A DNA stretch of 64,000 nt from NCBI GenBank assembly GCA_015059945.1, contig SUZJ01000007.1:1-64000 (forward strand), in the 5' to 3' direction. A program made the translations under genes and the position numbers. Shown piece after piece: positions 1-64,000 of this stretch. The notes below the pieces were generated by a model, which was given only the letters and a program-made list of their open reading frames with translations, searched no databases and had not been told where the DNA came from. This stretch comes from Rikenellaceae bacterium. GTDB lineage: Bacteria; Bacteroidota; Bacteroidia; Bacteroidales; Rikenellaceae. Position 1 is the stretch's first letter. Each line of letters begins with the position of its first letter.

Positions 1-216
1 ACTATAGCTAAGTTAGAAACTCGCATACTCAAGGCTAATGTGGATTTGTATGATAAGATTAGTAAGGATATTGATAAATACAATGAAAGCATAGGCTTTT
101 TAGAGGAAGAACTTGAAAACACGCAATATCAATACAATAAGTTCTATTTCGCTAAGGGCATATTAGATAACAAGTCTAATGCGGAGGTGTATGAGTTGAT
201 TTACACAAAAAGTTAA
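1..216 (+). CDS. C-terminal end of an unknown coiled-coil protein (5' end outside window)
   Basis: Frame 1 is open from the window edge to a TAA at 214-216, giving 71 residues. The peptide is rich in Lys, Glu, Asp, Asn and Leu with heptad-like spacing (KLETRILKANVDLYDKISKDI...), which suggests a coiled coil. It ends 13 bases before the phosphoesterase gene, so the two may be co-transcribed. No family is recognised from this fragment. Because the start is outside the window, size and function cannot be judged. Confidence 0.6.
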   Translation, partial: TIAKLETRILKANVDLYDKISKDIDKYNESIGFLEEELENTQYQYNKFYFAKGILDNKSNAEVYELIYTKS

Positions 217-229
217 AAAACAGATAATT

Positions 230-994
230 ATGAAAATACAATTTGCATCTGACATCCATTTGGAATTGTCGGATAATTCGAGATTTATAAAGAGTGAGCC
301 GTTTGAGGTTACTGGTGATGTATTGGTCTTTGCGGGTGATACAGGTTACCTTCGCGATAGGACATTGCCAAATCTGAAGTTCTGGAAGTGGGCATCGGCA
401 AACTACCGCGAGGTGTTGTTGGTACCCGGCAACCACGAATACTACCAAAACTATGATGTCTTGGCAGATGGTGACAGTTGGAGCCGTAAGATATTGCCAA
501 ATGTGCATTACCACCAAAACAAGGTTGTGAGAATTGACGAAATTGATTTTATTCTCTCAACCCTTTGGTCGCACATTCGCCCCGAGGATGAGTATTTTGT
601 GCATCGAGGTATGAACGACTTTCGGCAGATTCTGTACAATGGTCGTCGCTTTACACCTGCCGACTTTAATGCCGAGCACGAGAAGTGTCTGGACTTTATC
701 AAGCGGAGTGTCGCGGAGAACACTGCCGAGCGTATTGTGGTTGTAACCCATCATCTGCCTACAATGGCAGTCGTTGCACCGGAGCATAAGGGCAACTTGC
801 TAAATAGCGCCTTTGCAACGGAGTTAGGCGACTTTATTGCTGATAGCCGTATTGATGCGTGGGTTTTTGGACACTCGCACGCCAACATAGATGCAACAAT
901 TAACAACACTCGCATTGTCTGCAACCAACTCGGCTATATTTACTACCGAGAGAACCTCGGTGGCTTCGATGGCGGGAAGTATATTGAAGTGTAG
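230..994 (+). CDS. calcineurin-like metallophosphoesterase
   Basis: A 254-residue soluble protein with the complete metallophosphoesterase signature in order: DIHLE at residues 8-12 (first Asp/His pair), GDVLVFAGDTGY (about 29-40), the GNHEYY block (about 66-71), THHLP (about 174-178) and GHSHAN near residue 215. These residues bind the dinuclear metal centre and hydrolyse a phosphoester. The substrate cannot be deduced; small members of this type act on nucleotides, diesters or phosphoproteins. It lacks a signal peptide, so it is cytoplasmic. It follows the partial coiled-coil gene by 13 bases and is closed by a hairpin at 1002-1035. Confidence 0.9.
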   Translation: MKIQFASDIHLELSDNSRFIKSEPFEVTGDVLVFAGDTGYLRDRTLPNLKFWKWASANYREVLLVPGNHEYYQNYDVLADGDSWSRKILPNVHYHQNKVVRIDEIDFILSTLWSHIRPEDEYFVHRGMNDFRQILYNGRRFTPADFNAEHEKCLDFIKRSVAENTAERIVVVTHHLPTMAVVAPEHKGNLLNSAFATELGDFIADSRIDAWVFGHSHANIDATINNTRIVCNQLGYIYYRENLGGFDGGKYIEV

Positions 995-1001
995 ACACAA
1001 A

Positions 1002-1035
1002 AACACTCCTAACCGAAACACGAGTTAGGAGTGTT
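1002..1035. terminator. bidirectional terminator-like hairpin
   Basis: A perfect 12-bp inverted repeat (AACACTCCTAAC and its complement) with a 10-base loop lies between the convergent phosphoesterase and DUF3791/DUF3990 operons. A-rich sequence precedes it and TTATATT follows it, so it could stop transcription from both sides. Confidence 0.75.
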
Positions 1036-1052
1036 ATATTACGCAAGAATAC

Positions 1053-1274
1053 TCACTTATTGTCTGCCAGATATTCCTCGTACAAAGCGACGGGACCGAG
1101 ATGCCACAATTTTGTAGACTCGTCTGCCAATCGTGTATAGAACGATGATGTATAGAGTATCTTAATAGCTTCTACTATGCTGATTCCCTTATCATCTGCA
1201 AGCATAGTTGCCAACCAACTCATTTTGGACGGCAGGAGCAGATAAAGGTTCTCTTGTGTGATATTCAGATTCAT
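1053..1274 (-). CDS. small partner protein of the DUF3990 cassette
   Basis: A 73-residue protein (NITQENLYLLLPSKMSWLATMLADDKGISIVEAIKILYTSSFY...). Its ATG overlaps the stop codon of the DUF3990 gene by one base (TAATG), so translation is probably coupled. Small proteins of this type commonly accompany DUF3990/DUF3791 genes in gut Bacteroidetes and Firmicutes, where they are annotated only as hypothetical. No catalytic motif is visible; it looks like an all-helical binding protein. Its role could be antitoxin or chaperone to the ADP-ribosyltransferase-like neighbour, but that is inference. Confidence 0.75.
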   Translation of the reverse strand: MNLNITQENLYLLLPSKMSWLATMLADDKGISIVEAIKILYTSSFYTRLADESTKLWHLGPVALYEEYLADNK

Positions 1275-1756
1275 TATTTAACCTCCTTTGCCTCTATAAA
1301 AGTTAATGTTTGCAGTGCTTTCTCTGTGTGGAACAGATATTGATCTACGAGTTTGTATGCTTTTAGCTCTGCAATTAGAGCTTGCTTATTTATCAGACCG
1401 CCTTCATAGAGTGCAAACGCTGCATAAACACGATCATTCGCAACTGGACCGTATACAATATCGTACTCGTGGATATATCCCTTTTGAGTTCGATTTTTCA
1501 TTACGAAATCCACCCATTCTTCGGTAGGCTGTTCAAATATGAGCGTTTTCAAATCATGCAGCGCAACCTTGTCAAGCTCATAAACACAAACATAGCCTTG
1601 GGAAGTTCGCTTCTCACTCATTCTGCGTTTTACCCAAGCCTCTGCCTGCTCATACGAGGTAGTAGTATAGAATCCCTGGCCATAATCCAGAGTGCGGTTG
1701 GACTCTCTGATTTCAGGGGATACTACCTTCTCGATACTACCATGATAGATTCTCAT
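1274..1756 (-). CDS. DUF3990 protein, ADP-ribosyltransferase-like fold
   Basis: 160 residues that fit the DUF3990 family. The start MRIYHGS carries the Arg-x-Tyr-His-Gly-Ser motif typical of ADP-ribosyltransferase-fold proteins, followed by DYGQGFYTTTSYEQAEAWVKRRM (about residues 24-46), where Gly-x-Gly-Phe-Tyr-x-Thr is the second NAD-pocket element. The likely activity is transfer or hydrolysis of ADP-ribose, but the family is uncharacterised as far as I know. It is flanked on both sides by small genes, two bases from the upstream DUF3791 gene and overlapping the downstream one. The arrangement resembles a toxin with antitoxins. Confidence 0.85.
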   Translation of the reverse strand: MRIYHGSIEKVVSPEIRESNRTLDYGQGFYTTTSYEQAEAWVKRRMSEKRTSQGYVCVYELDKVALHDLKTLIFEQPTEEWVDFVMKNRTQKGYIHEYDIVYGPVANDRVYAAFALYEGGLINKQALIAELKAYKLVDQYLFHTEKALQTLTFIEAKEVK

Positions 1757-1758
1757 AT

Positions 1759-1977
1759 CTATATCTCCTTTCGCTCTTTAATATATTCGTCTATGTCTTC
1801 AATAATCCATTGACGGCTTTGTGTATGCAGGATCTCGAAATGCTCTGCTAAATAGTCAAGAACACCACATTTTGTCAAATGAGACATCGTCTCTTCGTGA
1901 GAAAGCCCCTTCTCATTCATATATTGCTCTATACAAAATGCAAGGAAAAATGCAATATCTTGATGCTTCTTGTCCAT
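1759..1977 (-). CDS. DUF3791 family small protein
   Basis: 72 residues matching the DUF3791 pattern: an N-terminal helix (AFFLAFCIEQYMNEKGLSHEETM), then VLDYLAEHFEILHTQSRQWIIEDIDEYI, in which the His-Thr-Gln and the acidic end are characteristic. It is the first gene of the three-gene cassette and ends two bases before DUF3990. It is probably the regulator or antitoxin of that protein; no experimental role is known to me. A TATCTTTG -7 element lies about 66 bases upstream. Confidence 0.85.
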   Translation of the reverse strand: MDKKHQDIAFFLAFCIEQYMNEKGLSHEETMSHLTKCGVLDYLAEHFEILHTQSRQWIIEDIDEYIKERKEI

Positions 1978-2042
1978 ATCACAAAGTTTATTAGGAGATT
2001 ATACAAATACTATTTATACTCCACAACTTTTAAGCCTTTGCA

Positions 2043-2050
2043 CAAAGATA
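2043..2050 (-). promoter_or_regulatory. -7 element (TAnnTTTG) for the DUF3791/DUF3990 operon
   Basis: TATCTTTG on the minus strand matches the Bacteroidetes -7 consensus TAnnTTTG and sits 66 bases upstream of the first ATG. No well-spaced TTG -33 box is obvious. Confidence 0.45.
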
Positions 2051-2142
2051 GTAAAAATTATTCAATTTCGAGATAATTGGCAATCTCATATTTGCATGCT
2101 TCTCTCTGATGCGGTTTCCTATTATTAAATTTATGCGGAAAC

Positions 2143-2352
2143 TTATGCAAACAAGTCGTCTAATTTGACCTCATTTTGCACTATCCCAGAATGCGCATTG
2201 GCCTTAATACCAAATGTGGTTACCATTGTCAGATGTACCGCCTTTCGGGTATTGGTTGCATCTATAAATGCAGACTTTTGATTTCTCAACTTTTGTTCGT
2301 ACTCGGCATCGATGGCATACTCCGATAAAGAGTACTTCATCTCGCAAAACAT
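2143..2352 (-). pseudogene. C-terminal fragment of a PD-(D/E)XK-tailed ATPase
   Basis: The 69-residue reading frame FCEMKYSLSEYAIDAEYEQKL...TMVTTFGIKANAHSGIVQNEVKLDDLFA matches the last part of the large Bacteroidetes ATP-binding proteins that carry a PD-(D/E)XK nuclease-like tail; the Glu-x-Lys of EMK is the nuclease signature. The ATPase part is absent: upstream the frame runs straight into a 17-bp inverted repeat (2352-2400), and its apparent ATG lies at the edge of that repeat. It is therefore a truncated remnant rather than an expressed gene. The intact ATPase just upstream belongs to a different, shorter type. Confidence 0.7.
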
Positions 2353-2400
2353 TATAATTCCCCAAATCGCATTAAAAAATCGTGATTTGGGGAATTATAA
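2352..2400. repeat. 17-bp perfect inverted repeat at the ATPase remnant breakpoint
   Basis: TTATAATTCCCCAAATC at 2352-2368 and its exact complement at 2384-2400, with a 15-base AT-rich loop. It lies exactly where the remnant loses homology. It may be a rho-independent terminator for the upstream ATPase or the trace of a small inverted-repeat element. Confidence 0.7.
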
Positions 2401-2434
2401 GCAAAAAATTGAGTCAAAATGAGCGTTTTTTGGC

Positions 2435-3568
2435 TTATTTCGTAAAGTATTCATTCTTCAACCAATAGGCGTAGATAGGATCCTGGAACGAAATCTCGCC
2501 AGCCTTGTTATCCAAAATATCATTCTTGATAAGAGCTGCTTTTGAGCGAGCTACAGATGTCGGAGATGATATTTGGTAGCGGTGCATCACATCCGTTGAG
2601 CTGATTGCCTTTTCGCCTGCAATAAGTGCCTTAAGGTAGTTCAGTTGCTGTGTTGTCAAGGTCTCGGTAATAGTTACAAACAACAAACTCAACTGCTCTA
2701 CCAATGCAGCGTGTGCCTCGCGGACAATTTCAATAGTACACACATCGTTTGTTCTCAACCACGACTGCTGTGCCAACTGCTGTGCATAGTAAGGGTGATT
2801 ATCGACAAGTTCAACAATCAGGTTGGCTGCTTCTTCATTTATTTTCTTACCTGTATCCTCAAAGCGGCTATTGAAGAACTCTACAAGATAAGGCGTGTCA
2901 ATCTTATTGAGGAACATCAGATTGCCAAACTTGTAGAAGGGTTTTGACGAATTAGTAAACACTTCCATCATCATATGGCGTTTGCTACCATACAAGCAGT
3001 AAGCAACGCTCTGGTGCTGTTGCCAATGCGAGCGTAACTTTTTCTGGAAATAGTCGGGGTCAGTGAACTCTGCAATGTTCTGGAACTCATCAACGCAAAT
3101 CACAATTTTGAGCCCCTTCTTCTGTGCGATTTTCTCGGCAAGGTCGAGCACCTCGTCTGGATTGCGTTTTACATCCTCCCAGTCGAAATCGATTGACACC
3201 TCATTTGTCGGGTCAGTACCAATAGAAATCTTTGGCACAAGGTGCGAGAAAAAGCTTTTTGCGTTCTCTACGGCCTCCTCCCATTTGCTTGATGTCGCAG
3301 CGATAACCTTCTGTGCAAGCAAAGAGTAGAAGTGCTCCTCATTGCGTACATTAAAGAGGTCGATATGGCAGATACGCAAGTTATTATTCTTCTCCATCGC
3401 CAACTTTGCGGCCTTGTTCACAAGAGAGCTCTTGCCCCAGCGACGAGGAGAAATAATAATAGTATTGATAAGCGATGTGAAGTTCTGAACCAAGTTGGCA
3501 GTTTCCATCTCTCGGTCTGTAAAATTCTTCTCGGTTGCGATTTTTCCAAAGATAAAAGGAGTTTCCAT
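2435..3568 (-). CDS. AAA-type ATPase (archaeal-ATPase-like) with C-terminal winged helix
   Basis: The start METPFIFGKIATEKNFTDRE at 3568 is chosen because family members begin this way; the longer open frame upstream (to 3727) is low-complexity and AT-rich. 377 residues. Walker A is ISPRRWGKSSLV (about 38-49), in which the usual P-loop glycine series is replaced by PRRWGKS, typical of this family. Walker B is IVICVDEFQ. The C-terminus (SSTDVMHRYQISSPTSVARSKAAL...ISFQDPIYAYWLKNEYF) is a winged helix. Such proteins are widespread in gut Bacteroidetes and often near mobile DNA; their function is unknown. Confidence 0.85.
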   Translation of the reverse strand: METPFIFGKIATEKNFTDREMETANLVQNFTSLINTIIISPRRWGKSSLVNKAAKLAMEKNNNLRICHIDLFNVRNEEHFYSLLAQKVIAATSSKWEEAVENAKSFFSHLVPKISIGTDPTNEVSIDFDWEDVKRNPDEVLDLAEKIAQKKGLKIVICVDEFQNIAEFTDPDYFQKKLRSHWQQHQSVAYCLYGSKRHMMMEVFTNSSKPFYKFGNLMFLNKIDTPYLVEFFNSRFEDTGKKINEEAANLIVELVDNHPYYAQQLAQQSWLRTNDVCTIEIVREAHAALVEQLSLLFVTITETLTTQQLNYLKALIAGEKAISSTDVMHRYQISSPTSVARSKAALIKNDILDNKAGEISFQDPIYAYWLKNEYFTK

Positions 3569-3765
3569 AATGCCTGTTTTTAGTTTCTTTGCAGCAAATA
3601 TAATACAAAATATGTAATTACACAAATTGTTATTACAAAAAGTGTAAATACAAATAATGTACCATGAAAAGGCAGAGGGGATGACGAGTGTTATTGATGA
3701 GGAGTAGAATACATCCCTGCCTTGCATAGGGTGTTAAATTTTACACCGTCGCTGGATGCTTCTCG

Positions 3766-4014
3766 TTATTTATAATCACAGAGTTTGTCGTACTCAGCAA
3801 TCGTTAGTTTACCGAGTGTGTCATTTACAATTGGAGGCTCGTCATTGTATCGAAAACAATATTGTCCGGAGATGTTTAATCGGTTCTCGCAGCAGAGTTT
3901 GATGTCGTTCTCATCAGCTTTTGTAAGCTCCTCAGCGGAGCGGATAGACCTTGCAATTGCCACTAACTCTCCGGCGGCGTTGAAGATTAGTATCTGTGAT
4001 TGTTTCTCTGACAT
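3766..4014 (-). CDS. small NUMOD1-like protein (paralogue of 4211-4570)
   Basis: 82 residues from ATG at 4014 (MSEKQSQILIFNAAGELVAIARSIRSAEEL...). The pattern ILIFNAAGELVAIARSIRSAEELTKADENDIKLCCENR...GQYCFRY resembles the NUMOD1 DNA-binding module: a short beta hairpin, a helix-turn-helix with Ser-x-x-x-Ala, then a conserved aromatic strand. It ends in a tail that is repeated in the neighbour (GKLTIAEYDKLCDYK versus DNLTLKEYDDLCGV). There is no nuclease domain. A likely role is sequence-specific DNA binding, possibly as part of a mobile element. The longer frame to 4095 has no support. Confidence 0.6.
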   Translation of the reverse strand: MSEKQSQILIFNAAGELVAIARSIRSAEELTKADENDIKLCCENRLNISGQYCFRYNDEPPIVNDTLGKLTIAEYDKLCDYK

Positions 4015-4210
4015 ATTGGGTGGTTTTATTTTCTCCCACAAAGTTAGTGATATTTTCCCCAAGTGAGTCCCGTGGCGACCATTAAAATTAAACACTCACC
4101 TCGCAGACTTGGAAAAATACCGAAGAATAGCGAGATGAGCGAAGGACAATAGAGTGGGCATTTGTTTTGCGCATCGTTGCAATCGCCTAATACTTTGAGA
4201 GTTGCCGTTA

Positions 4211-4570
4211 TCAGTTCATTTCCTGGTGGGAGGTGGCAATCTGCCTCCTTTGCCTATCCTTTACCCTCTGGCGAATATATGCCATCTTTCGTGTGGAGAT
4301 GTACTTTCGCGTGACACCGCATAAGTCGTCATACTCTTTGAGTGTCAGATTGTCCAAATCATCCATCTCCAATAGAACATCAGGGTGAAGTTGTCGGTAA
4401 TAATATGCCCCTGAGCGGACCGATTTGCCGGTGCAACAATTGTGTATTGCCGATTTGTTTTCGTGTGTCAATTCAGCGGCACAATGCAGCGAGCGAACAA
4501 TCGCCACCAACGCCCTTGCGCCATTGAAAATAAGTACCTTGCACGGCCTTCTAAATTTACTCCTTCTCAT
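4211..4570 (-). CDS. small NUMOD1-like protein with basic C-terminal tail
   Basis: 119 residues. Residues about 10-52 (CKVLIFNGARALVAIVRSLHCAAEL...CCTGKSVRSGAYYYR) align with the paralogue at 3766-4014, keeping FN, LVAI-RS, AEL, the CC pair and the final aromatic strand. The extra C-terminus (KYISTRKMAYIRQRVKDRQRRQIA) is very basic and could contact DNA or RNA. Both genes point the same way, 196 bases apart. The NUMOD1 assignment is from pattern only. The clear duplication suggests a local expansion of a fast-evolving accessory gene. Confidence 0.6.
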   Translation of the reverse strand: MRRSKFRRPCKVLIFNGARALVAIVRSLHCAAELTHENKSAIHNCCTGKSVRSGAYYYRQLHPDVLLEMDDLDNLTLKEYDDLCGVTRKYISTRKMAYIRQRVKDRQRRQIATSHQEMN

Positions 4571-4707
4571 TTGCTTGCGATTTAATAGTTTAGACTATTA
4601 TTAGAGTAGGAGTATTTTTAACTTTTGGGTGGGATAATAATGGTATCATACACCTGCACTCTATAATTTTTACAATAACCCCTTAAACCTCAATTCAATT
4701 TATTTGC

Positions 4708-4715
4708 TAACTTTG
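4708..4715 (+). promoter_or_regulatory. -7 element TAACTTTG upstream of the serine hydrolase
   Basis: Matches TAnnTTTG and lies 22 bases before the ATG. The -33 region is not clear. Confidence 0.5.
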
Positions 4716-4737
4716 CAGAAACTTTTGGTAAAGTTAT

Positions 4738-6009
4738 ATGAAACAATACATATTGATTTTAATTGGAGTATTGTGCTTGCAGTCGTGTGTAGTCACTAAA
4801 AGCATCAAATATGGGAATGCATCGGTTGACGACTACTCTGTATTTGAGCAGGACACTGTTGCAAGAGGATTGCGTACCTTTGAGTTTGCAAATGCCCAAC
4901 AGAATAACGCACTCATAGATACTCTAAGATTTGACATACACCTCTCTAAAGCAGACACTCTGCTTAACTTGACTCTCCGAGAGACGATGGATTATATGGA
5001 TGTACCATCTGCAGCAATAGTAATTCAAAACGACACCATTCTGTTTGAGCATTATAGTGGCGGTTGGGACGGAGATAGCCAATCGTGCATCTTCTCGGTA
5101 ACAAAAACAGTTACAAGCTTACTATGTGGTATCGCACTCAAAGATGGCTACATAAAGAGTTTGAGTGATCCTGTGACAGATTATGTGCCCGAACTTAAAG
5201 ATGCAGATCCAAAGTTCGCTCAACTGAAGATTGAACATTTGCTTGATATGACGGCGGGGCTCAAATTCAATGAGAATTATAGTTGGAATCCATTTTCAAA
5301 AATAGCAAAACTATATATGGGTAACAATACCCTCAAAGTCCTACAAAGTCTAAAATTCATTAACACCCCTGGCGAGAGCTTTTCATACGACTCTGCCACA
5401 ACGGCAATACTTGGAGTTGTTATTGAGAGAGCAACTGGAAAACCTTATGCACAATATCTATCGGAAAAGGTATGGCAACCACTCGGCATGGAGCGTGATG
5501 CGCTAATTGGACTAGATAGTAAGAAATCCCACACAGCAAAAAGTTTCGCAGGCTTAACTACGAATGTTAGAGATTTAGCAAAGATCGGTAGATTGTTTTT
5601 GGAGAACGGGGTGTGCGATGGAGTGAAAATTGTAGATCCAACATTTATTCAGCGCTGTTTTAGCACGCACATTTCGGGCATATCAGGCAAAGCACAAAGC
5701 GAGTATTCCTACTCTTGGTATTGGGGAGTTGCAGACGAAGAAAACGGCAAGCGTAAATTTTTCAACACTCTTGACGAGTTAAAACTCTATTATAAGAACC
5801 ACCCAGAGAAGAATGTTCGCCAAATAAAGAAAAACCTAAAAAATGGTTATTTTGCAGTATTGCATAATGGTGGCTTCTATGGCTTCGGTCTCTATGGGCA
5901 AGTACTATATGTCAATCCAGAGAAGAATATGATTGCCGTATTCCTTGGAGCCGATAGGCTCAAAGATTTTAATATACTTTTTGAGCAACTGAGTACTTAT
6001 TTGAGCTAA
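4738..6009 (+). CDS. serine hydrolase of the class C beta-lactamase family, lipoprotein
   Basis: 423 residues with a lipoprotein signal (MKQYILILIGVLCLQSC, Cys17), so it is membrane-anchored outside the cytoplasm. The active-site Ser-x-x-Lys is SVTK in IFSVTKTVTSLLCG, the Tyr motif is SYDSAT, and the third element is HNGGFYGFGLYG near the end. This matches serine hydrolases related to 6-aminohexanoate-dimer hydrolases, esterases and DD-peptidases rather than true antibiotic-hydrolysing AmpC. A stand-alone gene with its own TAACTTTG -7 element at 4708-4715. Substrate unknown. Confidence 0.85.
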   Translation: MKQYILILIGVLCLQSCVVTKSIKYGNASVDDYSVFEQDTVARGLRTFEFANAQQNNALIDTLRFDIHLSKADTLLNLTLRETMDYMDVPSAAIVIQNDTILFEHYSGGWDGDSQSCIFSVTKTVTSLLCGIALKDGYIKSLSDPVTDYVPELKDADPKFAQLKIEHLLDMTAGLKFNENYSWNPFSKIAKLYMGNNTLKVLQSLKFINTPGESFSYDSATTAILGVVIERATGKPYAQYLSEKVWQPLGMERDALIGLDSKKSHTAKSFAGLTTNVRDLAKIGRLFLENGVCDGVKIVDPTFIQRCFSTHISGISGKAQSEYSYSWYWGVADEENGKRKFFNTLDELKLYYKNHPEKNVRQIKKNLKNGYFAVLHNGGFYGFGLYGQVLYVNPEKNMIAVFLGADRLKDFNILFEQLSTYLS

Positions 6010-6104
6010 CCATATTATACGAAGGACCAAATTAACAATATTAAACGAAAATACGAGATTCGTATTTAGTCTCGTATTCTCTGTTATTACAAATATAGGT
6101 ATTA

Positions 6105-6668
6105 TTACAACGGTTTAGAATATATATACTTAGGTAGTTCGGAATATGATTCAATATCATAAGTAATTATATCCTGTATTAAGAAATCCTTCGCACTTTT
6201 CCATATTTTATGTTTTTTCTTTGGACTAAGATCTATAGTACTTATTTCTTGATTTTTATCATTCAAAAGTCTTATGGAAATATGCCAAAAATTACATTTA
6301 GTTGGAGTGTGAAAAATCATAAAATGACATTGTTGCTCCTCTACTTTAGGCAAATAGCATTTTAATAAATCATTTACAGGTATAAAATAATACCCCCTAT
6401 TGATATCTTTAAAACACTTATCGTTAGTTGGTGCTAATCCCATTGAGCCGCACTCCCATGGGCTACAGTAGGCTTGCCTATGTTCTTTAACTATTCCATA
6501 ACAGATATCACCCACTTTAAAAACCCCTAAAAGATTATTTGATAGATCACGCAGATGATCACTTTGAATTTTAATACAATCTGGATGTAGAATATTGGAA
6601 TTCTCAATCCTACAAACCTCATTACTTTCCACATGACGTATCAGAACAAGTCCTGAATGAGATAGCAT
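6105..6668 (-). CDS. unknown protein, third gene of the AT-rich TIGR04255 operon
   Basis: 187 residues from the ATG at 6668 (MLSHSGLVLIRHVESNEVCRI...). The open frame extends upstream to 6854 but would overlap the previous gene by about 140 bases, so the later start is preferred; the true start is uncertain. The protein contains two Cys/Trp-rich stretches (HRQAYCSPWECGSMGLAP and CHFMIFHTPTKCNFWHISIRLL) and a basic segment SPKKKHKIWKS. I do not recognise a family. The base composition is much more AT-rich than the rest of the window, and the gene shares the operon with a TIGR04255-like protein and another orphan. Confidence 0.6.
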   Translation of the reverse strand: MLSHSGLVLIRHVESNEVCRIENSNILHPDCIKIQSDHLRDLSNNLLGVFKVGDICYGIVKEHRQAYCSPWECGSMGLAPTNDKCFKDINRGYYFIPVNDLLKCYLPKVEEQQCHFMIFHTPTKCNFWHISIRLLNDKNQEISTIDLSPKKKHKIWKSAKDFLIQDIITYDIESYSELPKYIYSKPL

Positions 6669-6714
6669 CTCGGTTTGTTCGATGAGATTGTATTGAGGAT
6701 ATGGAATAATATGT

Positions 6715-7275
6715 TTAGGATATATACTCGTAGATCTTCTCTGTTTGAAATATTTCAAATATGCGTTTAATACTATTTTCAATATTATCTTCAATGACAT
6801 ATTTGCCTTTTGGTGTAGATATATTAACCAGTGCTTCAACATCATTTTTCTCAAAAAACAAATTAAAAAATATTTTTATATCTTTCTTTTGCCCATACAT
6901 AAACAAACATTCTTCCTCTTGTGAAATATCAGTTAAAAGCATGTCTAAAGATAGCTGATTCAATCCATCTCGCATTTCATGGAATGCAGATAGAACAAAC
7001 TGTTCTGAAGATTCTGCGAATATTACTGGAATATTATCTATATATGAGCGTATCTTTGTTATCTCGCGGATTTGTTCACTTCTAATCTGTTCGTAGCTTA
7101 TAATTTCTTCCGTAGATATCGGATGGTTTATTTCTTTACATACATTCAAAAACGAGAAAACTTCATCATCACATTCGTTATTGTCAATAACATCAATAGT
7201 ATATTCATTGACAATAATTGGTGTATTGATAAAACTACTCTCTATAAAATCTATATATGGAGCATTCGCAATCAT
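6715..7275 (-). CDS. unknown protein, second gene of the AT-rich TIGR04255 operon
   Basis: 186 residues, strongly acidic and Ile/Glu-rich (MIANAPYIDFIESSFINTPIIVNEY...). No signal peptide, transmembrane segment or catalytic motif is visible. The ATG follows the stop of the TIGR04255 gene by a single base, so the two are almost certainly translated together. Its middle part (IRSEQIREITKIRSYIDNIPVIFAESSEQF) could be helical. Not recognised; probably a partner protein of the first gene product. Confidence 0.7.
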   Translation of the reverse strand: MIANAPYIDFIESSFINTPIIVNEYTIDVIDNNECDDEVFSFLNVCKEINHPISTEEIISYEQIRSEQIREITKIRSYIDNIPVIFAESSEQFVLSAFHEMRDGLNQLSLDMLLTDISQEEECLFMYGQKKDIKIFFNLFFEKNDVEALVNISTPKGKYVIEDNIENSIKRIFEIFQTEKIYEYIS

Positions 7276-7276
7276 T

Positions 7277-8011
7277 CTAGTATACAGGGTTTAATGATTC
7301 TATAAACTCATTTGTCAGCAACCCGAAAAACGATTCTTTCTCTATTTTATGGATTTTATTTAATAATTCAGACACAAACTCTACAGAAGATGAGGCTTGG
7401 AAATTTTCAAATATATTTACATCAAATAGTGATGATTCATGTACTTCTCCATCAGCACTTTTCCGTTTGGCTTTGTTGATTATTGAAATAAAAACTTTCA
7501 TATTCCCATCTGTACGATTAAGTTTAATTTCGTGACATGTAAATAAGCCGCTGCCTATATCAATATTTCCTCTAATTTTATCTGTTAAATCAATATTTCT
7601 ATATTCACTTATATATCGTATTTGTACACGATTGAAATCGCGTGCAATCCCACAATCTTGCAATGCTTTAATTACATCTCGTATTTCTTTTTGATAGACA
7701 TTCCATCCCACATAATGTCCCATATTGCAATTAAATGATAAACAATTTTCCTGCATTACAAAGCGGATGTGCTCTTTAATAAAAATACCATATGTGGTAC
7801 TTTCTATGCCTTTTCCAACAGAAACAGCCATCTTGCCATGCTTATCCAAACGAACGCTCAATTGCGGGGATGGCACATATGTGTATCCTAATTTTTGGAT
7901 ATTAGAGGAAATCATTCCAGCCCATAATTCTGGAGGGCATATCGGATTCATACGAATTTCTACAATAGTCTCAATAAGATTGTCCGGATTGATTTTTTTT
8001 GGTAATAGCAT
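7277..8011 (-). CDS. TIGR04255-type sporadically distributed protein
   Basis: 244 residues. The N-terminus (KINPDNLIETIVEIRMNPICPPELWAGMI) has the pattern of the TIGR04255 family, which begins with a Pro/Ile-rich 'IxExVxEIRF' strand and is scattered among unrelated bacteria, often in genomic islands. Later parts (VGWNVYQKEIRDVIKALQDCGIARDFNRVQIRYISEYRN) also fit the family's central helix and strand. No enzymatic motif is known. It is the first gene of a tight three-gene AT-rich operon. Its sporadic distribution suggests an accessory, perhaps defence-related, role; that is inference. Confidence 0.7.
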   Translation of the reverse strand: MLLPKKINPDNLIETIVEIRMNPICPPELWAGMISSNIQKLGYTYVPSPQLSVRLDKHGKMAVSVGKGIESTTYGIFIKEHIRFVMQENCLSFNCNMGHYVGWNVYQKEIRDVIKALQDCGIARDFNRVQIRYISEYRNIDLTDKIRGNIDIGSGLFTCHEIKLNRTDGNMKVFISIINKAKRKSADGEVHESSLFDVNIFENFQASSSVEFVSELLNKIHKIEKESFFGLLTNEFIESLNPVY

Positions 8012-8642
8012 AGCATCATATATAATATTTGCAACAAAGATAATATAAAAAATCTACTTTCAATCGTAATTACATTATTTTTAACAGGTAACATATAATT
8101 ATTATTGTGTGACTAATATGTTTTTTACCTTTGGAGTATCAAAGTATTATAACAAAGAAAAATGTAAAACAATCCATCCAATAGTCTTATCATAAATGCA
8201 ACAACTTGTATTGCTAAAGTTGCAAAAAGTCATGTTATGACAACCTATTTTCTTAAATCACATCAAAAAGACTCTACAATTATAGGTATTATCTTCTATA
8301 TATTTGTAGTAATCGTTGAAAAATAATTATATATCACCCGTCGATTATAGCCTCATCTTGTAGTGAAGACTGATCATCAGCTATCATCGTTTATCTCTGT
8401 TTATCAAATAATTCCGCCTTATTTCAGCCTCAACTTTGTAAAGTTCTTATTATCAATAACTTTAACTTTCTGCATCGGCAAGTAAACAGACTTCTTATGT
8501 GGACATAATATTGACTGCCACATAAGCCTTAAAGTGTTTATCCGACTTGCAACATCCGAAACGAAGTGTTTGTCCTATTTGTGATGTATCCAACTCTCTG
8601 GAGTAGATTATTTATTCGATTCAGCAAAAACTATTATTCGTA
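8012..8642. other. AT-rich intergenic stretch with possible gene remnants
   Basis: About 630 bases without a convincing gene. On the minus strand between about 8490 and 8600 there is a short protein-like frame (RELDTSQIGQTLRFGCCKSD... ending at TAA), and just downstream another (VYLPMQKVKVIDNKNFTKLRLK). Both look like ends of decayed genes but are too short to name. The rest is low-complexity AT-rich sequence without clear hairpins or RNA genes. Confidence 0.4.
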
Positions 8643-8939
8643 TTACCACTCATAACACAGAACATCAACAACCTCAAATTCTTTATCGCCGTCCAACCAC
8701 TCTTTCAGTTCTGGTTCTAAATTAGATATATAGCCGTCTTGTATCCAAGTAGTAACATCTTCCTTGTTTATCTCTCGCCAAAAGTCCATATATTCCACAG
8801 TTAATTCTGTCTGTGGGATATCATATCGCTTAGCAAAAGCCTCGACTACCGGTAATGATACTATCGGTAGTTCCACACGATAACGAGGAGATCTATCGCC
8901 TCGTTTTTCATACATCCTGATTTGAGTTCCCATCGCCAT
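8643..8939 (-). CDS. small acidic hypothetical protein
   Basis: 98 residues (MAMGTQIRMYEKRGDRSPRYRVELPIVSLPVVEAFAKRYDIP...). Two in-frame ATGs lie at 8939 and 8933. It has a short basic N-terminal strand region and an acidic C-terminus with Trp-rich helices (YMDFWREINKEDVTTWIQDGYI, EWLDGDKEFEVVDVLCYEW). No family is recognised. It stands alone in the accessory region. Confidence 0.55.
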   Translation of the reverse strand: MAMGTQIRMYEKRGDRSPRYRVELPIVSLPVVEAFAKRYDIPQTELTVEYMDFWREINKEDVTTWIQDGYISNLEPELKEWLDGDKEFEVVDVLCYEW

Positions 8940-9006
8940 AGCTACTGTAATTTACCAATAAAATTCAACAAATCAATCCTTGCTCTGCATAAAATATCCC
9001 CCCCTA

Positions 9007-9421
9007 CTATTGATACTCGGGCATAGACTCAATAATCGCCACAAATCCTTCGGGGAGTATCACATTTTCCAGCTCGATAGTCTTGGCGAACAATGGTGCC
9101 ATCTCACTCTCGCCAAAAGCAGCAATGCCACAACCAATGCGGGTTACAAAAAAAAGTATAATCTTTATTGGCAGCCGCAAACGCCACAAACTGGTCTACA
9201 TATGGTCGTATAGCCTCAACCCCTCCGTGCATAGTGGGTATTGCATAGCTTTGTCCTTGTGGGCCTACACCAAGCCCCCACACAGCTCCAAATCGTTCAT
9301 AAGCAGCACGAGCCGCACCGCCTCCGTGCATACCTTGCAAGTTGCTGCCAAAGACAAAAACTTCTTTCTCTGCTAAATGTGTAATATTTTCGGGTGTAAA
9401 CCTTCTGTTATACATACTCAT
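9007..9421 (-). pseudogene. macro-domain-like (A1S_2505-type) protein, frameshifted
   Basis: From ATG 9421 (MSMYNRRFTPENITHLAEKEVFVFGSNLQGMHGGGAARAAYERFGAVWGLGVGPQGQSYAIPTM...) the sequence matches a small family with a macro-domain-like ADP-ribose-binding core: VFVFGSN, then HGGGAARAA as the glycine-rich loop. After YTFF the frame shifts at a run of eight T (8 A at 9148-9155 on the plus strand) and continues as VTRIGCGIAAFGESEMAPLFAKTIELENVILP to 9007. One T too many separates the two frames. It could be a real mutation, a sequencing error in the homopolymer, or slippage. Confidence 0.75.
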
Positions 9422-9576
9422 ACAATTAGTAGTTTTCGTAAAGGTAATTATAAATGTAAGAATTGACAAACATTTCGAGGGCTTTGTTGATGAATTGCAG
9501 CCTATTGTACAAAAAAGTGTTATCTTTACCCTCGGATTGGCGACCACCGAGTGTGGGAGCATTTATCAAATTTGAT

Positions 9577-10248
9577 ATGAAAGCGAAGTTATTAACACAG
9601 GCGTTGAGCAAGTTCGTGGGTGGAGTGGTGCTCGTGGGAGCAATGCTATTCTGGCCCGCGGGGTCGTGGAGCTACTGGAACGGCTGGCTTTTTATGGGCG
9701 TGCTGTTCATCCCTATTATGGCGCTCGGCATGTGGATGTTACTGCGCTCGCCCGAGCTATTGCGCAAGCGACTCGGGGCCAAAGAGAGTCAGACCGAGCA
9801 ACGGTGGGTTGTAGCCCTCTCGGGAGCTATGTTCGTAGCCAGTTTTGTGGTCGCAGGGCTCAACTTCCGTCACGGCTGGCACACCCTACCCGAGTGGATT
9901 GTATGGCTCGCCGTAGGGCTCTTCTTGCTCTCCTATCTGCTCTATGCCGAGGTGTTGCGCGAGAACGCCTATCTGTCGCGTACCATAGAGGTGCAGGCCG
10001 AGCAAAAGGTCATCGACATAGGCCTCTACGGCATTGTCCGTCACCCTATGTACGCAGCCACTCTGCTACTATTTTTGTCTATGCCACTGATACTTGGCTC
10101 GCTCATTTCGTTTATCATAACGCTGACCTACATACCCATCATCTCTATCCGAATAAGCAACGAGGAGCAGGTGCTCGAAGAGGGCCTTGCAGGGTACAAA
10201 GAGTACAAGCAGCGCGTCAAGTATAAGGTAATCCCCTACGTTTGGTAA
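9577..10248 (+). CDS. isoprenylcysteine carboxyl methyltransferase (ICMT/PEMT)-like membrane protein
   Basis: The start MKAKLLTQALSKF at 9577 is used; the frame extends upstream to 9463 without support. 223 residues with about five hydrophobic segments, the first at residues 10-25 (FVGGVVLVGAMLFWPAG). The C-terminal signature is GLYGIVRHPMYAATLLLFLSMPLILGS, followed by RISNEEQVLEEGLAGYKEYKQRVKYKVIPYVW. The Arg-His-Pro-x-Tyr motif and the EE...GYxxYxxRVxYRxxP tail are typical of ICMT/phospholipid-methyltransferase-like enzymes using S-adenosylmethionine. Bacterial substrates are mostly unknown. It ends 8 bases before the next gene. Confidence 0.85.
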   Translation: MKAKLLTQALSKFVGGVVLVGAMLFWPAGSWSYWNGWLFMGVLFIPIMALGMWMLLRSPELLRKRLGAKESQTEQRWVVALSGAMFVASFVVAGLNFRHGWHTLPEWIVWLAVGLFLLSYLLYAEVLRENAYLSRTIEVQAEQKVIDIGLYGIVRHPMYAATLLLFLSMPLILGSLISFIITLTYIPIISIRISNEEQVLEEGLAGYKEYKQRVKYKVIPYVW

Positions 10249-10256
10249 TCGCCCCA

Positions 10257-10835
10257 ATGAAGCCCCCTCAGAACATATTTTACGCAAGCGACCGCAACGA
10301 GTGGCGCAGGTGGTTAGCGGCCCACTATGAGGTCGAGAGCGAGGTGTGGTTTGTATTTCCCACCAAGGCCTCGGGCGAGCCTGCACTGGCCTATAACGAT
10401 GCCGTGGAGGAGGCTCTCTGCTTTGGGTGGATAGACAGCACTGCCCGAGAGCTCGACGAACTTCACCAACTGCGTCGTTTCACCCCTCGTCGCAAGGGTA
10501 GCCCCTACTCGCGCCCCAATATCGAGCGACTGATATGGCTCAATAGCCAGGGCAAACTTCACCCATCGGTGCGCGAGGCCGTTCTGCCCATCATCAGCGA
10601 GCCTTACCGATTTCCCGACGACATAATCGAGGCCCTGAGTGAGCATCCTGCGGCTTGGGAGTTCTACTCTACCCTTTCGCCCTCTTACTGCCGCATACGC
10701 ATTGCCTATATCGATGCAGCTCGCCACCGTCCTGCCGAGTTTGCCAAACGCCTTGCCCACTTTATCGCCAAGTGCAGCAAGCGCCAACTAATCATTGGCT
10801 ATGGCGGTGTAGACAAGTACTACAACAAGCAATAA
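10257..10835 (+). CDS. YdeI/OmpD-associated family protein
   Basis: 192 residues from ATG 10257. The block YNDAVEEALCFGWIDSTARELDE (about residues 47-69) is the hallmark of YdeI-like proteins (bacteriocin-protection/OmpD-associated family), with the Trp-Ile-Asp-Ser core, followed by RRFTPRRKGSPYSRPNIERL. No signal peptide. The family is linked to stress and envelope resistance in a few bacteria, but the molecular role is unclear. It lies 8 bases after the methyltransferase gene, so they form a two-gene operon, closed by a hairpin at 10836-10872. Confidence 0.85.
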   Translation: MKPPQNIFYASDRNEWRRWLAAHYEVESEVWFVFPTKASGEPALAYNDAVEEALCFGWIDSTARELDELHQLRRFTPRRKGSPYSRPNIERLIWLNSQGKLHPSVREAVLPIISEPYRFPDDIIEALSEHPAAWEFYSTLSPSYCRIRIAYIDAARHRPAEFAKRLAHFIAKCSKRQLIIGYGGVDKYYNKQ

Positions 10836-10872
10836 AAAAATCCCCCTCAGCACTCAGCATAGGGGGATTTTT
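10836..10872. terminator. rho-independent terminator hairpin
   Basis: AAAAATCCCCCT and its complement AGGGGGATTTTT flank a 13-base loop, with an A run before and a T run after. It can end both the YdeI gene (plus) and lepA (minus). Confidence 0.8.
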
Positions 10873-10943
10873 GGCTTTATCACTTCGGGCCACTTTGGGC
10901 ACTGCACCAAATAAATTCTCAGGAATGCACTCCGTTGCCCTTA

Positions 10944-12731
10944 TTAGTCCATCTTCAACACTGCCAAGAATGCCGACTGGGGCACTTGTACGTTACCAAT
11001 CTGGCGCATACGCTTCTTACCTTTCTTCTGCTTTTCGAGCAGCTTGCGCTTACGGCTTATATCACCACCATAACACTTGGCCGTCACATCCTTGCGCACC
11101 TGACGCACCGTCTCGCGAGCAATAATCTTGGCACCAATGGCAGCCTGAATAGCGATATCGAACTGCTGACGTGGAATTAGCTCTTTGAGTTTTTCGCACA
11201 TCTTGCGACCAAAGTCGTAGGCGTGGTCAGTGAAGATGAGCGACGAGAGCGCATCCACAGGCTCGCCATTGAGCAGAATATCCAGTTTGGAGAGCCTACT
11301 CTCGCGGTAGCCAATCTGGTGGTAGTCAAACGAGGCATAGCCGCGCGAGATACTCTTCAGCTTGTCGTAGAAGTCAAACACAATCTCCGACAGTGGCATG
11401 TCGAAGTTAATCTCTACCCTCTCGGGGCCCAGGAACACCTGATTAACAAGTGTACCGCGCTTGTCGATGCAGAGTTTAATGACGGCACCCAGGTAGTCGG
11501 TCTTGGTAATAACCTGAGCACGGATATATGGTTCCTCAATCTTGTCTACCAAAGTCAGGTCGGGCAGACCAGATGGATTGTGAACATCCACTACCTCGCC
11601 CTTCTTGGTCGTAACCTTAAACGACACGTTGGGTACAGTGGTAATCACATCCATATCGAACTCGCGGTAGAGCCTCTCCTGCACAATCTCCATATGCAGC
11701 AGTCCCAAGAAGCCACAGCGGAAACCAAAGCCCAGCGCCAGCGAGCTCTCGGGCTCAAAGGTCAGCGAGGCATCGTTGAGTTGCAACTTTTCGAGCGAGG
11801 CGCGCAGGTCTTCATACTCGCTGGCATCCACAGGGTAGACACCCGCAAATACCATTGGTTTAACATCCTCAAAGCCCTCTACGGCCACATCACAAGGCCT
11901 ATCGACGTGGGTAATGGTGTCGCCCACCTTCACATCTTTCGACGACTTGATGCCCGACATAATGTAGCCCACATTGCCAGCCTTAATCTCGTCTTGCTGA
12001 ACAAATTTGAGTTTCAGCACACCAATCTCATCGGCATCGTACTCCGAGCCGGTATTGAAGAACTTGACGTGGTCGCCTTTGCGGATTGTGCCGTTCATCA
12101 CGCGGAAGTAGCCTATGATGCCTCGGTAGGAGTTGAACACCGAGTCAAATATAAGCGCCTGCAAGGGGGCATTCTCATCGCCTTTGGGGGCGGGAATACG
12201 CTCTACGATAGCTTCCAAAATCTCGGCAATACCCACACCCGTACGGGCCGAGGCGCAGAGGATTTCGCTCTCATCGCAGCCGAGCAGCTCTACAATTTGG
12301 TCCTTGACCTCATCTACCATAGCCGACTCCATATCAATCTTGTTGATTACGGGAATAATCTCCAAGTCGTGCTCCATAGCCAAGTAGAGGTTCGATATGG
12401 TCTGAGCCTGAATACCTTGCGAAGCATCTACAACCAACAGCGCACCCTCGCACGAAGCGATAGCGCGCGAGACCTCATACGAGAAGTCCACGTGTCCGGG
12501 GGTGTCGATAAGGTTAAGGGTATAGGGCACACCATCTTTGACATACTGCATCTGTATAGCGTGCGACTTGATGGTGATACCTTTCTCTCGTTCGAGGTCC
12601 ATATCATCGAGCACCTGGTTTTGGAGTTCGCGCTCGGTGAGTGTGTTGGTCTCTTCGAGCAGTCGGTCTGCCAGAGTACTCTTGCCGTGGTCGATGTGTG
12701 CTATAATACAAAAGTTGCGAATCTGTTTCAT
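10944..12731 (-). CDS. lepA: translation elongation factor 4 (LepA)
   Basis: 595 residues, the usual size for LepA. GTPase motifs are in place: [15 protein letters not shown] (P-loop), [14 protein letters not shown] (switch II) and NKIDME (base recognition). The LepA-specific C-terminal domain is present ([54 protein letters not shown]), with the conserved CYGGD and KQK-GKKRM motifs. It acts on ribosomes, promoting back-translocation or assisting stalled elongation. A CAAATTTA (TAAATTTG on the minus strand) lies 32 bases upstream of the ATG. Confidence 0.98.
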
Positions 12732-12762
12732 CTTTCTGCGTCATTTAACCCACAAAAATATG

Positions 12763-12770
12763 CAAATTTA
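12763..12770 (-). promoter_or_regulatory. -7 element TAAATTTG for lepA
   Basis: Matches TAnnTTTG on the minus strand, 32 bases from the lepA start. Confidence 0.5.
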
Positions 12771-12946
12771 TCGAAAAAATAAAAATTGACATTTCGAGTT
12801 TTCAAAACGCCCCAAATTCAGCCCTCCGCCACCACACATTTTCCGCTTTGGGGATTGGGAGTGTTGAAAAAACAAACTCCACAGCATCAGTGCTTTGATG
12901 CAAAATTTACCCATTTGGGGCACGCCCATAATCGCAAAAATGGCAA

Positions 12947-12976
12947 TTTGCAGAAAACCAAACTCGCTTACTTTTG
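12947..12976 (+). promoter_or_regulatory. promoter of the fab cluster (TTTG-N18-TACTTTTG)
   Basis: TTTG at 12947-12950 and TACTTTTG at 12969-12976 match the Bacteroidetes -33/-7 pair with an 18-base spacer. The -7 element ends 29 bases before the fabH start. Confidence 0.65.
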
Positions 12977-13005
12977 CCCCCGAAAAACCAATTTTTTGTA
13001 CCGTT

Positions 13006-13953
13006 ATGAAAATTGCCGGAACAGGGAGTGTACTCCCCAAAAAAGTCGTTACGAACGATATGCTTGCCGAGTTTCTCGACACCAGCGACGAGTGGATTTA
13101 CCCTCGCACGGGTGTAAAGAGCCGCTATGTAATAAGCGACGAGAAGCTCGAAGAGATGGCTATCGAAGCAGCCAACAAGGCTCTGGCCGATGCGGGCATC
13201 ACCGCTGCCGAGCTCGACTATATCATCTGCTCAAACGTGGTGAACGAATACATCACTCCACAGCTGAGCTGCATAATTCAGGGGGGCATTGGCGCCACCT
13301 GCCCCTGCATCGACATCAACTGCGCCTGTGCGGGCTTTATCTATGCACTGGACATTGCCGAGTCGCAGTATCGTGCAGGTCGTGTGCGCAACGTGCTGAT
13401 TGTCTGTGCCGAAGAGCCAACGCGTATGCCCGACTGGGCCGACCGTTCGACCAGTGTACTCTTTGGCGACGGAGCGGGCGCTGCGGTGCTGACCGGTGGC
13501 GACAACATCAAGGGCATAAGCCTATCGAGTGCCAGTGCAACCGACAAGCTCTACCAAAAGCGCACCCTCCAACCCACCCCCTACATCACCAAAGAGGAGA
13601 TTGACATCCCCTTGCAGATGAAGGGCCAAGATGTATTTAAGTTTGCCGTCAAGGCATCGAGCACCGACATCACCAAAATTCTCGCCCAAAACAACCTTAC
13701 GGCCAACGATGTAGACCACATCTTGCTCCACCAAGCCAACATCCGTATCATCCACGCCATCAGAGATTTCCTCAAACAGCCCGACGACAAATTTCCCGTC
13801 AATATCGAGAGTCACGGTAACTCTTCCAGTTCGAGTTGCCCCATACTGCTCGACGAGTGTAGGCGCAATGGCCGCCTTCTGCCCGGCGACAAAATTGTAC
13901 TCAGCGCTTTTGGTGCGGGATTTGTATCGGGTGCTGCTCTGATAGAATTGTAA
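13006..13953 (+). CDS. fabH: beta-ketoacyl-ACP synthase III (FabH)
   Basis: 315 residues from ATG 13006 (MKIAGTGSVLPKKVVTND); upstream codons in the open frame are intergenic. The catalytic triad is visible: Cys108 in CACAGF, His242 in LLHQAN and Asn272 in HGNSSSS. It condenses an acyl-CoA with malonyl-ACP to start fatty-acid synthesis. It heads a cluster with fabK, fabF and fabZ, all on the same strand and in that order. It is about 91 bases from fabK, so fabK might also have its own start site (a TAACTTTG lies at 14007-14014). Confidence 0.96.
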   Translation: MKIAGTGSVLPKKVVTNDMLAEFLDTSDEWIYPRTGVKSRYVISDEKLEEMAIEAANKALADAGITAAELDYIICSNVVNEYITPQLSCIIQGGIGATCPCIDINCACAGFIYALDIAESQYRAGRVRNVLIVCAEEPTRMPDWADRSTSVLFGDGAGAAVLTGGDNIKGISLSSASATDKLYQKRTLQPTPYITKEEIDIPLQMKGQDVFKFAVKASSTDITKILAQNNLTANDVDHILLHQANIRIIHAIRDFLKQPDDKFPVNIESHGNSSSSSCPILLDECRRNGRLLPGDKIVLSAFGAGFVSGAALIEL

Positions 13954-14044
13954 CCATATAGACACAAATATCAACTCCGAGAATAGTAAATCTCGGAAAA
14001 ACAACTTAACTTTGTAAACACATAAGCAATAATACCATAAAGCT

Positions 14045-14992
14045 ATGATTAAGAGTAGAATTTGCGATATGCTCGGTATCGAGTATCCCGTTTTTCAGGG
14101 CGGTATGGCCTGGGTGGCCAACGCATCGCTCGCAGCCGCTGTGTCCAACGCAGGCGGCCTGGGCCTCATCTCGTCGATTAACGCAGGCACCGAGGCTGTA
14201 AGGAACGAAATACGCAAGTGCAAACAGCTGACCGACAAGCCCTTCGGAGTGAACATTATGCTCCAAGCCCCCAATGCCGAAGAGATTGCCCATATGGTGA
14301 TCGAAGAGGGTATAAAGATACTTACCACAGGCGCTGGCTCACCCGCCAAGTATATGCCGATGTGGAAGGCCGCAGGCATAAAGGTTATACCCGTCATCGC
14401 ATCGGTTGCAATGGCCGTCAAGATGGAACGCGCAGGTGCCGATGCCGTAGTTGCCGAGGGAGCCGAGGCAGGTGGCCACGTGGGCGAGCTGCACACAATG
14501 CCACTCATTCCACAAATAGTTGATGCAGTGCAAATTCCCGTAGTTGCCGCAGGTGGCATTTGCGATGGCAGGGGTGCTGCCGCAGCCTTTATGCTCGGTG
14601 CCGAGGGTGTACAGGTCGGCACACGCTTTTTGGTGGCCGACGAGTGCACCATTCACGAGGCATACAAAGCCAAAGTGCTCAAAGCTACCGACATATCTAC
14701 CACCGTTACGGGCAAAACGCTTGGCCACCCCGTAAGGTCGCTCAAAACCCCCTTCTCGCGCGAGTTTGCCAAGATGGAGAGCAACCCCGACACCAAACCT
14801 GAGGACATCCTATCGTTCGGTACGGGCTCGCTCCGCAAGGCTGTTCAGGAGGGCGACGAGTTTGGTAGCTATATGGCCGGTGAGAGCGCAGGTATGGTGC
14901 GCAAAGCCGAGCCCGCCAAAGCCATTGTCGAGGACCTCATACTGGGTGCCGAGAGGGTGTTGCGCAACTTTGCAGCCACCAAGCTGGCCTAA
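14045..14992 (+). CDS. fabK: enoyl-ACP reductase II, flavoprotein (FabK)
   Basis: 315 residues. N-terminus MIKSRICDMLGIEYPVFQGGMAWVANASLAAAVSNAGGLG is the nitronate-monooxygenase/FabK TIM-barrel signature; later VVAEGAEAGGHVGELHTMPLIPQIVDAV and VVAAGGICDGRGAAAAFMLGAEGVQVGTRFL form the FMN phosphate-binding part. GHVGE with its His is a shared catalytic element. Position between fabH and fabF argues for FabK, which reduces enoyl-ACP with NAD(P)H and FMN, rather than a nitronate monooxygenase. FabK is structurally unrelated to FabI and insensitive to triclosan. Confidence 0.92.
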   Translation: MIKSRICDMLGIEYPVFQGGMAWVANASLAAAVSNAGGLGLISSINAGTEAVRNEIRKCKQLTDKPFGVNIMLQAPNAEEIAHMVIEEGIKILTTGAGSPAKYMPMWKAAGIKVIPVIASVAMAVKMERAGADAVVAEGAEAGGHVGELHTMPLIPQIVDAVQIPVVAAGGICDGRGAAAAFMLGAEGVQVGTRFLVADECTIHEAYKAKVLKATDISTTVTGKTLGHPVRSLKTPFSREFAKMESNPDTKPEDILSFGTGSLRKAVQEGDEFGSYMAGESAGMVRKAEPAKAIVEDLILGAERVLRNFAATKLA

Positions 14993-15040
14993 CACCATCA
15001 CAACTATTACATACACATTTTCAACACATTAGCGACAACT

Positions 15041-16300
15041 ATGAGTAAACGAGTAGTAGTTACTGGTGCGGGCGTGGTTTCGCCCGTAGGCAACAGCGTA
15101 GAGAGCTTTTGGCACAACCTTATAGAGGGTGTTTGTGGTATTGACTACATACGCCAGATACCCACCGACGACCTACCCGTAAAGATTGCGGGCGAGGTAA
15201 AAGATTTCGATCCACAGCAGTTTGGCATCGAGCCAGGTTTTGCACGCAAACAAGACAAATTCACCGTCTATGCCGTAGCAGCAGCCCAGCAGGCCGTAGC
15301 CCAGTCGGGGCTCAGTGTGGCTGCCGAGGGTGGCAACATTGACTCTATGAGGTTTGGCGTATATGTAGGCTCGGGCATTGGCGGTTTTGCCACCCAGTGT
15401 CGCGAGCACGCCAAGCTGATGACCGAGGGTGCCCGATGGGTGTCGCCTCTGTTTGTGCCCACAATGATTTCAAACATCGCAGCGGGCAACATAGCCATCA
15501 GGCACAAGGCCCAAGGCCCCTGCCTGCCCGTGGTAACCGCCTGTGCCACATCCACCCACGCCATTGGCGAGGCCTACCGAGCAATCAAGCACGGCTATGC
15601 CGATGCCATAATTGCAGGTGGCTCGGAGGCCCCCATACTGCCTATGGGCATTGCAGGCTTTGCCAACGCAAAGGCTCTGTCGAGGGCCGGAAACCCCGCC
15701 TACGCATCGCTGCCATTTAACAAAAACCGAGGTGGCTTTGTGATGGCCGAGGGAGCCGCAATATTGGTACTCGAAGAGTACGACCACGCTATTGCGCGAG
15801 GTGCCACCATACTGGCCGAGGTGTGTGGCTACGGCAACACTTGCGACGCCTACCACGCCACTGCCCCCCACCCCGAGGGTACCACTCAGGCGGCAGCCAT
15901 CAGTCAAGCGCTCGATGAGGCGGGTTACAACCCACAGACCGACACGCTCTACATCAACGCCCACGGCACGGGTACCGCTCTGAACGACACCTCAGAGACA
16001 GCAGCTTTCAAGATTGCTCTGGGCGAGAGTGCCTACAAGGCCCACATATCCTCTACCAAGGGTGCCACTGGGCATATGCTCGGTGCAGCAGGCGCTGCCG
16101 AGGCTCTGGCCGCAGTGATGGCTCTCAAAGAGGGCATTGTGCCCCCAACCATCAACCTCGATGAGCCCGACCCCGAGTGCGACCTCGATTACACCCCCAA
16201 CAAGGCTGTCGTGGCTCCGCTTACCATAGCCATATCCGACTCGCTCGGCTTTGGTGGCCACAACGGATGCGTAGCCTTCCGTAAGTACACCCAACAATAG
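15041..16300 (+). CDS. fabF: beta-ketoacyl-ACP synthase II (FabF)
   Basis: 419 residues, full length. Catalytic Cys168 lies in VVTACATSTHAIG; the two active-site histidines are in INAHGTGTALND and KGATGHMLGAAG; the C-terminal SLGFGGHNGCVAFRKY block is typical. It elongates acyl-ACP with malonyl-ACP. It lies 48 bases after fabK and 21 before fabZ, so the three are likely one transcript. No acyl carrier protein gene is in the cluster. Confidence 0.97.
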   Translation: MSKRVVVTGAGVVSPVGNSVESFWHNLIEGVCGIDYIRQIPTDDLPVKIAGEVKDFDPQQFGIEPGFARKQDKFTVYAVAAAQQAVAQSGLSVAAEGGNIDSMRFGVYVGSGIGGFATQCREHAKLMTEGARWVSPLFVPTMISNIAAGNIAIRHKAQGPCLPVVTACATSTHAIGEAYRAIKHGYADAIIAGGSEAPILPMGIAGFANAKALSRAGNPAYASLPFNKNRGGFVMAEGAAILVLEEYDHAIARGATILAEVCGYGNTCDAYHATAPHPEGTTQAAAISQALDEAGYNPQTDTLYINAHGTGTALNDTSETAAFKIALGESAYKAHISSTKGATGHMLGAAGAAEALAAVMALKEGIVPPTINLDEPDPECDLDYTPNKAVVAPLTIAISDSLGFGGHNGCVAFRKYTQQ

Positions 16301-16321
16301 CAGACCTATTATATATAAAAT

Positions 16322-16753
16322 ATGAATAGAGAGGAACTGAAGACCTACCTACCCCACCGCGAGCCAATGTTGCTCGTAGACGAGGCCCACATCGCAGAGC
16401 CAGGCTTGTGCAAGGCTACCTACCGCATACGCCCCGATGAGTACTTCTGCCAGGGCCACTTTCCAGGTAATCCCATTGTGCCCGGAGTTATCCAGTGCGA
16501 GATTATGGCCCAGAGTTGCGCCCTGCTGCTTGGCAACGATATTATTGGCAAGACCACGCTATACACGGGCATAAACAACGTGCGTTTCAAACGAGTTGTG
16601 CGCCCGGGTGACTTGTGCGAGATTGAGGCCCGTTTGGTCAGCCGTCGCAGCAACCTTGTCTTCTGCTCGGCCCAACTGACCGTCGAGGGCGAGCTGTGCT
16701 GCAAGGGCGACCTGTCGTTTGCTCTGGTAGACACCCCCACCTCAAACGAGTAG
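16322..16753 (+). CDS. fabZ: 3-hydroxyacyl-ACP dehydratase (FabZ)
   Basis: 143 residues with a hot-dog fold pattern. Catalytic His46 is in GHFPGNPIVPGVIQCE and Glu60 ends that motif; LPHREPMLLVDEA at residues 10-22 is the usual N-terminal strand. It dehydrates 3-hydroxyacyl-ACP to the enoyl substrate used by the FabK two genes upstream. Being 21 bases after fabF, it is the last gene of the cluster, closed by the hairpin at 16778-16812. Confidence 0.95.
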   Translation: MNREELKTYLPHREPMLLVDEAHIAEPGLCKATYRIRPDEYFCQGHFPGNPIVPGVIQCEIMAQSCALLLGNDIIGKTTLYTGINNVRFKRVVRPGDLCEIEARLVSRRSNLVFCSAQLTVEGELCCKGDLSFALVDTPTSNE

Positions 16754-16777
16754 CACAATCTTATCTATAACAGACAA

Positions 16778-16812
16778 TTAGGGCCACTGAATTGTATGTT
16801 CAGTGGCCCTAA
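16778..16812. terminator. bidirectional terminator between fabZ and pheT
   Basis: A perfect 14-bp stem (TTAGGGCCACTGAA and its complement) with a 7-base loop lies between convergent genes. Confidence 0.85.
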
Positions 16813-16834
16813 CTAATTTTGAATTCTAACTATA

Positions 16835-19294
16835 TTACCTGATGGTTGCGCCTGCTTTCTTGGCAAATGCGTCAATCAGTTTGTTCATAGTGTTGTCGAT
16901 GGTGCGGTCATCAAGGGTGCGACTCTCATCTTGCAAGATGAAGGCCAGAGCATACGACTTCTTGCCTGCCTCCAACTTGTCGCCCGTATAGACGTCAAAC
17001 AGCGACACATCTTTGAGCAATTTCTTCTCGGTCTGGAACGCAATCTGGCGCAACTCGGCATAGCTAACAGCGCTATCTACCAACAGAGCCAAATCCCTCT
17101 TAACAGCGGGGAACTTGGGCAGCTCAACAACCAGAACTTTGTGTTTGCGAGTATATTTCAGTAGGGTGTCAAAGTCGATATCGAGGTAGTAGACATCGCC
17201 TTTCAGGTCGAAGGTCTTGCGCACTTTGGGCGACACGGTACCAATCAGAGCCAACTCCTTGTTGCCAGCTTTGAGTACCAAGCCCTCGGCAAACACCTCA
17301 TTGCTCACAGGCTCGCTACGCAGGGTATAGATATCCATACCGAAGCGGCGCAAAATCTTCTCGGCCACAGCTTTAAGGCGGAAGAAGTCGGTCTGCTCGC
17401 CTTTGCTATTCCACGACTGCGAGGTGTGGTTACCTGCCACAGCCACTGCCAGGCGGAATGACTCGTTGTAGGGAGCCAAGCCACCCTCCTCCTTACGCTC
17501 GCCGTTGAAAGTGTAGGTGTTGCCAAACTCGTAAATCTTCAAGTTCTGCACCTTGCGATTAACATTCAGCTCAACCACCTCCAACAGACCAAAGAGCAAG
17601 GTCTGGCGCATAACGCCCAAGTCGGCACTCAGGGGGTTCATAATCTTCACGCACTTATCGGCGGGGAACACCTCCGACTGCTCGTAGTAGCTGCTCTTGC
17701 TGAGCGAGTTGTTCATCACCTCGGCAAAGCCCTGAGCCGAGAGCATATCGCTCACCATATTGCGCAATTTATCCCTATTGGGCTTGGGCTCATACGACAA
17801 GGTCGAATTGACGTGAGTGGGAATTTCTACATTGTTGTAGCCATAGATGCGCAGAATCTCCTCTACCAGGTCGGCAGGGCGCTGAACATCCACTCGGTAT
17901 GCAGGTACCTCTACGCTCAATCCCTCCTCGTTCTCGGCAGTGATATTGATTTCGAGGCTTGCCAAGATGGCCTTGATAGCCTCGTTACCAATCTTCTTAC
18001 CAATCAGCGAGTCGACATAGTCGTAGGTGATGTCTATCTTGAAGGGTGCAACGGGTGCAGGGCAGATGTCGGTAATCTCCGAGGTAATCTCGCCACCGGC
18101 CAACTCCTTGATGAGCATTGCGGCACGTTTGAGGGCATAGACGGTGATATTTGGGTCAATACCCCTCTCGAAGCGGAACGATGCGTCGGTCGACAGGGCG
18201 TGCCTCTTGGCGGTCTTGCGCACCCATACGGGGTTGAAGTAGGCACTCTCGAGGAATACGTTGGTAGTGCTCTCGCTAACACCCGAGTGCTCGCCACCGA
18301 ATACACCTGCGATACACATAGGCTTCTGGGCATCGCAAATCATCAGGTCGGCCGACGAGAGTGTGCGCTCTACGCCATCAAGGGTGCGGAACTTGGTACC
18401 CTCTTCGCAGGTGCGAACAACCACCTCGTTACCCTCAATCTTGTCGGCATCGAACGAGTGCAGGGGCTGGCAAAGCTCGTGCAACACATAGTTGGTTACG
18501 TCTACCACGTTGTTCTTGGGGTTAATGCCGATAGCCCTTAGAGCGGTCTGCAACCACTGTGGCGATGGGGCAACCCTGACGCCCGAAATGTTCACACCCG
18601 CATAGCGAGGAGCACCCTCGGTGCACTCAACCCTCACTTTGGTAGCCTTAGAGGTATTATCGACCTTCCACTCCTCTACGCTGGGCAGACGCAACTCGGC
18701 CCTGCGGCCCTGCGAGCGCAGGTAGGCAGCCAAGTCGCGAGCCACGCCATAGTGCGAAGCTGCATCAATTCGGTTGGGCGTAAGGCCAATGCCCAACATA
18801 TAGTCGTCGGTCAGGTTGAGATACTCCATTGCGGGGGTACCGGGAACGGCATCTTGGTCGAGCTCCATAATACCCTCGTGGCTGTGGCCAATGCCCAGCT
18901 CATCCTCGGCACAGAGCATACCGAGCGACTCGACGCCCCTGATTTTGCTGCGTTTGATTTTGAACACCTCGTCCGAGTCAATGGGATAGAGCTCGGCACC
19001 TACGGTGGCGACCATCACTTTCAGTCCTGCGCGGCAGTTGGCAGCACCACACACGATACCCAGAGGCTCGTCGGTGCCCACGTTTACGGTAGTGATGTGG
19101 AGGTGGTCCGAATCGGGGTGGTCTACACAGGTGAGCACCTCGCCCACCACAACGCCTTTAAGGCCGCCCCTAACGGCCTCAATCTTCTCAAACTCCTCGA
19201 TTTCCAGACCAATATCGGTCAAGATTACCGATGCTTCTTGGGGTGTCAGATCGCTGTCGAGGTAGTTTTTGAGCCAGTTGAATGAGATATTCAT
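16835..19294 (-). CDS. pheT: phenylalanyl-tRNA synthetase beta subunit
   Basis: The ATG at 19294 (MNISFNWLKNYLDSDLTPQE) is the family start; the frame extends 51 bases further without support. 819 residues, normal length. Domains: N-terminal tRNA-binding EMAP-like domain (about 40-150, VVGEVLTCVDHPDSDHLHITTVNVG), B3/B4 editing domain, B5 DNA-binding-like domain, the core, and a C-terminal anticodon-binding ferredoxin-like domain (LPKFPAVKRDLALLVD...). Pairs with PheS, which is not in this window. The upstream region contains GAATTGA microrepeats (19352-19390). Confidence 0.97.
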   Translation of the reverse strand: MNISFNWLKNYLDSDLTPQEASVILTDIGLEIEEFEKIEAVRGGLKGVVVGEVLTCVDHPDSDHLHITTVNVGTDEPLGIVCGAANCRAGLKVMVATVGAELYPIDSDEVFKIKRSKIRGVESLGMLCAEDELGIGHSHEGIMELDQDAVPGTPAMEYLNLTDDYMLGIGLTPNRIDAASHYGVARDLAAYLRSQGRRAELRLPSVEEWKVDNTSKATKVRVECTEGAPRYAGVNISGVRVAPSPQWLQTALRAIGINPKNNVVDVTNYVLHELCQPLHSFDADKIEGNEVVVRTCEEGTKFRTLDGVERTLSSADLMICDAQKPMCIAGVFGGEHSGVSESTTNVFLESAYFNPVWVRKTAKRHALSTDASFRFERGIDPNITVYALKRAAMLIKELAGGEITSEITDICPAPVAPFKIDITYDYVDSLIGKKIGNEAIKAILASLEINITAENEEGLSVEVPAYRVDVQRPADLVEEILRIYGYNNVEIPTHVNSTLSYEPKPNRDKLRNMVSDMLSAQGFAEVMNNSLSKSSYYEQSEVFPADKCVKIMNPLSADLGVMRQTLLFGLLEVVELNVNRKVQNLKIYEFGNTYTFNGERKEEGGLAPYNESFRLAVAVAGNHTSQSWNSKGEQTDFFRLKAVAEKILRRFGMDIYTLRSEPVSNEVFAEGLVLKAGNKELALIGTVSPKVRKTFDLKGDVYYLDIDFDTLLKYTRKHKVLVVELPKFPAVKRDLALLVDSAVSYAELRQIAFQTEKKLLKDVSLFDVYTGDKLEAGKKSYALAFILQDESRTLDDRTIDNTMNKLIDAFAKKAGATIR

Positions 19295-19351
19295 AGTTTG
19301 ATTGTGTATTATATTTATTTTTGTTTTCGTTCCAAAATCCCACAAAGATAG

Positions 19352-19390
19352 GAATTAGAATTGAGAATTGAGAATTGAGATTTGAGATTT
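19352..19390. repeat. heptanucleotide GAATTGA microrepeat
   Basis: About five tandem copies of GAATTGA/GATTTGA between pheT and the GH20 gene. The same unit in the opposite orientation (TTCTCAA) appears at 36488-36520. Confidence 0.7.
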
Positions 19391-19400
19391 TTCACATTCT

Positions 19401-21425
19401 CTACAACTTTTCGACTCTCACCACAGGTTGTTGCACAAAAACATAGGGGTCGCCATTGCCCGTAGTGGTGCAGCGGATGCGGATACTCTTAGTGGAGGTG
19501 TCGATAGTGAGCGTGGCTCGGCCGTTGTAGAGAGTCCCTGCCGAGCTAAAATCGGCCCCGTCACCACTCACCTCAACCACTCCGCTTGGGAATAGCCCTC
19601 GGGTAACGTGGCGGTAGCCCGTAGTGAGCTCTACCACCGCACCCATAGGCAGTGGCTCGGCAAAGCGATACTCAATCCAGTCGCCCTCGCGACAGGTGCG
19701 CTTGGCCCTTGCGCCATAGTCGTTGGCCCAAGCCGACAGTTTGGCCAAGTCGCCCTCGTTACGCATAGGCAGCGAGGTGCGGCACTCCATCTTGGGGCAC
19801 ACCACCTTGCCCTCCGGTTGTGGTGGCTCGCCTTGGCGGTAGTGGATGCCCATAGACTCCAATCGAGCCAAGTGGTGGCCCTCAAGGCGGCTCTCAAAGT
19901 CGCCCCACTGACGCCTCGGCTCGTCGGTCCACCCCACCTCGGCAAGTGCGCACACTCGCGGATAGAGCTGATAGTCGATATAGTGTGGATTTTGCTCTCC
20001 GTGGACAACAAGCAGCTCAGTCCAGAAGGCCCCCGAAAAGCCCTCGACGTTGGCCTGCGCAGCCTTGCTAAACCCTTGTTCGGCAAGGCGGTAGGAGTAG
20101 CACTTCTGGGTTGTAACCACTCCTGCCCAGTTGTGCCCTGGCTCGTCGTCGCTCTGGCGCATATCGAAGTAGAAGTATGGACCGCTCATAAACACAGTCC
20201 GAAAGCCTCTCTCGGCACTTCGGGCAGCCTTGCGCCCTGCCTCCCAGCCGTGTACTCGGGCAGTTGTGGTAAGGTTGCCACCATTGGCGGCCTCATTCCA
20301 CACCGCAGGCTTACGCCCATAGCGCCCCAATATCTCTACCACCCTATTCAGAAAGTGGGCCTCCAACTGGTGGTAGTCGGTGTAGCCCTGCGCCTTGTAG
20401 AGGGCCGAGCAGTGAGGACACTTGCGCCACGAGCCCATCTGCACCTCATCGCCGCCAATGTGGATGTATTCCGACGGAAAAATCTCTACCAGCTCGGCAA
20501 AAATATCTTCCAGCAGGGCATAGTTCTCCTCGCGCGCCACACACCACACATTGCTGGTGTCGTAGCCTGCGGTGCGCGTGAGGTCTTTCTCAACGGGGCA
20601 GAGAATCTCGGGGTGGGCCTTTGCAATAGCCAGACTATGGCCGGGCAGGTCAATCTCGGGCACAACCACAATGTTGCGCACCGCAGCATAGGCCACCAGT
20701 TGGCGCATCTGCTCTTGGGTGTAGTAGCCGCCATAGCGCTCGCCCCAACGACCATAGACACTATGCAGGGGGTTACCCTCGCCACCTCGCCAAGCCCCCA
20801 CCTCGGTCAGCTCGGGGTGCGAAAGTATCTCTATGCGCCACCCCTCATCATCGACCAAGTGGAGGTGCAAGGTGTTGATTTTGTGGCGCGAGAGGTTATC
20901 GACATAGCGCAGCAACTCCTCAAAGGGGCTGAACGTGCGAGCCACGTCGAAGTGCATACCTCGGTAGCTGTATTCGGGCCAGTCGGTCAGGTGCAGGCAG
21001 GGTATCGTGCACTCCGAGCGGAAAGCCCCCTCGTATACCTCGGGCGGAAAGAGTTGCAGCAGTGTCTGCACACCGCAGAAGGCGCCGCCATAGTCCACAC
21101 CGCTAACCCACACTCCCTCGGGCCTAACATCAATGGTATAGCCCTCGGCAGGCAAATCGAGCGATGGGTTTATCCCCACCATAATTGCGGTCGAGGGGCC
21201 AATGGTATTTTGCACCTCGAAGTAGTCGGCCAAGTAGTGGGCCAAAGTATCGTTTGGGGTGTAGAGCGTAGCCTCGGGAGTGTAGCAGAACTCGCCACCC
21301 GTAAGTTCCACCTCTCTGGGCAGGGGCAGCAGCCCCAAGTCGCCAGCGCCACCCTTGGCCACAGCATCGGGCACACACACTACAAGGGCCAACGCCAACA
21401 ATATAAGCACTTTGCTACTCTTCAT
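19401..21425 (-). CDS. beta-N-acetylhexosaminidase, glycoside hydrolase family 20
   Basis: The start MKSSKVLILLALALVVCVPDAVAKG at 21425 gives a clean signal peptide; an upstream ATG at 21488 would sit deep in the previous gene. 674 residues. N-terminal GH20b-like domain, then the catalytic barrel with GMHFDVARTFSPFEELLRYVDNLSRHKINTLHLHLVDDEGWRIEI and the catalytic Asp-Glu pair in YIHIGGDEVQMGSW. A C-terminal beta-sandwich follows. It removes terminal N-acetylglucosamine or galactosamine from glycans or peptidoglycan fragments in the periplasm. Its start overlaps the end of the NamZ-like gene by 11 bases. Confidence 0.93.
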   Translation of the reverse strand: MKSSKVLILLALALVVCVPDAVAKGGAGDLGLLPLPREVELTGGEFCYTPEATLYTPNDTLAHYLADYFEVQNTIGPSTAIMVGINPSLDLPAEGYTIDVRPEGVWVSGVDYGGAFCGVQTLLQLFPPEVYEGAFRSECTIPCLHLTDWPEYSYRGMHFDVARTFSPFEELLRYVDNLSRHKINTLHLHLVDDEGWRIEILSHPELTEVGAWRGGEGNPLHSVYGRWGERYGGYYTQEQMRQLVAYAAVRNIVVVPEIDLPGHSLAIAKAHPEILCPVEKDLTRTAGYDTSNVWCVAREENYALLEDIFAELVEIFPSEYIHIGGDEVQMGSWRKCPHCSALYKAQGYTDYHQLEAHFLNRVVEILGRYGRKPAVWNEAANGGNLTTTARVHGWEAGRKAARSAERGFRTVFMSGPYFYFDMRQSDDEPGHNWAGVVTTQKCYSYRLAEQGFSKAAQANVEGFSGAFWTELLVVHGEQNPHYIDYQLYPRVCALAEVGWTDEPRRQWGDFESRLEGHHLARLESMGIHYRQGEPPQPEGKVVCPKMECRTSLPMRNEGDLAKLSAWANDYGARAKRTCREGDWIEYRFAEPLPMGAVVELTTGYRHVTRGLFPSGVVEVSGDGADFSSAGTLYNGRATLTIDTSTKSIRIRCTTTGNGDPYVFVQQPVVRVEKL

Positions 21426-22611
21426 AGATAAGGTATTTTTGGCGTTGCTGTTTGAACAGTTCGACATCCTCTCTCCACACCGCCTCAATCTCGGCAGCCG
21501 AGTAGCCCGAGCGGAGCATCTCTCTCACATAGCCCACACCAATTAGTTTCTCGAAGTAGGGCGACAAGAAATCCTCTCGTGCTCCCAACTGGTTGTAGGC
21601 ATCGACCAAGTAGCGCAGGTTTATCCCCTCGGCCAAAATCCTATCGGCCGACCTATCGCCCAGGTAGGCACCTTTGCATAACTTACCCTCCTGAGTGGGG
21701 TGTTTGGCAGCCTCACACGAGGCGGGCGTAAAGGTTGTATTGAGCTCCCTCATACGGGGGTGGCCAACAACTTGGAAAGGTCTGTCGGTACCACGCCCAA
21801 TGCTCACCTCAGTAGCCTCGAAGTAGCAGAGCGATGGGTAGAGGTATATACTCTTGATATTGGGCAGGTTGGGCGACGGAGCCACAGGGGGCTCGTAGCG
21901 CATCGAGCGGCGATAGCCCAGACAGGGCACAACCGTCAAGGGGCACTTGATGCCCCCTTCGAGCCACCCCTCGCCATTTATCATTCGGGCCAGCTCGCCC
22001 AGTGTCATTCCGTGCACTACGGGCACCGGCACCATACCCACAAACGAGCGGTGCTCCTGCTCAATTATGGGCCCATCGACATACATTCCGTTGGGATTTG
22101 GTCTGTCGAGCACTACCATAGGCACCCCCACCTCGGCACACCTCTGCATCATCAGGTAGAGGGTAGAGAGGTATGTGTAGTACCTAACACCAACATCCTG
22201 CAAATCAACTACAACCACATCGCAGCGAAAGACATCGTTGGCCTTTGGGCTCTTATTACGGCCATAGAGCGACACTATCTCTATGCCCGTATGCTGGTCG
22301 TAGCCCGAGCGCACCAGCTCGCCTGCAGCTGCCCTGCCCCTAAATCCGTGCTCGGGGGCAAAAATCAGCTCAATCCTTACCCCTCGGCTCAACAGAGTAT
22401 CGACCAGGTGGGTACCCTCCACCATGGCAGTATGGTTTGTGAGCAGCCCCACCCTCTTGCCGTCGAGCAGGGGCAGGTAGTCGGCCAAGCGGCAATCGGC
22501 CACCACAATCGGGTCGGCCTGATTGGCACCAGCCACCTGCGCCACAGCCGTCGTATGGGCACCATAGCCCCAAGTCAGTAGGGCCATCAGAAGCATTATG
22601 TATCGTTTCAT
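21415..22611 (-). CDS. namZ: exo-beta-N-acetylmuramidase NamZ-like protein (DUF1343/GH171)
   Basis: The start MKRYIMLLMALLTWGYGAHTTAVAQ at 22611 provides a signal peptide; the longer frame to 22845 is antisense to mazG. 398 residues matching DUF1343: VGLLTNHTAMVEGTHLVDTLLSRGVRIELIFAPEHGFRG, then DVVVVDLQDVGVRYYTYLSTLYLMM and VVLDRPNPNGMYVDGPI. Members of GH171 release N-acetylmuramic acid from the non-reducing end of peptidoglycan fragments. The coupled GH20 downstream could remove the alternating GlcNAc, giving a periplasmic pair that strips muropeptide sugars. Confidence 0.9.
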   Translation of the reverse strand: MKRYIMLLMALLTWGYGAHTTAVAQVAGANQADPIVVADCRLADYLPLLDGKRVGLLTNHTAMVEGTHLVDTLLSRGVRIELIFAPEHGFRGRAAAGELVRSGYDQHTGIEIVSLYGRNKSPKANDVFRCDVVVVDLQDVGVRYYTYLSTLYLMMQRCAEVGVPMVVLDRPNPNGMYVDGPIIEQEHRSFVGMVPVPVVHGMTLGELARMINGEGWLEGGIKCPLTVVPCLGYRRSMRYEPPVAPSPNLPNIKSIYLYPSLCYFEATEVSIGRGTDRPFQVVGHPRMRELNTTFTPASCEAAKHPTQEGKLCKGAYLGDRSADRILAEGINLRYLVDAYNQLGAREDFLSPYFEKLIGVGYVREMLRSGYSAAEIEAVWREDVELFKQQRQKYLIYEE

Positions 22612-22637
22612 AGCGTGTTCGTTGTGAAATATCCTTA

Positions 22638-22675
22638 CAAATTTAGTAATTTTTCGGCAGAAAAGAGTACCTTTG
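22638..22675. promoter_or_regulatory. divergent -7 elements for namZ (minus) and mazG (plus)
   Basis: CAAATTTA at 22638-22645 reads TAAATTTG towards namZ, and TACCTTTG at 22668-22675 reads towards mazG. The two promoters face away from each other within 38 bases. Confidence 0.5.
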
Positions 22676-22748
22676 TAGGGATATAGAGATACAAGGGGCA
22701 CATTTTTGGCCCCCGCAACCACAAAATTAACAAGACAAAGCGACAAAT

Positions 22749-23540
22749 ATGTACGAAAAAAAACTTGAAGCCACCGCCCGACTGCTCGAAGTGATGGACA
22801 CCCTGCGCGAAAAGTGCCCCTGGGATAGGGAGCAGACCTTCGCATCGTTGCGCAACAACACCATCGAGGAGTGTTTCGAGCTGGTTGATGCCATTACCGA
22901 CGGCAATATGGAGGGCATCCGCGAAGAGGTGGGCGACGTATTGCTCCACATAGTCTTCTACTCCAAGATGGGCGAAGAGTTGGGGCAGTTTGACTTTGCC
23001 GACGTGTGCAACTACCTGTGCGACAAGCTAATCTATCGCCACCCCCACGTCTACGGCGAGGTACACGCCGACAACCCCGAAGAGGTAATCCACAACTGGG
23101 AGATGCTCAAACTCAAAGAGAAAGCCAAGAAGGCCCGCAAGGCCGCAGGCGGAGTACTGTCGGGCGTGCCACGCTCGCTGCCCGCAATGGTCAAGGCATT
23201 CCGCATCGGTCAGAAGGCCGCCTCGGCAGGCTTCGACTGGGAGCAGAAAGAAGACGTTTGGGCCAAAGTACACGAAGAGGTGCGCGAGGTAGAGGCCGAG
23301 GTGGCATCGCAAGACAAAGAGGCCTTAGAGGGCGAGATTGGCGACCTGCTCTTCTCGATTATCAACGCCTCGAGGCTCTACGGCATCGACCCCGAAAATG
23401 CCTTGGAGCGCACCAACAAGAAATTCATCAAGCGCTTTGGCCACATCGAGCAGAGGGCTACCGAGCAGGGGCGCTCGATAGGCGAGATGACACTCGACGA
23501 GATGGAGGGCTACTGGCAAGAGGCAAAGGAGCTCCGCTAA
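22749..23540 (+). CDS. mazG: nucleoside triphosphate pyrophosphohydrolase MazG
   Basis: 263 residues with two MazG-type helical domains. Domain 1 has LREKCPWDREQTFASLRNNTIEECFELVDAI...REEVGDVLLHIVFYSKM, with the Glu-x-x-Glu and Glu-x-x-Asp metal-binding pairs; domain 2 has KVHEEVREVEAEV...EIGDLLFSIINASRL. It hydrolyses NTPs or dNTPs to monophosphates and pyrophosphate, cleaning the nucleotide pool or lowering ppGpp. It is 35 bases upstream of the gamma-carbonic-anhydrase-like gene. Confidence 0.95.
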   Translation: MYEKKLEATARLLEVMDTLREKCPWDREQTFASLRNNTIEECFELVDAITDGNMEGIREEVGDVLLHIVFYSKMGEELGQFDFADVCNYLCDKLIYRHPHVYGEVHADNPEEVIHNWEMLKLKEKAKKARKAAGGVLSGVPRSLPAMVKAFRIGQKAASAGFDWEQKEDVWAKVHEEVREVEAEVASQDKEALEGEIGDLLFSIINASRLYGIDPENALERTNKKFIKRFGHIEQRATEQGRSIGEMTLDEMEGYWQEAKELR

Positions 23541-23575
23541 ATTAAAAATTAAAAATTCAAAATTACGATAACACA

Positions 23576-24127
23576 ATGGCAGTAATAAAGAGTTGTAGGG
23601 GTTTTAGTCCCAAGATTGGCAAAGGTACTATGGTGGCCGAGAATGCCACAATTGTAGGTAACGTAGAGATTGGCGAAGAGAGCAGCGTTTGGTTTGGTGC
23701 CGTAATTCGAGGCGACGTGAATGCTATTCGCATCGGCAAGAGGTGTAACATCCAAGATGGCGCAGTGTTGCACGCCACCTACGACCTCTCGCCCCACCCA
23801 TCGGTTACCATCCTTGGCGACGGCGTGTCGGTAGGCCACAACGCCATTATTCACGGTGCCCAGATTGGCGACAACTGTCTGGTTGGTATGGGTGCAACGG
23901 TGCTCGACAACGCCAAAGTGGGCGAAGGTTGCATCATCGCAGCCAATGCACTCGTACTCTCGGGCGCAGTGCTCGAACCCGGTGGCCTCTACGCAGGTGT
24001 GCCAGCCAAGAGGCTCAAAGAGGTAACCCCCGAGCAGCGTGTCAATACCCTTGAACGCACCACCCGAGATTATATGACCTACGCCAACTGGTTCCCCGAG
24101 TATATCGACGCCGAGGACAAAGAGTAA
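23576..24127 (+). CDS. gamma-carbonic anhydrase-like hexapeptide-repeat protein
   Basis: 183 residues forming a left-handed beta-helix with hexapeptide repeats (VAENATIVGNVEIGEESSVWFGAVIRGDVNAIRIGKRCNIQDGAVLHATYD...). The three metal-binding histidines are in VLHATYD and VGHNAIIHGAQIGD, so metal binding is retained. Such proteins (YrdA/PaaY-like) may act as carbonic anhydrases or thioesterase helpers, or be inactive. It forms a likely operon with mazG and possibly the downstream sensor kinase 34 bases away. Confidence 0.9.
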   Translation: MAVIKSCRGFSPKIGKGTMVAENATIVGNVEIGEESSVWFGAVIRGDVNAIRIGKRCNIQDGAVLHATYDLSPHPSVTILGDGVSVGHNAIIHGAQIGDNCLVGMGATVLDNAKVGEGCIIAANALVLSGAVLEPGGLYAGVPAKRLKEVTPEQRVNTLERTTRDYMTYANWFPEYIDAEDKE

Positions 24128-24161
24128 CACACCCACCAATTACCACTACACCAACGCACCT

Positions 24162-25409
24162 ATGTTAAAGAGAGGCAGATATCGCAAGCTGGCAGCCAAC
24201 ACACTTATAGCCATATTGGTTTCGGTGTTGGTAAACTTTTCATACCTGGTATTTCTGATGGTCAGCAGGCCCAGCTCGCCCCAGTCGGCCGAGCCCGCAA
24301 GGCCCCGTACCGAGCAGGTTGCCACGCCTACGCCACCACCCTCTCCCACCCCCGTAGGTCAGGGCGACGTTTCGCTGCGCCCCGACGACGAGCCCACAGA
24401 GGTAATAGATGCCGACTCGCTCAAAGGGGCCATAATTATCCGCGAGGAGAGTATGACCAAGATGAGCCGCCACCGCTCAAACGAGCAGATGACACAACAG
24501 ATGTGGGCAAGATTTATGGGCATAGAGTTGGTCTATATCTTTGCGGTTGCGCTGGTTATGCTGTCGGTAATGACCGACACCAGACGTCACCGCTACAACA
24601 GTTACTTTCTGCGCCTACTGCTGTGCGTGGCACTATTGGTGGTGTTCTTCCTGATTGCTCCACAGCTCACTTGGCGCGGATATATCGTTACGACACTCAA
24701 CTCGGGACACCTATTCTTCAACCCGATGTCGATACTCAAACTGGCTGCAACATTCTTGGTAGCCATACTCTACGGCAAGATTTACGAGCTGCTCTACAAA
24801 AAGCAAGAGATGGAGGTCGAGAACGAAAGACTCAAAAATGAGAGCCTCACTTGGCAGTACAACACACTTGTAAACCAAGTAAACCCCCACTTCCTGTTCA
24901 ACTCGCTCAACTCGCTCGCAATGCTCGTGCGCGAAGGCGACACTCAGGCGGCGCAAACCTACATAGACCGTATGAGCCAAACCTATCGATACATCATCAG
25001 CGACGGCAACAACGAGCTGACCACCGTAACCGACGAGTTGCAGTTTGTCGATGCCTACCGCTACTTGTTGGAGGTGCGCTATGCGGGCAAGTTGCACATC
25101 AATATCGAGGTGCCCGAGGCCTACTACGCCTACACCCTCCCCGCCCTTTCAATCCAGCCACTCATCGAGAACGCCGTTAAGCACAACACCATCACCACTG
25201 CCCAACCGATGGACATAACCATCAGCGCCAGCGAGGGCCATATTGTTGTGAGCAACCCCATAAGGCCCAAGATTGAGCCCGAAAAGGGCACCGGCATTGG
25301 CCTGGCCAACCTGGCCAACCGCTATGAGCTTATCTGCGGCAGCAAGATTGTGGTCGAGCAGACCGAGGGCAACTTTGTTGTAAAACTGCCCATCCGACAG
25401 CCCAAATAG
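24162..25409 (+). CDS. sensor histidine kinase, LytS/YehU type
   Basis: 415 residues. First membrane helix at about 12-34 (TLIAILVSVLVNFSYLVFLMV), followed by a proline-rich stretch (about 36-68) and an acidic segment, then three more helices (about 118-138, 150-167 and 186-202). The coiled linker KKQEMEVENERLKNESLTWQYN leads to the kinase. The phospho-accepting His lies in VNPHFLFNSLNSL near residue 243, the N box is SIQPLIENAVKH and the G box is GTGIGLANLANRYEL. It pairs with the LytTR regulator starting 44 bases downstream. The long proline-rich loop could be the sensing or spacer part. Confidence 0.93.
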   Translation: MLKRGRYRKLAANTLIAILVSVLVNFSYLVFLMVSRPSSPQSAEPARPRTEQVATPTPPPSPTPVGQGDVSLRPDDEPTEVIDADSLKGAIIIREESMTKMSRHRSNEQMTQQMWARFMGIELVYIFAVALVMLSVMTDTRRHRYNSYFLRLLLCVALLVVFFLIAPQLTWRGYIVTTLNSGHLFFNPMSILKLAATFLVAILYGKIYELLYKKQEMEVENERLKNESLTWQYNTLVNQVNPHFLFNSLNSLAMLVREGDTQAAQTYIDRMSQTYRYIISDGNNELTTVTDELQFVDAYRYLLEVRYAGKLHINIEVPEAYYAYTLPALSIQPLIENAVKHNTITTAQPMDITISASEGHIVVSNPIRPKIEPEKGTGIGLANLANRYELICGSKIVVEQTEGNFVVKLPIRQPK

Positions 25410-25453
25410 GCCACCGACTACCACCCACAACCCAAACGAGAGAAAGAGAGAGA

Positions 25454-26212
25454 ATGAAGGCACTAATCATAGAAGATGAGACCGCTGCTGCACGCAACCT
25501 AAAGATGTTACTCGCCAGCGCCTACCCCCAGATTGACGTCATTGGCACCATCGAGAGTGTGGCCGAGGCGGTGGAGTGGTTTTCGACCTACCCCACCCCC
25601 GACTTGGTCTTTATGGACATACACTTGGCCGACGGCAACTCGTTCCGCATCTTCGACAGCACAAGGATTGAGTGCCCCATCATATTCACTACGGCCTACG
25701 ACCAGTATGCCCTCGAAGCATTCAGGGTAAACAGCATCGACTACCTGCTCAAACCCATCAAGCAGAGCGACTTGGAGCGAGCCGTGGGTAAACTTATGGC
25801 CCTGACGCAGAGCGCTGTGAGCGACTACACCAACCGCACCCGCGAGATGGTCGAGAAGGCCACTGCAAGCGCCAAGAGCAGCACCACCCTACTGGTGCAG
25901 GTGAGGGACAAGATTATACCCATTGCGACCGACGAGGTGGCCTATTTCTATACGAGCAACGAACAGGTTTCGGTTACCACGCTCGACGGCAAGTGTTACC
26001 CTATCGACGGCACCTTGGAGGGACACTATGGGGCGCTGTCTGCCGACCAGTTTTTCCGCGCCAATAGGCAATTTATCGTAGCTCGCAGGGCCATAAAGGA
26101 TATGTCGGTGTGGTTTGGCAGCCGCTTGGCGGTAAACCTCACTATCGACACCCCCGAGCGCATCATAGTCAGCAAGGCCCGCACCTCCGAGTTCAAGGCG
26201 TGGCTGCAATAG
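25454..26212 (+). CDS. LytTR-family response regulator
   Basis: 252 residues. The receiver domain begins MKALIIEDETAAARNLKMLLA (acidic pocket Glu-Asp), with the phospho-acceptor Asp in DLVFMDIHLADG and the switch Thr and Lys in IIFTTAYDQYALEAF and DYLLKPIKQ. The C-terminal LytTR DNA-binding domain starts near residue 150 (LLVQVRDKIIPIATDEVAYFYTSNEQVSVTTLDGKCYPIDGTLE...FFRANRQFIVARRAI). It binds direct-repeat DNA sites as a dimer. Partner of the kinase just upstream; the targets are not known. Confidence 0.95.
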   Translation: MKALIIEDETAAARNLKMLLASAYPQIDVIGTIESVAEAVEWFSTYPTPDLVFMDIHLADGNSFRIFDSTRIECPIIFTTAYDQYALEAFRVNSIDYLLKPIKQSDLERAVGKLMALTQSAVSDYTNRTREMVEKATASAKSSTTLLVQVRDKIIPIATDEVAYFYTSNEQVSVTTLDGKCYPIDGTLEGHYGALSADQFFRANRQFIVARRAIKDMSVWFGSRLAVNLTIDTPERIIVSKARTSEFKAWLQ

Positions 26213-26233
26213 AAAGGAATTGAAATAGGGAAA

Positions 26234-26280
26234 GGTACAAGAAAAGGAGATGCTTAAAAAACATCTCCTTTTCTTGTACC
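26234..26280. terminator. 19-bp perfect palindrome ending tRNA-Leu and the response regulator
   Basis: GGTACAAGAAAAGGAGATG at 26234-26252 and its exact complement at 26262-26280, with a 9-base A-rich loop. On the minus strand the stem begins inside the tRNA, reusing its last GGTA bases. Confidence 0.8.
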
Positions 26281-26362
26281 CGAAACCGGGGTCGAACCGG
26301 TACGGACCTTTCGGTCCACAGGATTTTAAGTCCGGCGTGTCTACCTATTCCACCATTCGGGC
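26277..26362 (-). tRNA. tRNA-Leu (anticodon UAA)
   Basis: 86 bases reading GCCCGAATGG...TTCGGGTA on the minus strand. The acceptor stem pairs GCCCGAA with TTCGGGT, closing with a G-U pair; the anticodon loop CTTAAAA gives UAA; a long class II variable arm GGACCGAAAGGTCC is present; the T arm is ACCGG-TTCGACC-CCGGT. The CCA end is not encoded. One C-U mismatch lies in the anticodon stem. The gene is convergent with the response regulator. Confidence 0.93.
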
Positions 26363-26486
26363 ACACCTTTTCGGCCCGCAAATTTAGTAAAAATTTTCAT
26401 TCCGCAAAAATCCATACCCAACTATCACTATTTTGCCCGCCATCGACCTCTCATAAATAGAAACACACGCCCCCGACCTTCGGCCA

Positions 26487-26507
26487 CCCCCTCTAACTTA
26501 GAGGGGG
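26487..26507. repeat. single-base-centre palindrome CCCCCTCTAA-c-TTAGAGGGGG
   Basis: A perfect 10-bp palindrome with one central base, in the tRNA-Leu to OMP spacer. The spacer (26363-26687) otherwise holds TTTTCCA/AACTTTCAATT low-complexity repeats, the terminator at 26557-26596 and no gene. The same design recurs at 57456-57474. Confidence 0.7.
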
Positions 26508-26556
26508 AAAAATTCCATTTTCCATTTTCAACTTTCAATTCTATTTAAAGGCTTTT

Positions 26557-26596
26557 GCTCTCTGCCCTTTTTTACACAAAAAAAAGGGCAGAGAGC
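26557..26596. terminator. terminator hairpin of the outer-membrane protein operon
   Basis: A 17-bp stem (GCTCTCTGCCCTTTTTT and complement) with a 6-base loop, downstream of the minus-strand gene ending at 26688. Confidence 0.85.
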
Positions 26597-26687
26597 AACC
26601 ACAAAAATCTCTCTGCCCTACTCCCTGCCCAAGATATCAACCTCGAACAGGAAGATTTAGTCTATATTTTTTCTAACTAACCTAATA

Positions 26688-29558
26688 TTATCTTCTGTGC
26701 CCGCCACCTGGGCCCATTGGTCTACCACCACCGGGGCCACCCATCAGGTTGTCGAAATCTTTGGCCGACGAGCCCTTGCCGAACATACGGATATTGTAGA
26801 CAAACTGCACAGCCACATAGCGGCCAATGGCCAAGTTGTTGGTGATCTGCACATAGTTTGGACCTACCGAGCGGTGGAAGTCGCGATTCTGGTCAAAAAT
26901 ATCGTTTACACCTATGCTCAACTCGCCCCTCTGGTCTTTGAAAATCTTCTTACCAACATAGGCGTTGCAGAGCAAGAACTCCTGATTGTAGTCGTCGGTC
27001 AGACCGCGATACTGGTTATAGGTGGCATTTGCCGTGAGGGTAAAGCCTCTCCAAGCCACCCACTTGAGCTCGCCTCGGGCGTTTTGGCTAAAGTACTTGT
27101 TGTACTGGTTGGTCAGCTCCGACCTATTGTCGTTGATGTTGTACGACAGGTTGTAGCTAACCGAGAAGTCGAGGTTTTCGCTAATGTTGCTGCTCACCTG
27201 CAAGCCTCCCGAGTAGTACTGGCCATTCATCACGTTCAGGTAGTCGTTAATCATACTGGGCGACTGCGACAGACCTGCGTTGACATGCAGGTTGAAGTTG
27301 CTCTTCAACGCTGTCAGCGGGAAGCCGAAGTGGAAGCCAGTGTAGAGGTTCCAGTTGTTGTTGCCCGTATGGTTGATATACTGGCTGTAAGTATTACCCA
27401 CACCCAGAGGCTCATCTAAGCCGGGGACTACAAAGTCGGGCCTATTCATCTGCATCGACGAGATAATCGAGCGGCTATTGACCGTTCCACCCAGGTAGAC
27501 CATAAAGGTACGACCATTCTGAATGTCGGCATAGTTGTAGTTCAGATTCAGATTGTGGGTATAGCTGGGCTTCAAGTCGGGGTTACCTGCCGTAAAGCTG
27601 CTACCGCTCACATCTATTGCATCCTGCAACTGGCGAATCGAGGGGTTGGAGGTGTTCGAGCGGAACCTAACCCTCATCGAGTGCTGCTTGTTAAAGTTAA
27701 TCGTAGCGTTGCCGTTGTAGGTCAGGTTGCTGAAGTTGTAGCTTGGCTCGGCACCCTGAGGCAGTATCTGCTTCGACGAGAGTGTCGAATACTGATAGTT
27801 GAGCCTTACGGAGAACTTTACCTTCTCGGTCGAGAGGTTGTAGCCTGGGCCAACCTTGTGTTTGATGTAGCCACTCTCCGAAACATTGCTCAACAGCAAG
27901 CCCTGCGCCTCGTCCAAGACATCGTTTATCCACACATCGGTCAGCTTGTTCTGGTCGCTCATCTGGTGCGAGAACTCATATTCGAGGTCAATCTGCTGCT
28001 GCTCGTTGATGGGCTCGGTGTAGGTTACCTCGCCACGAATGGTGCGGCTGCCCGAGCGATTTTCGATATGACGCACATAGGTCGAGTCGCTGGGTACTGT
28101 AAAGAGGTAGTATGGGTCGTTCTGCGAGCGAGTGTCGTTCCAGTTGAAGCGGCCATTGACGGTAATAGTCCTACCTGGCTTGCCCAAGCGCGAGCGGTAG
28201 AGGGCAAAGATGTTGCCATAGGTACCAAAGCGATCGTCTGTGCCGGTCTGCTGCAACTGCTTAATAACCTCACCCGTAAGACCATTTGCGGTGGTCTGGT
28301 GGCTTATAAGCTCATTCTCGTAGTCCTGCAAGCTAACACCTGCACGCAGCATCAGCGACTGAGTTTTGCTAAACTTGTAGTCGGCACGCAGGTTCAAGCG
28401 GTGGTTCCAGTTGCCACTCTCGCTATCGGTGCGATAGGCCGACTGCTCGGTATAGTCATCACTTGCGTAGGTTGTACGGTCGCTGGTGTGCTCGTTCACG
28501 GTGCCCGAATGGTTGAAGAAGTAGCTGCTCTGCAACTCCAACTTGTTCCACTGGTTGGCGTAGTTTACGCCCACCGACTGAACGGTCGAGATACCGCCCA
28601 TAGGCCTAACCATAAAGTTACGGGCCATACCCATACCTCTCATACCGCCGCCACCGCCCGACTGGGCAATAGCACCCGACGAGGTTGCGCCAACGATGTC
28701 CTCGAACGAGAAGTTGAGCTGGTTGATATTGTTGGCCATAGCGATTACCGAAATCTTCTGGTCGCCATTGAACATATTGATGTTGCCACCCACCGAGTAT
28801 TTGTCGGGAATACCATAGCTTGCATATACCTTACCGAACTGGCCTTTGCGCTTGCCGAGCGAGGTAACAATGTTGATAGCCTTGTAGCCCTCGCCATCGT
28901 CGAGGCCCGTAAACTCGGCCTTGTCGCTCAACTTGTCGTATACCTCTACTTTGGCAATCATCTCGGCAGGGATGGTCTTGATGGTGGTCGAAACATCCTC
29001 GCCAAAGAACTCCTTGCCATCGACAAAGATTTTCTGTACGGTTTCGCCCTGAGCATCTACCGAGCCGTCGTTATTGACCGTAATACCTGGCATCTTAGCC
29101 AACAGGCCCTCGGCCGAAGCATCCTTGGCGGTCTTGAAGGCCGAGGCATTGTAGCTAACGGTGTCGCCCTTCTGTGAGGTGGCCATATAGCCCTTGACGT
29201 CGATATTCTCGATAACCTTTGCATCGGGCAGGTACTTGATAACGCCAAGCCTAACCTGTTTGCCCTCGGTAACTTTTATCTCGGTCTCGTGCTCTTTGTA
29301 GCCCAAGTAGTTAATCTTGACCGTGTAGGTTGCAGGGACCACGTTTTTAATCTCAATAGCACCCTGATAGCCCGTAGTATAGTAACTTCTCTTCTCGGTT
29401 GCCTTGTCGATAAGCTCAACAACGGCACCATTTATGCCTTCGCCCGTAGCTGCATCTTTCAGTGTGCCTACAATGCTACCTCCCTTGCCACTGGTCTGAC
29501 CAAAGGCCACGAGTGTAGTTGCCACGAGCAGGCATAATGTCAAAAAGTATCTCCTCAT
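26688..29558 (-). CDS. TonB-dependent-receptor-like outer-membrane beta-barrel protein
   Basis: 956 residues with signal peptide MRRYFLTLCLLVATTLVAFGQ. Residues about 28-112 form a carboxypeptidase-regulatory-like domain (GSIVGTLKDAATGEGINGAVVELIDK...YTVKINYLGYKEHE). A plug-like region follows (KGYMATSQKGDTVSYNASAFK...EGLLAKMPGITVNNDGSVDAQGETVQKIFVDGKEFFGEDV), then a long beta barrel of the OMP_b-brl_3 type. It ends in a Gly/Pro-rich tail (GGPGGGRPMGPGGGHRR). No TonB box is evident. It is transcribed with the Cys-rich lipoprotein 59 bases upstream, which suggests a shared envelope role. Confidence 0.88.
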   Translation of the reverse strand: MRRYFLTLCLLVATTLVAFGQTSGKGGSIVGTLKDAATGEGINGAVVELIDKATEKRSYYTTGYQGAIEIKNVVPATYTVKINYLGYKEHETEIKVTEGKQVRLGVIKYLPDAKVIENIDVKGYMATSQKGDTVSYNASAFKTAKDASAEGLLAKMPGITVNNDGSVDAQGETVQKIFVDGKEFFGEDVSTTIKTIPAEMIAKVEVYDKLSDKAEFTGLDDGEGYKAINIVTSLGKRKGQFGKVYASYGIPDKYSVGGNINMFNGDQKISVIAMANNINQLNFSFEDIVGATSSGAIAQSGGGGGMRGMGMARNFMVRPMGGISTVQSVGVNYANQWNKLELQSSYFFNHSGTVNEHTSDRTTYASDDYTEQSAYRTDSESGNWNHRLNLRADYKFSKTQSLMLRAGVSLQDYENELISHQTTANGLTGEVIKQLQQTGTDDRFGTYGNIFALYRSRLGKPGRTITVNGRFNWNDTRSQNDPYYLFTVPSDSTYVRHIENRSGSRTIRGEVTYTEPINEQQQIDLEYEFSHQMSDQNKLTDVWINDVLDEAQGLLLSNVSESGYIKHKVGPGYNLSTEKVKFSVRLNYQYSTLSSKQILPQGAEPSYNFSNLTYNGNATINFNKQHSMRVRFRSNTSNPSIRQLQDAIDVSGSSFTAGNPDLKPSYTHNLNLNYNYADIQNGRTFMVYLGGTVNSRSIISSMQMNRPDFVVPGLDEPLGVGNTYSQYINHTGNNNWNLYTGFHFGFPLTALKSNFNLHVNAGLSQSPSMINDYLNVMNGQYYSGGLQVSSNISENLDFSVSYNLSYNINDNRSELTNQYNKYFSQNARGELKWVAWRGFTLTANATYNQYRGLTDDYNQEFLLCNAYVGKKIFKDQRGELSIGVNDIFDQNRDFHRSVGPNYVQITNNLAIGRYVAVQFVYNIRMFGKGSSAKDFDNLMGGPGGGRPMGPGGGHRR

Positions 29559-29617
29559 TTCTACTCCTTTTCAGTTTGTAGTGTTCGCTCTGTTTGGAAT
29601 GAGAGTGGGCTAAAAAA

Positions 29618-30589
29618 CTATTTATTGTCGGTGTTCTGTGTGGGGCGGCACTGTGGAGCCTGCTGGGGCACACCACGGCGCTCTTTGCGCTCCATCATTT
29701 TGGTTTTGAGAATCTGCTGCTGCTCGGGGGTGAGAATGGCGCTCAGTTTCTCGAAGAATGCTTTGCGCTCTGCGGGATTAACCATATGACGGGGGTGACG
29801 GGGGTGAGCAGGTTTCTCTACCTGGGGTTTGTGACCTTTGGGGCACTTATCGCACTCTGCCTTCTTGTCGCAAGCGGCCTTCTTGCAATCCGATTTTTTC
29901 TCGCAATTTGCTTTCTTATCGCAATTTGCTTTATCACAAGCGGCTTTCTTGTCGCAGTTGGCTTTTTTGCACTCAGCCTTTTTGTCGCAGTTTGCCTTGT
30001 CGCAAGCAGCCTTTTTGTCGCAGTTTGCCTTGTCGCAAGCAGCCTTTTTCTCGCAGTTAGCTTTGCCACACTCTGCTTTTTTGCAGTCAGCTTTTTTCTC
30101 GCAAGCGGTTTTTTTGCACTCAGCTTTCTTGGGGCAATCAGCTTTTTTGCAATCTACCTTCTTATCGCAAGCGGCCTTTTTCTCGCAGTTTGCTTTATCA
30201 CAAGCACCTTTGGGGCATTCTGCCTTTTTGCACTCAGCTTTCTTGTCGCAAGCACCTTTGGGGCAGTCGGCTTTTTTGTCGCAGTTTGCCTTGTCGCACT
30301 CGGGTTTACCTTTGGGGCAGTCGGCCTTCTTGGCATCCTCGGGGCGTTTGTGGTCAAAGCCCTCTTTCTTCATCTGCTTGATAGCTTTCTGAATCTGTTT
30401 GCCCTGTTCGAGGTAGAGGGCATAAACCTCTTTCTCCTGTGCATCAGTCAGCTCTACAACTTCGTCGAGGCGCTCGGTCTTACCCTCGGCATACTCCTTC
30501 ACGTTAAACTTGCAATCATTCTGGGCCGAGCAAGCGACCATTGCAAATGCGGCCACGAGGCCAAGCATCCATTTTGCACTCTTTTTCAT
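29618..30589 (-). CDS. Cys/Lys-repeat lipoprotein with Spy/CpxP-like (LTxxQ) ends
   Basis: 323 residues. Signal peptide with lipobox FAMVAC (Cys20). Residues about 47-75 (LTDAQEKEVYALYLEQGKQIQKAIKQ) and about 286-305 (LTPEQQQILKTKMMERKERR) carry LTxxQ motifs of the Spy/CpxP periplasmic chaperone type. Between them, residues about 91-249 are a run of roughly 30 Cys residues spaced alternately 5 and 6 apart, with Lys, Asp/Glu and Ala filling (CDKKAACDKANCDKK...), followed by HPRHPRH. The repeat could bind metal ions, thiol-reactive compounds or heavy metals. It sits directly upstream of the beta-barrel gene. No described family fits the repeat. Confidence 0.8.
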   Translation of the reverse strand: MKKSAKWMLGLVAAFAMVACSAQNDCKFNVKEYAEGKTERLDEVVELTDAQEKEVYALYLEQGKQIQKAIKQMKKEGFDHKRPEDAKKADCPKGKPECDKANCDKKADCPKGACDKKAECKKAECPKGACDKANCEKKAACDKKVDCKKADCPKKAECKKTACEKKADCKKAECGKANCEKKAACDKANCDKKAACDKANCDKKAECKKANCDKKAACDKANCDKKANCEKKSDCKKAACDKKAECDKCPKGHKPQVEKPAHPRHPRHMVNPAERKAFFEKLSAILTPEQQQILKTKMMERKERRGVPQQAPQCRPTQNTDNK

Positions 30590-30667
30590 AATACCTTATT
30601 ATTTATAAGTTAAACATCTTTCTCTTCTACGGTGGCCCCACTCTGTCGAGGCCCTATAAATCGGTTA

Positions 30668-30675
30668 CAAAAGTA
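30668..30675 (-). promoter_or_regulatory. -7 element TACTTTTG of the Cys-repeat lipoprotein
   Basis: Minus-strand TACTTTTG matches TAnnTTTG, 78 bases upstream of the ATG. The expected -33 box is not clear, consistent with an activator-dependent promoter. Confidence 0.55.
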
Positions 30676-30704
30676 GCACCAATCGACCGCAAAACGCACT
30701 CCCA

Positions 30705-30740
30705 AAGGGGTGAAACGACAAAAACAAGGGGTGAAACGAC
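30705..30740. promoter_or_regulatory. two 15-bp direct repeats with 21-bp period upstream of the Cys-repeat lipoprotein
   Basis: AAGGGGTGAAACGAC occurs at 30705-30719 and again identically at 30726-30740. The centre-to-centre distance is two helical turns, the arrangement used by LytTR-type activators. It lies about 30-65 bases upstream of the -7 element. Confidence 0.65.
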
Positions 30741-30782
30741 CAGCGCCTCACCCCAAATGTCATCCGACAGCACCCCAAAGGC

Positions 30783-31220
30783 CTACTCATCGGCAATGGT
30801 AACCGACAAAATCAGGTCGCCAGGGCGAATGTCGTCAATCACATCCAACCCCTCAACAACCCTACCAAAGCAGGTGTGAACACCGTCGAGGTGTTGGGTA
30901 TTCATCCTATTGTGGCAGATAAAGAACTGCGAGCCACCCGTATCTTTACCCCTATGGGCCATCGACATCACACCCCTATCGTGGTACTGGCGTGGAGCCG
31001 AGGTCTCGCACTTGATGGTATAGCCTGGGCCACCAGCACCGTTACCAATGGGGCAACCACCCTGGATAACAAAGTCGGGAATAACGCGGTGGAAGGTCAG
31101 GCCATCGTAGAAGCGGCTCTGGGCCAGCTTTACAAAGTTGGCAACAGTAATGGGGGTTTCGTTCTCGTAGAGTTCGGCCTTCATATCGCCTTTCTCGGTC
31201 GAGATATATGCGTATTTCAT
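30783..31220 (-). CDS. cyclophilin-type peptidyl-prolyl isomerase
   Basis: 145 residues, cytoplasmic (no signal peptide). Cyclophilin motifs: [31 protein letters not shown] (active-site Arg and Phe), [27 protein letters not shown]. It catalyses cis-trans isomerisation of Xaa-Pro bonds in protein folding. It lies 21 bases after the Gate-domain membrane protein gene on the same strand. Confidence 0.95.
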
Positions 31221-31241
31221 AGTGGTCTATTGTTTATTGAT

Positions 31242-32390
31242 TTAGAGTATCGAGATAAGTACAAACAGCCAGTGGGCAACAAATGCAGCCACCAGACCAC
31301 CAATGGTGTGAGCACCGATAGCCTTGGGAGTCAGGTCGCGGTAGCCCAGAGTGTCCAACATTGCGGTATGGGTGCTCAGGTAGCCACTCCAACACATACC
31401 GATAGCGGTGAACACTGCAATGGCGTTGCCATCAATCCAACCTGCTTCGAGGAAGTTGGGAACAAGACTCAGAGCTGCACCCACAGCACCCAGAGCGGTG
31501 ATGGGGAATGCCACCAAGTGGGGATCCTGGAAGCCAAACAGCCACTCGAAGATGAAGTTGCACTTGCCGGCCAGGGTGGGCAGCAACTCGGTACCCTCAT
31601 AAGCCGAGCCCGTATATGCACCCGTAGCCGAGGGGCCAAAGGTGAGCATCATAACCAATGTAGAGATAATCAGCACACCAGGGATGATTGCCAAACCTAC
31701 GTCTACACCAGTGCGGCCACCATCGAGCAAAGCATCGAGAATGCGCTGGAACATAGGTTTTTTATCTTTATTTACCTCCTCATCTGGGAATTCGTCGGCC
31801 GAAACAGATGCCACCTGGTCGCGGTACTCGGGATAGTACTTAATGACCGAGCGCTGCATCAGTCGGGTAGATACCACGCAACCGCATATAGCACCAAACA
31901 AGCCCACAAAAGGCTCCCAATAGAAGCCCTGGCCCACCATAAACACTATAACCAGCAAGCCCATACCAAAGGCGGTACCAAAGTTGGTCAGCGAGATATA
32001 TTGGTACTTCCTGAAGTACGATGCAAAGCGGGCATCTTGTGCCAGCGAGATGATTGCTGGGTTGTCGGACAGGAAGGTCATCACTGCACCCAACGAGGCT
32101 ACACCTGGCAGATTGAAAATGGGTTTCATCAGTGGTCGGAGCAGCTTTTCGAGCAGCTTAACCACACCAAAGTCGACCAAGATACGACCCAGAGCACCCG
32201 TAATAACACAAATGGCCATCAGGTAGAACACTGTGTTGAGCAGCAGGTCGTGGGCTGTGTTCATAATGGTATTGAGCATATTGGCCGTACCCATTCGGCT
32301 ACCGAGGTAGCCAAACAGCAAGATCACAATAGCCAAGCACCAGATTCCGCTGGGAATCCAGCCGAAGAGTTTTTTGAAGAGCTTTTTCAT
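31242..32390 (-). CDS. nucleoside recognition (Gate) domain membrane protein
   Basis: 382 residues with about eight membrane helices, e.g. IPSGIWCLAIVILLFGYLG, LLNTVFYLMAICVITGALG, and IAVFTAIGMCWSGYLSTHTAML near the end. The segment LPGVASLGAVMTFLSDNPAIISLAQDARFASYF is typical of Gate/SpmA-like proteins, with a charged cytoplasmic loop (about 195-230). The transported substrate is unknown; relatives take part in ion or nucleoside-like solute movement. It lies 76 bases from the porin gene upstream. Confidence 0.8.
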   Translation of the reverse strand: MKKLFKKLFGWIPSGIWCLAIVILLFGYLGSRMGTANMLNTIMNTAHDLLLNTVFYLMAICVITGALGRILVDFGVVKLLEKLLRPLMKPIFNLPGVASLGAVMTFLSDNPAIISLAQDARFASYFRKYQYISLTNFGTAFGMGLLVIVFMVGQGFYWEPFVGLFGAICGCVVSTRLMQRSVIKYYPEYRDQVASVSADEFPDEEVNKDKKPMFQRILDALLDGGRTGVDVGLAIIPGVLIISTLVMMLTFGPSATGAYTGSAYEGTELLPTLAGKCNFIFEWLFGFQDPHLVAFPITALGAVGAALSLVPNFLEAGWIDGNAIAVFTAIGMCWSGYLSTHTAMLDTLGYRDLTPKAIGAHTIGGLVAAFVAHWLFVLISIL

Positions 32391-32466
32391 TACTAAAAAG
32401 TGTTGTTTCTTCGTGTTATTTGTTGTCTTTTTGATTTCTCAATCCATTGGGGATTAGCACTCTCTC

Positions 32467-33468
32467 CTATTTGAGCAGGTTGAGCCTCCAAGTAAGGCCA
32501 ATGCTAAACATCATACTATTGGGCTTAAGTGCACTCACCAGGCTCTCACCCGTAATATAGTCGGCAGCAACGTGGATGCGGAGGTTGCGATTGGCACCCA
32601 TAGGGAAGTACTCAAAGCCACCACCCAGGCGGGTGAGTTTGCTACCAGGCAACACACAGCTGTCGGTCACAAGGTTGGTATCGTTCTGGTCGTAGCTAAC
32701 CTTACCAAAGACATTCATCTTTTCGTACACACTCCAATTAACATCGGCCACCACCGAGAAGTTCTTGAGCAGTGTCATATCGTCTACCATCGAGCGGTTC
32801 ATAAAGTCCAGCTCTACCACCACATCTTCCAAGCCAAAGCGGTTGCCCAGCGCGATGTAGTTGACCAACTCGCCAGGGGCACTCTCCAACAGGTTGAGCG
32901 AGTAGATGGTCTTCCAACTGCCGTGACTGCCGCACCACATAAGGTTGTAGGCCATCAGGTTGTCGGCCCTATTGCCCAGGGGGCTCTGGCAAATCTGGAA
33001 GGTGAGATTATCGGCCCCATCCTCGCCAAAGGCGTAGCCTGCGCTCATACCAAACTGGTAGCAAGCGATGTGTTGCCAGTACTCCGATGCGAAGTATATA
33101 TCAATGGGTGCGCGGTCGTACTCGTAGCCACCAATTGCAACCACCTGTTTACCTGCCGACAAATTCCAGTTGTCCTTGTGGTAAGTGAGGTAAATCCAGT
33201 CGGTAGCGTTGAACATCGAGCCGTCGGCCTGGGGCTTATTGATGCGTTGACGCCACGAGTAGCTCAACTCGTCGCTTAGGTTGCCCGCCATTTTGAAGTT
33301 CAAAAACTTGCCCATAAAGCCCGACGCAGCGCCATTTGTCTGGCCATCCACAGCTGCATACTGCTCATCTACGCGGGTTTCGAGAATAAGGGTGTTGACA
33401 ATTTGTGCATTTGCGCCTATGGTTGCCATCAGCGCAAACATAGCAACGAGAAGTGTACGTTTAGTCAT
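32467..33468 (-). CDS. porin (OprO/OprP-like beta-barrel)
   Basis: 333 residues with signal peptide MTKRTLLVAMFALMATIGANAQ. The sequence alternates polar and hydrophobic residues in short strands: DELSYSWRQRINKP, ATDWIYLTYHKDNWNLSAGKQVVAIGGYEYDRAPIDIYFASEYW. That pattern, including the 'GKQ...GGYEYDR' element, is typical of Bacteroidetes porins related to phosphate-selective OprO/P. It ends with SMMFSIGLTWRLNLLK, a beta-barrel terminal strand. Substrate unknown. It shares orientation with the Gate-domain gene and probably an operon. Confidence 0.82.
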   Translation of the reverse strand: MTKRTLLVAMFALMATIGANAQIVNTLILETRVDEQYAAVDGQTNGAASGFMGKFLNFKMAGNLSDELSYSWRQRINKPQADGSMFNATDWIYLTYHKDNWNLSAGKQVVAIGGYEYDRAPIDIYFASEYWQHIACYQFGMSAGYAFGEDGADNLTFQICQSPLGNRADNLMAYNLMWCGSHGSWKTIYSLNLLESAPGELVNYIALGNRFGLEDVVVELDFMNRSMVDDMTLLKNFSVVADVNWSVYEKMNVFGKVSYDQNDTNLVTDSCVLPGSKLTRLGGGFEYFPMGANRNLRIHVAADYITGESLVSALKPNSMMFSIGLTWRLNLLK

Positions 33469-33654
33469 AGTGTTGCTCTTTGCAGAGGGGTATTAAGTAA
33501 GTTTGGTTTTCAGCTTCATCTATCAGTGACGTTGGCCCACACAAAATAAAAACTCGGCCCACATCACCTTCTACGCCACAAAAGTAACAATTTACAATCG
33601 GTTTGCAACCACTTTGGCACATTTTACAGCCACATTTTCCACTATTTTTACTCT

Positions 33655-33720
33655 ACACCCCCTCTGCAAAGCAGAGCAGGGCGGGTTGCGCTCGGCACCC
33701 CACCCTGCTCGGTCAAACAT
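33655..33720. repeat. nested GC-rich palindromes between the MFS and porin genes
   Basis: CTCTGC-aaa-GCAGAG is followed by GAGCAGGGCGGG, a 13-base loop, and CCCACCCTGCTC (11 of 12 paired). They may terminate the pectin-unit transcript; they also resemble dispersed REP-like elements elsewhere in the window. Confidence 0.55.
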
Positions 33721-33732
33721 TTTTGCGGCATA

Positions 33733-35181
33733 CTACAACTCCACAGCTTTATAGCGGGGAACGAGCACCTTCATCACAATCCAGCCAATCAGATAGGCTA
33801 CGGCGCAGAACGAGAACATAATCATATAGCCTGCCTCTTTGCCCTCGAAGCCCAGCAGAGTGAGGCCCACCTTGTCGCTATAATCAAATAGCGCACCTGC
33901 ACTCTTCTGAATCAGGAACGAGCCGATACCACCAGCCATACCACCAATACCGGTGATGGTTGCAATCATCCTCTTGGGGAACATATCGCCAATGGTCGAG
34001 AACAGGTTGGCGCTCCAAGCCTGGTGAGCAGCACCTGCAATACCAATCAGCACTACGGGCCACCACATCGACACGTGGGCCAAAGGCTGTGCTGCCAGAG
34101 CTACCAAGGGGAAGAATGCAAAAATAAGCATTGCCAACATACGGCCCGAGTAGGGCTCCATCTTCTTCTTATCGACAAACAGAGTAGGCAGGTAGCCACC
34201 CAAAATCGACACCATAACAATCAGGTACAGCACACCCAGAGCCAACTGGAATTTGATGTCGGTCGAAGCCAGGCCATAGGTAGTTTTTAGATACGAAGGC
34301 ATCCAGAACAGGAAGAACCACCACACACCGTCGGTCATAAACTTGCCCACGATGAAGGCCCAAGTCTGGCGATACTTAAACGACTGCCAGAGCGACACTT
34401 TCTTCTCCTCCTCGGCAGGTTTCTCCTCCACGACGGGTTTCTCCTCGGCCACTGCATCATCCGAGAGGATATACTCCAACTCGGCCTTATTCACTGCGGG
34501 GTTGGCCTCGGGTTTCTTGTAGATAAACTGCCAGAAGCCCATCCAGATAAAGCCCAGACCACCAATGATGATAAAGGCAGCCTCCCAGCCCCATTTAGCG
34601 GCCAGAGGGGGAATACAGAAAGGGGCAATCAGAGCGCCAATGGTCGAGCCGGCATTGAAGATACTGGTTGCAAAAGCCCTGTCACGTTTGGGGAAGTACT
34701 CGGCAGTAGCCTTGATGGCTGCGGGGAAGTTGCCGGCCTCGCCAAGTGCCAAGATACAGCGAGCAATAATAAAGAAGGTAGAGCTAATAAGCGCAATGCG
34801 GGCCACCAATTCGGCATCCTGCACAGCAGCCAAAGCAGCAGCACCCTCTACGCCCACCATACTCTGGGTTAGGATACCGCACACTGCGTGGATACAGGCA
34901 CCAAACGACCAGATGCCAATGCTCCACATATAACCCTTCTTGGTATCCATCCAGTCTACAAAGCGACCAGCAAAGAGCATTGCAATAGCATAGAAGAGCG
35001 AGAAGATACCGGTAATGTTACCATAGTCCGAGTCGGTCCAGTGGAACTCGGGGCGAATAAAGTCCTCGAAGGTGAGCGAAAGCACCTGACGGTCGAGGTA
35101 GTTTACTGTTGTTGCAAAGAACAACATTGCGCAAATGACCCAACGATAGTTGGTCTTGCGTCCGTTAGTAGAATTATTCAT
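33733..35181 (-). CDS. MFS transporter of the anion:cation symporter type (hexuronate-like)
   Basis: 482 residues, twelve predicted helices. The N-terminal TNYRWVICAMLFFATTVNYLDRQVLSLTF matches ACS-family transporters such as ExuT and GudP (motif NYxDR). A charged central loop (AVAEEKPVVEEKPAEEEKKVSLWQSFKYRQ) of about 40 residues separates the two halves. Position in a unit with kduD, kduI, kdgK and eda suggests uptake of galacturonate, unsaturated uronates or KDG across the inner membrane. It lies 51 bases after the DUF4861 gene. Confidence 0.88.
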   Translation of the reverse strand: MNNSTNGRKTNYRWVICAMLFFATTVNYLDRQVLSLTFEDFIRPEFHWTDSDYGNITGIFSLFYAIAMLFAGRFVDWMDTKKGYMWSIGIWSFGACIHAVCGILTQSMVGVEGAAALAAVQDAELVARIALISSTFFIIARCILALGEAGNFPAAIKATAEYFPKRDRAFATSIFNAGSTIGALIAPFCIPPLAAKWGWEAAFIIIGGLGFIWMGFWQFIYKKPEANPAVNKAELEYILSDDAVAEEKPVVEEKPAEEEKKVSLWQSFKYRQTWAFIVGKFMTDGVWWFFLFWMPSYLKTTYGLASTDIKFQLALGVLYLIVMVSILGGYLPTLFVDKKKMEPYSGRMLAMLIFAFFPLVALAAQPLAHVSMWWPVVLIGIAGAAHQAWSANLFSTIGDMFPKRMIATITGIGGMAGGIGSFLIQKSAGALFDYSDKVGLTLLGFEGKEAGYMIMFSFCAVAYLIGWIVMKVLVPRYKAVEL

Positions 35182-35232
35182 TGTTTTTGTAGTGTTTTGT
35201 TTTTATTTGGTTATTAGCTTGTTGCGTAACAG

Positions 35233-36474
35233 TTATTCAACCTCTGGTTCACCATAAACAACAGTGGTAACAACCAGTGGTTGAGCCTTGGCAGCCACCA
35301 CCTCGGCCATCAGTTTGTCGAAGGCCTCTTTGGTTGCCACCTCTACCTCGGTAGACTTGTTCCACAGCGCACCCCACCAGTAGGTCATAGGCTCGCCATC
35401 GGCCAGCGACTTGTAAGCGGCAGCGTGGCCATAAGCACCTGCGGGTTTCTCGTCCTTGCGGCTCCACAGGCGGTTCTCGGCATCACTCCACCCCTCGGGG
35501 AAGTACATTGCCTGATACAGTTCGCCACCATCGGGGGCCTCAACGGGCTCGGCATAGGTGATATAGTAGTTCTCGCCATCGAAGTGGGTGCGAGGCTGCT
35601 CTTCGTGCAGCACGATACCTGCCATAATATCCACGTCGGCACCTTTGTAGCAAACGGTGGTCTTATTCAAGAACGAGCCCTTATCGATAGAGATAGTGCG
35701 GCTCTCAACGACCTCTTTGCCACCTTTCAGTTTGGTGGGGTTGTAGGTCAGTTTTGCAGTCCAGCGCAGGGGACCGTTATCGACCACCTGGCACTCGGCC
35801 CAGCAGTAGGGATAGACGATTTTGCCACCCTCCAACACGGCCGTAGCACCGCCACCCAGGGTTGGGCCCACCTTATAGGCATCGAAGCCGTTGCCGTGGT
35901 CGTTGTGATACGACACCGATGCTGCCAGTGCGTCGGCCTCGGCAGGATTGGTCTTTCGCAGTTCGGCAATTTTGGCCTTGGTCTCGGGGTTGAGCTCCTT
36001 GTTGTAGCGCTCCTCAACCACGGGCAGCGAAGTGTTGTTCTTAACCCACACGTCGTAGCCAAAGGCCCTCTCGCCACTCTGTTGCAGTGCTGGGCCATAG
36101 GCGCGGAAGGCAATCAGGTCGCTCTCCCAAGCCACATCGTCTACCCTCTCGGGATAAACTCGGCCACAAGCATAGGTCTGGTAGTCAGCCGCTTTACCAC
36201 TCTCTACGGTAAAGTTAGCCACACCACCTGCCTCTACATCTACTTGGAAAATCAGTTTACCATCATAAGTAACCTGCGAGGGTACCTCATCGCCCTGAGC
36301 ATTGCGTACTACCAGACTCTCGCCCTCGGCAACTTCAAACTGCGAGGCATCAACCTCTACCATCTCGCCAGTGCGAGCCACATTGCTCTTGTTCTCGACG
36401 ATTATCTCGTCTTTGGGCTGCAAGCTGCACCCTACCAGAGCGACAGCCGCCACCATTGCTATAATTCTCTTCAT
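35233..36474 (-). CDS. DUF4861 family lipoprotein
   Basis: 413 residues from ATG 36474 (MKRIIAMVAAVALVGCSLQP, lipobox VALVGC, Cys16); the ATG 21 bases upstream is less likely. The body matches DUF4861: RTGEMVEVDASQF, CGRVYPERVDDVAWESDLIAFRAYGPALQQSGERAFGYDVW, and SYHNDHGNGFDAYKVGPTLGGGATAVLEGGKIVYPYC. DUF4861 genes are common in polysaccharide-lyase loci of Bacteroidetes with uronate enzymes, but no activity has been assigned with certainty. The conserved Asp, His and Tyr residues would suit a lyase or hydrolase acting on unsaturated uronates. Confidence 0.82.
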   Translation of the reverse strand: MKRIIAMVAAVALVGCSLQPKDEIIVENKSNVARTGEMVEVDASQFEVAEGESLVVRNAQGDEVPSQVTYDGKLIFQVDVEAGGVANFTVESGKAADYQTYACGRVYPERVDDVAWESDLIAFRAYGPALQQSGERAFGYDVWVKNNTSLPVVEERYNKELNPETKAKIAELRKTNPAEADALAASVSYHNDHGNGFDAYKVGPTLGGGATAVLEGGKIVYPYCWAECQVVDNGPLRWTAKLTYNPTKLKGGKEVVESRTISIDKGSFLNKTTVCYKGADVDIMAGIVLHEEQPRTHFDGENYYITYAEPVEAPDGGELYQAMYFPEGWSDAENRLWSRKDEKPAGAYGHAAAYKSLADGEPMTYWWGALWNKSTEVEVATKEAFDKLMAEVVAAKAQPLVVTTVVYGEPEVE

Positions 36475-36487
36475 ACTATTCAAAGGC

Positions 36488-36520
36488 ATTCTCAATTCTC
36501 AATTCTCAATTCTCAATTGA
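36488..36520. repeat. heptanucleotide TTCTCAA microrepeat
   Basis: Four tandem copies of TTCTCAA just upstream of the DUF4861 gene, the reverse orientation of the GAATTGA repeat at 19352-19390. Confidence 0.7.
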
Positions 36521-36606
36521 CCAAGCTAACGCTTGCTCTAAAATGCTCACGCTCGGCATAGCTTGCAAGCAATCTCTGCTCTCGCTTACTCGCATTTGCC
36601 TCAATT

Positions 36607-37404
36607 CTACTTGGGTTGTTTGCCAATGTAGGCCAATATACCGCCATCGACATACAGCACTTGGCCATTGACAAAGTTCGAGGCCTCCGAAGCCAAGAAT
36701 ATGGCAGGGCCCATCAAATCCTCAGGCGCACCCCAGCGAGCTGCGGGGGTCTTAGCGATGATAAACTTGTCGAATGGGTGACGCTCGCCGTCGGGCTGAA
36801 GTTCCCTGAGCGGAGCGGTCTGGGGGGTAGCGATATAGCCGGGGCCTATGCCGTTACACTGGATGTTGTACTCGCCATACTCGCTGGCTATATTGCGTGT
36901 GAGCATCTTCAGTCCACCCTTGGCCGCAGCGTAGGCCGACACCGTTTCGCGCCCCAGCTCCGACATCATCGAGCAGATATTTATAATCTTGCCACCGCCC
37001 TTGGCTATCATTGCGGGGATGACCGCCTTGGCCATAATAAATGCGGCAGTAAGGTCAATATCAACCACTTGGCGGAACTCCTCGACACTCATCTCGTGCA
37101 TAGGTATACGTTTGATGATACCTGCATTGTTGACCAATATATCAATCACACCCAACTCTTTCTCGATATCGGCCACCATAGTAGCCACACCTTGCTCATC
37201 TGTAACGTCGCAGATGTAGCCCTTAGCCTCGATACCCTTGGCCTTATAGTCGGCCAGCGCCTGGTCGAGGTGGTGTTGCGAGCGGCAGTTGAACGCAATC
37301 TTGGCTCCTGCCGATGCCAGAGCCTCGGCAATAGCAAAGCCAATACCGTAGGCCGCACCCGTAACGAGCGCAACCTTACCTTCGAGCGAAAAATTAGCCT
37401 TCAT
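36607..37404 (-). CDS. kduD: 2-deoxy-D-gluconate / 5-keto-4-deoxyuronate 3-dehydrogenase (KduD-type SDR)
   Basis: 265 residues, short-chain dehydrogenase. Cofactor motif TGAAYGIGFAIAEALASAGAK; NNAGIIKR; catalytic Ser in IINICSMMSELGRETVSAYAAAKGGL with the Tyr-x-x-x-Lys equivalent YAAAK; C-terminal VYVDGG-like VLYVDGGILAYIG. It reduces 2,5-diketo-3-deoxygluconate to 2-keto-3-deoxygluconate, following KduI. A gluconate 5-dehydrogenase assignment is the main alternative, but its position directly beside kduI favours KduD. It lies 12 bases after kduI. Confidence 0.9.
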   Translation of the reverse strand: MKANFSLEGKVALVTGAAYGIGFAIAEALASAGAKIAFNCRSQHHLDQALADYKAKGIEAKGYICDVTDEQGVATMVADIEKELGVIDILVNNAGIIKRIPMHEMSVEEFRQVVDIDLTAAFIMAKAVIPAMIAKGGGKIINICSMMSELGRETVSAYAAAKGGLKMLTRNIASEYGEYNIQCNGIGPGYIATPQTAPLRELQPDGERHPFDKFIIAKTPAARWGAPEDLMGPAIFLASEASNFVNGQVLYVDGGILAYIGKQPK

Positions 37405-37416
37405 AACTCACACTCT

Positions 37417-38262
37417 CTATTTAAGGTCGGTAATAAGCGAGAAGTCTTGGTCGCCGTAGTCGAGGTTTTCGCCACCCATACCCCAGATGAAGGTATAGTT
37501 GTGGGTAGCGGCTGCCGAGTGAATACTCCACTCGGGCGACAAAACAGCCTGGTCGCCCTTCATCCAAATATGGCGAGTCTCGTCTACCTCGCCCATAAAG
37601 TGGCAAACGGCGTGGTCCTCGGGGATGTCGAAGTAGAAGTATGCCTCCATACGACGCGAGTGGGTGTGTGCAGGCATAGTGTTCCAAACACTACCGGGGG
37701 CCAACTCGGTCATACCCATCTGCAACTGGCAGGTGGACAGTACCTGATTAACAATCATCTTGTTGATATTGCGGTCGTTGGAGCCTTCGAGCGAGCCCAT
37801 ATGAGCCACAATAGCGTTCTCTTTGGTAACCTTTTTGTCGGGATAGTTGCGGTGAGCGGTGAGCGAGTTGAAGTAGAACTTGGCGGGCTCGGCCGCATCG
37901 GCGCTCTCGAAGTACACAGCCCTATCGCCACTACCCAAGTAGAGAGCCTCTTTGTACTCCAACTCAAAGACGTCGTTACCCACGCGCACAATACCTTTGC
38001 CCTTACCGACATTGTAGATGCCCAGCTCGCGACGGGTCAAAAAGTGGGGTGCTTTCAGAGGGTCGATAGCTTCCAACAGCAGGCTCTCGCCCACCGGCAT
38101 TGCACCGCCCACAACCATACGGTCATACATCGAGTAGACCATATTGACCTCGTTGGCCGCAAAGAGTTTCTCAATCAAAAAGTCCCTGCGCAGACGGCTG
38201 GTGTCATAGTGTTTTGCATCCTCGGGGTGGGCTGCATATCTGATTTCGTAGTTTGTTTTCAT
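37417..38262 (-). CDS. kduI: 4-deoxy-L-threo-5-hexosulose-uronate ketol-isomerase (KduI)
   Basis: 281 residues, cupin fold. The metal-binding segment is HTHSRRMEAYFYFDIPEDHAVCHFMGEVDETRHIWM, where His, His, Glu and a later His coordinate zinc. N-terminus MKTNYEIRYAAHPEDAKHYDTSRLRRDFLI is typical. It converts 5-keto-4-deoxyuronate, formed from unsaturated galacturonate after pectate lyase cleavage, to 2,5-diketo-3-deoxygluconate. It lies between eda and kduD in a single operon (12 and 36 bases apart). Confidence 0.97.
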   Translation of the reverse strand: MKTNYEIRYAAHPEDAKHYDTSRLRRDFLIEKLFAANEVNMVYSMYDRMVVGGAMPVGESLLLEAIDPLKAPHFLTRRELGIYNVGKGKGIVRVGNDVFELEYKEALYLGSGDRAVYFESADAAEPAKFYFNSLTAHRNYPDKKVTKENAIVAHMGSLEGSNDRNINKMIVNQVLSTCQLQMGMTELAPGSVWNTMPAHTHSRRMEAYFYFDIPEDHAVCHFMGEVDETRHIWMKGDQAVLSPEWSIHSAAATHNYTFIWGMGGENLDYGDQDFSLITDLK

Positions 38263-38298
38263 AGCTATGTTTGCATTTAATATTTGTCTTTGTTTACA

Positions 38299-38970
38299 CT
38301 ATTTGCGGCATTTGGCAACGATGGCCAGCGCCTCGTGGCACTTGTCGGTAACGGCTTGCCAGTTGGCGGCTTTCAACTCGGCCTTGGGGAAGAGTTTCGA
38401 GCCCATACCCACGCAGAACACGCCCGAAGCAAACCACTTCGACAAGTTCTCCTCGGTAGGCTCAACTGCACCCGTAGCCATAATGTTGGCCCAAGGCAGC
38501 GGAGCCTTGATATTCTTGACAAAGTCGGGACCGCCCACGCAACCTGCGGGGAAGATTTTGGTAACATCGCAACCAAACTCCTGCGCTGCGCTAATCTCAC
38601 TGACCGTACCACAGCCGGGTACATAGGGGATAAGGTGGCGGTTACACAGCCTTGCCACCTCGGCATTCATACAGGGGCCCACGATAAAGTTGGCACCATA
38701 CTGGATATAGAGCGCTGCGGTGGGGGCATCGACAATCGAGCCTACGCCCAAAATCATCTCGGGGCACTCCCTAAGCGAGAACTTCATCAGCTCGGCAAAC
38801 ACCTCGGCTGCGAAGTCGCCCCTATTGGTAAACTCAAACACCCTCACACCACCCTCGTAGCACGCTTTGAGGACATTTTTCGACACCTCCACGTCGGCAT
38901 CATAGAAGACAGGCACCATTGCGGTCTGCTCCATTGCGGCCATTACGGCCATCTTATTGAACTTTGCCAT
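38299..38970 (-). CDS. eda: 2-keto-3-deoxy-6-phosphogluconate aldolase (Eda)
   Basis: 223 residues, class I aldolase barrel. Motifs: GVRVFEFTNRGDFAAEVFAEL, LGVGSIVDAPTAALYIQYGANFIVGPCMN, and the Schiff-base Lys region DVTKIFPAGCVGGPDFVKNIKAPLPWANIMATGAVEPTEENLSKWF. It splits KDPG into pyruvate and glyceraldehyde-3-phosphate, the last step of the pectin/uronate pathway. It is 38 bases after kdgK and 36 before kduI. Confidence 0.95.
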   Translation of the reverse strand: MAKFNKMAVMAAMEQTAMVPVFYDADVEVSKNVLKACYEGGVRVFEFTNRGDFAAEVFAELMKFSLRECPEMILGVGSIVDAPTAALYIQYGANFIVGPCMNAEVARLCNRHLIPYVPGCGTVSEISAAQEFGCDVTKIFPAGCVGGPDFVKNIKAPLPWANIMATGAVEPTEENLSKWFASGVFCVGMGSKLFPKAELKAANWQAVTDKCHEALAIVAKCRK

Positions 38971-39008
38971 ATACTATTTTCTATTTTTAATTTGTCCGTT
39001 TTAATTCA

Positions 39009-40031
39009 TTAGCGCTGTACTCGGCCACTGCCATCGCCACCAGCCAGAGCCTCTACCTCATCGGCCGATACAAGGTTGAAGTCGCCATTGATAGTATGTT
39101 TCAGAGCCGACGCTGCCACTGCAAACTCCAATGCCTCGGCCTGGGTGGGCTTGGTCAGCAGACCGTGGATAACACCGCCACTGAACGAGTCGCCACCACC
39201 TACCCTATCAACGATGGGCAGAATGTCGTACCTCTTAGATACATAGAACTCCTCGCCATTGTAAATCATAGCCTTCCAACCATTGTGGCTGGCCGAAAGC
39301 GACTCGCGCAGAGTAGAGATAACATACTTAAACCCAAACTCTTTGCGCATCTGCTCAAAGATGGTCTTATATCCCTCGGCATCAGTCTTGCCCGCATTGA
39401 CATCGGCATCGGGCTTGAAGCCCAAGCACAACTCGGCGTCCTCCTCGTTGCCAATGCAAACGTCTACATACTCCATCAGGGGGCGCATAATCGACTGGGC
39501 CTTCTCTTTGGTCCACAGCTTTTTGCGGAAGTTAAGGTCTACCGATACAGTAGCTCCGTGACGTTTTGCGGCCTGGCAAGCCAGTTTGGTCAGCTCGGCA
39601 GCCTCGTCGGAGATTGCGGGGGTAATGCCCGACCAGTGGAACCAATCGGCACCCTCCATAATTGCATCAAAGTCAAAGTCGGCAGCCGTAGCCTCGGCAA
39701 TCGACGAGCCTGCACGGTCGTAGATAACCTTACTGGGGCGCATAGCCGAGCCACTCTCCAAGTAGTAGATACCCAGTCGTTTGCCACCACGAGCAATATA
39801 GTCGGTCTTGACGCCATAGCGGCGCAGGGCATTCAGGGCCGACTGGCCAATCTCGTGGGTGGGCAGTTTAGACACAAAGTAGGCCTCGTGGCCATAGTTG
39901 GCACAACTTACAGCCACATTTGCCTCGCCACCGCCATAGACTACATCAAAGCGGTCGGCCTGTACAAAACGGTTATTCAGCCCTGCGGGTGAGAGGCGCA
40001 GCATAATCTCACCAAAAGTTACAATCTTCAT
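39009..40031 (-). CDS. kdgK: 2-keto-3-deoxygluconate kinase (KdgK), PfkB family
   Basis: 340 residues, ribokinase-like sugar kinase. The N-terminal MKIVTFGEIMLRLSPAGLNNRFVQADRFDVVYGGGEANVAVSCANYG and the catalytic GGGDSFSGGVIHGLL (Gly-x-Gly-Asp with the catalytic Asp) are typical. It phosphorylates KDG at O6 with ATP to give KDPG, the substrate of Eda. First gene of the operon; a plausible promoter is at 40095-40102 with the LacI-type operator next to it. Confidence 0.94.
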   Translation of the reverse strand: MKIVTFGEIMLRLSPAGLNNRFVQADRFDVVYGGGEANVAVSCANYGHEAYFVSKLPTHEIGQSALNALRRYGVKTDYIARGGKRLGIYYLESGSAMRPSKVIYDRAGSSIAEATAADFDFDAIMEGADWFHWSGITPAISDEAAELTKLACQAAKRHGATVSVDLNFRKKLWTKEKAQSIMRPLMEYVDVCIGNEEDAELCLGFKPDADVNAGKTDAEGYKTIFEQMRKEFGFKYVISTLRESLSASHNGWKAMIYNGEEFYVSKRYDILPIVDRVGGGDSFSGGVIHGLLTKPTQAEALEFAVAASALKHTINGDFNLVSADEVEALAGGDGSGRVQR

Positions 40032-40094
40032 AAGTTATTGTGTTTTAATCATTAGTTGTCCATAGCAAGTCGGAGAAGCACTCCTTACCGATTA

Positions 40095-40102
40095 CAAATA
40101 TA
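40095..40102 (-). promoter_or_regulatory. -7 element TATATTTG of the kdgK operon
   Basis: CAAATATA on the plus strand reads TATATTTG towards kdgK. The palindrome at 40121-40132 occupies the -33 position, 18 bases upstream. Confidence 0.6.
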
Positions 40103-40120
40103 ATAATTATTTTTAATTGT

Positions 40121-40132
40121 GTGTACGTACAC
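40121..40132. promoter_or_regulatory. 12-bp perfect palindrome, candidate LacI-family operator
   Basis: GTGTACGTACAC lies between the divergent kdgK operon and the LacI gene, at the -33 region of the kdgK promoter and 20 bases before the TACCTTTG -7 element (40153-40160) of the regulator. The central CG is typical of LacI/PurR sites. Binding could control both directions. Confidence 0.65.
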
Positions 40133-40152
40133 GGAAAATTATTTTTTATCGT

Positions 40153-40160
40153 TACCTTTG
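40153..40160 (+). promoter_or_regulatory. -7 element TACCTTTG of the LacI regulator gene
   Basis: Matches TAnnTTTG and lies 28 bases before the ATG at 40189. Confidence 0.55.
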
Positions 40161-40188
40161 TGGCAGACAAGCAATACCACCACGCGCT

Positions 40189-41256
40189 ATGAAAACAAGG
40201 GTAACAGTTCACGACATAGCCACCCACGCAGGGGTGTCGATAGGCACCGTAGACCGAGTGATGCACAACCGCTCGGGGGTGTCGCCTGCGAGCCGTCAGA
40301 AGGTGCTCGATGCAATGGAGCAACTTGGCTACCGACTCAACACCACCGCCTCGCTGTTGGCCAACAAAAAGCACTACCGCATATGTTGTCTGCTGCCCAA
40401 ATACACCGCGGGCGACTACTGGGGACTGGTGCACGGAGCCATAGGCCGAGCCGAGAGCGATGCTGCACACTACAACGTCAGCATAGAAACCATCGACTAC
40501 GACCAGTTCTCGCGCGAGGAGTTCTTGGGGGCTGTCGAGCGGCTCAAAGCCAACCCTCCACAGGGAGTCATTATGGCCCCAATTTACCACAGCGACACAA
40601 TCGAGCTGAGCCACTACTTGGCCGAGCATAAGATACCGCTCGTCTTCATAGACTCGAAGGTGGCCGAGGCCGAATATATGGCCTACTATGGGCTGCCTAT
40701 GTTCGAGAGTGGCTACTTGGCCGCATCGCTACTGTTGGGCGATAGCGCCCCCGAGAGTATCGTAAACTTCCGCATCGAGCGTGGCGCCACCGAGGTAGAT
40801 AACCCCACCCTCAATCGTCGTCAGGGATTTTTGGACTACGTAGCTCACCACCACCCCACCCTCGATATCTACAACGAGTTTTTGAGGCCCTACGACAGGA
40901 ACTACAACTTCGAGCTGATGGACCGCTTCTTTGCCGCCCACCCCGAGGTGCGCCACATTGTCACATTCAACTCGCGCGTACACCTTATAGCCGACTACCT
41001 TGCCGAGCGCCAAATGGGCAGCGGTATGAATGTGGTGGGTTTTGACCTATTGGAGCGCAACTGCGAGGCCCTAAGGAGCGGAGCCGTAAGGTGGCTGATA
41101 GTTCAGCGCACCGAGGTACAGCTGCGCCGAGGAGTGGATGCTCTGGCCGAGCGTTTGGCCTTCGGAAAGCTGCCCGCCCAGCGCGACAACTTTATGCCTA
41201 TGGACATACTCACCAGCGCCAACATTGAGTACTACTCCGAGCTCTACAAGGGCTAA
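40189..41256 (+). CDS. LacI-family transcriptional regulator
   Basis: 355 residues; the start MKTRVTVHDIATHAGVSIGTVDRVMHN at 40189 places the helix-turn-helix at residues 5-26, the family position. The longer frame to 40117 is intergenic. A hinge (SRQKVLDAMEQLGYRLN) leads to a periplasmic-binding-protein-like domain with YRICCLLPKYTAGDYWGLVHGAIGRAESDA, GVIMAPIYHSDTIELSHYLAEHKIPLVFIDS and MNVVGFDLLERNCEAL. It is divergent from the kdgK-eda-kduI-kduD operon and probably represses it until a uronate intermediate such as KDG appears. Confidence 0.93.
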   Translation: MKTRVTVHDIATHAGVSIGTVDRVMHNRSGVSPASRQKVLDAMEQLGYRLNTTASLLANKKHYRICCLLPKYTAGDYWGLVHGAIGRAESDAAHYNVSIETIDYDQFSREEFLGAVERLKANPPQGVIMAPIYHSDTIELSHYLAEHKIPLVFIDSKVAEAEYMAYYGLPMFESGYLAASLLLGDSAPESIVNFRIERGATEVDNPTLNRRQGFLDYVAHHHPTLDIYNEFLRPYDRNYNFELMDRFFAAHPEVRHIVTFNSRVHLIADYLAERQMGSGMNVVGFDLLERNCEALRSGAVRWLIVQRTEVQLRRGVDALAERLAFGKLPAQRDNFMPMDILTSANIEYYSELYKG

Positions 41257-41300
41257 ACCTAATCATCATTGTTTAGTCTACTGTTTTTCCACTGGCAAGA

Positions 41301-41335
41301 TGTGCAAAAAAACCACTAAAAGTTGGTATTGCACA
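41301..41335. promoter_or_regulatory. dyad TGTGCAA-N21-TTGCACA overlapping the TonB-receptor promoter
   Basis: Perfect 7-bp arms at 41301-41307 and 41329-41335. The right arm contains the TTG (41329-41331) that serves as -33 box for the TACTTTTG -7 element at 41352-41359, so a bound protein would block the promoter. Confidence 0.55.
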
Positions 41336-41359
41336 CCATTGGTCGAACAACTACTTTTG
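41329..41359 (+). promoter_or_regulatory. promoter of the TonB receptor gene (TTG-N20-TACTTTTG)
   Basis: TTG at 41329-41331 and TACTTTTG at 41352-41359, spacer 20, 52 bases before the ATG at 41412. Confidence 0.6.
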
Positions 41360-41411
41360 CATCCGAAATTGGAGAAAGAGTAATTGTTAATAATAAAAAT
41401 AGTAGAACACG

Positions 41412-43733
41412 ATGAAGAAACCCCTAAAATTGACCGTTGTGCTACTGGTGGCAATTTTGCACATCGCCTCCACCTATGCCAACCCTACACATCCCCCCAA
41501 ACCAAGGCCCACCGATGCCCACCTGTTTGGTCACGTCATTGACCGCAACACTCGCGAGCACCTGCCCTACGCCACTGTGATTATCGTAGGCACCGACATT
41601 GGTACCACCACCGATGCTACGGGCCACTATCTGTTCAAAAACCTCAAACCCGGCAAGTACCAGGTGATTGCCGAGCTGATGGGCTACGAAAGCCAAACCA
41701 AGAGCGTAGAGATCAAGGCGGGCGAGACTGCCGAGCTCAAATTCGAGCTTCGCGAGGCCCCACTGACACTCGACCAGATTGTAGTGTCGAGCAGCCGCTC
41801 CGAGAGGCTAAAACATGAGGCCCCATCGTTGGTGAGTGTGGTCGATAGCGAGGTCTTTGACCGCGTAGCATCGCAGTCGTTGGCCGGCGGACTGGTCTAC
41901 CAGCCTGGAGTGAGGGTTGAGAACACCTGTCAGAACTGCGGCTTCCCTCAGGTGCGCATCAATGGTCTTGACGGCAAGTATTCACAGATATTGGTAGACT
42001 CGCACCCACTCTTTTCGGCCCTTACGGGCGTTTACGGCTTGGAGCAAATTCCCGCCAATATGATAGAGCGCATTGAGGTTATGCGTGGCGGTGGCTCGGC
42101 CCTCTACGGTTCGAGCGCCATTGGCGGTACCATAAACGTAATAACCAAAGAGCCCAAGCGTAGCATTGCCGAGATGGCCCACACGACCACCTCGATTGGT
42201 CTGACGGGTGCATTTGAGAACTCGACCACACTGAACGCCTCGCTCGTGAGCGACAGCGGCAAGAGTGCCATAAGCGTATTTGCCCAAGCTCGCACAGGCG
42301 ATGGTTACGACCACGATGGCGACGGCTTTACCGAGATTTTAACGACCGACTCGGAGGCTCTGGGTATGCGCTCGCTCTTCCGCATCACCAACTACTCGCG
42401 CATCACCGCCCAGTATCACCGCATCAAAGACTACCGCCGAGGTGGCGACCAGCTTGACCGCCCACAGCACGAAGCGTTGGTATGCGAGCAGGCCGACCAC
42501 ACCATCGATGGCGGTAGCATCAGCTACGACTGGGCCTCAGCCGACTACGCCAACCGACTTAATGTCTACGGCTCGTTCCAAAACACCGCGCGCAAGAGCT
42601 ACTATGGCGCAGGTATGGACCCCGACGCCTATGGCCGCACCCACGACCTGACGGCAGGCTCGGGTGTGCAGTACATCCACGCCTTCGAGGAGTTGTGGTT
42701 TATGCCCGCCGAGCTGACCATCGGTAGCGAGTACAGCTACAACGACCTGCACGACACCTCAATAGGTTACGATATCGACACCAAGCAGGTTACCCACATC
42801 ATTGGCGGCTACTTCCAGAACGAGTGGAAGACCAACAGCCTCTCCATCCTGCTGGGTGGCCGTCTGGACAAGCACAATCTTGTCGAGAAACCCATCTTCT
42901 CGCCCCGCGTAAACCTGCGCTACAACCCCACCGAAGAGTTAAGCCTGCGACTGAGCTACGCAGGTGGCTACCGTGCCCCACAGGCCTACGACGAGGACTT
43001 GCACATTGCCATCGTAGGTGGCGAGCGCACACGTATTGTGCTGGCCGACGACCTGAAAGAGGAGCGTAGTGGCTCGTGGAGCGCCTCGGCCGAGCTGTAC
43101 CACACCTTTGGCTCGGTGCCCACAAATATTGTTGTCGAGGGCTTCTATACCACCCTGAACGATGTATTTGCCCTGCGCGAGATTGGCCACGACAAGGACG
43201 GAGTGGCGGTGCAGGAGCGCTATAACGGCTCGGGTGCCCGCGTGGGTGGCTTAAATGTCGAGGGGCGCGCCCTGTTCAGCTCGGACTTGGAGGTGCAGGC
43301 AGGCTTCACCTGGCAGAAGAGCAACTATGTCGAGCCCGAGCAGTGGAGCGAGGATGAGAGCGTAGCACCCTCGCTGCGTATGTTCCGCACCCCTGACCAC
43401 TATGGCTACTTTACTCTGATGTATAAACCCACCCCACGCTGGAATATCGACCTTACGGGCAACTATACGGGATCAATGCTGGTGCAGCACTACGCAGGCT
43501 TCATCGAGCAAGATGTGGCCGAGGAGACCCAGAGCTTCTTCGACGCCAACTTGCGCGTGGCACACAAGATGCAGATTCACGGCGACACTATGATTGAGCT
43601 GTTTGGCGGCCTGAAAAATATCTTCAACTCTTACCAGAGCGACTTCGACCAAGGTCCCGACCGCGACTCGGGCTACGTCTACGGCCCCCTGCAACCCCGC
43701 AGCGCCTACTTGGGCGTGAAGATTAGCTTCTAA
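41412..43733 (+). CDS. TonB-dependent outer-membrane receptor
   Basis: 773 residues with a signal peptide (MKKPLKLTVVLLVAILHIASTYA). Carboxypeptidase-regulatory-like domain about 38-112 (LFGHVIDRNTREHLPYATVIIVGTDIGTTTDATGHYLF). The plug starts at about 120 (TLDQIVVSSSRSERLKHEAPSLVSVVDSEVFDRVASQSLAGGLVYQPGVRVENTCQNCGFPQVRINGLDGKYSQILVDSHPL) and includes a CxxC. The barrel follows. This belongs to the BtuB/FepA type rather than the SusC type, as there is no SusD. Ligand unknown: a metal complex or cofactor is more likely than sugars, though it lies between the uronate and pectate lyase genes. Confidence 0.9.
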   Translation: MKKPLKLTVVLLVAILHIASTYANPTHPPKPRPTDAHLFGHVIDRNTREHLPYATVIIVGTDIGTTTDATGHYLFKNLKPGKYQVIAELMGYESQTKSVEIKAGETAELKFELREAPLTLDQIVVSSSRSERLKHEAPSLVSVVDSEVFDRVASQSLAGGLVYQPGVRVENTCQNCGFPQVRINGLDGKYSQILVDSHPLFSALTGVYGLEQIPANMIERIEVMRGGGSALYGSSAIGGTINVITKEPKRSIAEMAHTTTSIGLTGAFENSTTLNASLVSDSGKSAISVFAQARTGDGYDHDGDGFTEILTTDSEALGMRSLFRITNYSRITAQYHRIKDYRRGGDQLDRPQHEALVCEQADHTIDGGSISYDWASADYANRLNVYGSFQNTARKSYYGAGMDPDAYGRTHDLTAGSGVQYIHAFEELWFMPAELTIGSEYSYNDLHDTSIGYDIDTKQVTHIIGGYFQNEWKTNSLSILLGGRLDKHNLVEKPIFSPRVNLRYNPTEELSLRLSYAGGYRAPQAYDEDLHIAIVGGERTRIVLADDLKEERSGSWSASAELYHTFGSVPTNIVVEGFYTTLNDVFALREIGHDKDGVAVQERYNGSGARVGGLNVEGRALFSSDLEVQAGFTWQKSNYVEPEQWSEDESVAPSLRMFRTPDHYGYFTLMYKPTPRWNIDLTGNYTGSMLVQHYAGFIEQDVAEETQSFFDANLRVAHKMQIHGDTMIELFGGLKNIFNSYQSDFDQGPDRDSGYVYGPLQPRSAYLGVKISF

Positions 43734-43759
43734 GAAAGGTATGTCATACACAAACAAAG

Positions 43760-43795
43760 CAGAGGCGAGTTGGACCGAAATCCAACTCGCCTCTG
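43760..43795. terminator. hairpin between the TonB receptor and pectate lyase genes
   Basis: A perfect 15-bp stem (CAGAGGCGAGTTGGA and complement) with a 6-base loop between convergent genes. Confidence 0.75.
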
Positions 43796-43823
43796 GTGTT
43801 TCATAGCGCCACAGTCAATCGAC

Positions 43824-46061
43824 CTAATCGGTAAAAGGCAGGGCGGTGTCGTTGAGCGTCAGGTTGCGGAATGTGGCCGAGGCGCTCTTGCTATTGTCGC
43901 CACTGCTAACCACCAAGCCCACATAGACCTCATCGGGCAAGGCCGTAGCAAAGCTACCCGAGTAGCACTCGGTGTAGGTTACACCGCCATCGGTCGAGAA
44001 GTCGGCCCTAAAGTCGTTGCCCTTGCGAGTGAGGCGCAGCAGAGCCTGGGTATTATCGGCAGCGCGGCTACCCACCGTCTTTTTCGACGACTTCGAGCCC
44101 GCAGTCAGGCGGTAGTGGCTATCGTAGGCCGTAGTGAGCACGCCCGAAGTGGCATAGACCAACTCGGCACCCGAGGAGGCAATATCGTTTGCAATCATCA
44201 GTCCCGCAAGGCTCTGATTACCACCCTTCTCGGAGGTGTAGTTGTCAATCTGCACAGTGACGGTAAAGTCGCCCGAAGCCTTACGCCAAACATACGAGAA
44301 CTTCTGGGCCGAGCTCTCGAACTTGCCCGTTGCGCTCAGGGTGAGTGCGCCATCATCGGCCACCGACTGGGCCATCGAGGCGCCATTGTAGGCCGTAGCG
44401 GTCCAGCCACCACCCACAGGCGAGCCCTCCACGGGGGTATCTCCACCGCCAGTATTGCCACCATCGTCGTCGCCAGTGTCGTCGCCACCAGTGTTGCCAT
44501 TATCATCACCGCCACTGGTGTTCATACCACCATTATCGACCTCCACAGGGGCAGTAGCAAAGCCCTCCAAGCGGCCCACACCTGCACCGCTACGCACAAT
44601 ATCGGCCACCTGCTCGGCAGCATCTACAACGTAGCTATACGAGGGACGGAAGTCATCATAGGTATAAGGTGTGGCCAGTTTCTCGCCACCATACTTGGTG
44701 TACTCAACATTGGTAAATGGATAGGGCTCCGAAGCATCGGCAGGCTTGTTGGTGTAGTAGTTATCCAGAGCGTAGAGGTAACCCGCAACACTGCCCGTCA
44801 AGTTCGACACCCAGCTACTGCCGCTCTTCTTGGCAGGATAGGTACAGATGTCAGTCGGCAGCCTTACGCCATCAAACGAGTTGTTCTCGACCAGCACCAT
44901 TGCGCCATAGGCACTACCCACGCCATAGGTCGTAACGCCATTGTAGAAGTTGTTGAAAACGTGGGCCTTACCAAATCTCACCCTCGGATGGCGCGAGTTG
45001 CTACCATCGAAGTAGTTGTGGTGCATAGTGATAGTGATATCCTTGTCGGCCGAGGCACTATTGGAGTGTCCCACGAGGGTACTCTTCTGAGTCTTGACAT
45101 AGTGGCACCACGAGATGGTTACCGAGTGGGTTGCGTGGGTAACGTCGCACGAGCCATCTTCATAATCTTTCTCTTGGTTTACGCTCTCGAAGGTGCAGTG
45201 GTCTACCCACACGCGCTGGCTCTCCTGCATCGAGATGCCGTCAGCACCGTTGTCGGCCTTGGGCTGAACGATGTAGACATTGCGAATGATGATGTTTGAG
45301 GCCTCATTGAGGAAGAAGCCCACATTCTGCATACGGAACGAGTCGGTACCGTAGATGGTGATGTTAGATGTGCGTTTGATGTCAAACCAGGGGCTACCTG
45401 TATCTCGGCCATCGGCTTTGGTAAAAGTACCACTGAGCCAAACAATTGCGGGCTCGGTGCTCTTGTTCTTCTCGCGCAGTTTGAGCCAATCGCGGAAGGC
45501 TGCACCATTGTTGAAGTGGTGCACCTTGCCACCCTCGCCACCGGTAGTGCCCTCGGCATAGCCAATCAGAGCATCCAGAGGCACGTTGCCTACAATGGGT
45601 TTATTTGCAGGGTTGTCATTCTCGGTGTTACCTGGCTGATCGGGATCATCGCCTGGTTCGGGTTCGGGCTCGGGGTCATCTCCTGGTTCGGGCTCGGGCT
45701 CGTCGGGAATTTCGACCGCAGGGGTGGTTACTTCCACCTCGGCCGACCAAGCGGTGTGCGACTCGCCGGCAAGGGCGCGCACAGCAAAGGTGTAGATACT
45801 CTCGGGCACAAGGTCGGCAAACTCCACCGAGCAGCCATCGACCTTGCCGGTCAAGTAGTTACCATCGTACTTATTCCTCCACTCGTAGCCCTCGGCTGCC
45901 TCTACCGAGTTCCATTTGAGGGTGAGCGAAGTGGGTGTAAGGTCGCTAACCTCTACACCATCGGGCACGGAGAGTTTTATCACCACGGGGTCATTGTCGG
46001 GTCCACAAGCCGACATCACAAGGCCGACCAATGCAAGGGCCCACAGAGCAAATCGTTTCAT
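43824..46061 (-). CDS. surface pectate lyase (PL1) lipoprotein with FN3 and C-terminal beta-sandwich domains
   Basis: 745 residues. Lipobox at VMSAC (Cys19). FN3-like domain about 30-115; acidic EPEPEPGDD linker; PL1 catalytic beta-helix about 155-500 with DGISMQESQRVWVDHCTFES, the WVDHC motif, GSCDVTHATHSVTISWCHY and the substrate-binding Arg in SRHPRVRFGKAHVFNN; Gly/Asp-rich linker; C-terminal domain about 555-745 resembling concanavalin-like folds. It cleaves polygalacturonate by beta-elimination, giving unsaturated ends handled by the kdu/kdg genes. A TACCTTTG -7 element lies upstream (46085-46092, minus strand). Confidence 0.92.
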   Translation of the reverse strand: MKRFALWALALVGLVMSACGPDNDPVVIKLSVPDGVEVSDLTPTSLTLKWNSVEAAEGYEWRNKYDGNYLTGKVDGCSVEFADLVPESIYTFAVRALAGESHTAWSAEVEVTTPAVEIPDEPEPEPGDDPEPEPEPGDDPDQPGNTENDNPANKPIVGNVPLDALIGYAEGTTGGEGGKVHHFNNGAAFRDWLKLREKNKSTEPAIVWLSGTFTKADGRDTGSPWFDIKRTSNITIYGTDSFRMQNVGFFLNEASNIIIRNVYIVQPKADNGADGISMQESQRVWVDHCTFESVNQEKDYEDGSCDVTHATHSVTISWCHYVKTQKSTLVGHSNSASADKDITITMHHNYFDGSNSRHPRVRFGKAHVFNNFYNGVTTYGVGSAYGAMVLVENNSFDGVRLPTDICTYPAKKSGSSWVSNLTGSVAGYLYALDNYYTNKPADASEPYPFTNVEYTKYGGEKLATPYTYDDFRPSYSYVVDAAEQVADIVRSGAGVGRLEGFATAPVEVDNGGMNTSGGDDNGNTGGDDTGDDDGGNTGGGDTPVEGSPVGGGWTATAYNGASMAQSVADDGALTLSATGKFESSAQKFSYVWRKASGDFTVTVQIDNYTSEKGGNQSLAGLMIANDIASSGAELVYATSGVLTTAYDSHYRLTAGSKSSKKTVGSRAADNTQALLRLTRKGNDFRADFSTDGGVTYTECYSGSFATALPDEVYVGLVVSSGDNSKSASATFRNLTLNDTALPFTD

Positions 46062-46084
46062 AGGCGAATATAAAGTTTTATTGG

Positions 46085-46113
46085 CAAAGGTAATATATTA
46101 TTTCCCTTGCCAA
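46085..46113 (-). promoter_or_regulatory. pectate lyase promoter (TTG-N18-TACCTTTG)
   Basis: On the minus strand, TTG at 46113-46111 and TACCTTTG at 46092-46085, with an 18-base spacer, upstream of the ATG at 46061. Confidence 0.55.
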
Positions 46114-46139
46114 TGCAAAAAACTGTCGTAAATGTATGA

Positions 46140-47348
46140 TTATTTGTTATTTTTCGTTGGCCAGACCACGCGTGGCAGAATACCTTGCAGGTGGGCAATG
46201 ACGATGCCATAGTTGGTGATGGGCACCCCTGCGGCCTCACACGCAGCCATACGGCTAAGCACATAGCGACGGTTGAACATACAGGCTCCGCAGTGGATAA
46301 CAAGGTCGTAATCACCCACTTGGGCAGGAAAGTCATTACCCCCCACCACATCAATCGTCAATCCCTGGCCTACCCTCTTGCGCAGCATTGCGGGCAGTTT
46401 CACTCGGCCTATATCTTCGGTTGCGGGGGCGTGGCTGCAAGCCTCGGCAATCAGCACCCGCGACTGCTCAGTAAGGCTGTCGATAGCCTTTGCGCCCTCT
46501 GCAAAAGTGTCAATATCGCCCTTATGCCCCGCCATAAGCACCGAGAACGAGGTGAGCAGCGTACCGCTCGGCACTCGCTCGGCCACATAGCCAAAGACCT
46601 GCGAGTCGGTGATAATCAGCTTGGGAGCCTTTGTTAAGCCGCCCAGTGTAGGCTCCAACTCTTCGGGCACACAGCACACAGCCGTAGCCCTCTTGTCGAG
46701 CAACTCGCGGATGGTCTGCACCTGGGGCATAATCAGTCGGCCTGCGGGGGCCTGCGAGTCTTGGGGCATAACCAGCACCACCGTATCACCCGCCTCGACC
46801 AACGAGCCCGTAATCGTGGGGGCCTGGTCCTTAATCTTTGCCGCAGCAGCCACCAGAGCATCAATCAACTCCTTGCGCCCTACTCCACTCGTAGCACTTA
46901 CCGCAATAGGCTCGATGCCCAGTCGTGCGACAATGGCCTCGGCCGTAGCTTTGGGCGAAATAAGCACATCTATCTTGTTGAGCACCACCACTACGGGTAC
47001 CCCCTTTGAGGCAAAGCGCTCTACCCACTCCACCTCGGCCGAGTAGTCGTCGGCAGCGCCACATACCAGCACCGCCACATCGCTCCTTTGAGCAGCGCGC
47101 AGAGTCTGCTCTCTGCGAGCATCGCCCAGCGAGCTGGTGTCGTCATAGCCTGCCGTATCAATCAGCACCACAGGGCCAATGCCCCCAATCTCCATACTCT
47201 TTATGACCGAGTCGGTGGTGGTGCCCGCTACCTCGCTCACAATCGACAGACTCTGCCCACTGAGCAGGTTGATAATGGATGATTTGCCCGCATTGCAACG
47301 GCCAAAAAAGCCTATATTGAGGCGCAGTGATTGAGGAGTGTTATTCAT
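46140..47348 (-). CDS. hydF: [FeFe]-hydrogenase maturation GTPase HydF
   Basis: 402 residues. GTPase domain: P-loop GRCNAGKSSIINLLSGQ, switch VVLIDTAGYDD, and VVLNKIDV base recognition. The C-terminal cluster-binding domain shows the Cys motifs VIHCGACMFNRRYVLSRMAACEAAGVPITNYGI (CxHx46-53HCxxC-like). HydF is the scaffold on which HydE and HydG build the H-cluster 2Fe subsite before transfer to HydA. It is the last gene of a hydE-hydG-hydF series on the minus strand. Confidence 0.95.
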   Translation of the reverse strand: MNNTPQSLRLNIGFFGRCNAGKSSIINLLSGQSLSIVSEVAGTTTDSVIKSMEIGGIGPVVLIDTAGYDDTSSLGDARREQTLRAAQRSDVAVLVCGAADDYSAEVEWVERFASKGVPVVVVLNKIDVLISPKATAEAIVARLGIEPIAVSATSGVGRKELIDALVAAAAKIKDQAPTITGSLVEAGDTVVLVMPQDSQAPAGRLIMPQVQTIRELLDKRATAVCCVPEELEPTLGGLTKAPKLIITDSQVFGYVAERVPSGTLLTSFSVLMAGHKGDIDTFAEGAKAIDSLTEQSRVLIAEACSHAPATEDIGRVKLPAMLRKRVGQGLTIDVVGGNDFPAQVGDYDLVIHCGACMFNRRYVLSRMAACEAAGVPITNYGIVIAHLQGILPRVVWPTKNNK

Positions 47349-47401
47349 AGTGGCAATATTTTTATAATTACTCGTTTAAGCCCGCAGACCTAAACCAATA
47401 C

Positions 47402-48829
47402 TTAAAATCTAAAATCTCTTTCGCCGAGTTCAATTTTTTCGAGGTTTTCGGCAGCTATTCGGCGCACCTTTGCGTGGGGCACTCGCTCCAACTCATCGGC
47501 AATAACGCGCAGGCCCACGCGCAGCGTTTCGGGTGAGGCGTAGTCCATCAGGTACTCCTTCAAGGTCATCAGCGCATTGGGCTGGCAGCAGTTGGCAATC
47601 TGTCCGCTCTTGACCAGTTTCATAAACCTGTCGCCCGTGCGCCCCTCGCGGTAGCAAGCGGTGCAAAAACTGGGGACATAGCCCAACTCCAACAGCCAGC
47701 GCACCACCTCATCCAGCGTGCGCTCGTCGCTCACGTCAAACTGGGCCGTGCTCTTGTTCTGCTCGTCGTGTCCCTCGACATAGCCACCCACGCCCGTATG
47801 CGAGCCACCACTGAGTTGCGACACCCCCACTTCGAGCACCTTTTGGCGTACCGCAGGGGTTTCGCGCGTAGAAACAATCATACCCGTATAGGGTACTGCC
47901 AAGCGGATGATGGCCACCATCTTGAGGAACACATCATCGGGCACAGCATTCTCAAAATCGGCCACATCAATATCATCGGCAGGGCAAATCCTTGGTACGC
48001 TAATAGTGTGAGGGCCAACACCATAGGTAGCTTCCAAGTGCTCGGCGTGCATCAGCAGGCCCACAAAGTCGTAGCGGTAGGTCTCGAGGCCAAACAGCAC
48101 CCCTATACCCACGTCATCAATACCACCCTGCATTGCCCTATCCATAGCCTCGGTGTGGTAGGCGTAGTCGCTCTTGGGGCCGCGTGGGTGCAGCTGCTCG
48201 TAGTTCTGCTTGTTATAGGTTTCCTGAAATAGGATATAGGTACCGATGCCTGCATCTTTCAGCTTGCGGTAGTTCTCGACCGAGGTGGCTGCAATGTTCA
48301 CATTCACTCGGCGTATAGCTCCGTTGCGGTGCTTAATTGAATATATCGTCTTGATACTCTCTAAGATATACTCAATGGGGTTATAGAGAGGGTGCTCGCC
48401 CGCTTCGAGCGCCAACCTTTTGTGGCCCATATCTTGCAGAGCCACAACCTCTTGCTCAATTTCCTGCTGGGTGAGCTTTTTGCGCGGTATGGTCTTATTG
48501 GCAATATGGTAGGGGCAGTAGGTGCAGCTATTCACGCAATAGTTCGACAAGTAGAGCGGTGCAAACATCACAATCCTATTGCCATAGAACCTCTGCTTAA
48601 TCTGCTTGGCCAGCGCAAACATTCGCTCAATCAAGTCGGGCTCGTTACACTCAAGCAGCACTGCGGCCTCGCGGTGGGTAAGCCCTCCGCACTCGGCAGC
48701 CTTGGTTATAATGCTCTCTATCAGCTCCCTATTGCTCTTATTCTCTTGCGCATAGGCCATAGTAGCGACTATCTCGTCGTGCGAGATAAACTCTTCGGCT
48801 CTGGGCGACTGGGGGTTATAGTTACTCAT
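47402..48829 (-). CDS. hydG: [FeFe]-hydrogenase maturation radical SAM protein HydG
   Basis: 475 residues. The radical-SAM cluster motif is NYCVNSCTYCPYHIANKTIPRKKLTQQEI (Cys-x3-Cys-x2-Cys) and the C-terminal cluster is CTACYREGRTGDRFMKLVKSGQIANCCQPNAL. HydG cleaves tyrosine to give the CO and CN ligands of the active site. It lies 33 bases after hydE and 53 before hydF. Confidence 0.96.
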   Translation of the reverse strand: MSNYNPQSPRAEEFISHDEIVATMAYAQENKSNRELIESIITKAAECGGLTHREAAVLLECNEPDLIERMFALAKQIKQRFYGNRIVMFAPLYLSNYCVNSCTYCPYHIANKTIPRKKLTQQEIEQEVVALQDMGHKRLALEAGEHPLYNPIEYILESIKTIYSIKHRNGAIRRVNVNIAATSVENYRKLKDAGIGTYILFQETYNKQNYEQLHPRGPKSDYAYHTEAMDRAMQGGIDDVGIGVLFGLETYRYDFVGLLMHAEHLEATYGVGPHTISVPRICPADDIDVADFENAVPDDVFLKMVAIIRLAVPYTGMIVSTRETPAVRQKVLEVGVSQLSGGSHTGVGGYVEGHDEQNKSTAQFDVSDERTLDEVVRWLLELGYVPSFCTACYREGRTGDRFMKLVKSGQIANCCQPNALMTLKEYLMDYASPETLRVGLRVIADELERVPHAKVRRIAAENLEKIELGERDFRF

Positions 48830-48862
48830 TTTCTTTTATCTCTTGTTTTGTGGTTTTTCTTA

Positions 48863-49924
48863 TTATTCTTGGGCAAATTGTGGGTGGTCGCCTCGGCTCC
48901 AATCCACCTCATATCCAATGGTTTCGAGCCCTTGTTGCAGCAATGCGACTCCCTCTACACTCTCGCTACCACTGCTCTTTTTGCCATCGTAAATGGCGTA
49001 TTTATCGCGGTAGCAGAGTGGTGTAATGTTGGGCATCACCACATTGGCACCCGCCAATATACCCTGCAACGTACCATCTTGACCAGCCGTAGCCAGAGCC
49101 GTTGTTGCAGGCAGCAGAGCCTCGGGCAACACAAGCCTAATCATAGACAGCAGTAGTAACGTAAGTTCTACACTGCCACTCTGTTGGCCACCCATAGGAG
49201 TATCGCTCTGGGGTATAAAAGGGCCTATACCCACCATCTCGGGGCGCAACTGCTCGAGCAGTTTCATCTCCTCGGCCAGCACCTGGGGCGTCTGGCCCGG
49301 CACACCCACCATAAAGCCTGCGCCAATCTGGTAGCCCAGCCCTCGTAGTTCGGCCAAGCAGCGGTGGCGATTTTCGAAGCTCATACCCTCGGGGTGAATT
49401 GCTCGGTACAATTCGGCATTGGCGCTCTCGTGGCGCAACAGGTAGCGGTCGGCGCCCGCCTTGCGCCAAAGGGCATAGACCTCGGTGGGTTGCTCGCCCA
49501 GCGATAGGGTTACGGCCACATTGGGCATTTGGCTCTTAATCTTACGCACCACATCGGCCACAAACTCCTCGCGCCCAGCCACTTGCCCGCCTTGCAGAAC
49601 AAACGTGCGCAGTCCCGCCTCGTAGCCCTGTGCGCAAGCCCCCACAATCTCGTCGGCCGTCATTGCATAGCGCACCACCCTACTGTTCTGGGCCCTAAGC
49701 CCGCAATAGTAGCAACCGCACGAGCAGATGTTCGACACCTCGACCAGACCTCGCAGGTATACCCCTCGGCCAAAGTGTTGCTCTCTCACAGCGCGAGCCT
49801 TCTCGGCTGCATAGTCGAGTGTCGAGCGGTCGTAGTCAGTCAGCAGGGCAATGTACTCCTGCTGCGAAAGCCCCCCTTGGGCCACCAGTCTATCGACAAT
49901 ATCTGCACACTTGGCCATACGCAT
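48863..49924 (-). CDS. hydE: [FeFe]-hydrogenase maturation radical SAM protein HydE
   Basis: The starts at 49924 (MRMAKCADIVDRLVAQGG) and 49918 are both possible; the frame further upstream lies in a promoter region with CAAAGATA (49963-49970, TATCTTTG on the minus strand). 353 residues. Radical-SAM cysteines are in VSNICSCGCYYCGLRAQN (Cys-x3-Cys-x2-Cys). HydE helps form the bridging dithiomethylamine of the H-cluster. First of the three maturase genes; the hydrogenase itself (HydA) is not in this window. Confidence 0.93.
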   Translation of the reverse strand: MRMAKCADIVDRLVAQGGLSQQEYIALLTDYDRSTLDYAAEKARAVREQHFGRGVYLRGLVEVSNICSCGCYYCGLRAQNSRVVRYAMTADEIVGACAQGYEAGLRTFVLQGGQVAGREEFVADVVRKIKSQMPNVAVTLSLGEQPTEVYALWRKAGADRYLLRHESANAELYRAIHPEGMSFENRHRCLAELRGLGYQIGAGFMVGVPGQTPQVLAEEMKLLEQLRPEMVGIGPFIPQSDTPMGGQQSGSVELTLLLLSMIRLVLPEALLPATTALATAGQDGTLQGILAGANVVMPNITPLCYRDKYAIYDGKKSSGSESVEGVALLQQGLETIGYEVDWSRGDHPQFAQE

Positions 49925-49990
49925 CCTGCGCACACCTCTTCTCTCGCGGGCGTGCGACAACACAAAGATACAATTTTTAGTGCTAACTCG

Positions 49991-50863
49991 CTACACAAAA
50001 AACAGAACAATGCCCACAATAGCTACCGCCAAGCCCAGCCATTGCACCTTTCGCATACGCTCTCCAAAGGCCAATGCGCCCACCAGCACCACCACAGACA
50101 CTGCGCTGACGTGGTAAACGGGGAAAAACAGACTGCCCGACAACTTATTCAGGGCCAATATCATACAATATGTAGTAAAGAAATTTGCCGTACCCAGAGC
50201 CACGCCTCCCATCAAGCTGCGCCAGTCGAAGCGTCTGCTTTTGGTCGTGGCAAAGTAGTAAACCCAGCTACACAAGGCTGCAAAGAAAAAAATCGTGGCC
50301 GACAGCAGTGCCGTCTGCTCGGGGCCCGACGTCAGGGTACTACGGGTCCAATCTACACAAAAGTTATTTGCACCAAAGAGCACAAATACCCCAAGTGGAT
50401 AGAGCACATTCAGGGCACCGAACTTCTCGCCCCCGCTCCCATTGCCCTTGCGCTCGTCGGCCGAGGGCCAAAAGAGCAATAGCAGTGCGCCCACGATGAT
50501 TGCCACAGCTCCCCAGCGAGGCTCGGGCTGCCCGGGGATAAACAGATAGCCACACACGACGGGGATAATGAGGGCCACCCGGGCAGCTATCGTAGTGAGC
50601 GATATACCCGTGCGCTCGGTCGAGCGAGCCATAAGCACAAAGGCCGACATAAACATCACGCCCATAGCCATTGCGGCCAGCCAAGCAGCACCACTCAATG
50701 GTACCACCTCGCCCGCCCCCACATTAAGCACCAAGCCCAGCAGAGTGGCTGTAATATAATTAAAACCAATCGCTTGCAAAGAGTCTATCCCTTTGCAAGC
50801 GAACAGTTTGAACAATATCGAATAGCTTGATGCACAAACTATTGCAAGGAGTAAGTATAGCAT
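49991..50863 (-). CDS. EamA-family (DMT) transporter
   Basis: 290 residues with ten hydrophobic helices in two repeats (MLYLLLAIVCASSYSILFKLF... and YPLGVFVLFGANNFCVDW...). The Gly/Ala-rich helices and the final EVVVLVGALAFGERMRKVQWLGLAVAIVGIVLFFV element fit the EamA drug/metabolite exporter pattern. Substrate unknown. It overlaps the upstream acetyltransferase-like gene by 25 bases, so translation is coupled. Confidence 0.85.
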   Translation of the reverse strand: MLYLLLAIVCASSYSILFKLFACKGIDSLQAIGFNYITATLLGLVLNVGAGEVVPLSGAAWLAAMAMGVMFMSAFVLMARSTERTGISLTTIAARVALIIPVVCGYLFIPGQPEPRWGAVAIIVGALLLLFWPSADERKGNGSGGEKFGALNVLYPLGVFVLFGANNFCVDWTRSTLTSGPEQTALLSATIFFFAALCSWVYYFATTKSRRFDWRSLMGGVALGTANFFTTYCMILALNKLSGSLFFPVYHVSAVSVVVLVGALAFGERMRKVQWLGLAVAIVGIVLFFV

Positions 50864-51960
50864 CTGCGTCGTTTGTGATTGCGGTGCTCAAATGCCTTCC
50901 ACTGGCTCTGCACCTCTACGTTTGTTTCGAGCTCGGGGCCTGTCTCCGCAAACTTCATTCCGTTCTTAATAGCACCTGCCAAGCCCTCGCGCAGCAAGAT
51001 TGCATTCACACCCTTATTCTGGTACTCGGGCTTAACACCAATGCTATAAAAGTCGAGCGTTTTGCTCTTCTTCAAGTCCCTCAGGATACGGAAGATACCG
51101 AATGGGAAGAGTTTACCCTTCGACACCCTCACCGCCTTTGTAATCGAGGGGGCCATAAAGCTGTAGCCGATAATCTTGCCCTCTTTGTTCTGCACCACCG
51201 ACACATAATCGGGGTTACCCACCAGCATAATCAGTTTTGAGAAGTCAATCAGCTGTTTGTCGCTCAGCCACACCACGCCAAACAACTTCTCGAAAGCCTC
51301 GTTCATAATCTGCAAGGCCTCGCTGATGTAGGGTTTGATGTCGCCAATCTTCTTAAACCTCAGCACCTTATAGCCATACCTCTCGATAGCCATCTCGGCA
51401 ATCCTGTCGAGCCTTTCGTTCATCTGGTCGGGAATGGTAATCTGGAACTCCAACCAGTCAACCTTCTTGGTCATACCCAGTCGCTCGATGTGTTTGACAT
51501 AGTACTCGTAGTTGTAGGGGGTGACATACATATCCTCCTCCTCGAAACCCTCGATAACCAAGCCCTGCTTATCCAAATCCGAGAAGCCAATGGGGCCAAT
51601 TATCTCGTTCATACCCAACTCTTTGGCATACTCTACAACTTTTGCAAACAGAGCATCTACCACCTCGGCATCGTCGATAAAATCGAACCTCGTGAAGCGC
51701 AGCTGTTTGGCGCCAACCTTCTCGTTATAGGCCTTATTCAGTACGCCTGCTGCCCTGCCGACCATCTTGCCATCCCTCTCGGCAATCCACATACGGCACT
51801 CGGCATAAGCAAAGGCGCCATTCTGTTTGGGGTCAAACTCGCTCTTCTCGTCCATCAAAAGAGCGGGGCAGTAGTAGGGGCAATCTTTGTACAACTTGGT
51901 GGGGAAGCCAAAAAATTTCTTCCTATCCCTTCTGCTCTGTACTTCTTTTACTACAAGCAT
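50839..51960 (-). CDS. GNAT-like acetyltransferase-fold protein
   Basis: 373 residues from ATG 51960 (MLVVKEVQSRRDRKKFFGFPTKLYKDCPYYCPALLMDEKSEFDPKQNGAF). The segments MWIAERDGKMVGRAAGV and YSIGVKPEYQNKGVNAILLREGLAGAI are acetyltransferase-like strands and coenzyme-A-loop candidates, and FEEEDMYVTPYNYEYYVKHIERLGM is a conserved element of a family including E. coli YghO. The second half looks like another GNAT-type domain. The acceptor is unknown. Widely found in Bacteroidetes. Confidence 0.7.
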   Translation of the reverse strand: MLVVKEVQSRRDRKKFFGFPTKLYKDCPYYCPALLMDEKSEFDPKQNGAFAYAECRMWIAERDGKMVGRAAGVLNKAYNEKVGAKQLRFTRFDFIDDAEVVDALFAKVVEYAKELGMNEIIGPIGFSDLDKQGLVIEGFEEEDMYVTPYNYEYYVKHIERLGMTKKVDWLEFQITIPDQMNERLDRIAEMAIERYGYKVLRFKKIGDIKPYISEALQIMNEAFEKLFGVVWLSDKQLIDFSKLIMLVGNPDYVSVVQNKEGKIIGYSFMAPSITKAVRVSKGKLFPFGIFRILRDLKKSKTLDFYSIGVKPEYQNKGVNAILLREGLAGAIKNGMKFAETGPELETNVEVQSQWKAFEHRNHKRRRCYTYSLQ

Positions 51961-52179
51961 ATTACAATTTCGTTTTTGTGTGTGTTGATTTGTGTGCGTG
52001 TGTTTACTTTCGTTTAGTTTGGGTATTGTCGGTGCCACCACCCTACAATGCAGCGGTGCCACCTCTATTCATTCCATTCCTATTTGCACTCCCCCTCACA
52101 TTGGCGAAAGGCCAACGCTCCTTTTCAACATTCTCCCTTCTGTTTGTCGTGGGGCACCATAGCCCCTCGGCCAGCGGCC

Positions 52180-52803
52180 CTACTTGTCGTTGTTAATCAG
52201 CGACTTGATATTCTCGATAAGCATACCCACAGCCACCGAGTTAAAACCACCCTCGGGGATAATCACATCGGCATACTTCTTCGAGGGCTCTACAAACTCC
52301 TCGTGCATAGGCTTAACGGTATTGGTATACTGGTCGATAACCGACTCCATCGAGCGGCCACGCTCCCTTACGTCCCTCAGGATGCGTCGCGCAAGCCTCA
52401 GGTCGGCATCGGTATCAACAAACACCTTAATATCCATCAAATCACGCAGTTGCTTATTCTCAAAAATCAAGATACCATCTACAATAATCACCTGCGAGGG
52501 CAACACGGGCACCTTCTCGGCGGTGCGGTTGTGCTCAACAAACGAGTAGACGGGCCTCTCGATAGCCACCCCCTCTTTCAGAGCCTTTATGTGCTCGACC
52601 ATCATATCGGTATCGAAAGCCTGTGGGTGGTCGTAGTTGAGTTTGGTGCGCTCCTCGTAGGTCAGGTTGGGCAGCGACTTGTAGTAGTAGTCGTGGCACA
52701 GTGTAGCAACCTGGTCACCCGCAAAGGCCTCCTGCAACCTCTTCACAAGGGTACTCTTGCCACTGCCGGTACCGCCTGCAACTCCAATGATTGTAACTTT
52801 CAT
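52180..52803 (-). CDS. udk: uridine/cytidine kinase
   Basis: 207 residues from ATG 52803 (MKVTIIGVAGGTGSGKSTLVKRLQEAF; P-loop GGTGSGKST). Later motifs: HDYYYKSLPNLTYEERTKLNYDHPQAFD, and DIKVFVDTDADLRLARRILRDVRERGRSMESVIDQY. It phosphorylates uridine or cytidine with ATP in pyrimidine salvage. It is adjacent to gyrB (34 bases), and the two are probably co-transcribed. Confidence 0.95.
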   Translation of the reverse strand: MKVTIIGVAGGTGSGKSTLVKRLQEAFAGDQVATLCHDYYYKSLPNLTYEERTKLNYDHPQAFDTDMMVEHIKALKEGVAIERPVYSFVEHNRTAEKVPVLPSQVIIVDGILIFENKQLRDLMDIKVFVDTDADLRLARRILRDVRERGRSMESVIDQYTNTVKPMHEEFVEPSKKYADVIIPEGGFNSVAVGMLIENIKSLINNDK

Positions 52804-52837
52804 AGTGTCTATGGTTTTCTGATTTATATTCAACAAA

Positions 52838-54832
<1,995 letters not shown>

Positions 54833-54860
54833 TCACTCTGTTTTGTCTTGCGCCGCCGAC

Positions 54861-55589
54861 CTAACCTGCCAGCACTGCGCTCACATTTACCTCCACCACC
54901 TTGCCCTTGCCAAAGCGGAAGGTACGGCCCGGCAACTGCTCGATGTTGGCAATATTGTGGGTACTCATAACCACCGAGCACCCTCCCTCGACAATCTTAC
55001 CAAACAGGGCCATAATCTGGTCGGCTGCCTTGGGGTCCAAATTGCCCGTAGGCTCATCGGCCAAGATAATCTTGGGGCTGTTAATCATAGCTCTGGCAAT
55101 AACCAGCCTCTGCTGCTCGCCACCCGACAACTCGTGGGGCATCTTGTGTTCCTTATTGCGAAGGCCCACCAATTCGAGCACCTCGTCAATACGCTCGGCA
55201 ATATCGGCCTCGCTATTCCACCCCGTTGCTCGCATCACAAAGCGCAGATTGTCATAGACATTGCGGTCGTGGAGCAGGCGGTAGTCCTGAAACACGATAC
55301 CTATCTTGCGACGCAGTTTGTGCACATCCCTTCGGCGCAGGGTACGCAGGTCTACACCCGCAATTCTACCCTCGCCCTCCAACAGCGGCAACTCGGCATA
55401 GAGGGTTTTGAGCAGCGAGCTTTTGCCACTACCAACTCGACCGATAAAGTAGACCATTTCGCCCTCGGCCACTTCGAGATTTACCCCCGAAAGCACCTGC
55501 TCGGCATTGCGAAACGACACCTTACCCGCCTCGTCATCGGGCTGATACACAGCCACATCTTTTAGCCTTATAACTGCACTCTTTGCCAT
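54861..55589 (-). CDS. ftsE: cell division ATP-binding protein FtsE
   Basis: 242 residues, ABC ATPase. Walker A GRVGSGKSSLLK; Q loop FQDYRLLHDRNVYDNL, a typical FtsE sequence; signature LSGGEQQRLVIARA; Walker B IILADEPTGNLD; His switch VVMSTHN. FtsE pairs with FtsX to control peptidoglycan hydrolases at division. No ftsX is adjacent in this window. Alternative: a LolD-type ATPase, but the Q-loop sequence favours FtsE. Confidence 0.92.
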   Translation of the reverse strand: MAKSAVIRLKDVAVYQPDDEAGKVSFRNAEQVLSGVNLEVAEGEMVYFIGRVGSGKSSLLKTLYAELPLLEGEGRIAGVDLRTLRRRDVHKLRRKIGIVFQDYRLLHDRNVYDNLRFVMRATGWNSEADIAERIDEVLELVGLRNKEHKMPHELSGGEQQRLVIARAMINSPKIILADEPTGNLDPKAADQIMALFGKIVEGGCSVVMSTHNIANIEQLPGRTFRFGKGKVVEVNVSAVLAG

Positions 55590-55737
55590 ACGTTTTGGGA
55601 TGCTCTAAAAACAAACAAAAATAGCAACTTTCTCCGAAAAATCAAAACCCACAAGCCACTATTTTTGCTCAAAAAACCTCACTTTTGCATTTTTTCTTAT
55701 CTTTGCCCCCACAACAGGTTCCAACTATCCGAAAATT

Positions 55738-56919
55738 ATGTTTTTAGCCGTCATAATATCCATTATCGTTCTATCCGTAGGGACAGAGTGGGTAATCGTG
55801 CATAAGTATCTTAAAAACCACTCGCAAAGGGCAAAAAGGCGATACATCACACTGGCCTCACTCTGCATCGCACCCTACTCGTTGTGGCTCGTTGCGGGGC
55901 TCATCTGGGATATGTTCTCGACCATTGCAGAAGTTATTAGCAACACTCTTATAACCCTGCTGTTGTTCAACTTCGTTTGGAAGGCTTTGTGGCTCGTGGG
56001 CAAGCTCTCCTCTCAAGCCCTCTCTCGTCGTTGGCCCTCGGTTGTAACATTTGCGCTATCGCTACTACTGACCACTCTGGCCGCCTTTGGAGCAACCACA
56101 GGGCGCACCACCCTGCGCACCACCCACGTCGAGCTCCACTACCCTAACCTACCCGCCGAGGCCGACGGGCTACGCATAGTTCAGATTGGCGACCTGCACA
56201 TCGGCCTATCGCCCAGCCGCCACGCCCTGATGCGAAAAGTTGCGCGCGAGGTCTACCACCAACACCCCGACATAGTTATCGACTGCGGCGATATGGTCAA
56301 TAGTCGCCACACCGAGCTCGACTCGCTCACGATGGATATTCTCGACGACATAAGCGCCCCTCTGGGTGTCTACACCACCACAGGCAACCACGACAACGGC
56401 TCCTACATACTCGACACTCTATCGCTGCCCGCAGCCGAGAGCCACCGCCTACTCGTCGAGAAGCAGGCCGCAATGGGGTGGCAGAACATCACCGACCGCC
56501 ACGTTGCCATACCCATAGGCAGCGACACCATCTACTTGTCGGCCATCGACTACCCTGCCTCGCTACGCAAAGGCTCTCACGGAACAAAGCCCACCGAGGA
56601 TTACACCGACTTTTTTGCTCCTCTGCCCACCGAGGCGTTCAACATCGTAATCTCTCACACCCCCACCGCTTGGGACAACATACTGGCGGCCACCTCGGCC
56701 GAGCTAACCCTCTCGGGCCACGTTCACTCGATGCAGATGCGCCTGCCCGTTGGCAAGCGCGGCTGGTCGCCCGCAGCGCTTGTCTACGACCGTTGGAGCG
56801 GCCTTTACTGGCACAATGGTTGCGCCCTACACATCACCGACGGCATTGGCAGTAATCCCAAGGTGCGCATAGGCGTAAGACCCCAAATTGTGGTGATTGA
56901 GTTGAAAGTTGAAAATTAG
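55738..56919 (+). CDS. membrane-anchored calcineurin-like phosphoesterase
   Basis: 393 residues. N-terminal half has about four membrane helices (residues 1-25, 40-65, 70-90 and 100-120). The catalytic domain has IVQIGDLHIGLSPSRH, VIDCGDMVNSRH, TTGNHDNGSYI, ISHTPTAWDNI and SGHVHSMQM, all five metallophosphoesterase motifs. YaeI- or UDP-2,3-diacylglucosamine-pyrophosphatase-like in arrangement. It may act on lipid-linked substrates. Substrate unknown. Stand-alone gene. Confidence 0.87.
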   Translation: MFLAVIISIIVLSVGTEWVIVHKYLKNHSQRAKRRYITLASLCIAPYSLWLVAGLIWDMFSTIAEVISNTLITLLLFNFVWKALWLVGKLSSQALSRRWPSVVTFALSLLLTTLAAFGATTGRTTLRTTHVELHYPNLPAEADGLRIVQIGDLHIGLSPSRHALMRKVAREVYHQHPDIVIDCGDMVNSRHTELDSLTMDILDDISAPLGVYTTTGNHDNGSYILDTLSLPAAESHRLLVEKQAAMGWQNITDRHVAIPIGSDTIYLSAIDYPASLRKGSHGTKPTEDYTDFFAPLPTEAFNIVISHTPTAWDNILAATSAELTLSGHVHSMQMRLPVGKRGWSPAALVYDRWSGLYWHNGCALHITDGIGSNPKVRIGVRPQIVVIELKVEN

Positions 56920-56922
56920 AAG

Positions 56923-56951
56923 TTGAAAATTGAAAATTTGCGCTATCTTTG
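56923..56951 (+). promoter_or_regulatory. promoter of ssrA (TTG-N18-TATCTTTG)
   Basis: TTG at 56923-56925 and TATCTTTG at 56944-56951, spacer 18, with the tmRNA 5' end about 32 bases downstream of the -7 element. Confidence 0.55.
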
Positions 56952-56982
56952 TAGCGCTATTGGGCAACAATAGCACACCGAC

Positions 56983-57384
56983 GGGGTTGACCGGTTTTGA
57001 CAGCAGGGCAAGCAGGTCGGTAAGCACGCCGAGCTTTGTGTGGGGGCTCGTTAATCTCAACGCTCAAACAATTAAATGGCAATAATAGCTACGCACTCGC
57101 TGCTTAATTAACCGAGTTAATTGGCTTAATCGTTGCGCCCAAGGCTGGTGCGACGACGAGTACTCCGCCGGGCTCACCCGCTTCTTGTGGCTTGGCATAC
57201 GGAGTATCATCAATGAGGAGATAGTCGCTCGGAGCGTTCCGACCGAGTGGCGAAATTTTAGGGACTGGGGCCACTGTTTGGTTGTCGTTCACCGGGCAAT
57301 GGCAGGAGGATTAAGCAACGACTAAGCGTGTAGAAAGCCTTCAGGCTGACTGTTTGGACGGGGGTTCGACTCCCCCCAGCTCCA
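56983..57384 (+). ncRNA. ssrA: tmRNA (ssrA)
   Basis: 402 bases. The ends pair as a tRNA-like acceptor (GGGGTTG with CAGCTCC, discriminator A), and GGGGTTCGACTCCCCC forms the T arm. The mRNA-like part lies at 57078-57107: GGC AAT AAT AGC TAC GCA CTC GCT GCT TAA, giving the tag (A)GNNSYALAA, where the last residues YALAA are the usual proteolysis signal. The tag differs from the typical Bacteroidetes GENNYALAA-like sequence by inserting Ser after NN. It rescues stalled ribosomes with SmpB. The CCA end is not encoded (only CA follows). Confidence 0.95.
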
Positions 57385-57424
57385 CAAAAAAAGGACATCG
57401 AATGATGTCCTTTTTTTGTGGAGC
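57379..57424. terminator. 21-bp perfect palindrome at the tmRNA 3' end
   Basis: The left arm 57379-57399 begins inside the tmRNA (GCTCCAC) and runs through AAAAAAAGGACATC; the exact complement follows at 57404-57424 after a GAAT loop and ends GTGGAGC. It is a strong terminator for tmRNA that also mirrors the RNA's last bases. Confidence 0.85.
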
Positions 57425-57455
57425 GCTTCGCACATCTTTACATTCCCCCCTAAAT

Positions 57456-57474
57456 CCCCCTTTGACAAAGGGGG
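57456..57474. repeat. single-base-centre palindrome CCCCCTTTG-a-CAAAGGGGG
   Basis: A perfect 9-bp palindrome with one central base inside the spacer downstream of tmRNA. Architecture identical to 26487-26507. Confidence 0.75.
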
Positions 57475-57520
57475 ACTTCGGAAAAGACTTTCACCCCAAA
57501 TAACCATCTTACAAGATTAT

Positions 57521-57556
57521 AAAAAAAGAGGACTCGGTCCTCTTTTTTTGTGGAGC
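57521..57556. terminator. second hairpin with GTGGAGC tail
   Basis: AAAAAAAGAGGAC, a 3-base loop, and its complement (57521-57549), then GTGGAGC at 57550-57556, the reverse complement of the tmRNA 3' end. This is the second of three such copies. Confidence 0.75.
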
Positions 57557-57559
57557 AGT

Positions 57560-57667
57560 TTTCGACCACCCCTCCCGACCTCCCCTTTCGTAGGGGAGGA
57601 GCAGTGCGTGAGGACACGCACACAATTTCGACCACCCCTCCCAACCTCCCCTTTCGTAGGGGAGGAG
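57560..57667. repeat. two 42-bp direct repeats containing CCTCCCC...GGGGAGG palindromes
   Basis: Copies at 57560-57601 and 57626-57667 differ at one base. Each holds CCTCCCC-TTTCGTA-GGGGAGG. With the palindromes on both sides this forms a 335-base repeat cluster between tmRNA and the DUF1566-like gene. It contains no credible gene. Confidence 0.8.
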
Positions 57668-57673
57668 TGTTAT

Positions 57674-57716
57674 AAAAAAGGGGGCATCGAATGATGTCCC
57701 CCCTTTTTTGTGGAGC
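57674..57716. terminator. third hairpin with GTGGAGC tail, near copy of the tmRNA terminator
   Basis: AAAAAA-G-rich...CATC-GAAT-GATGTCCCCCCTTTTTT at 57674-57709 then GTGGAGC (57710-57716). The CATCGAATGATGTCC core is identical to the tmRNA terminator. On the minus strand it terminates the DUF1566-like gene. Confidence 0.75.
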
Positions 57717-57735
57717 GTGTCGCTCAATCAAATCT

Positions 57736-58236
57736 CTAAAATTCGGCTACTGCGCGTACATAGTAGTCGTAGTATTTGAGGTCGGTATAGGTATAGCCAA
57801 TGTTCATACTGACAAACCAGGCGCACAGTCCATCGTCCTCGGTCGATGACCAGTACAATCCACTGCTGTCATATAGTTTGGCACCACACTTTTGGGCGAG
57901 TGTGCAGTTTACGACATCGCGCACCGAGTCGTTACGCAGCAATAGTTCCAACTCCTCAATGGCGGGCAGGTACCACTCCTCACCCTTGTCGCGGCACCAA
58001 GTAAAGGCGGGATACAAGGCCGCATCGCCTCTTGCCACAACCTTGTCGGTATTGGCCTTGCCGTCGCTCTTATTGGCTGCTCCTACTACAATTTTCTTGT
58101 GGCCTTGTTCGGGGACACACCACGTCAGGCGACTCTGGTCGAGGGCCACAATCTTGCCGTGGAGCCCATTGTCCCACACGTCAAAAACAACGCCCTCCTT
58201 ACCATTCTCGTTATAGTAGTCGCCAACCTTGTACAT
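57736..58236 (-). CDS. DUF1566/Lcl-like C-terminal domain protein
   Basis: 166 residues from ATG 58236 (MYKVGDYYNENGKEGVVFDVWDNG); a TTG start at 58263 would overlap the DUF362 gene and is less likely. Typical DUF1566/Lcl-type pattern: WYLPAIEELELLLR, then LYWSSTEDDGLCAWFVSMN...KYYDYYVRAVAEF at the end. These domains resemble the formylglycine-generating-enzyme/C-lectin-like fold and bind ligands or phage-surface targets in some proteins. No signal peptide. It is the last gene of the TonB-HMA-DUF362 series, 19 bases after DUF362. Confidence 0.8.
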   Translation of the reverse strand: MYKVGDYYNENGKEGVVFDVWDNGLHGKIVALDQSRLTWCVPEQGHKKIVVGAANKSDGKANTDKVVARGDAALYPAFTWCRDKGEEWYLPAIEELELLLRNDSVRDVVNCTLAQKCGAKLYDSSGLYWSSTEDDGLCAWFVSMNIGYTYTDLKYYDYYVRAVAEF

Positions 58237-58255
58237 AGTGCCTAATGTGGCTTGT

Positions 58256-59215
58256 TTAGTCAATCTTCACCAGCTCGTAGGTGCGCGAGCCGAGGCCAAT
58301 TTTCTCGGCGTGCTCGATGATGTGGATGCCGTGGCGCGAGTTGATGCGCTCAATGAGTGCAGCAGCGTCGTCGCCTTCGGTCGAGGGGTACTCAAAGACC
58401 AAATCAACACAAGCTTGGTCGAGTGCCACAGGGTCGGTCGAGGCTAAGATGCCAATGTCGTTCATCTCGGGGTCGGCAGGGTGAGCATTACAGTCGCAGT
58501 CTACCGACAAGTTATTCATCACGTTGATATAGACCATCTTGCCGCCATAGTACTCGTGGATAGACTGTGCAGCTGCGGCCATTGCCTCCAAGAAGTGGTC
58601 CTGCTCGGTCTGGCCAATGCCTGCCCACAGTTCCTCTTTGGTGGTAACCTTGCCTGCCGAGTGGATATAGGCCTTACCATTCGACGAGGCCACACCGATA
58701 GACTGGTTTTTGAGCACACCGCCAAAGCCTCCCATTGCGTGGCCTTTGAAGTGGGCCAAGTTAATCATCCAGTCGTAGTTGGCAACGTGGTCGCCCACGA
58801 TATTGAATTTCAGGTGGGTAGTATCCTGAACGGGGATGCGCATCTCGCCAAACTCGTCCATAATGTCGCAGGGTGCAATATCGTAGAAGCCGTGCAGTTT
58901 GATAGTGTTCCAGTGCTCCTCGGTGGTGTAACGGGCACCAGGGTAGGCCACATTACACTCGACAATGGTACCCTCGACCTTCTGTACCAGGGGTGCTATA
59001 AGGTCGGCCTTCAAGAAGTTGTGGCCACCGCGCTCGCCGGTCGAAATCTTCACAGCCACCTTGCCGTCATAATCAACGCCCAGCGCCTCATAGACCTTCA
59101 CCAAGCCCTCGGGCGAGATGTCGGTAGTCATATATACCTTTGGCATTGCGAGCTCCTTGGGAGCGCACGAAGCGGCCATCATAGCCACCGCCAAAACAAA
59201 CAAAATCCTCTTCAT
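58256..59215 (-). CDS. DUF362-like lipoprotein
   Basis: 319 residues. Lipoprotein signal MKRILFVLAVAMMAASCAP (Cys17). DUF362 elements: GKVAVKISTGERGGHNFLKADLIAPLVQKVEGTIVECNVAYPGARYTTEEHWNTIKLHGF, NIVGDHVANYDWMINLAHFKGHAMGGFGGVLKNQSIGVASSNGK, and ILASTDPVALDQACVDLVF. DUF362 is often fused to a ferredoxin domain in the cytoplasm; here the ferredoxin part is missing and the protein is exported. It lies 21 bases after the HMA gene, so a link to metal handling is plausible. Confidence 0.85.
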   Translation of the reverse strand: MKRILFVLAVAMMAASCAPKELAMPKVYMTTDISPEGLVKVYEALGVDYDGKVAVKISTGERGGHNFLKADLIAPLVQKVEGTIVECNVAYPGARYTTEEHWNTIKLHGFYDIAPCDIMDEFGEMRIPVQDTTHLKFNIVGDHVANYDWMINLAHFKGHAMGGFGGVLKNQSIGVASSNGKAYIHSAGKVTTKEELWAGIGQTEQDHFLEAMAAAAQSIHEYYGGKMVYINVMNNLSVDCDCNAHPADPEMNDIGILASTDPVALDQACVDLVFEYPSTEGDDAAALIERINSRHGIHIIEHAEKIGLGSRTYELVKID

Positions 59216-59236
59216 AGTCGTTCCTTTGATTTGCTA

Positions 59237-59644
59237 TTAGTGAGCGTGGTTGTGACCTGCGTGGTCGTGGTGGTGATGGTCGTGGCCCTCGTGGTTGTGG
59301 TCGCCACCGCACTCGCACTCGCCTGCCTCGCAATCAACGGGCTGGCCATTGATGCTAAGCACCGCAACATCGAGCTTTTTGAGCTCCTCGACGAGCACCT
59401 CCACGCTGGTTTTGCGGGGGTCGAACTTAACCTCTACAACTTTGGTGGGTACGTCTACCTCCATATCCTTAACGCCCTTCTTGAAGGGGATTACGTTCAG
59501 AATTTTCTTTGCGCAGTTTTCGCAATCGAGGTTGGTAACGAAGGTTACGGTTTCGCTCTTCTTTGCTGCTTTTTTCTGGGCCTGTGCGGGCACTACCGAC
59601 AGGGCGATAATTGCCAGTGCGAGAAGTCCGATAATCTTTTTCAT
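59237..59644 (-). CDS. secreted HMA-domain metal-binding protein with His-rich tail
   Basis: 135 residues. Signal peptide MKKIIGLLALAIIALSVVPAQAQKK, so the protein is exported. Heavy-metal-associated domain about 32-95: VTFVTNLDCENCAKKILNVIPFKKGVKDMEVDVPTKVVEVKFDPRKTSVEVLVEELKKL, with CENC as the CxxC copper-type site. The tail CEAGECECGGDHNHEGHDHHHHDHAGHNHAH contains several Cys and about 12 His, enough for further metal binding. A periplasmic copper or zinc carrier is likely. It lies 37 bases after a TonB receptor. Confidence 0.9.
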   Translation of the reverse strand: MKKIIGLLALAIIALSVVPAQAQKKAAKKSETVTFVTNLDCENCAKKILNVIPFKKGVKDMEVDVPTKVVEVKFDPRKTSVEVLVEELKKLDVAVLSINGQPVDCEAGECECGGDHNHEGHDHHHHDHAGHNHAH

Positions 59645-59681
59645 AGTCGTGTTTGTTGTTTATTTGGTTTTAGTTTGTGAA

Positions 59682-62000
59682 TTAGTACAAGTTGAAGCGT
59701 GCGCCAATGTAGAACTTGCGGCCCATCAGGGGACCCCAAACTACCGACGAGTTGAAGTCGGGCGAGAAGGGTGCGTCGGCAGCAATGATTGGATTCTTCT
59801 GGAAGAAGTTGGCTATATTCTCACAGCCCACATAGATATCCCACTGGCCTACGCGGTGGCTCACCTGACCGTAGAACATTGGGTAGATGGGCGAATACTC
59901 GGCATTGGTAATGTCGCCATCGAGCGAGGGCAGTCGCATAGGGCCATTGAGCTGGGCAGTAAAGTCAAACACCCAACGACGGAACTTGGTGGCATACTGC
60001 ACATTAACTAACCCCTTGAAGAGGCCCACCAAGGGGCGGTCTACGGTATACCTCTCGCCCTGCCACTCTTTGGTAATCTTCGAGTCGGTGTAGCGGAAGG
60101 TGGTGAAGATATCCAATCCCTCGGCAGGGTTCCACTGCACATCGAACTGGTAGTTGTGGGCATACGAAGGCATACTCTTGCCATCGACGCTGTAAATGTG
60201 TATGGTACCATCGGCAGTCTCTTGGTCGGCCAGCACCGCATTCATAAAGCGGGTGTGGAAGTAGTCAAAGCTGAGGGTCAAGTCGTTGTAGCCCACCACG
60301 CTAAGGCTGTGAGTCAAGCTACCGCCCAGAGTTGCAGCCTTTTCGATTGCATCGGCAGGGGCCAAGTCGTTCACAATCCTACGGTTGGTGCCGAGCATCC
60401 AGATATTGTCGGTAAAGGTCATCACCCTGCGCGAGCCCAAACCTGCCGAAGCCCTCAGTACCGTCTCATCGGTCAGGTTGTAGCGCAGGTGCATACGGGG
60501 GGTGAGCAGAAACTCACTCTCCGTGGGCACCAATTCGCCTCCCTCGGTCACCCCTCCAGGAATGGTCGAAAGGTCGCCACGAATACCTGCCACCAGCGAA
60601 AACTTATCTTTAACAGTATAGGTATATTCGGCAAACACGCCTGGTTCTATCACATCTATATAGCTTTGCAACGGCAGGGCAGCCTGCAACACATCTTCCT
60701 CGACGTGGCGCACCCATATCGAGCCACCAGCCACCATTGACGAACGTCCAGAGAAGTAGTGCTGATAGGAGAGGTTGCCCCACACCGATTGCTCCACTCC
60801 ACTGTAGGTGTTTAGGCCAAAGTAGGAATCCATCGCAAAATTGTCCATATCCATCACAAAGGCCAAGCTCGATCGCTTCTCCTCCTCGTTCTCCTCGTCC
60901 CACACGGCTGCGCCAATGGGTTTGCCCACCTTCAAGTAGGCATTGAGCCCCTTGTTGTAAATCTCCGAGCCGTAGAGCTGTTTCTCGCTCACCATCTGGT
61001 CGTACCTTTCGGGGGTGTACTCCATCTGGCCACCCACGCGCCCCTCATCGACATACCTCCAACCCCAGCGCCACTGGCTACCATCGGCCGTCTGATACAA
61101 CCAGCGGTTGGCCACGTTTATCTGCCTTGCTTGGGGCAGGTCGCGGAAGCCGTCGCCATTGTGGTCCATCGATTGGGTGTCGCCCGAAAGGTGAACCAAC
61201 AGGTTGGTCGTAAGGCTTTTATCCTCCCTCAGTGCAATGGGTACAGCCAAGTTGAGCTCGGGTTTGAGCTCGTTGTCGAAATACAAGTTCAAGAAGAGTT
61301 TTTCCTCGTCGGTAGGCTTGCGATACTCGAGGTTAATCTGACCAGTCATAGCCTCGTGGCCTGCCGTAACCGAGGCGATACCCTTCGACACTTGGATAGA
61401 GTTGAGCCACATACCTGGGGTGTAGTTCAGTCCGTAGGGCGAGCCTATGCCACGCATAATGGGCCTATTCTCATCGAGGATTTGGGTATACGTACCAGCC
61501 AAGCCCAGCATCTTAATCTGGCGGCTGCCGCTCACAGCGTCGCTATAACCTACCGTAACCGATGCCGAGTTCTCGAAGCTCTCGGCCAAGTTGCAGCAAG
61601 CCATCTTACACAGGCCCGCAAAGCTAATCATCTCTTGCTTGCCGATGCCGCTCTGCTTGATAAAGTTACCACTCAACTGGCCCTCAATCTGCACCTCGTC
61701 GATACTCTGGCCCTCGACAAGTGTGAAGTCAAGCTCGGTAGTCCCCTCGGGCACCTCTACCACCTGGTCGGCATAGCCCAAATAGGTAGCCACCAGTCGG
61801 TCGTGCCCCTTGACACGATAGATGGTGTAGGCACCATTGGCGTCGGTAGCGGTACCAATCATAGTACCCTCCCAATAGAGGCTTGCGCCAACGAGGGGCT
61901 CGCCCTTCTGGTCGCGCACCACTCCACCAACATTCTGTGCCGAGGCTGCCACGACACCGCCCGCCAGCACCACCATCAAAAGTGTAAAAAATCTCTTCAT
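59682..62000 (-). CDS. TonB-dependent receptor associated with an HMA protein
   Basis: 772 residues from ATG 62000 (MKRFFTLLMVVLAGGVVAASAQ); an ATG at 62009 is the alternative. Carboxypeptidase-regulatory-like N-domain about 25-108 (VGGVVRDQKGEPLVGASLYWEGTMIGTATDANGAYTIYR). The plug carries GLCKMACCNLAESFENSASVTVGYSDAVSGSRQIKMLGLAGTYTQILDENRPIMRGIGSPYGLNYTPGMWLNSIQVSKGIASVTAGHEAMTGQINLEYRKP, where the CxxxCC and 'ESFE' elements recur in Bacteroidetes receptors near HMA and metal-transport genes. It is probably a metal or metallophore receptor. Same operon as the HMA gene. Confidence 0.9.
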   Translation of the reverse strand: MKRFFTLLMVVLAGGVVAASAQNVGGVVRDQKGEPLVGASLYWEGTMIGTATDANGAYTIYRVKGHDRLVATYLGYADQVVEVPEGTTELDFTLVEGQSIDEVQIEGQLSGNFIKQSGIGKQEMISFAGLCKMACCNLAESFENSASVTVGYSDAVSGSRQIKMLGLAGTYTQILDENRPIMRGIGSPYGLNYTPGMWLNSIQVSKGIASVTAGHEAMTGQINLEYRKPTDEEKLFLNLYFDNELKPELNLAVPIALREDKSLTTNLLVHLSGDTQSMDHNGDGFRDLPQARQINVANRWLYQTADGSQWRWGWRYVDEGRVGGQMEYTPERYDQMVSEKQLYGSEIYNKGLNAYLKVGKPIGAAVWDEENEEEKRSSLAFVMDMDNFAMDSYFGLNTYSGVEQSVWGNLSYQHYFSGRSSMVAGGSIWVRHVEEDVLQAALPLQSYIDVIEPGVFAEYTYTVKDKFSLVAGIRGDLSTIPGGVTEGGELVPTESEFLLTPRMHLRYNLTDETVLRASAGLGSRRVMTFTDNIWMLGTNRRIVNDLAPADAIEKAATLGGSLTHSLSVVGYNDLTLSFDYFHTRFMNAVLADQETADGTIHIYSVDGKSMPSYAHNYQFDVQWNPAEGLDIFTTFRYTDSKITKEWQGERYTVDRPLVGLFKGLVNVQYATKFRRWVFDFTAQLNGPMRLPSLDGDITNAEYSPIYPMFYGQVSHRVGQWDIYVGCENIANFFQKNPIIAADAPFSPDFNSSVVWGPLMGRKFYIGARFNLY

Positions 62001-62010
62001 TTTATACATT

Positions 62011-62163
62011 TTATAGATAATTCACAAAATAGGTTTTACTACCATTAAAACTAGTACTAACTCTTTGTTCACCACCATCAATCTGCGTATAGACCTCTTG
62101 TAAGGGCAATTTATACAAGACTTTATCCTCCACTTCTCTAACGCCATCAAGAGGACAATACAC
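62011..62163 (-). pseudogene. short protein-like frame, possible gene remnant
   Basis: A 50-residue frame (VYCPLDGVREVEDKVLYKLPLQEVYTQIDGGEQRVSTSFNGSKTYFVNYL) ending at 62011-62013, two bases from the start of the TonB receptor. It has a protein-like composition, begins with GTG after a stop codon and has no ATG. It may be a decayed gene or a very small reading frame upstream of the receptor. Confidence 0.35.
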
Positions 62164-62179
62164 ATAACCAGTATTTCAA

Positions 62180-62803
62180 TCAATAACTATCTGTATGCAA
62201 TATAATAAAGTCTTCGATATGCCTATATTCTCGTTCTGCTACGGCCCAATCATCGGGTAAATCATAGTAGTCTACTATCAAGGTATCCAATTTAGTTTCG
62301 AGGTGCATAGTTTTTGAGGTATAATAACTTCCATCTTGCGGCTTGTAGAATCTCAATCTAAATTGATGCTTTACACTCTTATCGCCCACAAAACAGAATG
62401 GTATAAAGTTAGACGATTTACCCTCTTCATACTCACCTGCGTAGCCCTTATTGTAACAATGCACATATCCGTTTTTCCAACAATTCAACTCCTTCGATAG
62501 CTCCAATTCGGTATTTGTAATCATATCCAACCAACAATAGTACAATTCATTGGGATTGAAATTACCAACTCCATCAACACCCCAAAAGCCACGAATCACA
62601 CACACATTTCCCTCTTCGTTCTCGCCCCAAAATCTATCGGGGGTTTTATCCTCAAAAAGTGGCATCGAAAATAGGATATCTACCTCCTCATAAACAGGTT
62701 TAGTTTCCGGCTCGGGCAGTAAAGACGGCTGATAAACAACATTATCACAACCATCCAATACAAAAACAAAACATATTAACAGAAGTGCAATCAATCTCTT
62801 CAT
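62180..62803 (-). CDS. uncharacterised lipoprotein
   Basis: 207 residues with lipobox LLICFVFVLDGC (Cys19), so exported and lipid-anchored. The rest has many Tyr, Trp, Asp and Glu residues (EEVDILFSMPLFEDKTPDRFWGENEEGNVCVIRGFWGVDGVGNFNPNELYYCWLDM...HLETKLDTLIVDYYDLPDDWAVAEREY). No family is recognised. It lies about 170 bases upstream of the TonB receptor operon and could belong to it. Confidence 0.65.
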   Translation of the reverse strand: MKRLIALLLICFVFVLDGCDNVVYQPSLLPEPETKPVYEEVDILFSMPLFEDKTPDRFWGENEEGNVCVIRGFWGVDGVGNFNPNELYYCWLDMITNTELELSKELNCWKNGYVHCYNKGYAGEYEEGKSSNFIPFCFVGDKSVKHQFRLRFYKPQDGSYYTSKTMHLETKLDTLIVDYYDLPDDWAVAEREYRHIEDFIILHTDSY

Positions 62804-62900
62804 TATATCTCTATTTATAGCATTATCCTAAATTAACGCCACAAAAGTAACACTATCTTTTTGCAACTCGGTTGCAAAAACGCCCATACCTATTATTACA

Positions 62901-62947
62901 CCAACAAGAGCCAAAGCGTACCCTTGTCGCTTTGGCTCTTTTGTTGG
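62901..62947. terminator. terminator hairpin downstream of the dipeptidyl peptidase gene
   Basis: CCAACAAGAGCCAAAGCG (62901-62918) pairs with CGCTTTGGCTCTTTTGTTGG (62928-62947) with a small bulge, 12 bases from the gene end. Confidence 0.75.
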
Positions 62948-62959
62948 GTTGTGGGCTTA

Positions 62960-64000
62960 CTACAAGTTCTCCAAGCAGTAGTCGATCATCTTCTGCCTAA
63001 TCAGTCGGTGACCATAGGGGTACATCGAGTGGTTATCATCGGGGAAGATCATCATATCAATCTGTTTGCCCGCCAAGACAAACTCGTGGGCCATCGAAAA
63101 TGCATTCTGAACGTGTACGTTATCGTCGGCCGAGCCGTGCATCAGCAGCAGTTTGCCCTTCAAGTTCTTGGCATAGCCAATGGGCGAAGGCTCGTCGTAG
63201 CCCTCGGCATTGTTCTGGGGCAGACCATTTACGCGCTCGGTGTAGACCGAGTCGTAGTACCTCCACGAGGTTACGGGGGCAACCGAAATGGCCATCTTGA
63301 ACACGTCGGCACCCTTCAAAATACAGTTCAGCGACATAAAGCCACCAAAGCTCCAGCCATAGATACCAATGCGCTCGGCATCGACATAGGGCAGAGTGGC
63401 CAGATATTTACCAAACGAAATCTGGTCCTCGGTCTCGAGGCGGCCCATAATGCCATAGGTCCTCTTCTTGAACTCGGCACTGCGGAAGCCTGTACCGCGT
63501 GGATCGCAGCTAACCACCAAGTAACCCTGCTGCACCAGTGCATCCTCCCAACCAATGCCCCAGCGGTTATTAACCTCCTGCGAGCCCGGGCCGCTATACT
63601 GGGTAATCAGTACGGGGTACTTTTTGTTCTCATCGAAGTCGTTGGGCTTTTTGATATAGGCGTTCAGCACGTCGCCACGCTCGGTGGTGAAGGTGAAGAA
63701 CTCGCGCTCGGGCAGCTCAATCTCTGCAATATACTCTTTCAGCGCTGCATTGTCCTCCAACACAGCCACCAGTTTGCCGTTGCCCTTGTGCAGGGTAACG
63801 GTGTTGGGAGTCTGGGCATTAGAGAAGTAGCTGATATAGTAGCGGCAGCCTACACTGGGGCTGATGCTGTAAGTACCTGCCTCGGTCGAGAGGCGTTTTT
63901 TGTTCTTGCCACTGAGGTCAATCGAGTAGAACTCTTTGTTGAGTGGCGAGCTCTCGGTCGAGAGGTACCAAATCTTCTTGTCGGTAGCGCAAACCAGCTG
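62960..64000 (-). CDS. dipeptidyl peptidase IV (S9B), C-terminal part; 5' end outside window
   Basis: The frame is open from the window edge (64000) to a stop at 62960; 346 residues are visible. The visible part contains the end of the beta-propeller (STESSPLNKEFYSIDLSGKNKKRLSTEAGTYSISPSVGCRYYISYFSNAQTP) and the whole alpha/beta-hydrolase domain: oxyanion-type PVLITQYSGPGSQEVNNRWGIGWEDALVQQGYLVV, catalytic Ser in GIYGWSFGGFMSLN, Asp in GSADDNVHVQNA, and His in PDDNHSMYPYG. It removes N-terminal X-Pro dipeptides from peptides, typically in the periplasm of Bacteroidetes. The signal peptide is not visible. Confidence 0.92.
   Translation of the reverse strand, partial: QLVCATDKKIWYLSTESSPLNKEFYSIDLSGKNKKRLSTEAGTYSISPSVGCRYYISYFSNAQTPNTVTLHKGNGKLVAVLEDNAALKEYIAEIELPEREFFTFTTERGDVLNAYIKKPNDFDENKKYPVLITQYSGPGSQEVNNRWGIGWEDALVQQGYLVVSCDPRGTGFRSAEFKKRTYGIMGRLETEDQISFGKYLATLPYVDAERIGIYGWSFGGFMSLNCILKGADVFKMAISVAPVTSWRYYDSVYTERVNGLPQNNAEGYDEPSPIGYAKNLKGKLLLMHGSADDNVHVQNAFSMAHEFVLAGKQIDMMIFPDDNHSMYPYGHRLIRQKMIDYCLENL

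Follow-up and report, generated by a model that had tools for sequence, protein, structure and literature searches.

A Spy-like lipoprotein with a cysteine-lysine repeat, a possible thiol sponge in the envelope of a gut Bacteroidales genus

Introduction

What might an exported protein do with about thirty evenly spaced cysteines? The question is raised by a lipoprotein gene in a stretch of 64,000 nucleotides from a Rikenellaceae bacterium (assembly GCA_015059945.1, contig SUZJ01000007.1, positions 1 to 64,000), hereafter called the window. The original prediction described a lipoprotein with a Cys/Lys repeat between two Spy/CpxP-like motifs, encoded beside a beta-barrel gene, and offered metal binding, thiol buffering or a protective layer as its role. 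Here we analyze the gene, its orthologues, its control region and its neighbors, and weigh the readings that they allow.

Results

The gene encodes a lipoprotein with two predicted helical hairpins

The features of the gene are as follows.
29618..30589, minus strand: Spy/LTxxQ-like lipoprotein with a Cys-Lys repeat, 323 aa (open reading frame, orthologues, pN/pS)
30362..30532, minus strand: N-terminal part with a predicted helix-LTDAQ-helix hairpin, residues 20-76 (AlphaFold; LTXXQ over the cut-off in orthologue L054)
29843..30319, minus strand: Cys-Lys repeat, residues 91-249 (159 aa), with 30 Cys, 49 Lys and net charge +19, predicted to be disordered
29678..29776, minus strand: predicted C-terminal helix-LTPEQ-helix hairpin, residues 272-304 (AlphaFold; weak match to CpxP 3itf)

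The gene at 29618-30589 is real. Within a 44-codon N-terminal block compared across six orthologues, the sense frame has a pN/pS of 0.28, and the antisense frame that holds a 275-aa plus-strand open reading frame has one of 1.02; the two remaining antisense frames give 0.49 and 1.87, and both contain stops. Because of the difference between 0.28 and 1.02, the minus-strand sense frame is the coding one, as judged from these substitution patterns. The 275-aa reading frame is taken as a shadow of the sense frame.

The protein contains 33 Cys and 73 Lys in total. Its Cys20 lies in a lipobox-like place and is the same in all seven aligned orthologues, in agreement with the predicted lipoprotein nature. 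Surface lipoproteins of Bacteroidetes carry K-(D/E)2 or acidic-run export motifs, according to PMC5080379. No such motif (K-(D/E)2, or the acidic-run/SDDDD type) follows the lipid cysteine in six orthologues, where positions +2 to +6 read SAQND in the window and SAQDK, AQNEC, ASKNE, NAKCD and SCGQK in the others; we note that the published motifs come from other genera and that the one used by Tidjanibacter may differ. The lipoprotein is probably on the periplasmic face.

Two LTxxQ motifs, LTDAQ at residue 47 and LTPEQ at residue 286, each fall within a predicted helical hairpin, as expected from the proposed LTxxQ-type ends. The helices span residues 30-45 and 49-76 in the N-terminal hairpin and 272-285 and 288-304 in the C-terminal one, with block means of pLDDT of 83-93 across residues 31-70 and 271-300. 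The first motif reads LDDAQ in three of the six other orthologues with an N-terminus. The window protein scores 13.2 bits against LTXXQ (PF07813), for which the curated cut-off is 24.3, and is below the Pfam cut-off for Metal_resist too; only L054 (33.4 bits) passes the LTXXQ cut-off among seven proteins (window and L052-L057). At E values up to 1, LTXXQ is found in four of six members and Metal_resist in four of six, and the NCBIfam models for CpxP (E 0.002) and ZraP (E 0.023) match one member each. Sequence profiles of the C-terminal hairpin give a weak match to CpxP 3itf (E 0.024) and a still weaker one to Spy (0.68). The N-terminal block is also common to a Cys-free Flavobacteriales protein (L059), roughly 119 aa long when counted from the first Met. 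Together, these comparisons suggest a weak to moderate resemblance of the hairpin ends to the Spy/CpxP/ZraP/Metal_resist group.

The repeat is predicted to be a flexible chain

Between the hairpins, 27 of the 29 Cys-Cys intervals in residues 91-249 are 5 or 6 (one is 7, one is 3, none is 2), which confirms the Cys/Lys repeat; in 10,000 composition-preserving shuffles the number of such intervals averaged 4.4 and reached 13 at most. Cys makes up about 19% of this chain, with one CxxC, no CxC, no His or Met, and a single residue among FWYILMV. Tandem DNA repeats are present within the coding region of the repeat. No model in Pfam or NCBIfam fits it, in keeping with the view that the repeat matches no described family.

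The ordered rod first envisaged, either helical or extended and with regularly placed thiols, is not supported by these data, since the cysteine registers differ among orthologues and AlphaFold predicts residues 77-269 with pLDDT below 50 and a single helix of four residues. The model was built on seven aligned orthologues and is mostly disordered (whole-model mean pLDDT 47.4, pTM 0.34); fold searches gave no guidance as to a Spy cradle-like dimer. The sequences and the model speak for a flexible thiol/lysine chain rather than a rod.

Cysteine density is kept while cysteine positions shift

The seven loci with named records come from Tidjanibacter MAGs obtained from the gut of cattle, sheep, goat, yak and water deer. 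The genus of the window is apparently also Tidjanibacter, because the proteins of L052-L057 are the same as in six genus genomes. Orthologues match in 9 of 23 genus genomes; the other 14, which include incomplete ones, yield none, so the Cys gene is not a core need. Among 100 relatives (own genome included), 11 genomes match: the nine just named plus G045 and G059, which belong to the same family and match in the N-terminal part alone, with no Cys repeat. Contig ends truncate the gene in G014, G019 and G022.

The registers vary by orthologue, with interval patterns of 5/6, 6/6/4, 6/5/4/3 and 5/5/6. Across nine sequences (two partial, one cut), 190 of 195 intervals fall within 3-7, with five above 7, where the repeat block is the longest run of cysteines at most 12 apart, so that longer gaps, such as an interval of 19 in G014, could not enter the count. 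Lys stands two residues after Cys in 179 of 195 cases, and the net charge of the chain ranges from +4 to +19 in the same nine sequences. A lack of conserved cysteine positions among homologues had been named in advance as evidence against the original prediction; exact positions are indeed not conserved, whereas Cys density and the Cys-x-Lys unit are, and therefore a thiol function survives as a reading.

Within each of the nine proteins, pN/pS among repeat units is 0.13-0.44, and pS between units within orthologues is 0.42-0.84. The units were cut at Cys, so pN/pS does not test the cysteines themselves, which the interval counts do. Copy number changes fast, as seen between L053 and L055. The retained density and the low pN/pS point to selection maintaining a flexible chain of thiols and lysines.

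The thiols may be largely free

DsbA (PF01323), DsbB and VKOR have no match in any of the 23 genus genomes (completeness 90% or more in 11 of them), with the same families matched in 8, 6 and 3 of 14 controls, respectively. Because of this, free thiols seem likelier, although thioredoxin-like families, unknown enzymes or non-enzymatic oxidation could still oxidize them. A protective layer, if read as disulfide-linked, becomes less likely for the same reason. The number of non-lipid Cys is even in five of six complete orthologues (32, 38, 26, 30 and 26) and odd in L052 (39), a mild hint of pairing in a set that includes two close relatives.

A paired promoter element and an adjacent two-component system

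The control region and the neighboring genes contain the following features.
30707..30740, minus strand: promoter element with two identical 13-bp copies of GTCGTTTCACCCC (30728-30740 and 30707-30719), a proposed LytTR site
30668..30675, minus strand: TACTTTTG, which fits the Bacteroidetes -7 box TAnnTTTG
26688..29558, minus strand: downstream gene for an outer membrane beta-barrel protein (OMP_b-brl_3, TonB-receptor-like; Pfam E 1.2e-23)
24162..25409, plus strand: sensor histidine kinase (His_kinase PF06580; Pfam)
25454..26212, plus strand: LytTR response regulator (Pfam)

Upstream of the Cys gene, the copies of GTCGTTTCACCCC repeat with a period of 21 bp. They are followed by TACTTTTG and a leader of about 78 bases. 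The motif TAnnTTTG, the Bacteroidetes -7 box consensus, is kept in all seven aligned loci, yet the window has many copies of it (39 and 32 on the two strands). Searched with a strict pattern, 8 of the 23 genus genomes contain the pair, each at a single place, and a reversed-pattern control gives none. All eight carry the Cys gene, and the pair always precedes it; the ninth carrier, G019, is cut on the 5' side. A relaxed pattern (control 0) extends the count to 12 of 23 genomes, adding G003, G006, G008 and G012. The element precedes the barrel gene in G003, G006 and G012, and the contig of G008 ends soon past the element. The element and the barrel thus occur without the Cys gene, and where the Cys gene is present it sits between the two. 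Where the barrel directly follows the regulator, as in six genomes, neither pattern finds the element.

Single half elements have four matches in the window (at most two mismatches) against a mean expectation of 1.29, and 3 of 100 shuffles have at least four; half elements are not specific, and therefore the pair is the meaningful unit. A lone, unpaired exact copy of the 13-bp half element lies at 10474-10486. A canonical LytTR site consists of two 9-bp direct repeats separated by 10-13 bp (PMC11347149). With two 13-bp copies at a period of 21, the element has this geometry and is likely a LytTR operator, as a candidate to which the regulator would bind.

The Cys gene accompanies one branch of the barrel family

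The barrel gene begins 59 bases after the Cys gene, in accordance with the neighbor that had been predicted, and we infer that the two are co-transcribed. In all 8 genomes where both genes can be seen, the Cys gene immediately precedes the barrel on the same strand. In five named loci (L052-L056), the order on one strand is kinase, LytTR regulator, Cys-lipoprotein and barrel; Pfam was applied to the pair in the window, and the kinases and regulators of the named loci were identified by likeness. L057 ends within the Cys gene, and L058 contains kinase and regulator followed by the start of the Cys gene. The lipoprotein-barrel pair of the window is inverted relative to kinase and regulator, unlike the five named loci.

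In a tree of 21 barrel rows (the G018 row is partial, and the G014 and G010 rows are distant paralogues), the eight barrels with a Cys gene are on one side of a branch with support of 100/100. One change suffices for the Cys gene, and 0 of 500 shuffles are as low. This fits, and does not prove, a single gain of the gene; the tree is unrooted, with some open forks and long branches. A fragment of a close barrel, truncated where the contig ends, is also present in G010. Without a Cys gene, the barrel lies closely behind the regulator in six genomes (G001, G007, G011, G015, G004 and G016, the placement in the last two being read from upstream DNA) and behind a longer leader in G003, G006 and G012. 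The barrel contains a Met/Gly-rich loop and a Met/Gly/His/Arg tail, partly common to barrels without a Cys gene. No known metal or detoxification gene was found among six window neighbors scanned with Pfam.

Discussion

The protein resembles several known systems in part. With Spy, CpxP, ZraP and CnrX (LTXXQ PF07813, Metal_resist PF13801, DUF4890 PF16231), a group that has metal-linked members, it shares export, two helix-LTxxQ-helix hairpins and a likely two-component control; it differs from them in its 159-residue Cys-Lys chain, its lipid anchor and its scores below the curated cut-offs. Like metallothioneins, which form metal clusters through CxC and CxxC, it has a Cys chain of short units, about 19% Cys and almost without hydrophobic residues, whereas its spacing is C-x4/5-C and it is exported and lipid-anchored. 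The periplasmic metal sponges SilE and PcoE are likewise disordered, exported chains rich in metal ligands. SilE uses His/Met motifs for metal, in contrast to Cys/Lys here, and neither sponge has Spy-like hairpins.

We propose, tentatively and at a little less than an even chance, that the protein is a regulated, envelope-stress-type Spy-like lipoprotein whose chain soaks up soft metals and/or thiol-reactive compounds. About 21-36 thiols, set in C-x-K units, would be strung along a flexible chain of positive charge, borne by a lipid-anchored helical scaffold of the Spy/CpxP kind that probably faces the periplasm. The LytTR two-component system would command its production along with that of the barrel protein, and soft metal ions (of the Cu, Zn, Cd, Hg and As type) and/or thiol-reactive compounds would be absorbed at the outer membrane, by analogy with SilE through His/Met and metallothionein through Cys. 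We count in favor of this sponge the Cys density and Cys-x-Lys unit retained despite the change of register, the low pN/pS of the units (0.13-0.44), the predicted disorder of residues 77-269, the Spy/CpxP-like ends, the missing matches to DsbA, DsbB and VKOR, the missing surface-export motif and the once-per-genome element. The control of E. coli zraP by ZraR and of spy by BaeR/CpxR, as given in PMC7657598, is counted on the same side. Against it we count the lack of a metal gene among the six scanned neighbors and of metallothionein-type CxC, the scores below the LTXXQ and Metal_resist cut-offs, the 14 of 23 genomes without a match, the barrels present without the Cys gene and the even Cys counts.

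Alternatively, Cys and Lys together may shield the envelope by trapping reactive compounds from plant feed (quinones, aldehydes and products of tannins), with metal binding incidental. The nearly fixed Lys two residues after Cys (179/195), the positive chain (+4 to +19), the ruminant hosts of the named records and the response of E. coli Spy to tannins are consistent with such a nucleophile sink, which we regard as unlikely; the six scanned neighbors include no detoxification gene. Distinctly unlikely in our view is a role in metal capture for uptake, in which the lipoprotein would hand metal to the TonB-receptor-like barrel, much like SusD/BtuG-type lipoproteins. The constant position directly upstream of the barrel (8/8) and the Met/Gly/His-rich loop and tail of the barrel would suit this role, but genus barrels exist without the Cys gene, Met/Gly-rich loops and tails are present there as well, and the surface-export motif is absent after the lipid cysteine.

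The very high number of cysteines, and a non-lipid Cys count that is even in five of six complete orthologues, also bring to mind the chlamydial Cys-rich outer membrane proteins, which form a disulfide-linked envelope mesh. That a similar mesh stiffens the envelope here is improbable, as DsbA, DsbB and VKOR are unmatched in 23 of 23 genomes where the controls match in 8, 6 and 3 of 14. We give just as little credence to a neutral low-complexity expansion by slippage within a Spy-like linker. Fast copy-number change and tandem DNA repeats point in its direction, but the units have diverged silently (pS 0.42-0.84) with their protein sequence kept, few intervals (5/195) exceed 7, and other exported proteins bear similar chains.

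Those other chains were found across the order. A search of 393 genomes with profile A1 gave 11 matching genomes, own included. G266 (L072:376-1998), from another family, encodes a galactose mutarotase lipoprotein (Aldose_epim E 7.4e-92) with a lipobox-like start and a 166-residue C-terminal C-x-K tail of net charge +18, in which x-K follows 27 of 28 Cys; unlike the window chain, this tail has a nearly strict 6-residue period and sits C-terminally on an enzyme that is not Spy-like. A relative with like C-x-K units is found in G842 (L079), where the next gene is presumably sodium-solute symporter-like, and a differently built tail in G839, and tails of either kind occur in 3 of 13 genomes of that family. 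In G370, also of another family, a DUF4890/Spy-like protein (DUF4890 over the cut-off) has a Cys-rich stretch between Spy-like ends, which differs in its 16 Cys, irregular spacing and Pro-rich linker. The search also turned up small secreted proteins with CDKAAT repeats at L064 and L070 (G416 and G353). Of the other six among the 11, four are Spy-like proteins that are poor in Cys or devoid of it (G025, G197, G202 and G393) and two are doubtful or chance matches (G126 and G234). The C-x-K chains of the order may be related or convergent. A possible but doubtful extension is that chains of this type have arisen repeatedly as an exported envelope material that can be moved between proteins, a cationic, disordered polythiol on unrelated scaffolds (Spy-like lipoproteins, a mutarotase lipoprotein and small secreted proteins) that would act as a thiol buffer or as a metallothionein outside the cytoplasm in anaerobes lacking Dsb-type oxidation.

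If the sponge proposal is true, the lipoprotein would do with Cys, in the envelope of gut anaerobes, what the metal sponges of the His/Met kind do, with one promoter element and one adjacent two-component system as a regulatory handle. It would also show the use of free thiols outside the cytoplasm where no common disulfide-forming enzyme family was found.
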